From positions 1-34,077 of IMG/VR virus record IMGVR_UViG_3300010883_000191: a stretch of DNA of 34,077 nucleotides; one strand, given 5' to 3'. Position numbers and translations under genes: made by a program. Every line of letters begins with the position of its first letter. The first letter of the stretch is position 1. The notes under the pieces were generated by a model. It saw only the letters and a list, made by a program, of their open reading frames with translations. It had not been told where the DNA came from and searched no databases. Shown piece by piece: positions 1 through 34,077 of the stretch. The DNA comes from a virus.

Positions 1-3000
1 AACGTTAACCGCAGAGTACAATTTGGTGGGTCGAATGTCCGGAATGGCTGGCCAGAGGGTCATCTTCCAGTAGTAGCGGATCGTGGTATTGTAGGAAAGA
101 AAGTGAACTGGGGCGCACCAGGCGACACTAAAAATCCAATGTTCCTGGACCCGGGTGCTGGTTCTGGCAATGGTCTTTTTTGGAGGTTTTCAGAATATGA
201 TGCATTCGGTGATGCAGCCAAGGGTACCGTCAACAGCACTAGATATGGCACAGGCAAGCCATTAATGGCCCAATACCGCTGGGAACAGTGGTTTGAAAAC
301 CCGGTTTATGGTGGGTTACGAGACACTTTCATTGGCGGGGGAACCGGCGGCCGATGGCAAGGGTTTCCGCTGCCATTCCAAGCCGGAACAGATCATACTG
401 GAGGAACCGGCACCGGCCTGACCGCGGGTAGTGGTGTCAGCCCCCAATTCACTCCCATGGCGTTGAGATGGAATACAGCTGGCGCAAACGTGGGACTCTC
501 GCCATACAGCGGTTCCCATGCCGGTGGCAAGTTAAATTATATGCAGATCGACTGGCGCTATCAATGTGGTACCCACTATAATTCTGGTGTTGATCTTGCT
601 CCAATCCACACCTCTCCAGGAAAGAGATTCCGAAACCGTGAACTTGTAGACGGGGTAGCCGCTAGAGCGCTTTATCCTTATGGTCAACATACCGATGGCG
701 TACAACTCATTGGAGGTGGTAGCGTAACAGGTTCTGATTATATAGGATCTATGATCTCATCCGCCTCTCAACCATGGCATGGTACAGCTATTACGAGATC
801 TGGCTTTAGCGTTATTACATCTCCAACAACTATTGTCCCTTCCGGCTCACATTCAGACTATCTCAGCCTTGGCTCATTCAGAACAATTGGTAGAAATAAA
901 TATCAAGGTGGCGTCTCCGCCGGGACGAATATTGGCAATCCAGCGCATATAGTCCCTGCAAAATACGCATCAGCTAGCTTTGTAACTAGAACGCCCACTT
1001 GGTTAGACGCTGGTTTATCAAGAGATCTAGACGTAGAGGTTAAATTTGGCTTTACTCATACAAATCTAGAAAACAACAACGGCATAGCTGGTTTTACAAT
1101 TTTAACAGCAAGTACTGTCTCCCCACCCGGGGATTTTGCTGGACGATTTAACGGCGATCATAAGTTGCGAGCTACGTTTAAAGAAAAAAGATTACTCAAT
1201 GCTGGTAAGTTCAGAATAGTGTCAGATATAAAAACTCAACCAGCTTCACAATGCAGTTCTTCTGATTTATTTTGTCATATAGCTCCTGCAAAAAGGCAGT
1301 ATCTTGTAGGAACGGGTGCGATTGCAAATGCAACTCATTACGCTGCGCCATGGCAACGAAACGCAGAATTTGGAGAGAATTCAAGATTTTCAAATGATAG
1401 AATTTGGTGGCGCGCATACGCTGTAGAAGGTCAATTTATAGGTCATACCACAGCGCTAAACTGGCAAACCAACGTTGGCATGCCTCCATCTCTTACTTCT
1501 GGACGTAGATTTACCGCCGCGATAGGTGGTAATCAACCCCGCGTTTCAAGAGAAATAATGGAGAAGTATACGTCTGGATCTGCATTACAACTGGTACAGG
1601 TACAGGTACCACAGCTTGCACCAGGTCCTGGATTATTTAGAGCCGGTTTCGGACCTAATCAAAATTTTGGTTCATCGTATGCAAATATCACTCCAGACGG
1701 CGCCTTCGCCGGTCGGCAAGACCTGGCAGGGGCAAACAACAACGACTTCTCCGCGATCTCGACAGATATTGGCTCATCGCCGATGGTGTGGAGTAACATG
1801 TACGTTCCTTATGCTTCATCATCAATCGCAGCAGATAAACCGAAGACCAGTCTATATCTTCTAATGCCCGGTGACGAAATCATATTAGGATTCCAGCCTT
1901 CCTTACACGGATCGAATAGAGGAATTAACACAATACCCACAAACGTCAATGTTAATCCGTATGGACCATGGCGGGATGGGATTGTTGACAGACAAGGAAT
2001 TCCAACAGGGTCAGCATACAGTCCTGAATGGAACTATGCAACCCATGAACAGCGTCCTGAACTAGTCGATTCGCGTGGTCAGGGCGGGTGGCATTTACGT
2101 AGAGGCCCTAACACTGTTCTTACCGAAGATGGCGTCGAAAAGGCCATCAACAATGCAAATATGGAGAGCTTGTACGAGCCACGGAGCTCATTTACGCTTA
2201 AGGCAAATCGTCATGCCAAGCTTGTTCTTTATGGTACAAGACTTAGAAATGATAAGCATACAGAGCCACCCACAACCCAAGAAATTAGATCGAATGCTGT
2301 ACATGAAGCAATCATAGGTGCCCCAGTAGTCGATCAATACCAAATTGAGCCTACTCATGCGTATACTGGAAGCTATATAGCTCATCATATTACTGGTTCG
2401 ATATTAAACCATCAAAAGAATAGGTTTGCATTAGGGCTTCCCGGTCCTGATAAGGGCTTGAATCCTGTTACAGCATGGGCCGCGGGTAGCCGATTGTTAA
2501 TACCATACGTTGGATCTATCTATGATCCTAGTTCTCCTAGTTTTTACCCGCTTGGTGGGCCATATTCTATAAAGGGTGAGTACATAAGAAGAGTCTTAAG
2601 ACCTAATGCTCGCGAAACCTCTGCTTGGCAAGGATTGCAGACCGCCTTTGCACAGCCGCAATACTGGCCAAAGGCACCATCAACTTCATTTAGCATGGGA
2701 ATTTCCGGATCGATTCAACGATTCGTTCGGCTTGCAGATGATAGTGAATTTTATTATGATTCATTTGTACCCAATGCTGCTGCAATGTTTGATATAGATT
2801 TGCTTGCATCAGGCGGAGTTGGGATACAGATCGGAGCTCCAGAGTCGACGAGTGGAGGAGGCCCGTTCATCGACACCACTGGCTTTTGGGGTGATCGCCG
2901 CGTTGTGTTTAATTTGGGAACCACATCGTGGATTGATAATTGGTCAACACCCTGGTTGGCTCCGTCCTCGCGAGGACTTAAGGAGAGACCATTTTGGCCT

Positions 3001-3867
3001 AATCCTTATGCTATCCCGTCATTTCCTTTTGAAGAAAGATATAGCACGCTTAAAAGACAAATAGCCATCACCCCCGACCTTGGCACAACAGGTTCACAAG
3101 GGAGGATTTTTGTACCAAACGTGTACGGTAATCAATACCCAAGACAAGTGACTGGCCTCGTGTCGAATGGTACAGCTGCTGACGGTACATTCCCCACTGG
3201 ATCTATGGCTGTTGTAACATCTATCCGCGTCGCTTCTCCAGTTGATGATAGACAGTTTGAAGTCCAAAGCCTTTCAAAGCCCTACAGCGCTGCCAATGCC
3301 GGCAGAGAGATTGCAAACGCACCACCAGTCGCTTCGGTGAATATGGTAAATGTGGCCTGTTTTGGATGGTGGAAAACAGAACATGGTGATAGACCCCTTC
3401 CCACACTGGGAGTAGGTTTTCCAAACAACGCAGGTGCTGTCGCCATCCCCCAGCCGTATGGCAAAAAAGTCCGCGCCCAAATCGATCATCCATCAGGATG
3501 GAAGTACGGTCTTTACAACTTTAGAAAGCAAGCTTCTTCTGCAGTGTTTAGACATGACAGATATGGACAGTTTCGGGACATGCTGGAGCAAAGACAGTAC
3601 ACTAAATTTTATGACGTTGGAGATGAGTGGAATCCTGCAGGTGTACAAGAGTCAGCTGTTTCATGTATATTTGTGGATGGCTCCGGTATGCCCACGAGCG
3701 ACCCACTACAGACTTCATGTCTAAATGTTAGCCAGCAAATGACATCTTCGGTCCCTTATAAGGAGGGTGAAACTACTCGAACGTTCCTATTTAGTAGACA
3801 GTTAGTAACTATTAGTCCTCTTGTACAATCATTTACGGCTTCGCCGTTTCTCAGCTTATTAAGTTGA
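1..3867 (+). CDS. Very large virion protein, 3' part only (function unknown)
   Basis: The frame is open from the first base, so this is the C-terminal ~1288 residues of a longer protein. The GTG at 103 is an internal valine codon, not a convincing start. The product is rich in Gly, Ser, Asn, Pro and aromatic residues, with no membrane segment, no long coiled coil and no enzyme motif that I recognise. The composition and the position just upstream of two fibre-like genes suggest a beta-rich tail, baseplate or fibre protein. Near the C-terminus a conserved-looking stretch, FRHDRYGQFRDMLEQRQ (about 3549-3599), has the appearance of a family signature. The stop lies 23 bases before the next ATG, so the two genes are probably co-transcribed. 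The virion role is an inference from context; the reading frame itself is certain. Confidence 0.8.
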   Translation, partial: NVNRRVQFGGSNVRNGWPEGHLPVVADRGIVGKKVNWGAPGDTKNPMFLDPGAGSGNGLFWRFSEYDAFGDAAKGTVNSTRYGTGKPLMAQYRWEQWFENPVYGGLRDTFIGGGTGGRWQGFPLPFQAGTDHTGGTGTGLTAGSGVSPQFTPMALRWNTAGANVGLSPYSGSHAGGKLNYMQIDWRYQCGTHYNSGVDLAPIHTSPGKRFRNRELVDGVAARALYPYGQHTDGVQLIGGGSVTGSDYIGSMISSASQPWHGTAITRSGFSVITSPTTIVPSGSHSDYLSLGSFRTIGRNKYQGGVSAGTNIGNPAHIVPAKYASASFVTRTPTWLDAGLSRDLDVEVKFGFTHTNLENNNGIAGFTILTASTVSPPGDFAGRFNGDHKLRATFKEKRLLNAGKFRIVSDIKTQPASQCSSSDLFCHIAPAKRQYLVGTGAIANATHYAAPWQRNAEFGENSRFSNDRIWWRAYAVEGQFIGHTTALNWQTNVGMPPSLTSGRRFTAAIGGNQPRVSREIMEKYTSGSALQLVQVQVPQLAPGPGLFRAGFGPNQNFGSSYANITPDGAFAGRQDLAGANNNDFSAISTDIGSSPMVWSNMYVPYASSSIAADKPKTSLYLLMPGDEIILGFQPSLHGSNRGINTIPTNVNVNPYGPWRDGIVDRQGIPTGSAYSPEWNYATHEQRPELVDSRGQGGWHLRRGPNTVLTEDGVEKAINNANMESLYEPRSSFTLKANRHAKLVLYGTRLRNDKHTEPPTTQEIRSNAVHEAIIGAPVVDQYQIEPTHAYTGSYIAHHITGSILNHQKNRFALGLPGPDKGLNPVTAWAAGSRLLIPYVGSIYDPSSPSFYPLGGPYSIKGEYIRRVLRPNARETSAWQGLQTAFAQPQYWPKAPSTSFSMGISGSIQRFVRLADDSEFYYDSFVPNAAAMFDIDLLASGGVGIQIGAPESTSGGGPFIDTTGFWGDRRVVFNLGTTSWIDNWSTPWLAPSSRGLKERPFWPNPYAIPSFPFEERYSTLKRQIAITPDLGTTGSQGRIFVPNVYGNQYPRQVTGLVSNGTAADGTFPTGSMAVVTSIRVASPVDDRQFEVQSLSKPYSAANAGREIANAPPVASVNMVNVACFGWWKTEHGDRPLPTLGVGFPNNAGAVAIPQPYGKKVRAQIDHPSGWKYGLYNFRKQASSAVFRHDRYGQFRDMLEQRQYTKFYDVGDEWNPAGVQESAVSCIFVDGSGMPTSDPLQTSCLNVSQQMTSSVPYKEGETTRTFLFSRQLVTISPLVQSFTASPFLSLLS

Positions 3868-3890
3868 TACAAGAGGGTGGCGAGAGATGA

Positions 3891-6800
3891 ATGGCAGACA
3901 AGAACAGAACAGACATAAGAAAAACTGATTTTCTTGTAATACGCTCACAGCAAAATGACGATATTGTTAAGATTGTCACGCCCCAGTATTTTCAGGTTGG
4001 TTTACCTGGCGAGACCTCAGCTGACACTGACTTTGATAAGTCACTTATCATTTATGGAAATGTTAACGCTTCTTCATTCATAGCTAGTAATACGTATGTT
4101 ACAGCAAGCCAAGCCCTTGGCGCGCCTTTAGTAAATACGCAGCTTGTGAAGTCGATTGCGTTAACCGGTTCTTTAACGAAGCTCTCCGATGGTTCATCGT
4201 ACTTAAAAGAGGGATCGAATATTACAATCGCCACAGGTTCAGACGGTCAAATTACCATCGGAGCTTCAGGATTTTCAAACAATCCATTGACTATCGGCGA
4301 TGGCTTAGCATTAAGCCAAGGTACAACATACGACGGGTCTGCTGCAAAAACTATATCTTCACTAGCATATACTAATTACGGATTATCAGTCACTGCACCG
4401 TCCATAGCTGCTGGCGGCGGTGGTATAAGAATTGATTTTGGTAACTTGACTACCGCAACCGTCGCGACATCTGACCGAATTCTGTTTGGCGATGCCAGCC
4501 TATCTGGGGCACCGTATAATTACGCACCTCGATATACTACCGTTGCCGATATTTTAGCTCTTGGAGGAGGTGGCTCACATAGCGCGCTAACGATCGGTCA
4601 GGCTTTACAGCTAGGATCTGGTCAAACCACGTGGGACGGGTCCACAACAGACACGATACTTGTTGCAACTGGTTCCGGCGGCGGCCTAGAAGTTTCAGGC
4701 GACGCGCTAAAAGTTAAATTAGACGCCGCTAGCTTGCAATTAAGTACAGCGGGAATTGCTGTTAACTTAGACGGATCGACTTTAAGCATCGGAGGCTCCG
4801 GCGTCAGCGTTGCAAAAGTTCCAAATGCGTTATCTCAAGGATCAGGAATATCATCCTTTACTTACGATGGTTCTGCAACAGCAATAATTTCTATAGACAC
4901 CCTGACGGTCCCGCGACTGGCTTCCAATAATGCGTTTTCAGGACAAAATACTTTCTCTGCTGTCAATACTTTCTCTGCTGCAAACTCGTTTACAAATAAT
5001 AACACGTTCACAGGTACAAACACGTTTGGAACAATTTTAGCAACGCATAACGAGGTTTCCAGTGGTGTACCGTATCTTGTAGCTGGAAGTAATACCACTG
5101 TTTCTTATAACACGCCACAGACAGGACAAATTACGATTGCGGCATCTTTGGGTTCTGGAAGTCCGCTTACTCAAGGTACCGGTATCGCTACCTTTACATA
5201 CACTGGAGCATCAACAGCAACAGTAGCGATGGATGCTACAAACCTATCTACTTCTGGAGGTAGAAATTCCTACGCATTTTTGTCAAACGGCGGCACAACA
5301 GTAACAAAACAGCTTGTAAGTACATTGATCGATGAAGTAGATCGTACTGCAATAATGAGTGAAGGTGCAGGAATTGATATAACCTTCAACGGTAATAGCA
5401 ACCCAGCAGTAATCGCGACAAAGCTCGACGGTTCGACTATCTCTACTAACGGGTCCGGAAATATAACAGTTAATAAGGTCCCGAACGCTCTCTCACAAGG
5501 AACAGGGATTAAAACATTTTCCTTCGACGGCTCAAGCGCCAAGACTGTGGTTGTAGATAACAGCGTCGTCGCGTGCCTAACCGGTTCTCAATTCAGTGGT
5601 GATGTTGGAATAACTGGGTCTCTAGAAGTTGAAAAGAACACAATTCTTAGAGGCTTAACTCTGCTTCAAGGTAAGACTAGAGCGCTTCACTTTACTGGTT
5701 CACTACAAACGCTTCTCGATGGTACTTCATATCTTAGGGAAGGAAAGCAAATAAGCATAGTCACGCAATCTAACGGTGGCATTCTTATATCATTCGTTCC
5801 AGACCCTGGAGGCGAATCCGGCGGAGGAAATAGTGATAAACGAGCAGAATATCTTGTTCTTACGCCTACTGGGTCATTGACTTCTGAAAGAGTGATGACA
5901 ACCGGTCTCGGCCTCACCTCAACAGACGGAGGCGCTGGTGGAAATTACACGCTAAAAGTGTTGGACTCGATCGTGGCAACCTTAACAGGCTCAGTTTTCA
6001 GCGGCGCAGTAACATCTCCAGCATTCACTGGATCACTCCAGATGCTCAGTGATGGTACAACAAGATATCTTATAGGTACAGGTACTATCAATATTTCAAC
6101 AGCATCAAACGGTCAAGTTATCGTAAGCGGTAGTCAGGGTAAGATCTACTCTGCTGGTACAGGTCTAAAGCTAGCCAGTGATATATTTTCTATTGATAAC
6201 TCTATTGTTGCAACTCTTACTGGTTCTCAATTTAGCGGAAACATAGGCATTACCGGTTCGCTTTCTGTAGAGGGTGACGCTACGTTTAAGACAGGGCTAA
6301 CAGGATCCCTCCAGACACTTAGCGACGGCGCTACTCCATACATCATAGGTACTGGAAGTATTAGTGTCACCACATCGTCCTTGGGTCAACTAGTCATATC
6401 TTCTTCCAACTCTGCCGGCAGCGACGCATCTGTAAGCGTTTCACAAATAGGCGGATCAGAAATAGCATCAGTTTCTAAATTGGTTTTTAGTGCTAGTATT
6501 GTAACTGATGATGGGGGAAACCAGGTAACGATTAAGCCTGTTATTGGATCTGCTGAAGACGGAACATACACTGACGGCTTATTCACTGACCTCACATATT
6601 CAACTCCGGTAGGTACAGCTGTGGATAGATTTAACGAAGTTTTGAAAGGTCTTGCTCCTTCAGCAGCACCCTCACTTGATGATATGGATTGTGATGACTC
6701 AGGAACAAACGCAAAATTATCTTTTGGTTCTGCGCAGTCGATATCAGGTTATACAAACGCTCAACCATCCACGCTCACTCCGACAGACAATCTTTCCGAC

Positions 6801-8294
6801 ATAAATATAAATGGTGCGTACAGCTCAGCGATAGTAAGCAATGACGTAAGAGTTGCATGCTTTGCAGGGGCCACAGTTATAGACGGCACGCTAAATGAAG
6901 ACATCGCTGCCGATGGTTCGAACTACGCCGCGAATTCTTTCGGGAATGCAGACCAAGGTACTTTAAAGCTGTTTGTTAATAATAACTCCACAGCAATTCA
7001 TACTACAAACTTAAGCTCATTTGGATCTGGTAATTCATTAAACGGTGATAGCTCTGGGTTTAACTTAACTGTCAAAACTGCGGGCCACTTTACTGACGGC
7101 TCTAATTTCGAAACGTTTCAACACCGACAGGGTACGTATACAATAGCAGCTGCCAGTCAAAGAAGCGGGTGGAATTACGCAAGAGTTGTGCATACTATTG
7201 GCGCATCTGACACAACATGTAATTACGTAGAATGGGTGAATGATCCAGAGTCCACAGCGCTGTCATCAGATAATTCTGCGATGGACACTCTTTCCATGAC
7301 TGGAACAAAGAATCTGTCTGGTGTAAAATATAACACTGCGGGATCAGCGCAGTATCGAATTCGAGTGCTAAACGCATATCGTAATGTTTATTCTACTTCA
7401 AACATTACGTTTAACGGAACTAACGCATCTGTTTCATCTCAATCATTCCCCGCAATAGATTATGGTGCCGGCGAAAATGAAGCTAAAACCCTACATATGA
7501 CTGGGTCTGCTACTATTACTGCCGACCCTATATTAAATGGATCGATAACGGTCAGTATTAATGTACCCCATCCGCTTAAGACAAATCTTTCAAGTGCAGG
7601 TTCACAATCGATAAGTGGTATACTACTTTATGATTTATCTAATACCTCAACTACAACTTCTGAATCATTCAGAGCAGAGAATTATAGAATAAAGTCTGGA
7701 AGTTATGCAGTTCAAGCTAATGTAACAGCTGGTTCAAACACATGGGATTCTACAACAAGTCTTACGACAGTGGATGGTATGCTATTCTATAATAGCAGGT
7801 TATATTCTCCTAATCAAGGCGGCGCAAGCGGGGACTTTAGAAATACTTCTGATGGTGGATCGATTGCAAACGGTCCATCTAGCAATGTAAATTATTCTGC
7901 AATTAGTTCAGGACTAAGGACGTTTTACAGATATTTTCAAAACACCTCTGGAGGTTCAAAGTCCAATTGGTCTTTAACAATCGCGGGCTCTGGGACGATT
8001 GTATCACAAGGAACAGCGCTAAACAGCTCTCGTATTCATGTTTTAGCCAAACTACCTACAACCCCATCTACCTTTGCAACAGGCTGGATGGATCTAGCAG
8101 TTGCCTTTGCAACAGGTCAAGTTGGTGACGCAGCGGGTTGTCTTGACGGTTCACTTGACTCATCTCTTAGCGCCACAAATTCAGGCACTTTTGGTACTCA
8201 GTCTGTAGGAGCCAACGAATACGTAGTAATTAAGATAGAGGCAGATGCTGCATGGACAGGATATATTTCTTCAATGAGCATTTCGTGGAGTTAA
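3891..8294 (+). CDS. Repeat-built tail fibre-like protein (1467 aa)
   Basis: The start is ATG at 3891, with a purine-rich AAGAGGGTGG at 3871-3880 and GAGAG nearer the start. Residues 1-85 form a non-repetitive N-terminus. Residues ~90-840 are built from short beta-rich modules: four copies of [LF]TGSL..L.DG..Y, plus copies of VPNALSQG.GI..F..DGS and ATLTGS.FSG.(I/V)GITGSL. Similar modules occur in the next gene. Residues ~885-1467 switch to a different, non-repetitive region beginning GTYTDGLFTDLTYSTP, rich in Ser, Thr and Asn, which is the best candidate for the exposed receptor-contacting end. From memory this style of protein is common in marine phage genomes as a fibre or appendage protein. 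No enzymatic motif and no intramolecular chaperone autoprocessing site was recognised. Fibre identity is inferred from architecture and context. Confidence 0.75.
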   Translation: MADKNRTDIRKTDFLVIRSQQNDDIVKIVTPQYFQVGLPGETSADTDFDKSLIIYGNVNASSFIASNTYVTASQALGAPLVNTQLVKSIALTGSLTKLSDGSSYLKEGSNITIATGSDGQITIGASGFSNNPLTIGDGLALSQGTTYDGSAAKTISSLAYTNYGLSVTAPSIAAGGGGIRIDFGNLTTATVATSDRILFGDASLSGAPYNYAPRYTTVADILALGGGGSHSALTIGQALQLGSGQTTWDGSTTDTILVATGSGGGLEVSGDALKVKLDAASLQLSTAGIAVNLDGSTLSIGGSGVSVAKVPNALSQGSGISSFTYDGSATAIISIDTLTVPRLASNNAFSGQNTFSAVNTFSAANSFTNNNTFTGTNTFGTILATHNEVSSGVPYLVAGSNTTVSYNTPQTGQITIAASLGSGSPLTQGTGIATFTYTGASTATVAMDATNLSTSGGRNSYAFLSNGGTTVTKQLVSTLIDEVDRTAIMSEGAGIDITFNGNSNPAVIATKLDGSTISTNGSGNITVNKVPNALSQGTGIKTFSFDGSSAKTVVVDNSVVACLTGSQFSGDVGITGSLEVEKNTILRGLTLLQGKTRALHFTGSLQTLLDGTSYLREGKQISIVTQSNGGILISFVPDPGGESGGGNSDKRAEYLVLTPTGSLTSERVMTTGLGLTSTDGGAGGNYTLKVLDSIVATLTGSVFSGAVTSPAFTGSLQMLSDGTTRYLIGTGTINISTASNGQVIVSGSQGKIYSAGTGLKLASDIFSIDNSIVATLTGSQFSGNIGITGSLSVEGDATFKTGLTGSLQTLSDGATPYIIGTGSISVTTSSLGQLVISSSNSAGSDASVSVSQIGGSEIASVSKLVFSASIVTDDGGNQVTIKPVIGSAEDGTYTDGLFTDLTYSTPVGTAVDRFNEVLKGLAPSAAPSLDDMDCDDSGTNAKLSFGSAQSISGYTNAQPSTLTPTDNLSDININGAYSSAIVSNDVRVACFAGATVIDGTLNEDIAADGSNYAANSFGNADQGTLKLFVNNNSTAIHTTNLSSFGSGNSLNGDSSGFNLTVKTAGHFTDGSNFETFQHRQGTYTIAAASQRSGWNYARVVHTIGASDTTCNYVEWVNDPESTALSSDNSAMDTLSMTGTKNLSGVKYNTAGSAQYRIRVLNAYRNVYSTSNITFNGTNASVSSQSFPAIDYGAGENEAKTLHMTGSATITADPILNGSITVSINVPHPLKTNLSSAGSQSISGILLYDLSNTSTTTSESFRAENYRIKSGSYAVQANVTAGSNTWDSTTSLTTVDGMLFYNSRLYSPNQGGASGDFRNTSDGGSIANGPSSNVNYSAISSGLRTFYRYFQNTSGGSKSNWSLTIAGSGTIVSQGTALNSSRIHVLAKLPTTPSTFATGWMDLAVAFATGQVGDAAGCLDGSLDSSLSATNSGTFGTQSVGANEYVVIKIEADAAWTGYISSMSISWS
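4161..6405 (+). repeat. Degenerate TGSL..L.DG..Y module array within the first fibre gene
   Basis: Four protein-level repeats lie at about 4161-4263, 5691-5795, 6024-6131 and 6298-6405. Each reads roughly [LF]TGSL..L.DG..Y(L/I)..G..I.I.T.S.G.(I/L/V).I over about 34 residues. A larger unit (YLVL..TGSL...RV, then D.GAG..YT, then DSIVATLTGS.FSG) covers about 5832-6003. The copies have diverged at the DNA level, so this is an old array under protein-level constraint rather than a recent tandem duplication. Confidence 0.7.
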
Positions 8295-8297
8295 TCA

Positions 8298-9857
8298 ATG
8301 GCATATGATGCAAAAACTGAAAGATTAATTGCATTAAAAAAGCTTGCTGGAAAAGCGCAAACTTCTAATGATAAAGGTCTTGCAAACGAAGGACTACCAT
8401 CAGGGATAACTTCTACTTCTGAAACCATCTTTGGTGAAACAATCACAACAGCACCTTCTTCTACTTCGTTGTATACAATAACTGGAAAAGTAGAATATGT
8501 AAGATTTTCGTCTACATTCATTGCTGGTACTGACACTACAGATGGTCGCCATGGGTTTGAGTTAAAGCTACCCGCTGATTATGAAACGAATTCATCTAAT
8601 TCAAAAAAGGGTACTTATCCTTTTATCAATAGCCAAACGATTAATATCACGTCTGGCGCTCTCCAGCTAATACCCCCATCTTTCGCTACTGCTTATGAAG
8701 CAAAACCTTATTACGGTGGTTCCGCAACCAAGGACTCTGGTACACAAATACCTCTTCTTGATGCTAGGGATTGGTACCTAGATTATTTCAATGGAGTATT
8801 CTTTCAGCAAGACCCAACAGGTACAGGGGATCAGTCAGATAATCCTGATTATGTTGAGGGGTATCTATATATTGGAAAGATGCTTGACACAGTTGTTAGC
8901 ACAGCTTCATCAGGTAACGGTGATAAGAGTCCTCAATATCTTGTGCTTGCTGCAACAGGATCGTTACCTAATGAACGTGTGTTTACAGCTGGAACAGGAA
9001 TAAAATCTACTGATTCGGGCGCCGGCGCCGCCTACACAGTCGCAGTGAAAGATTCTGTTGTTGCAACTTTAACCGGCTCAATATTTTCAGGGATAGTTTC
9101 TGCTCCTGCATTGACTGGTTCATTAACGAAGTTGCAGGATGGTACTGCTTATCTAAGAGCTGGGTCAAATATAACAATCACCTCGGGTTCCGGTGGGTTT
9201 ATCACTATCGCTTCCACAGGTACCCCTGGCTCTGGTGATAGTGACAAGCGCGCAGCGTATCTAGTACTCTCAGCAACCGGATCATTAGAAAATGAGCGAG
9301 TGTTTACAGAAGGTACCGGTATAAAGACAACCGACTCCGGCGCTGGTGGAGCATATACTATTACAATAAGGGATTCTATTGTTGCGACCTTGACAGGTTC
9401 TCAGTTTTCAGGGAATATTGGAGTAACAGGATCATTAGGTGTTGAGTCAGGTGCGGTTTTTCGAAGTGGTTTATCTGGTTCACTCCAATTATTATCTGAT
9501 GGAACGTCATATCTCAGAGCTGGATCAAACGTTACAATCACTTCTGGCTCTGCAGGGTCTGTTACTATAGCAAGTACAGGCGGCGGCGAATCTAGATCAA
9601 AGCAAAGTTATTTTCTAAGTTCAGACTTTATTCCGGGTGCCCCTATCGCTGTTGGCTCTTCCGACTTTTCAGCAGCTTCTTATAATCCACAAAAAATCGA
9701 TGTATATCTAAACGGCCAACTAGTCCACTCAGGTTCAGTATCAGAGGTAACCGCAGGTTCAAGAGACTATTACATAAGCTCCGCAACATCACTTAAATTC
9801 TCTTTTAGGGTTGTAATTCATGATGTTTTAGACGTCATTGTTTTCACCGCCAGTTAA
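8298..9857 (+). CDS. Second tail fibre-like protein (519 aa), module-sharing paralogue
   Basis: ATG at 8298 lies 3 bases after the upstream stop, with GGAG at 8287-8290 inside the end of the preceding gene, so the two are probably translationally coupled. Residues 1-~200 form a distinct N-terminal domain (starting AYDAKTERLIALKKLAGKA and including LDARDWYLDYFNGVFFQQDP) that looks like an attachment domain. Residues ~208-430 hold two larger units of YLVL..TGSL..ERVFT.GTGIK.TDSGAG and two TGSL..L.DGT.YLRAGSN modules, clearly related to the previous gene. The last ~85 residues form a small terminal domain with VYLNGQLVHSGS and a following DYYIS segment, which resembles the end of the 642-residue protein downstream. 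A short fibre or a fibre-attached adaptor is the likely role, inferred from modules and context. Confidence 0.72.
   Translation: MAYDAKTERLIALKKLAGKAQTSNDKGLANEGLPSGITSTSETIFGETITTAPSSTSLYTITGKVEYVRFSSTFIAGTDTTDGRHGFELKLPADYETNSSNSKKGTYPFINSQTINITSGALQLIPPSFATAYEAKPYYGGSATKDSGTQIPLLDARDWYLDYFNGVFFQQDPTGTGDQSDNPDYVEGYLYIGKMLDTVVSTASSGNGDKSPQYLVLAATGSLPNERVFTAGTGIKSTDSGAGAAYTVAVKDSVVATLTGSIFSGIVSAPALTGSLTKLQDGTAYLRAGSNITITSGSGGFITIASTGTPGSGDSDKRAAYLVLSATGSLENERVFTEGTGIKTTDSGAGGAYTITIRDSIVATLTGSQFSGNIGVTGSLGVESGAVFRSGLSGSLQLLSDGTSYLRAGSNVTITSGSAGSVTIASTGGGESRSKQSYFLSSDFIPGAPIAVGSSDFSAASYNPQKIDVYLNGQLVHSGSVSEVTAGSRDYYISSATSLKFSFRVVIHDVLDVIVFTAS
8920..9577 (+). repeat. Fibre module array within the second fibre gene
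   Basis: Two large units start at about 8920 and 9240. Each runs from a (S/G)DK...YLVL..TGSL segment to SIVATLTGS or SVVATLTGS followed by FSG. TGSL..L.DGT.YLRAGSN modules lie at about 9111-9215 and 9471-9577. They match the modules in the preceding fibre gene at about 5832-6405, so the two genes share ancestry in this part. Confidence 0.7.
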
Positions 9858-9913
9858 GTTTTTTTCTGGAACGCTTGCATAGTTACATACAATCAACTTA
9901 AGCGTGGGTTTTC

Positions 9914-10138
9914 ATGAAAGACAATCAAAATGATCTATATGAGACATCAGATCTCGGCATTGCAGCATATTTCATTGTTAAAGGCCAGCAACTAATTTCT
10001 GCAGAGAAAAGACCTGGAAGATATTCTTTTACTTTCTTAGGAAAGGATGAGTGCCAAAAATTGGCTGTAGGTTATGTTAACACTGAATTTTCTCATTTCG
10101 ATGCCGCATTAAAAAATCTTAAAAGCCTGATTAAATAA
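9914..10138 (+). CDS. Small DUF5659-like protein (74 aa)
   Basis: A small soluble protein with the layout I associate with DUF5659: an N-terminal (T/S)DL.(I/L)AAY..(V/A)KG..L helix (residues ~10-30), then a two-strand segment RPGRYSFTFLGKD, a short helix around a tyrosine, and a C-terminal FDAALKNLKSLIK helix. The family is small, occurs in bacteria and phages, and has no established function that I know of. The ATG at 9914 has only a weak upstream GTGGG. The gene sits between fibre genes in its own intergenic pocket (56 bases before, 106 after), and the sequence ACTTAAG(C/T)GTG occurs on both sides of it. It does not look like a virion protein; a regulatory or accessory role is possible but unproven. 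Confidence 0.75.
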   Translation: MKDNQNDLYETSDLGIAAYFIVKGQQLISAEKRPGRYSFTFLGKDECQKLAVGYVNTEFSHFDAALKNLKSLIK

Positions 10139-10178
10139 GACTCTACTTCATACTTAAGTGTGTTAGTCGTTAGTTCCA

Positions 10179-10194
10179 TTTGTTTGTTTGTTTG
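10179..10194 (+). repeat. TTTG tetranucleotide tandem repeat (4 units)
   Basis: Four perfect TTTG units, followed by TT, sit in the leader about 50 bases upstream of the ATG at 10245. Short tandem repeats like this can change length by strand slippage. Here they lie in the untranslated leader or promoter region of the 642-residue gene, not in a reading frame. The remainder of the 106-base gap (10139-10244) holds an AT-rich leader and the AAGGA ribosome-binding site, with no convincing -35/-10 pair. Confidence 0.6.
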
Positions 10195-10230
10195 TTATGT
10201 TACGTTTCTTAGTTTAAACACTAATAAAAC

Positions 10231-10235
10231 AAGGA
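10231..10235 (+). promoter_or_regulatory. Ribosome-binding site for the 642-residue gene
   Basis: AAGGA, 9 bases before the ATG at 10245, in an A/T-rich and probably unstructured leader. This fixes the start of the gene. Confidence 0.6.
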
Positions 10236-10244
10236 AAATTTATT

Positions 10245-12173
10245 ATGGGTGCTCACACACAAATTAGACTGGTACAAGTCACGGGTTCAGTTGTACAACT
10301 GAAGCCTGCTGCCATTGCAACAGGACCAGTCGTCGCCGCATTTGGCGCAAACGATCTTTCGGGATCATTACAATATTTCGCACAAGCGGTCTCTAACATT
10401 CACGGTAATGTTGAATTCGGTGCTCAGGTACCGGGTACTATCGAGTTCGCCGACGCAAATAACATTTTGCTCTCTCAGCAACTTGGTAGTGCTGCTTCCA
10501 GCATTACACTTAACACAAAAGTTGATTCTGATGTTGATGCTTTGCAACTCAAGCTTGACAACGCTTCCGGCGCTACTGTCGCTGGTGTTATTAATCTTAC
10601 CAACACTGGTGGTACCGCAGCCGGTGCTATCAAAATCAACGCCACAGCCGGTGGTCTTGATCTTGATGCTGGTACAACTGTAGATATTCTTGCTGGTTCA
10701 ACATTATCCGCTAAAGGAGCAACTGGTGCATCTTTAGGTGATGACACTGGTACGTTTGAGTTCGATGGTTCTGGTAACGTAACTGAAACTGGTATGGCTA
10801 CATTCGTCATTACTCCTGGTGGTGTCACAACCCTCGGTGGTTCCGGACTCGTTACACTAGACTCTGTTGGTGCAGCAAATGACATCGCTATCGGTGTCGA
10901 AGGTGTTGCTAAAGATATCGTTATCGGTAATGCTGCTTCTAACCTCGTTGACATTAATGCTATTTCTGTTGATGTTGACGCCGCTGGAGCCCTTACGCTT
11001 AACGGAGCAACCGGCGCTACTTTCGGTGATGATACTGAAGCTCTTGCATTCGATGGTTCTGGTAATGTCGACTTTGATGCTGTTGCATTGGACATCGATG
11101 CTTCTGGTGGAGTGAATATCGCAGCTTCTGCAGCCGGAATTATCGTCAATGCTGCTGCTGGTGGTATGCAACTATTAGCTGTAGGTGATTCTGCTTTATT
11201 CAAAGTTACTTCTGACGCTGCTGGTGAAGATTTAGTTATTCAGCAACTTGGTGATAATGATTCAGGTGTTCTTGTCACAGCTGCTGGTACAGGTGCGGAT
11301 GCTATTAAGCTCGCCGCTTCTGCTGGTGGTATTGATGTAGACGTTGCTCTCGGTTTTGACCTTGATGCTGCTGGTGATGTTTCTCTTGATTCATCTGCTG
11401 GTAATGTCGCCGCCATCGCAACTGGTGCTAACAAGAAAGTTGAGCTCAAGGCATCTAGCGCAACGAATGGTCAGGTAGTATTAATCGCTTCTGGTACAAA
11501 TGCACTTGCTATTCACCTGCTAAGTGCTGGTGGTATTCAAGCCGAAGTTCCGGAAGGCAAAACAGTTTCTCTTGGTAAAGCAGGCAGCGCTGAGATTATG
11601 GTATCTCCGAGTAGCGTGGCAGCTGAAGAGAAGGTTCTAGTTGAGAACACTACTGGTGATTCTGATATTGCTATCCTTCTTAAATCATTAAGCGGTGGTA
11701 CTACAATTCAGGCTAGCGAGATTATTCTTTCTGGTTCTTCTGCCAATGCTGTTTCCATTGCAGCTCCTGGAATGTCTTCAGGTCACGCAGCAAACCAAAT
11801 GGGTTTTGCTGATTATGCTGAGTATGCTACACTTCGTTCCAAGACTGGAATGTCTGCAGCTACAACTGTTATTGGTGCTATTAACGTTCTTGCTGGTCAA
11901 GTATCAGGCGCAACCGCTACAGTCTTTACAGGCTCTATCGCTGCGACCATCGCTGCTGGTGCAAATGTTACTGTGAAGAAGCAGGCTGGTGATAACGCAA
12001 CGTTGGCAACAACCTGTGGGATCGAGAAAGCGCAAGTATATGTAAATGGTCAGTTGCTTGTTTCATCTTCTATCGGAAAAATAAACGATTATAAGATCTC
12101 GGCTGCTGACACATTGCAGTTCCAATTTCCGCTCGCTTCTGGTGACTTGGTCATGGTTATTGACCGTTCGTAA
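10245..12173 (+). CDS. Gly/Ala/Asp-rich beta-solenoid-like virion protein (642 aa)
   Basis: Long stretches alternate short hydrophobic strands with Gly/Ala/Asp turns (for example DIDASGGVNIAASAAGIIVNA), the composition expected of a beta-solenoid or fibre shaft. Two internal copies of GATGA(S/T)(F/L)GDDT followed by (E/A)FDGSGNV occur at about 10710-10788 and 11007-11070. The last ~50 residues, with AQVYVNGQLLVSSS then NDYKISAADTLQFQF, form a terminal domain similar to that of the second fibre gene. Codon choice is heavily GCT/GGT/GTT, more uniform than in neighbouring genes, which fits high expression. The gene has its own leader and is closed by a strong terminator, so it is probably a separate transcription unit for an abundant virion component such as a fibre shaft or decoration protein. 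Exact function unknown. Confidence 0.72.
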   Translation: MGAHTQIRLVQVTGSVVQLKPAAIATGPVVAAFGANDLSGSLQYFAQAVSNIHGNVEFGAQVPGTIEFADANNILLSQQLGSAASSITLNTKVDSDVDALQLKLDNASGATVAGVINLTNTGGTAAGAIKINATAGGLDLDAGTTVDILAGSTLSAKGATGASLGDDTGTFEFDGSGNVTETGMATFVITPGGVTTLGGSGLVTLDSVGAANDIAIGVEGVAKDIVIGNAASNLVDINAISVDVDAAGALTLNGATGATFGDDTEALAFDGSGNVDFDAVALDIDASGGVNIAASAAGIIVNAAAGGMQLLAVGDSALFKVTSDAAGEDLVIQQLGDNDSGVLVTAAGTGADAIKLAASAGGIDVDVALGFDLDAAGDVSLDSSAGNVAAIATGANKKVELKASSATNGQVVLIASGTNALAIHLLSAGGIQAEVPEGKTVSLGKAGSAEIMVSPSSVAAEEKVLVENTTGDSDIAILLKSLSGGTTIQASEIILSGSSANAVSIAAPGMSSGHAANQMGFADYAEYATLRSKTGMSAATTVIGAINVLAGQVSGATATVFTGSIAATIAAGANVTVKKQAGDNATLATTCGIEKAQVYVNGQLLVSSSIGKINDYKISAADTLQFQFPLASGDLVMVIDRS

Positions 12174-12199
12174 TCTTTTAGGCTACTAACCTATCCCCT

Positions 12200-12231
12200 G
12201 AGGGCCGTCAAATTGACGGCCCTCTTTTTTT
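12200..12231 (+). terminator. Strong intrinsic terminator after the 642-residue gene
   Basis: A perfect 10-bp GC-rich stem, GAGGGCCGTC (12200-12209) pairing with GACGGCCCTC (12215-12224), has a 5-base AAATT loop and is followed directly by seven T residues. It lies 27 bases after the stop codon. This is the clearest factor-independent terminator in the window. Confidence 0.93.
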
Positions 12232-12250
12232 ATAAGCTGAAAAAGATTAG

Positions 12251-12256
12251 TATAAT
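12251..12256 (+). promoter_or_regulatory. TATAAT box, candidate promoter -10
   Basis: TATAAT lies just downstream of the strong terminator and 39 bases before the next ATG, where a new promoter would be expected. The bases 17 upstream (TTTTAT) match a -35 box poorly. It could be a host-type -10 element or a phage late promoter core. Confidence 0.4.
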
Positions 12257-12289
12257 ATTGATGTCTGAACAAGCTAAAAGGAGTGAAGT

Positions 12290-12853
12290 ATGCAAGATGA
12301 AGAATTTAGTTCTATACTAGACGAAAAAATTGCTAATTTAATAGAAGAAAAAAAGAAGATAACCAATAATCTGCTTGATGGTAATTGGCATGCTAACGAA
12401 GCCAATAAAAGCATAATGAGAGCATTAAACACATTAGAGCAAATGTCTAAAAATGAAGAAATAGACATCGCACAAGAGCTACTTTCTCTACTAGAGCAAA
12501 TTCCAACGCTGATAAAAAGCGTTTGGACGACTGCCGTATCATCGACCAAAGCTTATGATGAGGAAATCAATCGCTGGAAAGAAATGGGATCGTATTATTC
12601 TCAATTCATGGAAAATAAGAAAAAAGAAGAAGAGCTTAAGAAAAAAGAAGAAGAGCTTAAGAAAAAAGAAGAAATTAATGATCTAGAAATTCGTGATGCA
12701 ATTGTGTCTGGTGACATATCAGAGCCCACAAGGATGAATGCGATAAGAAGACAACCCGGTATGAAACCTCAGATAAGTCTATCTAGATTTAGAAAATTGG
12801 CAGAACAAACCAATAATGAGGAAACAACCGACGTAGATGATTCAAGAGGGTAA
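12290..12853 (+). CDS. Coiled-coil protein with a heptad-repeat linker (187 aa)
   Basis: The start is well fixed: AAGGAG at 12278-12283 lies 6 bases before the ATG. The protein is almost entirely charged and helical. Residues 1-~105 form a helical domain with conserved-looking Trp residues (GNWHANEANK, SVWTTAVSS). Residues 110-129 are KKKEEEL repeated twice plus KKKEEI, a perfect heptad coiled coil. Residues 130-187 form a short polar tail including DISEPTRMNAIRRQPGM. It is the first gene after the terminator and leads the next cluster of structural genes. I do not recognise a family. A small tail-assembly or scaffold-like protein is possible, inferred only from the helical character and location. 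Confidence 0.75.
   Translation: MQDEEFSSILDEKIANLIEEKKKITNNLLDGNWHANEANKSIMRALNTLEQMSKNEEIDIAQELLSLLEQIPTLIKSVWTTAVSSTKAYDEEINRWKEMGSYYSQFMENKKKEEELKKKEEELKKKEEINDLEIRDAIVSGDISEPTRMNAIRRQPGMKPQISLSRFRKLAEQTNNEETTDVDDSRG
12617..12673 (+). repeat. 21-bp in-frame tandem repeat encoding coiled-coil heptads
   Basis: Two perfect 21-base units (12617-12637 and 12638-12658) and a 15-base partial third unit each encode KKKEEEL in frame from codon 110. Each unit is exactly one coiled-coil heptad, so gain or loss of a unit would keep both the reading frame and the heptad register. Confidence 0.9.
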
Positions 12854-12864
12854 TACTTATACCA

Positions 12865-13806
12865 ATGGCTGGCATATTAGATAAAAAGACACGCTTTATG
12901 GACACGTTCTTGACCTCGATGGGTCGAGAGCAGATGGCGAAAGGTGAACTTAAATTTGCATTTGCAATATTTTCTGATTACAATACATTTTACGAGTCTT
13001 CACGTGAAGACCCTAATGTCGCTGAAGACGCAATTAATAGGGTATTTTTTGAGGCTGCGAACAGACCTCAAGATTTAGTGATACCAGAGTTTGACGACGA
13101 CGGCGGAATTATTTTTCCTGCTGGTGATTTTGATCTGGTAAATGGTCAACTAAAGATTGTTACCGGTTCTTCTAACGCAAGTTTAACAGGTGCTGCCCTT
13201 GTAACGTCTGCATCTGCCGCCATAAGTGACTGTATAGAATCATTCGCGGCAATGCAACCGTTAAGAAGCGAGGAAGCGCTCACAAACTCAACAGGGTTTA
13301 GATTAAGTCAGAATGTAGGTGAATTTTTAGTCACTAATGATCTACCTATTTCTCCTGGTGCCCCAAAGCAGATAAGTCTTTCTAATATTGAGAGCTTATG
13401 GCAAGATAAGCGCCTAACGCATGTCCCAAATTATCAGTTTAAGCCACCAGTTAATAAAATATCTAAAAAGCAATTAAGGACTTACCCAAAGCTCCAACAA
13501 CCAACACCGATGACATTTAACGATCTTGCAAATGAGCTGGGATCTAATGACCCAAGCGGTGAAACTGGTGTCGGCCCTCCGATCAGTATAACATTCCCAG
13601 CTACTAGCAATGATAATAATCTTGTATGTCAAGTGTGGGAAGTTTGCAGTGGCAGTATAAATAAATTACGTATGATTGACTTTGGTGAATTTGAAGATGG
13701 TGATCCATACAGCCCAGGTAAGCATGTGTTCTTTGTAGGAAAGCTATTTACTGATGACGGCGACGAGTCAACTTTCTTGAATCTATTTACAGTGGTTTTT
13801 GACTAA
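12865..13806 (+). CDS. Structural protein with LT..GRE N-terminal motif (313 aa)
   Basis: Starts MAGILDKKTRFMDTFLTSMGREQMAKG and continues with a FAFAIFSDYNTFYE segment. The same arrangement, G(I/F)LD..T followed by D..LT..GRE..A and a later F...F......Y, opens the 236-residue protein at 21986, so the two share an N-terminal domain. The rest is acidic and mixed alpha/beta, with no enzyme motif. AGAGGG at 12846-12851 is a rather distant Shine-Dalgarno sequence. The stop overlaps the next ATG by one base (TAATG), which points to translational coupling with the 843-residue protein. A tail, baseplate or neck role is inferred from location. Confidence 0.75.
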   Translation: MAGILDKKTRFMDTFLTSMGREQMAKGELKFAFAIFSDYNTFYESSREDPNVAEDAINRVFFEAANRPQDLVIPEFDDDGGIIFPAGDFDLVNGQLKIVTGSSNASLTGAALVTSASAAISDCIESFAAMQPLRSEEALTNSTGFRLSQNVGEFLVTNDLPISPGAPKQISLSNIESLWQDKRLTHVPNYQFKPPVNKISKKQLRTYPKLQQPTPMTFNDLANELGSNDPSGETGVGPPISITFPATSNDNNLVCQVWEVCSGSINKLRMIDFGEFEDGDPYSPGKHVFFVGKLFTDDGDESTFLNLFTVVFD

Positions 13807-16337
13807 TGATCTTTAATCTTCCAACGTTAAAAGATACCATGACATTTCCGTCTTTTCCTGCGCGTCTAGTCTCAGTGACTGGTGTTAATGGTCAGCGAAG
13901 ATTTTTATACGAAATAACAATGGACGTTGATATTGAAAAATGTCTTTATAACGATGGATTAACGATCGATATTGACATTTTACCTAAGAAGTCTAGTCCT
14001 ATTTTAGACAGGAGGCCATCTTCAGTTGGAAGCGCTAGATCTTTTACACGTCGAACAAAGACACTGGAACGAGATCTGCGTAAAGAGAAGAATGAAAGAA
14101 GAAAACTAATAATCAAGCATTCGAAGGTTGACCTTACAAAATACATCAGCAATTCTTCTGCGAAATTAATAAGCAATAAAAAGTCACAAAGAAATCAGAG
14201 GTTAAGTGCTGGAAGAAAAGGGCAGTCTTCTTCTTCTTCCGGTGTATCATCTGGAAAAAGTAACTCAGTGGCTGCAAACCCTCTTTCCAACTCACAAATA
14301 ATTCTTGGTATGTCACCACTAAATTCAAGTTTAGCATCTCAACCTGTAGCAACGTCTATATCACAAAGGTCAACAATCCCTCTTGGAAGTATGTCAAGGT
14401 CACTTCTTTCTACAAAGAGAGATCCGGGACAAATATCTAAAATACCCGTAAAAAGTTTACCTACTGCCATTGCAGAAAAAGCTCAGAGCTTTCGCTTCAC
14501 GCCCACGTTAAAGAATGCACTATCACCAATGTATCGTATTTTTACAAGAAATACAACCATAAAATTTAGACTTATAATCCGTGAAGATCGACTTAAGTCT
14601 CTTACGACATATTATATACGCGCTCGTCTTAAGAATAATAAGAAAGTTAAATTAGAAGAAACAGGTACAGTAATCCAGCACTCTAAGTTGCTTAATGATT
14701 ATATCACACCTCTAAAAGAACCGGTTCTTGAAGCTTCTATAATAAAGGCTGGTATAATATCAATAGGCGTTAAGCAGGTAGATGACAAGGCTAAATCAAT
14801 AAGGGTTTTTCGTAGAACAGTCCCCGCTGAGGATGGAGGCTCTGATAATGGATCCCCATGGGCTGAAATTATAGAGACGCCACTTCTTTCAACAGACGAT
14901 GAACTACGTTTTAAGGATAAGTTTGCTACAAGCAGAACAGTAGTTTATCGTGCTCTTGCATTAGGCGAAAATATGAGATCAGCTGAAGATTTCGCTTCTG
15001 CAATTTTACTTCCGATTAAGGAGTTAAAATTAAGTCAAACAACGGCTTTAAACGCCGTCTCCGCGGTATCCGAAAATGGTAGGGCAGTAAAAATAACGGT
15101 CTCTGATATCCCCACCGATGCAATATGTACCATGGTTAAAAGATACGATCTAACAACAACTTCGTATGCAGACTTTCAGTCTGGTAAAAATTCTGGTTTT
15201 ACGTATGTTGGTTCAACACCTGAGGATGAATTACAATATGTTGCAGGTGATGCCGACGCTAGTACAAATTTCATAGATAAAACTGTGAAATTAGGCAGAG
15301 AGTATCGCTACGTTCCTGTTGCTGTAATGAAGAGAGGTAAAGAGGTTACTGGAACAGATGTCATTGTAGAAATTTCCAATTCATTAGACGATGATGAAAA
15401 GATATCTCTGGCAACTCCACAACCAGTTGTTATTGTAAAGGATCGTGTTCCTTCTGTGTCGTTTAATTTAGAGGCGAGCTTTACAGACTTTGGCTTTGAT
15501 GAAGTCCGGTCTGCTCTAACTGCAGGAAGGCAGGACACCCTTTTCAATCAAGACCTTTTTAACGAGCGGAGTAATTTTTCTGAATTGATTAATTTCCTGG
15601 TAGAAAGAGAAAACTTTGTAACTGGTGAGATAGAATCATTTGGTGTAAATGATGCAGGTGGATTTGAAGATAATGGCGATACGCAGAAAGAAAACAATGT
15701 ATCAAGTCTACAAACTGGTATTAGGTATGGGTATAAAATCACCGCGCTTCTAAGGTCTCCAGAATCTTTATTTCCAAAGCTTGTCTCCAAGTTACAAGAC
15801 CCATCGACTCTTCTTAAATACGAAAAAGCTGTAGGGAAATTTCGTAATCCATTGACAATGCGTAAAGCAACTCTACAGTCTACAGCCAGACAATTTGATA
15901 TGTCTTCACCAAGTAAAATTGAGCCAGTAGACCCATTCCTGGCTGGAAGAACCAACGTACAAAAAAGAATTGAAATTAACATTCCAGTACCAAGAAGACC
16001 CGGTTTCGCTGTTGAAAGTGAAAACAGAGGTGAAAACAGACTAATAAAATGGACATATTATGGTGAGCTAAGTAAGGTCGATCATTTCCAGATTTTTGCA
16101 TGCCGCGATGGCGGAAGAAAATTATTGGGCACAGTCCATGCGGACCCCGCATCTGTGAATTTTATGTTTAGACACTTTACAGAAGGTTATTCAGTATCAT
16201 ACTTTTACGAAGTCCATGCAATTCAGTTGAATTATAAAATAAAAGAAAGGTACAAATCAGCTATCGTTAAACCTGCACAGTTCGATAAAAAAATAAAAAG
16301 AGGGTCTAGATCTTCTAAGAAGGTAGTGAGACTATAA
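13806..16337 (+). CDS. Large tail/baseplate-like protein with Fn3-like segments (843 aa)
   Basis: The ATG overlaps the previous stop by one base. An N-terminal small beta domain (residues 1-~60) is followed by a long low-complexity Ser/Arg/Lys-rich stretch (~60-220, containing runs such as SSSSSGVSSGKSNS) that is probably disordered. Residues ~307-400 read like a fibronectin type III-like beta sandwich (SIRVFRR, then TVVYRALALG). Residues ~725-830 give another (LIKWTYYGELSKVDHFQIF, then YFYEVHAIQLNYKIKERY). The 599-residue protein two genes downstream has a clearer example with the same VFRR strand. The gene ends one base before the next ATG. I know no specific family. A structural, multi-domain baseplate or tail role is inferred. 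Confidence 0.72.
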   Translation: MIFNLPTLKDTMTFPSFPARLVSVTGVNGQRRFLYEITMDVDIEKCLYNDGLTIDIDILPKKSSPILDRRPSSVGSARSFTRRTKTLERDLRKEKNERRKLIIKHSKVDLTKYISNSSAKLISNKKSQRNQRLSAGRKGQSSSSSGVSSGKSNSVAANPLSNSQIILGMSPLNSSLASQPVATSISQRSTIPLGSMSRSLLSTKRDPGQISKIPVKSLPTAIAEKAQSFRFTPTLKNALSPMYRIFTRNTTIKFRLIIREDRLKSLTTYYIRARLKNNKKVKLEETGTVIQHSKLLNDYITPLKEPVLEASIIKAGIISIGVKQVDDKAKSIRVFRRTVPAEDGGSDNGSPWAEIIETPLLSTDDELRFKDKFATSRTVVYRALALGENMRSAEDFASAILLPIKELKLSQTTALNAVSAVSENGRAVKITVSDIPTDAICTMVKRYDLTTTSYADFQSGKNSGFTYVGSTPEDELQYVAGDADASTNFIDKTVKLGREYRYVPVAVMKRGKEVTGTDVIVEISNSLDDDEKISLATPQPVVIVKDRVPSVSFNLEASFTDFGFDEVRSALTAGRQDTLFNQDLFNERSNFSELINFLVERENFVTGEIESFGVNDAGGFEDNGDTQKENNVSSLQTGIRYGYKITALLRSPESLFPKLVSKLQDPSTLLKYEKAVGKFRNPLTMRKATLQSTARQFDMSSPSKIEPVDPFLAGRTNVQKRIEINIPVPRRPGFAVESENRGENRLIKWTYYGELSKVDHFQIFACRDGGRKLLGTVHADPASVNFMFRHFTEGYSVSYFYEVHAIQLNYKIKERYKSAIVKPAQFDKKIKRGSRSSKKVVRL

Positions 16338-16338
16338 G

Positions 16339-19300
16339 ATGCCAGATTTTATCTCAGACATGAAGTTAGCTTCATTGGTTAACATAGAAAAAGAAGAAGT
16401 CATATCCCTAGTTGAATTACTTTTGGGCGAGCAAGCCGAAGTATATAACAGGGAGAAAGAACGTGCCAAGAATACGAGCACTCCTGGTGTCAAGGTTAAA
16501 AGCCGCCGTGAGCGTAGAAAATCTGGTCGCTCTGCAAAAACGAAGAACAAGCAGAAATCGAAGTCAGGTTCCTCAGTTCAAAAAATGGAGCAACTAAGGG
16601 TAGCCAAGCAACGCCAGGAAAAAAGAAAGCAGGCTTTATTAAAATACCAGACACAAGAAGGTCAAAAAAAGATTGTACCTACATCTGGTCAAGCCGGGGA
16701 CTCACCTGCTTCAAAAAGAGCAGATAAGAAAAAGGCAGAACAGGCTTCTAACTCTATAGAAATCAATCCTGCATTACGACCTACTATCCTTGGCTTAATA
16801 GATTTTAAGCCAGTATTCGATTCAGAAAAAAATGTCACGTCAGCCGGAAATGCCATTAAGGCAAAAAGGGCTTCTCGAGCTTTACATGTAGAGAACCTGC
16901 TCGATATTGATACTTCTAAAGAGTTAATCGGCGAATTAGATTGGTTGAATGCGCACATATCAAACCTAACACAACAGCAAACTTTTCTAGATTCTTTATC
17001 TATTACAAATATAGAGATGTATGAAGACGCATTATCTGCGTTTGAGCTAGATCATGCATCAGTTGGCTCTGCTTCAAATACAGAAGTATTATACACACTC
17101 ATACGTGACTACTGCTACTCTTTAACATCCTGTGCCCCTCGAGTTCTTGAAGAATCTACCAGGGAGTTTGAGGCTGGTGCAAAATTGGTCAAATACCCAA
17201 GCGGCCCCAATAGGGTCAGGCAGGCATTAAAGAATTCTAATACTTGTATGGGCGGTCTTTATGAGAGGTTATCAGAGGATAATGAAATATCTCTCCGTCA
17301 CTTATTAGCTACAGTTTCTCGAGAGTTGTTATTATCTTATAATAAAACAAAGAATGAAATCGCGGATGGCGACAAAGATATATATCCCACCAACGTCGGT
17401 CTAGCCTCACCAGGCTACGCCTTTTGTAGTTACCTTAACGTCTACCCTGTCGCAACCTCAATGACTACAAGGAAAAGCTCTGTAACACCTGCAAATCCGT
17501 TTGGTGTCTATAATATGCATGGCCTATTATACCCTACAACAGTCGATAATCAAAAAGTAAGAGTTTTTCCTTATGAGCAATCAGAACTTGTGTCTGCCAC
17601 AAATTATAAAAGCTCTGATTCAGCGCCTGACCAAATTAAGAAGTTATATTCGGGTATCAAACCGACCGCAGGTATGGGCCCTTATTCAAGCATTTCCTCT
17701 AGATGGACTGACGCAAAGGAAATCGTTGATAACTTTCTAGGGATAGACGAACTAGAATTTTCTTCTTCTCCAGGTTCTGAAGTTTTAGAACTTATTTGCA
17801 GAAATATAGTCTTAAATTGCTTGGAGCAATTACCGGAATCTTCATCATCGTCTGCTGGAAAATCTACCTCTATACAAATCGCGTGGTTATGCGCAGCAGG
17901 TAGAGATGAAGAAGCGTGGAAGTGGTTATTCTTGTACTTGGCTTTTTTACAAGACCAATTATCTGGTGTGACAATAACTGGCGAACAGTTAGATCCCGCA
18001 GCACTTTCATACGCCGTAAAACGAGATTCAACGCTTATAGGTCTTCTAGGGAAACCAAGTAGCAAATCAACGAAACTACACTTTTTTGATGTTCCTGAAT
18101 CTAGAATATCCCTATCACCTCAGCCCTCTGGTGATGACTGGAGTAATCCCCAAACTATTGATGCCATGCAAGTCCAACAAGAAGTTGATGTAGCAGATGG
18201 TGAAGATGCTTCCACCGACTCATCCTTACAATCATTTTTTGGATTAAGCTGGGAAGAAGTATGTGATAAGTGTACAATGGGTATGCGTACTAAGCTTTCA
18301 ACCTCAACAGAAACTGCGAACGTTGATGATGAGTCTGATCAGACATCTGTAAAGCTGGATGATATTAAAGATTCATTGATGTCTTTATCTACTTCTGGCG
18401 ATTCAATCTTTAGCAGTCTGTTAACATTACTGGACGACGTTAGCTTCTTATTCTTAAATGGGTGTTTCGACACCTCAGCGCTAACAACATTCACACAAAT
18501 ACCAGCTAATCGCATTCATGGTGCTTTGATCCTAACAGCAGCAAAGGTTACTTCACACTACATCGATGACCTCACCCGCACAGAGGGAACTACTTCATCT
18601 GTATATGAAGCAACTGGCGGCCTAACATCACAAACTACAGCTGCGCTAGTGGGACCGTCTATGACATCTGCTGCTATAAAAGGTCCCCGAGCCTCACAGT
18701 CATGGACGTCAGCCACTACTCAAGAACCAATATCTCCCGCTGGCTTAAGCATAAAGTTTTCTTATTCTAAAGTATCAGAAAGAAAAGATGTCCTTCAAAC
18801 ATTTCTAAACTCTGAAGAGCAAGACTATTCTATTCTGGAAGAGGCATCCTCCGTTATATCTCGTTCATTCTCAGCGATGGATGAAGATCATGATTTTGCT
18901 TCTGGATTTATTTCTTCTCTTGATACGTACTTCGCAAATGTTAGAGACAATTACTCTGCGATAGTTGAGTCAATAACTTCTGACATTGATCTAGAGACAG
19001 ACGGTATACAAACGTTAAACGAAAGAATAAAGGAAGGCTTGCCAATGTCAACTGACATGTGCAAGATGCTATTGAATTATATCAGGGTTTACGATTCTTC
19101 TGACTCGACGTATCGAGATGTACGAACAAGGGATAAAGCTCTTATTTGCTCTAACATGACGCTCATGTCTACGATTCTGCAAGAAGAAGATTATTGCGAG
19201 CCTGATAAGCTAAAGTATGTTGTTGTGGGTCTTCCCGCAGGCCTCCTTGATATAACGAAACAAGAGCCAGTCGACTTAGACGACGTTGATAGAGAAATTT

Positions 19301-20127
19301 CTAAACCATCCACTAGCGATTTTTCCATATCAATAGAGAAAGTTGATCTTACTCGCCCCGAGCTTGAATATGTCGATAAGGAATATTCATTTTCTAGAAA
19401 TCTTTTCATTAATAAAGTAGATGATAGTACAGAAGGAGAACTGATAATAAGCTTTGACAGCATTAACAAAGATTTTTCTATAACCGAAGAATCCGAATCC
19501 GCGTTATCATCAGAGTCTTTTACTGACGAACAAATCAACAATCTAAAAAATGATTTTGCATTGAAGTTGTATTCAGATATTTTTCTTGATCTAGACTTTT
19601 TTCCTGATGCTTATCCAAATGGTAAAATGCAGCGTAAGAACGTCTTAACCGGCTCTATTTCGTTACCCTCTCTTGGCGATGTGAATAAAGACTCAAATGA
19701 ATTTTTGTCTGGAAGTAATATAGCGTTTGATACTGATGATAGGAAGATTGAGGCATTTACATTCTATACAGAAGGTCTTGAGACTCTTAATATGAATTTA
19801 TTCAAGGGTTTAGATCCAGTGGCACACTCTGTATATTCTTACTTAAACTCTTATGGTACTGTTGCTGCTGCAGCTGCGAAAAAGGATTCGCTAAAATATG
19901 GTACAATATTTGAACGCGTCCTTGCGATCCCATTTGACCCTTCATCATTTGAAGTAGAAACGCAATCTGAAGAGGAGACGTCTGGTGAGACAAATGCAAA
20001 GAATGAAAAGCTCACAGAGGCACAAAATGAAGTTGGGATTGGTCTCGAAACATCTCAAGGTGTAGAGTTAGCAAATTATAGGGTATATGTAACCATACCA
20101 GACACCGGTAATGAGGAGAGCGAATAG
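16339..20127 (+). CDS. Very large virion-associated protein of unknown function (1262 aa)
   Basis: ATG at 16339 follows the previous stop after a single base; AAGG at 16319-16322 is a distant Shine-Dalgarno sequence. Residues ~45-135 are strongly basic and low in complexity (KVKSRRERRKSGRSAKTKNK and more), which could bind nucleic acid or an acidic partner. The remaining ~1100 residues are mostly helical and acidic, with Ser-rich linkers and no transmembrane segment. It lacks the long hydrophobic helices usual in tape-measure proteins, so I do not call it one. It lies between two proteins with Fn3-like domains and is separated from each by 1-2 bases, so the three are likely co-translated and may act together in the tail or baseplate. 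No family recognised. Confidence 0.72.
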   Translation: MPDFISDMKLASLVNIEKEEVISLVELLLGEQAEVYNREKERAKNTSTPGVKVKSRRERRKSGRSAKTKNKQKSKSGSSVQKMEQLRVAKQRQEKRKQALLKYQTQEGQKKIVPTSGQAGDSPASKRADKKKAEQASNSIEINPALRPTILGLIDFKPVFDSEKNVTSAGNAIKAKRASRALHVENLLDIDTSKELIGELDWLNAHISNLTQQQTFLDSLSITNIEMYEDALSAFELDHASVGSASNTEVLYTLIRDYCYSLTSCAPRVLEESTREFEAGAKLVKYPSGPNRVRQALKNSNTCMGGLYERLSEDNEISLRHLLATVSRELLLSYNKTKNEIADGDKDIYPTNVGLASPGYAFCSYLNVYPVATSMTTRKSSVTPANPFGVYNMHGLLYPTTVDNQKVRVFPYEQSELVSATNYKSSDSAPDQIKKLYSGIKPTAGMGPYSSISSRWTDAKEIVDNFLGIDELEFSSSPGSEVLELICRNIVLNCLEQLPESSSSSAGKSTSIQIAWLCAAGRDEEAWKWLFLYLAFLQDQLSGVTITGEQLDPAALSYAVKRDSTLIGLLGKPSSKSTKLHFFDVPESRISLSPQPSGDDWSNPQTIDAMQVQQEVDVADGEDASTDSSLQSFFGLSWEEVCDKCTMGMRTKLSTSTETANVDDESDQTSVKLDDIKDSLMSLSTSGDSIFSSLLTLLDDVSFLFLNGCFDTSALTTFTQIPANRIHGALILTAAKVTSHYIDDLTRTEGTTSSVYEATGGLTSQTTAALVGPSMTSAAIKGPRASQSWTSATTQEPISPAGLSIKFSYSKVSERKDVLQTFLNSEEQDYSILEEASSVISRSFSAMDEDHDFASGFISSLDTYFANVRDNYSAIVESITSDIDLETDGIQTLNERIKEGLPMSTDMCKMLLNYIRVYDSSDSTYRDVRTRDKALICSNMTLMSTILQEEDYCEPDKLKYVVVGLPAGLLDITKQEPVDLDDVDREISKPSTSDFSISIEKVDLTRPELEYVDKEYSFSRNLFINKVDDSTEGELIISFDSINKDFSITEESESALSSESFTDEQINNLKNDFALKLYSDIFLDLDFFPDAYPNGKMQRKNVLTGSISLPSLGDVNKDSNEFLSGSNIAFDTDDRKIEAFTFYTEGLETLNMNLFKGLDPVAHSVYSYLNSYGTVAAAAAKKDSLKYGTIFERVLAIPFDPSSFEVETQSEEETSGETNAKNEKLTEAQNEVGIGLETSQGVELANYRVYVTIPDTGNEESE

Positions 20128-20129
20128 CT

Positions 20130-21929
20130 ATGAGCGTAGAATCCATACCATCTCAACCCCTTCCTATTTTTGATGTTCCAGAAATGCAAGATGTGGAAGC
20201 AAAGTTTACGTATAACTTTTTTGTTGCTGATGAAACTATTAATGAAACCGGTAATGATGCTATAAATGGTAATCTATCTTCTAGATTTTTGCGGAAGGGT
20301 ACTGTAGATACAACTAACCTAAACGCTAGACAGCCTCGTTATGCGATGTTGACATTTGGGCTTAAAGATACTAAGAAGAGTATGTTGGCTACAAAGAATT
20401 CATCTATAAAATCAAGCATCGATGAAATCAAATATGCGTTAAGCGCCGGTAAAATATTTACCGAAGATGACGCTGCAGGACTAAACTTTTCTGCCTTGTG
20501 CGCTGGTAACCAACAGCTTCCAAGCAACATAGAAAATATGATAAGGATGCGACTTAACTCGATCGGCACAGACGAAGCCACACCGCTAGAGCTCCTCACA
20601 ACAGTCGCAGAAACAAGCGATGTTGATTCTAATTTATTAGAAAGTCTACTTCCACCGTCTCTAAATGAAGATAGCGAATCTTCTTCTTCATACTCTAATT
20701 TCTTTAATCAGGAATCTAAGACATCAACTTTGATGCAATTAAACACAGCATACGCCCCATTCATGAGGCGAACGTCTGCACAAAGAGGTACATCTTTAGG
20801 AATGTCTCAGATAGTAGAAGACTATCTTTCATCGCTAAAAAAGTCAAAAGCTGTTTCTGACAACGCGGCGCTGCTTAGCAACGATGAATATCTTTTTGAT
20901 ATTCCCTACGTTGATCTAGAGCAAGTTGAGACCGAAGACTTTATTGCAGAGGCAGATGTAGTGGGATTTGTAATACAAAAGAAAAGAGTCTATAAAGGTG
21001 TTCGCTATCCAATGCCTCCTATTATAGCTATGGGTCAAAAAATCAGGACTGTATACGATTCACAAATAGCCTATGGTCAATCCTACGAATACACTGGGCA
21101 TACTATAGCCAAGTTTAGGGTACCGGCAACGAATACTGAGGGTGACACATTCATCAAAACATTTTTGGTGTCCTCTAAACCTGCTCCCTTAGTCTCTATA
21201 ACAGTTAAAGAGACCAGACGACCAGATCCCCCTTCTGATGTTAATTTTCATTTTGAATATGATAAAGAGAACCTTATCATTACATGGGCTCCACCAGTGA
21301 ATCCCCAAAGGGATGTAAAATATATTCAGGTTTTCCGTAGAAAGTCGATCCATGACGCGTTTACATTGATTAAACATTTTGATTTTGATGACTCTGTTGT
21401 AAGGTCAAATCCAAAAGAGCATGTCGACCCAGGTTTAGATAAGTCTATAATTACTATGCCGACCTATTATATAGACAGTGAGTTTGACAAGACACAAACG
21501 TATATCTACGCATTAGTTGCTATAGACGCTCGTCAAATTAGCTCCAATTATTCTACCCAAATAAAGATTAGTTTTGATAAATCGAAGAATAAGATAAAAA
21601 AGGAATTTGTTTCGTACCTCGGCGCGCCGAAGCAGTACCCAAATTGGTTTCTAAAACAGAGCTTCTTTGTTGACACTATGAAAGATAGTTCACATCGTGC
21701 CGTTCAGATTTACTTTAATCCAGAAGCTTATACACTTCTTAAGAATGGAAGGGAAGTAATTCCAGCTTTTTGTACAACATCATTGGACCCATTGTCAAAA
21801 TACGTATTTCAGTTTATAAATACTGACAGATTGTTGGACCAAAAGTTAGAAGTTACTATTGACGATTCTATTAGAGTAGATACACCAACTAAGCAAAAAA
21901 CCACATTAGAGCAAGATATAAGTGAGTGA
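20130..21929 (+). CDS. Tail/baseplate-like protein with Fn3-like domain (599 aa)
   Basis: ATG at 20130, preceded by GAGGAG at 20113-20118 inside the end of the upstream gene. The N-terminal ~250 residues are polar and mixed. Residues ~362-480 form a convincing fibronectin type III-like domain: RRPDPPSDVNFHFEY, LIITWAPP, YIQVFRR and then QTYIYALVAIDARQISSNYS, matching the usual W and Y core positions. After it comes a conserved-looking block, APKQYPNWFLKQSFFVDTMK, and a C-terminal beta-rich segment. It closes the 12290-21929 cluster and is followed by a 56-base intergenic gap. Fn3-like domains in phage virion proteins are often linked to surface contact or structural scaffolding. The exact role here is not determined. 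Confidence 0.75.
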   Translation: MSVESIPSQPLPIFDVPEMQDVEAKFTYNFFVADETINETGNDAINGNLSSRFLRKGTVDTTNLNARQPRYAMLTFGLKDTKKSMLATKNSSIKSSIDEIKYALSAGKIFTEDDAAGLNFSALCAGNQQLPSNIENMIRMRLNSIGTDEATPLELLTTVAETSDVDSNLLESLLPPSLNEDSESSSSYSNFFNQESKTSTLMQLNTAYAPFMRRTSAQRGTSLGMSQIVEDYLSSLKKSKAVSDNAALLSNDEYLFDIPYVDLEQVETEDFIAEADVVGFVIQKKRVYKGVRYPMPPIIAMGQKIRTVYDSQIAYGQSYEYTGHTIAKFRVPATNTEGDTFIKTFLVSSKPAPLVSITVKETRRPDPPSDVNFHFEYDKENLIITWAPPVNPQRDVKYIQVFRRKSIHDAFTLIKHFDFDDSVVRSNPKEHVDPGLDKSIITMPTYYIDSEFDKTQTYIYALVAIDARQISSNYSTQIKISFDKSKNKIKKEFVSYLGAPKQYPNWFLKQSFFVDTMKDSSHRAVQIYFNPEAYTLLKNGREVIPAFCTTSLDPLSKYVFQFINTDRLLDQKLEVTIDDSIRVDTPTKQKTTLEQDISE

Positions 21930-21953
21930 ATGTTTACTACGTTTTTAGAGATG

Positions 21954-21959
21954 TATAAT
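21954..21959 (+). promoter_or_regulatory. TATAAT box, candidate promoter -10
   Basis: TATAAT (in ATGTATAATTAAA) lies in the 56-base gap, 32 bases before the ATG at 21986. No good -35 lies 16-18 bases upstream. It resembles the box at 12251 in position relative to the first gene of a cluster, so it may be a late promoter core. Confidence 0.35.
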
Positions 21960-21985
21960 TAAACCCTGAAGGGTGGAGGAAGCAC

Positions 21986-22696
21986 ATGGGCTTTTTAGAT
22001 AACAGTACAAATAATATTATAGTCGATGCCGTTCTTACCGACTATGGTAGGGAATTACTGGCAAGAAATGATGGCAGCTTTTCAATTGTGAAGTTCGCTT
22101 TTGGAGATGATGAGGTGGATTATTCCACAGTACAAAAGTTCGGAAGGACTGTTGGTAAGGAAAAAATAGAAAAAAATACTCCTGTTTTTGAAGCTCAGAC
22201 AAATCAAAATTACGCTTTAAAGAATAAGTTGATAAGTCTTTCTAATCCAACCCTCGTTAAGCTTCCAAGCGTATCATTATCTGGTGACGGAGTAAGCGGC
22301 GGAGCAATTTCTTTTAAGAGAACCGGCTCGACTTCTCAACGCGCTATTACATTTACCCAAACAGTTACAGACGAAAATACGTTAGATCCTGAATTAAGGG
22401 ACCAAACTTTCTTGGTAAAACTTCCTTATCGTTTCTTGGAACTGGTGGGTACAGATAACACTCCAGATTCTATTGACTCTAATGATATCGCGACGTATAT
22501 CGTAACCAGGGATAGCTCAACTACTGCAATAGGCGGTTCTAAGCTGACTCTTAACATTAAAACAAGGTCTATCTCTGATAGCGTATTCACCTATTACGGT
22601 GATGCAGATAATAAGTCCCAGATTTCCAGCACACTTCGAGTTGTTGGTGTTCAATCGGGTGTAGTTTCAGAAATGACTGTTTCGGTACAGAAGTGA
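21986..22696 (+). CDS. Structural protein with LT..GRE N-terminal motif (236 aa)
   Basis: The start is well supported by GGAGGA at 21975-21980, 5 bases before the ATG. It begins MGFLDNSTNNIIVDAVLTDYGRELLAR, then SIVKFAFGDDEVDYS, and matches the N-terminus of the 313-residue protein at 12865 in spacing and key residues (LD, D..LT, GRE, A, then F and Y). The remainder is beta-rich with many Ser and Thr residues and includes YRFLELVGTDNTP. It is the first gene of the 21986-26671 structural cluster. No enzyme motif is present. I infer a tail or neck component. The shared N-terminus suggests that both proteins dock to the same partner or fold the same way. Confidence 0.75.
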   Translation: MGFLDNSTNNIIVDAVLTDYGRELLARNDGSFSIVKFAFGDDEVDYSTVQKFGRTVGKEKIEKNTPVFEAQTNQNYALKNKLISLSNPTLVKLPSVSLSGDGVSGGAISFKRTGSTSQRAITFTQTVTDENTLDPELRDQTFLVKLPYRFLELVGTDNTPDSIDSNDIATYIVTRDSSTTAIGGSKLTLNIKTRSISDSVFTYYGDADNKSQISSTLRVVGVQSGVVSEMTVSVQK

Positions 22697-22706
22697 GGAA
22701 AGATTA

Positions 22707-24059
22707 GTGGCTACCTTTAAAGAAATTTCAGCAGCAGACGTTAAGACATCGCGTTCTGTGTTAAATCAGCTGGTTGATGTAATCCAAGAAGATATATCTG
22801 GCTCAGCGACAAGAAGAACATATCAAATGTGGGTAACCGGTGGTATCGGACCCGGTGTTACTTCTTCGTTATACCAAACAGTGTATGACCAAGACTTCTC
22901 TTTACAAACCGCAAACCCGATTTTAGACATGACATGTGGAATGTGGGTTTCAGGCTCAACAGTCCTTAGTTGTTCATCTGGTTTAGATGCTAATGGAAAG
23001 ATGTTATTTCCTTCTAGTTCTCTAATGATGCGCGAAAAGATAGATGTCTATAAGCAATACGCTGCAAGCTTATTGGGGAATGCTGAGTCATCTTTTGCTA
23101 CTCCTTTTGGTAGCGGAGTTGCAGCAGATCAGGTTGACGCTGCGGTCTTCCTTTCTTTTAAGAGGCTGTTTACTCGTGATAAGGTAAAAAGAGAAACATT
23201 TGCTATTAAAATGTACGCTTCCGCCTCTGAAGCACAGTTCCCATCATGCGGTCAAGGTGCCTTCTTGACCCCATCGGACGTCGGTGCAAACCCCACCGCG
23301 AAAGCAGCACATGCGATCGCAAATCCATATATGGGCAAAGCGAATATAAATAAGACTTCAACAGGTTCGGTACGTATTTATACTGACTTTGGCTCATCGC
23401 AAAATAGAAGGCGTACATTTGGTGGTGAGGTAGGAGATTTAGTAGATTCTAGCGATACAACAAAGAAGATTGGCTTAATATTCTATGATGCCGGTACGAT
23501 CGTTCTAAACGTTGCAAACGCTATTAACGCTTCGCAGTATATAAGTGGTACAATCGACGGTATGACTGCAACATCACGACCTAAAAATGCCGATATCTCT
23601 CGCGGGAAGATGCTTTTAGGTCATGGTAACGGAACAATGGCTAGAAATAATGTCGCAGCCACTTCTTGTCTTGGTAGTAATGCGCAAGTTGTTCCAGACT
23701 TATTTACTTCTGGATCAATTGACGATATTGTCAAACATTTTTCAACTACAAGATTTAGCTCTGGCTCATTAACAGCGGCTACATTTCAAAATAATACGAA
23801 TATTAATTCAACGTTGATATTCTGCAGAGCAACAGCTGATGAGTTTAATTATTCATCAAATCCTACATACACTGATTCGAATAACAGAATAAGAGTCATT
23901 GATGAAGGTCAAGAAGATGTACAGCGATCCTTTAGTTTTGCAACAACTGTTGGATTGTATGACGTGAATGATAACCTCTTGGCTGTTGCTAAGCTTTCAA
24001 GACCTATCGAGAAGAATGACGAAAAGGACTTGACTGTTAGGGTAAGGCTGGACTTCTAG
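22707..24059 (+). CDS. Virion structural protein sharing a C-terminal tag (450 aa)
   Basis: Starts at GTG 22707 with GAGGAAAG (22695-22702) at good spacing; no in-frame ATG lies close by. The N-terminal ~160 residues mix helix and strand (DVKTSRSVLNQLVDVIQED, then MWVSGS). The middle is beta-rich, with SGSV and SGTI turns. The last 44 residues, ending DEKDLTVRVRLDF, align without gaps to the last 44 residues of the next gene product, with 16 identities by my count. Eleven bases separate the two genes. No enzymatic motif was seen. The protein is probably a tail or appendage component, and the shared terminus may be an attachment or assembly domain. Confidence 0.75.
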   Translation: MATFKEISAADVKTSRSVLNQLVDVIQEDISGSATRRTYQMWVTGGIGPGVTSSLYQTVYDQDFSLQTANPILDMTCGMWVSGSTVLSCSSGLDANGKMLFPSSSLMMREKIDVYKQYAASLLGNAESSFATPFGSGVAADQVDAAVFLSFKRLFTRDKVKRETFAIKMYASASEAQFPSCGQGAFLTPSDVGANPTAKAAHAIANPYMGKANINKTSTGSVRIYTDFGSSQNRRRTFGGEVGDLVDSSDTTKKIGLIFYDAGTIVLNVANAINASQYISGTIDGMTATSRPKNADISRGKMLLGHGNGTMARNNVAATSCLGSNAQVVPDLFTSGSIDDIVKHFSTTRFSSGSLTAATFQNNTNINSTLIFCRATADEFNYSSNPTYTDSNNRIRVIDEGQEDVQRSFSFATTVGLYDVNDNLLAVAKLSRPIEKNDEKDLTVRVRLDF

Positions 24060-24070
24060 CGGGGGTATAA

Positions 24071-26671
24071 ATGTCCCTTTTTAGGCTTGACAAAAATTAC
24101 TTTGACACTTTCAAGATTCTCACAAAACCAAAACGGAAATTTGTTTCCGGTTCGGGTGAGCTTGTTGGTGCTGTAAAAGTATTCCCATTAGCTGCTATTG
24201 GAATGAAGGAAGTCCCTAAAGAAGCGGCCCCTGACTCCCCACCATTGGGTGACAGTCTAGAAGAATATCGAATGTCTGTTTTAGCAATCACAGCTTCTGC
24301 AGATACTGCGTCTATTTCATATAACGAAATTGACCAATACATGTTGTTGGTAAATTCTGCAAGTACAACTGGAAGAAGAAACAAAGAAGTAGAAATTCTT
24401 CGCTTTGAACCATCATTTAAATTCACTAGCGATACTCTAAGAAAAAGAACGATACAAAAAGTTCTGTTCCCATTTTATAGACCGCAGTATGGTTCAACTT
24501 GTAACTGGGCTTTCACGAATTACCACACTCTTAATTTTTTCAATACTGCTGAGCGTACAGCCGGCGCGCCTGAAAACCACCCGTTAGCATCAGAGATCAA
24601 TAAAATTCCTTCTAGCTCTGTAATGATATATCCCGCAATGTCATCTAGTGCAACAGGTGTTGTCCGGTCAGCCAACAGTCAGGTTAATGGATTGGCCCCA
24701 TATCGTCCTACCGGGTCATTTTCTTTTGAGTTTTATATCAACCCAAGATACTCTTCTTTTGAAAGAGGAGGTGAATTTAAGGCTGGTACAATCTTTCACA
24801 TGTCTAGCTCTTTTGCTTTATCATTGGTCGCAGGTGACTCAAAAGATGATAACGGCTACGTAAATGGATATAGACTGTTATTACAGCTATCTCATAGCGC
24901 AGATATTCCGCCATCTCAAATAGCAATGGATTCATTGGCAGCCCCTAGCGCTGGACATCTAGTTTATTCATCATCGAATAACTCACTAAAAAGAAATCAT
25001 TGGCATTATTGCTGTGTTAGGTGGGGCCGCCATGACCAGAATTCAACTGGATCATTTTTCATTGATGGTGAAGAAAAGGGGACATTCTTGGTTAGAGATA
25101 TGTTTCTCACAGCTAGTGGTTTAACTAATTCTGGCAGCTGGCTACAGGCAACCAATTTAGGACTTCCCACTTCTGCAGATACCGGTGGTAACCCAGGCCG
25201 CGCCCGTCCAGGTGGCTTAGGAATGAAGCGTGGGGCTCCAGATGCTTTATTTCTCGGTAATTATTACGAGGGACCGAATAGCGATGCACCAAGTTGGGGT
25301 GGTTCAGGTACCGACTCTTATATAGCACAGTTTTTTAATCCTCAAGCCGCGTATACTGACGGTATAAAAGACTTTTATCCTACTGTTGATAGAGAGTCTG
25401 TTGATGCACCAACAAATCCAACCACCCATTATTTCCGTCATCCGCTGCAAGCAGAGCTTCATGAGCTTAAGATCTATAGCAGATATAGAAATGACGGTGA
25501 AATACTGACTGCTAGCATCTCCGGTATCGAAAATCTCTATACTGCGTCTTTAGATGGCTTAGAATTCTACGTGCCCCCATTCTTTATGAAGGACACAAAA
25601 CTTCGAGATATTTTTCAAACACCATTCCAGACAGTTCGTGGTTCTACTGACGATCCGTTCAATGTACCGCTTTCTTTTGGGGTTGGTGGTCACTATCTTA
25701 ATCTAGAGAACTTTACAAAAGAGTTAGTGAAAAAAGAATGGCCACGACTATGGAATCTAACTGGAAGTACAATAGACACTTCAACAGGTTGGCAAAGTTG
25801 TAACTACTTTCTATTTACGACCGGAAGTGTAAGAAAAAGAAATCTGACGATACTCCCTAACGATAACGGTCGTTTTTCTCAAAACTTCGATCTGTTGGAA
25901 CAAGCAGTTACCTCCTCTAATTCTTTGAGCTTGTTTGTAGATGATAGAGGAACAAGAAGACTCAGTCTGATTAGTTTGAATAATCTTCTCCCAACAGGAT
26001 CCATTGGTGAAGGTTTACTGGGCGCAGAGAAAGCAGGTTCAATTTCTTCAGCTTTAGCGGGTCCTACTCCTGATGATCCCTCCATACCAGCTGGGTCTAT
26101 ATTAACGATCTATAATCGCACTCGAGATCCTTCTTCGAACGAAGTCTCCTTCTTTGATGCTAGCAATCTTTTTTACGGTAACAAAATCGATCCTGGATCT
26201 TACATCCTAAGAGATCCTGCTATAACAGGCTCAGCGGGTCGTGTTAAGATTACTGTAAAAGACAACCACCGCGGAAATCTTTACAGATGTGATACAACTG
26301 GTAGCCACGCAACGTGGTCTACTGTAGGCACCCTGATGTACGAGGAAGGCTTAGCTGTTATAAAGACACCAGTTATACCTCGCTTCGGTCGGGATCGTTT
26401 TGAGGTTAGTCTAACCGGCCAGCAAAACATTCATAATTTAAGAATGAGTGTACCGGCGGAAGAAGGAAACTTAGACCTGTCTATTAATCCAACATTCAAG
26501 AGTTTAGCGCCATCAGGTCTAACAGCTGATTCGCTCTCTAGCTTTACCTATATAACAAGCGTTAACTTTTTAGATGAGAATCTTAATGTTATACTCAAGT
26601 CAAATTTCTCTCAAGCGATTGTGAAGAGAGTTGATGACAGATTTGTTGTAAGAGTTAAACTGGATTTTTAG
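24071..26671 (+). CDS. Virion protein with LamG/concanavalin-like lectin domain (866 aa)
   Basis: ATG at 24071 follows GGGGGT (24060-24065). Residues ~205-478 read as a laminin-G/concanavalin A-like jelly roll: GSFSFEFYINPRYSS, an IFHMSSSFALSL strand pair, HWHYCCVRWG, SGSFFIDGEEKGTF, DALFLGNYYEGP and finally AELHELKIYSRYR. Such domains bind sugars or provide surface contact in many phage and bacterial proteins. The first ~200 residues form a separate N-terminal domain. Residues ~480-820 are a beta-rich linker region. The last 44 residues (ending DDRFVVRVKLDF) match those of the preceding gene product. Carbohydrate or host-surface binding is plausible but inferred. The stop overlaps the next gene start by one base, directly linking the virion block to the DNA-metabolism block. 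Confidence 0.75.
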   Translation: MSLFRLDKNYFDTFKILTKPKRKFVSGSGELVGAVKVFPLAAIGMKEVPKEAAPDSPPLGDSLEEYRMSVLAITASADTASISYNEIDQYMLLVNSASTTGRRNKEVEILRFEPSFKFTSDTLRKRTIQKVLFPFYRPQYGSTCNWAFTNYHTLNFFNTAERTAGAPENHPLASEINKIPSSSVMIYPAMSSSATGVVRSANSQVNGLAPYRPTGSFSFEFYINPRYSSFERGGEFKAGTIFHMSSSFALSLVAGDSKDDNGYVNGYRLLLQLSHSADIPPSQIAMDSLAAPSAGHLVYSSSNNSLKRNHWHYCCVRWGRHDQNSTGSFFIDGEEKGTFLVRDMFLTASGLTNSGSWLQATNLGLPTSADTGGNPGRARPGGLGMKRGAPDALFLGNYYEGPNSDAPSWGGSGTDSYIAQFFNPQAAYTDGIKDFYPTVDRESVDAPTNPTTHYFRHPLQAELHELKIYSRYRNDGEILTASISGIENLYTASLDGLEFYVPPFFMKDTKLRDIFQTPFQTVRGSTDDPFNVPLSFGVGGHYLNLENFTKELVKKEWPRLWNLTGSTIDTSTGWQSCNYFLFTTGSVRKRNLTILPNDNGRFSQNFDLLEQAVTSSNSLSLFVDDRGTRRLSLISLNNLLPTGSIGEGLLGAEKAGSISSALAGPTPDDPSIPAGSILTIYNRTRDPSSNEVSFFDASNLFYGNKIDPGSYILRDPAITGSAGRVKITVKDNHRGNLYRCDTTGSHATWSTVGTLMYEEGLAVIKTPVIPRFGRDRFEVSLTGQQNIHNLRMSVPAEEGNLDLSINPTFKSLAPSGLTADSLSSFTYITSVNFLDENLNVILKSNFSQAIVKRVDDRFVVRVKLDF

Positions 26672-27219
26672 TGTCTTTTGTCCTCGGTCTAGATATATCA
26701 ACGTCTAATGTAGGCTGGTGTATCTTAGAAGAAAATACTGGTAAGTTTTTAGATGCTGGAGCGATTGTTCTTGGCAAGATACCCTGTGTATTTCAGAAAG
26801 CAGAGCTTGTACGAGAACAATTGAAAAAGCTAAAGAAACAGTATATTATTAAACATGTAGCAATAGAAGAGAATCTTCAGGCATTTCGTCCAGGATTTTC
26901 TAGCGCTAAAACTATAGTAACTCTTGCAAGGTTTAATGGAATGGTAAGTTTAGTTTCTTACAACATTTTTGATATGTCGCCGTCTTTTATTAACGTGAAC
27001 CACGCAAGAAAGACAGTCGGATTGAAGATAGACAGAAAATCTGAAGTGAGTACAAAAGATCAAGTACTCGCTTTTGCAAGAAGAAAAATAGCTAATTTTG
27101 ACTGGCCCATGAGGACCATGAAGTCAGGAAAGAGAAAGGGTCTTGTACTCTTTGCCGATAGCTGTTATGATATATCAGATGCATATATTATAGCTTCTTC
27201 TTGCGTGCAAAATGAATGA
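26671..27219 (+). CDS. RuvC-like Holliday junction resolvase (182 aa)
   Basis: An RNase H-fold nuclease of the RuvC type. The first strand carries the catalytic Asp in FVLGLDISTSNVGW (D8). The second acidic position is in HVAIEENLQAF (E66 or E67). The C-terminal helix has the paired acids in DSCYDISDAYIIA (D163, D167, D170). The length fits RuvC-type resolvases. The expected job is cutting four-way or branched DNA in recombining phage DNA before packaging. Translation starts at GTG 26671, where the last base of the preceding stop is the first base of the start (TAGTG), so translation is probably coupled. The 3' end overlaps the primase by 8 bases. T4 itself uses a different enzyme (endonuclease VII) for this step, so this is a non-homologous replacement. 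Confidence 0.82.
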   Translation: MSFVLGLDISTSNVGWCILEENTGKFLDAGAIVLGKIPCVFQKAELVREQLKKLKKQYIIKHVAIEENLQAFRPGFSSAKTIVTLARFNGMVSLVSYNIFDMSPSFINVNHARKTVGLKIDRKSEVSTKDQVLAFARRKIANFDWPMRTMKSGKRKGLVLFADSCYDISDAYIIASSCVQNE

Positions 27220-28186
27220 TGACCACTTATTAAGAAAAAGAATCAGTTTAATCCAGAGAGCGTTCGGCACCTCTATCCTCGATAGAGATGGGGTTAACGT
27301 TGCGGTAAGCTGTATAAACAGCAAATGTTCTTCTTTTGGAAGTCAAGCAAAGAAGAAGCTTACGCTTCGAGTTGATAATGAGTTTTTCCATTGCTGGGTT
27401 TGTGGCTTGCGAGGAAAAGGATTGGCTTATTTCTTTAAGAGATATAAGCCGAGTTATTATAGCACAGCTGCAAGTATCTTTGAAAAGAAAATAGTAGAAA
27501 AAAAGGAAGATGAACTTCCTCCAGTTTGCTTACCAGAGAACTTTTCGCTATTAGCTACAGTCAATTCTAACTCTGATCCAGATATAAAAGCATGTCTAAA
27601 GTATATTTTGAATCGAGGGTTTTCTAGCAGGGACCTTTGGTACTTTAGGTTAGGTGCAGTATCTTCTGGCAGGTTTCGTAGAAGGATTATAGTTCCTTCA
27701 TTCGATTCTGAGGGAGAGTTAAATTACTTTACAGCCCGCGCCATCGATACCGAGGCTGGTAGAAAGTACATGAACCCCCGTGTAAAGAGAAGCGAAGTAA
27801 TTTTTAATGAAATGAACATTGATTGGTCTAGCGAGATTACAATCACAGAAGGTCCATTTGATTTAATGAAAGCAAATCAAAATTGCACTTGTCTATTAGG
27901 AAGTTCTTTAACAGAAAATCACTTCTTATTTCATCGCATAGTAGCAAACAAAACTCCAGTTTTACTTTCACTGGACCCTGATGCAAAAAAGAAAGCGCAA
28001 GACATTGCAAAGCTTTTAAGCTCTTTTGATGTAGATGTAAGAGTTGCAGATGTCCACCCATTCAGCGATGTAGGCGAAATGCCAATTGGCAAATTCGAAG
28101 ATTATAGAGAAATAGCAAAGCCCTGGACAGATATGGACAGGCTAAAGAACATGATCAATTCTATTAAATCAGGTTCATTAATATGA
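27212..28186 (+). CDS. DNA primase: zinc ribbon plus TOPRIM (324 aa)
   Basis: A zinc ribbon occupies residues 34-64, C34-x4-C39 and C61-x2-C64 (the latter in FFHCWVCGLRGKG), of the kind that opens DnaG-type primases. The TOPRIM domain follows, with ITITEGPFDLMKA (E213, G214) and the acidic pair LSLDPDAKKKA (D255, D257), plus a further FSDVGEM acidic segment. An RNA-polymerase-like core strand set (RFRRRIIVPSFDSEG...FTARAI) lies between them. No helicase domain is attached, so it is a stand-alone primase rather than a T7 gp4-like fusion. It would make RNA primers on lagging-strand template with a helicase encoded elsewhere. ATG 27212 overlaps the resolvase by 8 bases. Confidence 0.85.
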   Translation: MNDDHLLRKRISLIQRAFGTSILDRDGVNVAVSCINSKCSSFGSQAKKKLTLRVDNEFFHCWVCGLRGKGLAYFFKRYKPSYYSTAASIFEKKIVEKKEDELPPVCLPENFSLLATVNSNSDPDIKACLKYILNRGFSSRDLWYFRLGAVSSGRFRRRIIVPSFDSEGELNYFTARAIDTEAGRKYMNPRVKRSEVIFNEMNIDWSSEITITEGPFDLMKANQNCTCLLGSSLTENHFLFHRIVANKTPVLLSLDPDAKKKAQDIAKLLSSFDVDVRVADVHPFSDVGEMPIGKFEDYREIAKPWTDMDRLKNMINSIKSGSLI

Positions 28187-28190
28187 GAGG
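28185..28190 (+). promoter_or_regulatory. Ribosome-binding site that fixes a TTG start
   Basis: GAGAGG, overlapping the end of the primase stop codon, lies 8 bases before TTG 28199. TTG is the first start-like codon after it, and the translation from there begins at once with the nuclease strand KCAHFADIHFRG, so the rare TTG is the likely start. Confidence 0.6.
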
Positions 28191-28198
28191 TTTGAATT

Positions 28199-31100
28199 TT
28201 GTCTTTTAAGTGTGCACATTTTGCAGATATACATTTTCGCGGTCTAACAAGGCATGACGAATATCGAAAAGTCTTTACACAGTCATTTAAAGAATTGCGC
28301 GTATTAAAACCCGACGTTATCTTTTTGGGCGGTGATATCGTTCATTCTAAAACGCAGGGGATTAGTCCGGAATTAATCGAGATTTTACGTTGGTGGCTAA
28401 CTTCACTCGCTGAAATAGCTCCTGTTCATATCATTTTGGGAAACCATGATGGTCTAATGCTAAATGAAGATCGTCTTGATGCAATCACCCCGATTGTCAA
28501 AACGATGAACGATCCACGTATCTTGTTAATGAAAGGTACAGGAGTCTATCCTACAGGAGTCTCTGGATATAACTGGTGTACGTTCTGTTGCTTCGATGTT
28601 AAGTCTTGGCCTGATCTTACACCGCCAAAAGAAGGTGTGAATCTAGCCCTATACCACGGCCCAGTAAACGGTTCATTGACAGACCAAGATTGGGAAATAA
28701 ACGGCGATAGCATTAAGATCGATTTCTTTAAAGATTACGATTTTGCTTTATTAGGAGATATTCATAAGCGTCAGTTCTTAACAGACACAATCGCTTACCC
28801 TGGGTCTACGATTCAGCAGAACTATGGGGAAGATATAGAGAAAGGATTTTTGTTCTGGGATATTAAGGATAAAGAAGATTTTACGGTAAAGTTTATCCCG
28901 CTCCATAATCCCCATGCATTCCGGACCATCCAATGGATGGGCGATGTTATTGAGACCTTAGAGCAGCTACCTGAAGAATGGTCTGGTTCTCGATTTAGGA
29001 TCGCCCATAAAGGGATAAACCAATTAGACTTTAGACAACTGCAGTCAGCATTAAAAGAACGCTTTGATTCTTGTGAGATAGTATCAAAAAATGAATCATC
29101 TTCAATGATGGGTTCAGAGGTAGAAATAACAACCTCAATTGGAAAGATTAGTAGAAATGATTTAAGAAGCTTTTCACAGCAAGATAAGCTCATGACTGAC
29201 TTTATATCTAAGTCAGAGATTGACGAGAATGATCGTGACCAATTGCGTAAATTACACAAAGACATTTTTAAGAGATGTGTCCAGCAAGCTACAAGCAAGT
29301 CTCACCAATGGCGTCTTAGAAAATTAACATTTGATAATACGTTTGGATACGGCGAAGGGAACATCATTGACTTCGACGCGCTAAGTGGCATCACGGGTAT
29401 CTTTGGGAAGAATCGGTCCGGGAAGTCTTCTATCCCTGGTACTCTGGTATATTCACTATTTAATTCAACCGACCGCGGCATCCTTAAAAACGTTCATGTT
29501 ATTAACAACAGAAAAACATTCTGTCGTGCAACAACAGACTTCTCTGTTGGTGGAGAAATGTATAGGGCCGATAGACAAACCATCAAGCGCGTTAGCAGGA
29601 GCGGTAGTGTATCAGCACCAACGAATTTAAACCTTTTTAAGATCGATAGCTCTGGTGAAGCCATAGAAGATAACACAGAAGAACAACGAAGAGAAACAGA
29701 AAAAGTTCTTAAAACTTTAGTTGGAGGTGTCGATGATTTTCTTATGACATCATTTGCTTCCCAAGGTGAAATGAATGCATTTATTAGAGAGGGCTCTACA
29801 CGAAGAAAAGCTATTCTTACTAGATTCTTAGACTTGCAGATGTTTGATGACATGCTAAAGATTGCAAAGAACGAAATGTCTGAATTACGTGGCGAAATGA
29901 AGACTGCTCCTGATAAAAATTGGAGCATCTTGATTGAGGAGCAAAAAGACTTACTGTTGGCCTTTAAAGATGAAAAGCAAGAGATTGAAGACGAACTTCA
30001 GGAATTAAGAGAAAAACGAGATGATCTTAAAATAAAGCTAGCAGCCCTTCCTTCTGCTGGGAAGTATACAAAAAAGCAAATCTCAGCACAAGTAAAGAAG
30101 CTGAGCACCCTTGAAGCTCGTTCTCTTAAGCTTGAGCAAAAGATTATAAACCTATCTACTGGCCGCGATGTGGTCTCAAAGCGACTTGAGAAGATAGACA
30201 TCATAAAGAATCAATTCCCTATTGATAAGATAAGAGAACAATCAACACTAAAGAATGAGTTAAAGAGCCAATGTGAACTTGTTGATGCTGGTCTTAATTT
30301 AGAAATACAGAAGTTAAATTCAAAGAAAAAGCTGGCAAAGAAACTTGATAGCGTTCCATGTGGAGATGAGTTTCCAAAGTGTCCCTATATTAAGGATGCA
30401 CATAAAAGTTCACGAGAATTAGATGGACAGAAAGATATCGTTTCAAATATTAGAAAAGAGCTTCGTGCAATTAAATCAAACTTTGATGTGCTCATCGCCG
30501 CCGGTATAGATGAAAAACTAGAAAAATATGAAGAGATACTAAAGCAAGAGCAAGCATTAAAGCTTGAAAATTCTGAAATGAAACTGCAGATGAAAGAGCT
30601 TGAGTCATTGCACCAGGGTGTCGAAACGTCGCTGTCATCGGGTAAGGAGTCGCTGCGTGATATGCGATTAAGATCCGTCGATGATGAAAAAGATTCAGAA
30701 GTTGTAAAGATGCAAAATGATTTATCAGAAATTGAAAGTCGTGTATCTGAGCTAGATGGAAATCGACTTTATTTGGCAGAGCAAATAAGCGTAACAAGAC
30801 AAAGCTGTAAAAACTTTGATGAGGAAAGAGAGCGCTTTGGTGCAATTAAATCGAGATGGGAAATGTATAGCACATTTACACAGGCCGTAGACAAAAAGGG
30901 GATCCCATTAACAATTCTATCCCTGCAGCTACCTCAGATAAATTCTGAATTAACAAAAATACTCCAGGGTGTTGTTAATTTTGATCTTTCTTTAGAGGCG
31001 GATGCTGATTCTAACAATATGGACATCTTCATAGACTATGGCGATTCAAAAAGAATCATTGAGTGTGGCTCTGGAATGGAAAAAATGATAGCGTCCTTGG

Positions 31101-31348
31101 CTCTTCGTGTGGCGTTGATAAACATTTGTAACGCACCTCGAAGTGATGTGCTTATAATCGATGAGGGCTTCGGTGCTTTGGATGATAAGAATATTGAGGC
31201 ATGTTCTCGTTTATTAATATCCCTTAAGAAGTATTTTACTAATATATTGATTATCTCTCATGTTGATGCTGTAAAAGATATTGTTGATAATGTTTTAGAC
31301 ATTCAGAAAGTAGGGAAAGATGCAAAAGTCACATATTCAGAAGCATGA
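28199..31348 (+). CDS. Fused Mre11/SbcD nuclease and Rad50/SbcC ATPase (1049 aa)
   Basis: One uninterrupted frame encodes both halves of the end-processing complex that T4 makes as separate gp47 and gp46. Residues 1-~245 are a metallophosphoesterase nuclease: FADIHFRG (D10, H12), GGDIVHS (D46), LGNHDG (N82, H83), YHGP (H153), LGDIHKRQ (D187, H189). Residues ~250-375 are the capping region. The ATPase begins at about 378 (WRLRKLTFDNTFG), with Walker A GKNRSGKSS (G403, K409, S410). Coiled-coil arms occupy ~520-900, with a hook-like C721-x6-C728 in PCGDEFPKCPYI. The C-lobe has signature CGSGMEK (~956-962) and Walker B VLIIDEGFGALDD (D988, E989). It should resect or trim DNA ends for recombination-dependent replication. 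In classical Mre11 and SbcD the position of D187 is usually His. Start TTG, with GAGAGG upstream. Confidence 0.92.
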   Translation: MSFKCAHFADIHFRGLTRHDEYRKVFTQSFKELRVLKPDVIFLGGDIVHSKTQGISPELIEILRWWLTSLAEIAPVHIILGNHDGLMLNEDRLDAITPIVKTMNDPRILLMKGTGVYPTGVSGYNWCTFCCFDVKSWPDLTPPKEGVNLALYHGPVNGSLTDQDWEINGDSIKIDFFKDYDFALLGDIHKRQFLTDTIAYPGSTIQQNYGEDIEKGFLFWDIKDKEDFTVKFIPLHNPHAFRTIQWMGDVIETLEQLPEEWSGSRFRIAHKGINQLDFRQLQSALKERFDSCEIVSKNESSSMMGSEVEITTSIGKISRNDLRSFSQQDKLMTDFISKSEIDENDRDQLRKLHKDIFKRCVQQATSKSHQWRLRKLTFDNTFGYGEGNIIDFDALSGITGIFGKNRSGKSSIPGTLVYSLFNSTDRGILKNVHVINNRKTFCRATTDFSVGGEMYRADRQTIKRVSRSGSVSAPTNLNLFKIDSSGEAIEDNTEEQRRETEKVLKTLVGGVDDFLMTSFASQGEMNAFIREGSTRRKAILTRFLDLQMFDDMLKIAKNEMSELRGEMKTAPDKNWSILIEEQKDLLLAFKDEKQEIEDELQELREKRDDLKIKLAALPSAGKYTKKQISAQVKKLSTLEARSLKLEQKIINLSTGRDVVSKRLEKIDIIKNQFPIDKIREQSTLKNELKSQCELVDAGLNLEIQKLNSKKKLAKKLDSVPCGDEFPKCPYIKDAHKSSRELDGQKDIVSNIRKELRAIKSNFDVLIAAGIDEKLEKYEEILKQEQALKLENSEMKLQMKELESLHQGVETSLSSGKESLRDMRLRSVDDEKDSEVVKMQNDLSEIESRVSELDGNRLYLAEQISVTRQSCKNFDEERERFGAIKSRWEMYSTFTQAVDKKGIPLTILSLQLPQINSELTKILQGVVNFDLSLEADADSNNMDIFIDYGDSKRIIECGSGMEKMIASLALRVALINICNAPRSDVLIIDEGFGALDDKNIEACSRLLISLKKYFTNILIISHVDAVKDIVDNVLDIQKVGKDAKVTYSEA

Positions 31349-31565
31349 TTTCTTTGTTCCGCTTGATTGTCCAATATGTGATTTAATGATGAGGGACATG
31401 AAGGACTCTGTGCAATACTTAGAAGCTAAGTGCTGCATTCAGTGCTGGATATCATTCACAGAACCTTTGAAAAAGCTCAAAGGAGATGATGGTTATTTGC
31501 CAACAGAACAAGATATTTCGAGTTATAAAGAAAAGTTAGCTCAAATTGAAATAATTAAAGATTAG
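31320..31565 (+). CDS. Small zinc-ribbon protein (81 aa)
   Basis: Overlaps the end of the fusion nuclease-ATPase gene by 29 bases in another frame, with AGGGAAAG just before the ATG. The protein has two CxxC knuckles: C17-x2-C20 (VPLDCPICDLMMRD) and C39-x2-C42 (EAKCCIQCWISF), followed by a polar helical tail. This is a classic four-cysteine zinc ribbon without any attached catalytic domain. The overlap argues for coupled expression with the recombination genes. No family name recalled with confidence. It might act as a nucleic-acid-binding or protein-binding accessory of replication, late transcription or packaging. Confidence 0.72.
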   Translation: MQKSHIQKHDFFVPLDCPICDLMMRDMKDSVQYLEAKCCIQCWISFTEPLKKLKGDDGYLPTEQDISSYKEKLAQIEIIKD

Positions 31566-31578
31566 GAGTTTTAAGAAC

Positions 31579-31947
31579 ATGTTAACATTAGAAGAAGTCA
31601 GAGCGCTCGGAGAATGCTTAAACGCGACATGGGGTAGGTCAAGTAGCAACATGAAGGTGACACATCATCTGGAGGGTGACCGTCTAGATTTACAAATGCA
31701 GTCTATCGTTCACTTTGATGGCTCGCGTTCATTAAACCCACAAGTTGCTAGAGAGCGAGAAATTGCAAATTCAATTTTTACTGATGCTCTAAAGAAAGTG
31801 AAAGCTAACTTTAAAGAAACAGTAGGCAGAGCGCTAACTGCTAAAGAGATATCTCGTGATGATGATGTCGAATTGATTCAGGCAACGTCGAATAGCCCAA
31901 GAAAGATTGCTTATTATCGATGTATGCTAAGATTACAAGTTAGCTGA
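31579..31947 (+). CDS. Conserved-looking small protein upstream of terminase (122 aa)
   Basis: ATG at 31579, with GGAG in TTAGGAGTTTTAAG upstream. Soluble, with an N-terminal helix (LTLEEVRALGECLNATWGRSSS), a central strand segment (LEGDRLDLQMQSIVHF) and a long C-terminal helix (EIANSIFTDALKKVKANFKETVGRALTAKE). It occupies the slot directly before the large terminase, where small terminase subunits commonly sit. However, I see no helix-turn-helix and no strong coiled coil of the gp16 type, so that identity is not claimed. No membrane segment, no cysteine motif. Function unknown. Confidence 0.7.
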   Translation: MLTLEEVRALGECLNATWGRSSSNMKVTHHLEGDRLDLQMQSIVHFDGSRSLNPQVAREREIANSIFTDALKKVKANFKETVGRALTAKEISRDDDVELIQATSNSPRKIAYYRCMLRLQVS

Positions 31948-31955
31948 GAGGTTTT

Positions 31956-33551
31956 ATGCCCCCTCTGAATAAGCAAAAACAGGTTGCAGAAATTGTTAAG
32001 TGTGGAAAAGATCCCACTTATTTTATCAACCGGTATGTTCAAATTCAGCATCCGATACGTGGCCGGATTCCATTTCATACTTTTCCATTTCAAGATGATT
32101 GTCTCCAGCACTTTAACGACCATCGTTATAATGTAGTCGTAAAGTCTAGACAGCTTGGTCTTTCAACGCTATCTGCAGCATATGCAGTGTGGATGGCTCT
32201 TTTTCGAAAAGATAAGACGATCCTTGTTATTGCAACAAAGCTTGCTGTTGCTCAGAACTTTATTAAGAAAGTAAAGATTGCACTTTCTGGTATTCCAAAG
32301 TGGATGTGGATTACTGAGATCACTGCAAAAAATACTCAAGCTATAGAATTCTCAAACGGCTCAGCGATCAAGGCAGTCCCAACATCAGATGATGCAGGTC
32401 GTTCAGAGGCGCTAAGTTTGTTGATCGTTGATGAAGCTGCCTTTATTAGGAACTTTGATGAGCTCTGGAAAGGGCTCTATCCTACCTTGTCGACTGGTGG
32501 CCGAGCTATAATCGTTAGCACGCCGAATGGCACGGGTGGGCAGTACTATGACATCTATCACAACGCTGTAAGCGGTGAAAATGAATTTAATCCAATAAAG
32601 CTCCCATGGGATGTTCATCCAGAAAGAGGGGAAGAATGGTTCGCGAATGAGGCTAAGAATCTAAATAAGCAACAAATTGCTCAAGAGCTTTTATGTGATT
32701 TCCAGGCATCTGGAGAAACGTTTCTTGCGACAGATGATATAGCAAAACTGCGTATGCAAGTAAAGCAACCTCTGGAGAAGTGGGGTCCTTCAAACGCTGT
32801 GTGGGTCTGGAAATATGTTGTGAATGATCATGAATATGTTATCTCCGCCGATGTGGCCCGCGGTGATGGAGCTGATTATTCTACATTTCATGTTATAGAC
32901 ACAACAGACTCAGAGGTAGTTGCAGAGTTTAAGGGAAAGGTTCCCCCTGACCAGTTAGCCTTTTTGTTGGTAGAGGCCTCAAGAAGATATTCTGAGGCAA
33001 TAATATGCCCAGAAAATAACACATACGGTTACGCTGTCTTAATGAAGCTAAAAGAGCTCGGCTGCCGGCACATCTACTTTAAGAAAGAAAAAGATAAGTT
33101 TAACGCTCTCTATGGTGACGGATCCATCGGTAAGGCTGGCTTTGCCACGCAAGGGAACAGTCGACCCCAGATCTTAACAAAGCTAGAGGAAGTTATAAGA
33201 AATAATAAGATCTCTATATACTCTTCTAGACTAGTCGATGAGCTTAAAACATTCGTTTGGACCAATAATAAAGCCCAAGCGCAACGTGGTAAAAATGATG
33301 ACCTCGTAATATCTCTTGCTATTGGCGTCTGGCTTTATGATGCAAAAGAAAAAAAGCAGGTAAAGGGATTAGATATGAATTCCGCTATGCTAGCCGGGTT
33401 TGCAATAAATAATACAAAAAAGGCTATCCATAAGGACATGTCCCCCTTTAATCAGCAGGTAGGTATACTTACAGCAAGAGGGATGCCTGTCTCTATGGAC
33501 GAAGGCCACCCGGCGTTGTCCGGGTCAGCAGATTTTAAGTGGCTTCTGTAA
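31956..33551 (+). CDS. Terminase large subunit, T4 gp17-type (531 aa)
   Basis: The DNA-packaging motor: an ATPase that pumps DNA into the prohead and a nuclease that cuts the concatemer. The adenine-binding Q motif is FPFQDD (Q46). The Walker A-like loop is VKSRQLGLST (K63, G68, S70, T71), Walker B LLIVDEAAF (D159, E160), and the coupling motif STPNGTGG (S188, T189). The RNase H-fold nuclease has ISADVARGDGADYS (D299), CPENN (E353) and GKNDDLV (D448, D449). The length is somewhat shorter than T4 gp17 (610 aa). In T4 gp17 the loop reads SRQLGKTT; here Leu occupies the usual Lys position and K63 lies at the loop start, an arrangement seen in other terminases. ATG 31956 has GAGAGG upstream, and the portal gene follows directly. 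Confidence 0.93.
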   Translation: MPPLNKQKQVAEIVKCGKDPTYFINRYVQIQHPIRGRIPFHTFPFQDDCLQHFNDHRYNVVVKSRQLGLSTLSAAYAVWMALFRKDKTILVIATKLAVAQNFIKKVKIALSGIPKWMWITEITAKNTQAIEFSNGSAIKAVPTSDDAGRSEALSLLIVDEAAFIRNFDELWKGLYPTLSTGGRAIIVSTPNGTGGQYYDIYHNAVSGENEFNPIKLPWDVHPERGEEWFANEAKNLNKQQIAQELLCDFQASGETFLATDDIAKLRMQVKQPLEKWGPSNAVWVWKYVVNDHEYVISADVARGDGADYSTFHVIDTTDSEVVAEFKGKVPPDQLAFLLVEASRRYSEAIICPENNTYGYAVLMKLKELGCRHIYFKKEKDKFNALYGDGSIGKAGFATQGNSRPQILTKLEEVIRNNKISIYSSRLVDELKTFVWTNNKAQAQRGKNDDLVISLAIGVWLYDAKEKKQVKGLDMNSAMLAGFAINNTKKAIHKDMSPFNQQVGILTARGMPVSMDEGHPALSGSADFKWLL

Positions 33552-33555
33552 CCTT

Positions 33556-33561
33556 TATAAT
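33556..33561 (+). promoter_or_regulatory. TATAAT box before the portal gene
   Basis: TATAAT in the 27-base gap between terminase and portal, 23 bases before the ATG. The same hexamer occurs in two other intergenic gaps. No -35 element is evident and chance occurrence is quite possible in AT-rich DNA. Confidence 0.2.
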
Positions 33562-33578
33562 GGTTGGTGAGGGATTAA

Positions 33579-34077
33579 ATGGCAGGTAAAGGAAATATAT
33601 TTCAAAGATTGACGCAACTTTTTCGTTCTGGACCAGTCGTAAAAAGAAGAGTCCGACAAAACGTTCCAGGTCTTTCGTCATCAGCGGCAGAAGTTTTTAA
33701 GCGATCGCATAATGACGTTTATAATAACACGCTAAGCGCTTATGGCTCATTTGACAGAATGTCTCGATACTCTGATTTTGCAGAGATGGAGTCTACTCCA
33801 GAAATTGCGTCTGCTCTTGATATCTACGCTGAAGAAACTGTGAGTCCGGATGAGCATGGTAAGGTCCTGCATATCTTTTGTGAAGATGAGCTTAAGAAAG
33901 ACCTATTAGAGACGTTGTTTTACGATACGTTGAACGTTGAGTTTAATCTTGTGATGTGGGTTAGAAACCTCTGTAAATACGGAGACTTTTTCCTTTTCAA
34001 CGACGTTGATCCTAAGTACGGAATTACAAATGCATATCCTATTCCCATTTCCGAAATGGAAAGAGAAGAAGGGTTTG
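33579..34077 (+). CDS. Portal vertex protein, T4 gp20-like, N-terminal part
   Basis: The frame runs from ATG 33579, preceded by GTGAGGG (33567-33573), through the end of the window, giving the first 166 residues. After a basic N-terminus (MAGKGNIFQRLTQLF), it carries the run typical of T4-like portals: SFDRMSRYSDFAEMESTPEI, then ASALDIYAEETVSPDE, then a KYGDFFLF strand. In T4-like phages the portal forms the dodecameric ring at the head vertex that docks the terminase and later the neck. The order terminase then portal fits a packaging-head module that would continue to the right (protease, scaffold, major capsid expected). The C-terminal part is outside the window. Confidence 0.87.
   Translation, partial: MAGKGNIFQRLTQLFRSGPVVKRRVRQNVPGLSSSAAEVFKRSHNDVYNNTLSAYGSFDRMSRYSDFAEMESTPEIASALDIYAEETVSPDEHGKVLHIFCEDELKKDLLETLFYDTLNVEFNLVMWVRNLCKYGDFFLFNDVDPKYGITNAYPIPISEMEREEGF

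Follow-up and report, generated by a model that had tools for sequence, protein, structure and literature searches.

A single-chain Mre11-Rad50 (SbcD-SbcC) protein with an altered cysteine hook in an uncultured T4-like phage, with a probable role in DNA end resection

The window analysed here is the whole 34,077-nucleotide stretch of IMG/VR virus record IMGVR_UViG_3300010883_000191, in which a single open frame of 1049 codons encodes both an Mre11/SbcD nuclease and a Rad50/SbcC ATPase (Table 1). The sequence-only reading of this locus had described an uninterrupted frame with the nuclease N-terminal to the ATPase and a consequently fixed 1:1 ratio of the two activities, and this description stands. 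An in-frame stop lies two codons upstream of the TTG start codon, which is kept in seven near relatives. Pfam Metallophos (residues 4-190, E 2e-10) and AAA_23 (residues 375-606, E 1e-7) both exceed their cut-offs, SbcC_Walker_B (residues 953-1006, E 1e-4) falls under its own, PHROG_77 (SbcC) matches residues 248-1047 with an E value of 2.5e-47, and the PDB sequences matched by phmmer are those of SbcC, Rad50 and Mre11 structures. The ATPase half presents the Rad50/SbcC set of Walker A, signature, Walker B and D-loop, with a long antiparallel coiled coil inserted between its two parts, and it is on features other than the hook that its membership of this fold family rests. An Mre11-type nuclease N-terminal to a Rad50-type ATPase in one frame is the arrangement that defines an Mre11/Rad50 fusion. 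All the motifs named in the sequence-only reading are found, although the last nuclease motif reads GDIH against the canonical GHxH and the hook is CX6C against CXXC.

Table 1. Features of the fused gene and of its neighbours in the window (residue numbers refer to the 1049-residue product).
Feature	Position	Strand	Remarks
RuvC-like Holliday junction resolvase, 182 aa	26671..27219	+	PHROG_159, E 2e-9
DnaG-like primase, 324 aa	27212..28186	+	Zinc ribbon and TOPRIM-type, without helicase part; PHROG_47, E 4e-36; directly upstream of the fusion
Fused Mre11/SbcD-Rad50/SbcC gene	28199..31348	+	1049 aa, TTG start
Calcineurin-like nuclease domain, residues 1-240	28199..28918	+	Pfam Metallophos 4-190; strands and helices in model
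Motif I, D10-I-H12	28226..28234	+	D10 and H12 in 94/95 fused sequences, the other having a gap
Motif II, G45-D46-I-V-H49	28331..28345	+	GDxxH replaces GDxxD; H49 in 92/95 fused sequences
Motif III, G81-N82-H83-D84	28439..28450	+	N82 and H83 in 95/95
Motif IV, Y152-H153-G154	28652..28660	+	H153 in 95/95
Motif V, G186-D187-I188-H189	28754..28765	+	GDxH replaces canonical GHxH; D187 in 95/95
Predicted capping domain, residues 241-298	28919..29092	+	Model fold; T. maritima Mre11 and E. coli SbcD matched by profile
Predicted Rad50-binding helix-loop-helix, residues 325-361	29171..29281	+	Model helices; T4 gp47 C-terminus alignment; Mre11/SbcD profile matches
Linker of about 8 residues (362-369), helix-loop-helix to first ATPase strand	29282..29305	+	pLDDT 59
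Rad50 ATPase N-lobe, residues 370-545	29306..29833	+	AAA_23 375-606; K409 in 95/95
Walker A GKNRSGKS, residues 403-410	29405-29428	+	
Ascending coiled-coil arm, residues 547-718	29837..30352	+	Model helices
Hook loop, residues 719-731	30353..30391	+	CX6C; C721 at 30359-30361, C728 at 30380-30382
Descending coiled-coil arm, residues 732-897	30392..30889	+	Model helices
Rad50 ATPase C-lobe with D-loop, residues 902-1047	30902..31339	+	
Signature SGMEK, residues 958-962	31070-31084	+	In place of SGGE
Walker B LIIDEG	31145-31165	+	
T4-type terminase large subunit	31956..33551	+	Terminase_6N, E 7e-16; PHROG_2, E 6e-49

The nuclease half contains the metallophosphoesterase motifs D-x-H, GD, GNHD/E and H, while GHxH reads GDxH in all 95 fused sequences aligned. 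At the metal-ligand positions, 94-95 of the 95 retain D10, H12, D46, N82, H153 and H189, and the catalytic and ATPase residues are conserved to the same extent. At the D187 position the SbcD proteins of T4, E. coli, Herelleviridae, a cyanophage and a Moorella phage have histidine, while in the same alignment an aspartate is also seen in the split SbcD of Vibrio phages KF5 and D239; a histidine equivalent to H49 is likewise found in Staphylococcus/Listeria/SIOphi SbcD. The corresponding two substitutions, His for the third Asp of GDxxD and Asp for the first His of GHxH, have been described in Mimivirus R555 (PMC3175470). Replacement of a metal-binding histidine by D187 throughout the fused sequences, with its counterpart in R555, might be taken to mean that GDxH and GDxxH leave the nuclease half catalytically dead and that the protein serves as an ATP-dependent DNA tether or clamp. 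We consider this improbable, as the remaining metal-ligand positions are conserved, the substitution is uniformly to aspartate, a residue that binds Mn2+ well, and it is shared by two split phage SbcD proteins. With GDxH in place of GHxH at a metal ligand, nuclease activity could be changed or reduced.

At the junction of the two halves, the capping region had been proposed to run straight into the ATPase N-lobe, with a covalent tether replacing the helix-loop-helix by which Mre11 binds Rad50. An AlphaFold2 model built from 68 sequences (mean pLDDT 83), which supersedes a poor earlier one built from nine (pLDDT 54), predicts a strand-helix-strand-helix-strand unit with the capping fold at residues 241-298, helices at 325-337 and 343-361 (block pLDDT 82-87) and a low-confidence stretch at about 362-369 before the first ATPase strand starts at 370; its pTM is just 0.45, with a long coiled coil, so that the arrangement of the domains in the model is not established. 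A profile of residues 1-372, built from 11 fused proteins, aligns with residues 203-375 of the T. maritima Mre11 chain in the Mre11:Rad50 crystal 3qg5 (query 179-355) and with 207-399 of E. coli SbcD in 6s6v (query 171-363), 6s85 being matched as well, and thus reaches the C-terminal parts of Mre11/SbcD. With hhalign, the match of the fused proteins to T4 gp47 and a cyanophage relative continues into the first helix (E 1e-9), and the family alignment places the gp47 C-terminus along both junction helices. Replacement of the helix-loop-helix by a tether is unsupported; its loss is rejected on the model helices, the gp47 alignment and the Mre11/SbcD profile matches. By the same evidence, the Rad50-binding helix-loop-helix is predicted to be retained, with about eight residues following it. 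The distance from the Mre11 C-terminus to the Rad50 N-terminus in the T. maritima complex is about 28 Å, a span of 9-12 residues (PMC3175470), which is near the length of the linker in the fused phage protein; we infer that the helix-loop-helix would bind in cis.

The fused gene follows directly on a primase gene, and this adjacency is conserved. Among the matches listed, a primase homologue lies upstream in 224 of the 226 fused loci with at least 1.2 kb of upstream sequence, and it ends no more than 150 nt from the fusion frame in 189 of these 226. The nearest cultured record to the terminase is Microcystis phage Mel-JY01 (41%), and the next cultured terminase relative, Flavobacterium phage immuto, has no PHROG_77 match. 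Upstream of the resolvase, an 866-aa ORF (24071-26671) has no PHROG match, and 78 of the loci fetched have homologues of it on the upstream side of the fusion; ten further large ORFs (187-1467 aa) between 103 and 24059 have no PHROG match at E 0.001 despite the T4-type terminase on the contig. Ten relatives on contigs of 119-289 kb, which are possibly incomplete, have one PHROG_77 match each, and nine of the ten have one Metallophos match. In one relative, L094 (288,697 bases), a second, separate metallophosphoesterase is found at G008:C1:69431-69961 besides the fusion.

Sequence and model together make it highly probable (about 0.87) that the product of this gene is the Mre11-Rad50 (SbcD-SbcC) complex of a marine T4-like phage in single-chain form, with a predicted role in end resection for recombination-dependent replication and repair. 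Two chains would most likely assemble as in ordinary Mre11-Rad50, with the nuclease domains dimerising, the ATPase heads sandwiching ATP, the retained helix-loop-helix bound at the coiled-coil base and the tips linked via the cysteine hook. DNA ends would be resected to 3' single strands for recombination-dependent replication and repair in the manner of T4 gp46/gp47, which act in recombination-dependent replication (PMC3175470), and the fusion would work beside the neighbouring primase and RuvC-like resolvase. The alignments and the model present the conserved frame, all of the domains, the helix-loop-helix and the catalytic motifs, as well as the fusion as the sole SbcC-like gene detected in the ten relatives, while resection is the most likely role by analogy with the family and from the gene context. 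The T4 gp46/gp47 record carries the note that these proteins are also needed for degradation of host DNA, which would fit a protein that attacks competing or host DNA, as a weapon or in host takeover, and not the phage's own ends; such a function appears very unlikely here, since the conserved adjacency to primase and the lack of any other detected SbcC-like gene in the ten relatives suit a core role in replication and recombination.

A comparison of fused and split arrangements across phage genomes, as the sequence-only reading had proposed, reveals that the fusion is widespread in uncultured phages. In at least 243 loci (at least 184 distinct by their last 300 residues) one frame spans both the nuclease and the N-lobe of the ATPase, a count which comes from scans of viral contigs with the protein and three alignments, between which the same loci partly recur, and which includes the locus of the window itself along with four phage records (L014-L017); at least 175 distinct sequences contain all three parts tested. 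The viral contigs fetched without a fusion are those that end before reaching the nuclease. Near relatives from other samples, with 82-85% identity, are also fused, and seven near full-length relatives are free of internal stops around 29200-29330, where a stop or frameshift would have marked the fusion as spurious. Codon differences at the junction fall mostly in the third position (43-53, against 16-20 in the first and 5-11 in the second), these counts being used in place of dS, which is saturated in all but one pair. The suggestion that assembly or sequencing erased a stop or frameshift separating two genes is refuted by these independent, conserved fused copies, even though such artefacts do occur, as in Listeria phage LMTA-57, which presents an apparent fusion against two genes in its sister record LMSP-25. 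The sole difference between the two Listeria records (a fused 'recombination exonuclease' at L016:2995-6024 and its counterpart at L099:917-3947) is one missing A in an A-run, and one or the other probably holds a sequencing error.

The tblastn search of 50,697 phage records (E 1e-5) yielded 564 matches, among which Microcystis phage Mel-JY01, LR756508 and LR756501 (with its near copy LR756503) contain the fused gene or a clear derivative, and the other records opened have the split arrangement, LMTA-57 excepted. A scan of bacterial genomes returned distant matches only, and the ten long-match loci inspected have separate D and C genes in every case. In LR756508, a 484 kb uncultured phage, the homologue (L015:4944-9169) has an insert within its nuclease domain, following LLGDIHKRQ, with a separate ORF (5665-6582) that looks like an intron-borne or homing endonuclease gene, and the rest of the gene picks up at 6584. 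The 735 kb phage LR756501 (L017) encodes a fusion of 1202 aa, and another stretch of its genome (670999-672753) matches PHROG_77 more strongly than that fusion, so that the phage may carry two Rad50-like systems. A clade of oceanic hinge-less SMC proteins was set aside as a candidate relative, being assigned to actinobacteria by authors who found no viral homologue (PMC12153180).

The hook departs from the CXXC motif described as conserved (PMC9569753). The C721/C728 pair of the window protein is invariant in the 68-sequence alignment of its clade, and the distinct full fused sequences among the matches listed comprise 86 with CX6C, 86 with CXXC and three with another arrangement. CX6C marks one of the two main branches of fused sequences, while CXXC is found in its sister branch and in eight of nine split comparison sequences. 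The three further arrangements, namely three cysteines over 20 residues in L089, CX3C in L185 and CX7C in L207, indicate that the hook is variable in this fused branch. One cysteine of CX6C is paired by the alignment with one of CXXC, and either cysteine fits, so that the knuckle may be longer or one ligand may have moved. No account of a CX6C hook was found in the literature searched, a search with most subscription journals outside its scope. We tentatively propose from these sequences that the zinc hook may have been rebuilt in the CX6C branch, the tips joining by an altered metal knuckle or by another contact, and that, together with the 1:1 chain and GDxH, this might have changed the tethering of DNA ends. 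To a specialist, the CX6C branch may be the unexpected part.

A tree of 66 sequences was calculated from the nuclease, junction and ATPase columns, leaving out the coiled coil and hook. One branch (SH-aLRT 99) parts nine split systems from 57 fused sequences, and the difference between CXXC and CX6C corresponds to one change on the tree, with the three other arrangements uncounted. A single origin of the fusion is thus likely, within this phage set only, as the tree is a quick search without bootstrap in which long branches meet (E. coli, Moorella, Vibrio phages, L017, L186 and L231) and which does not include the fusions already published (those of cells, of Mimivirus and of Bacillus phage 0305phi8-36).

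Mre11/Rad50 fusions were described in Mimivirus (R555), Bacillus phage 0305phi8-36 and Clostridium kluyveri plasmids by Yoshida et al. in 2011 (PMC3175470). The claim that the two activities reside in separate proteins in T4 and in cells is therefore correct for T4 and E. coli but not in general, fused cellular and viral versions being known from that work. The order of an N-terminal nuclease and a C-terminal ATPase in one chain is the same in R555, and its substitutions, as published, match GDIVH and GDIH of the phage fusion, which suggests that R555 is the closest described relative. R555 is however longer, with 1351 aa against 1049 aa for a fusion that lies on a prokaryotic virus contig with a T4-type terminase. 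Abundant aquatic and marine homologues of R555 were inferred to be phage genes, and their scaffolds carry primase genes (PMC3175470), just as a primase adjoins the fusion here; the hook is not discussed in that paper. T4 gp47 and gp46 have homologous domains with D before C, and the helix-loop-helix at the end of gp47 aligns to the fusion junction, but they are encoded by two genes with two small genes between them and have GHxH and a CPTC hook. E. coli SbcD and SbcC share the same domains, the profile matching SbcD through the helix-loop-helix and the fusion also matching SbcC, but are the products of two genes, with a longer coiled coil and a CPLC hook. The Microcystis phage Mel-JY01 protein (WWT39521.1) is fused, with 1066 aa and primase just upstream, but has about 30% identity and a CXXC hook, and is annotated only as 'AAA domain containing protein'. 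The kind of fusion is thus already published, and the altered cysteine hook is the less expected detail.

For structural studies of a central repair enzyme, the single-chain Mre11-Rad50 would be convenient, because it has a fixed stoichiometry and a tethered helix-loop-helix contact. According to the census, the fusion belongs to a large set of uncultured T4-like phages, in agreement with the 2011 inference on the aquatic R555 homologues (PMC3175470), and the CX6C branch is a test provided by nature of whether the Rad50 hook strictly requires CXXC.
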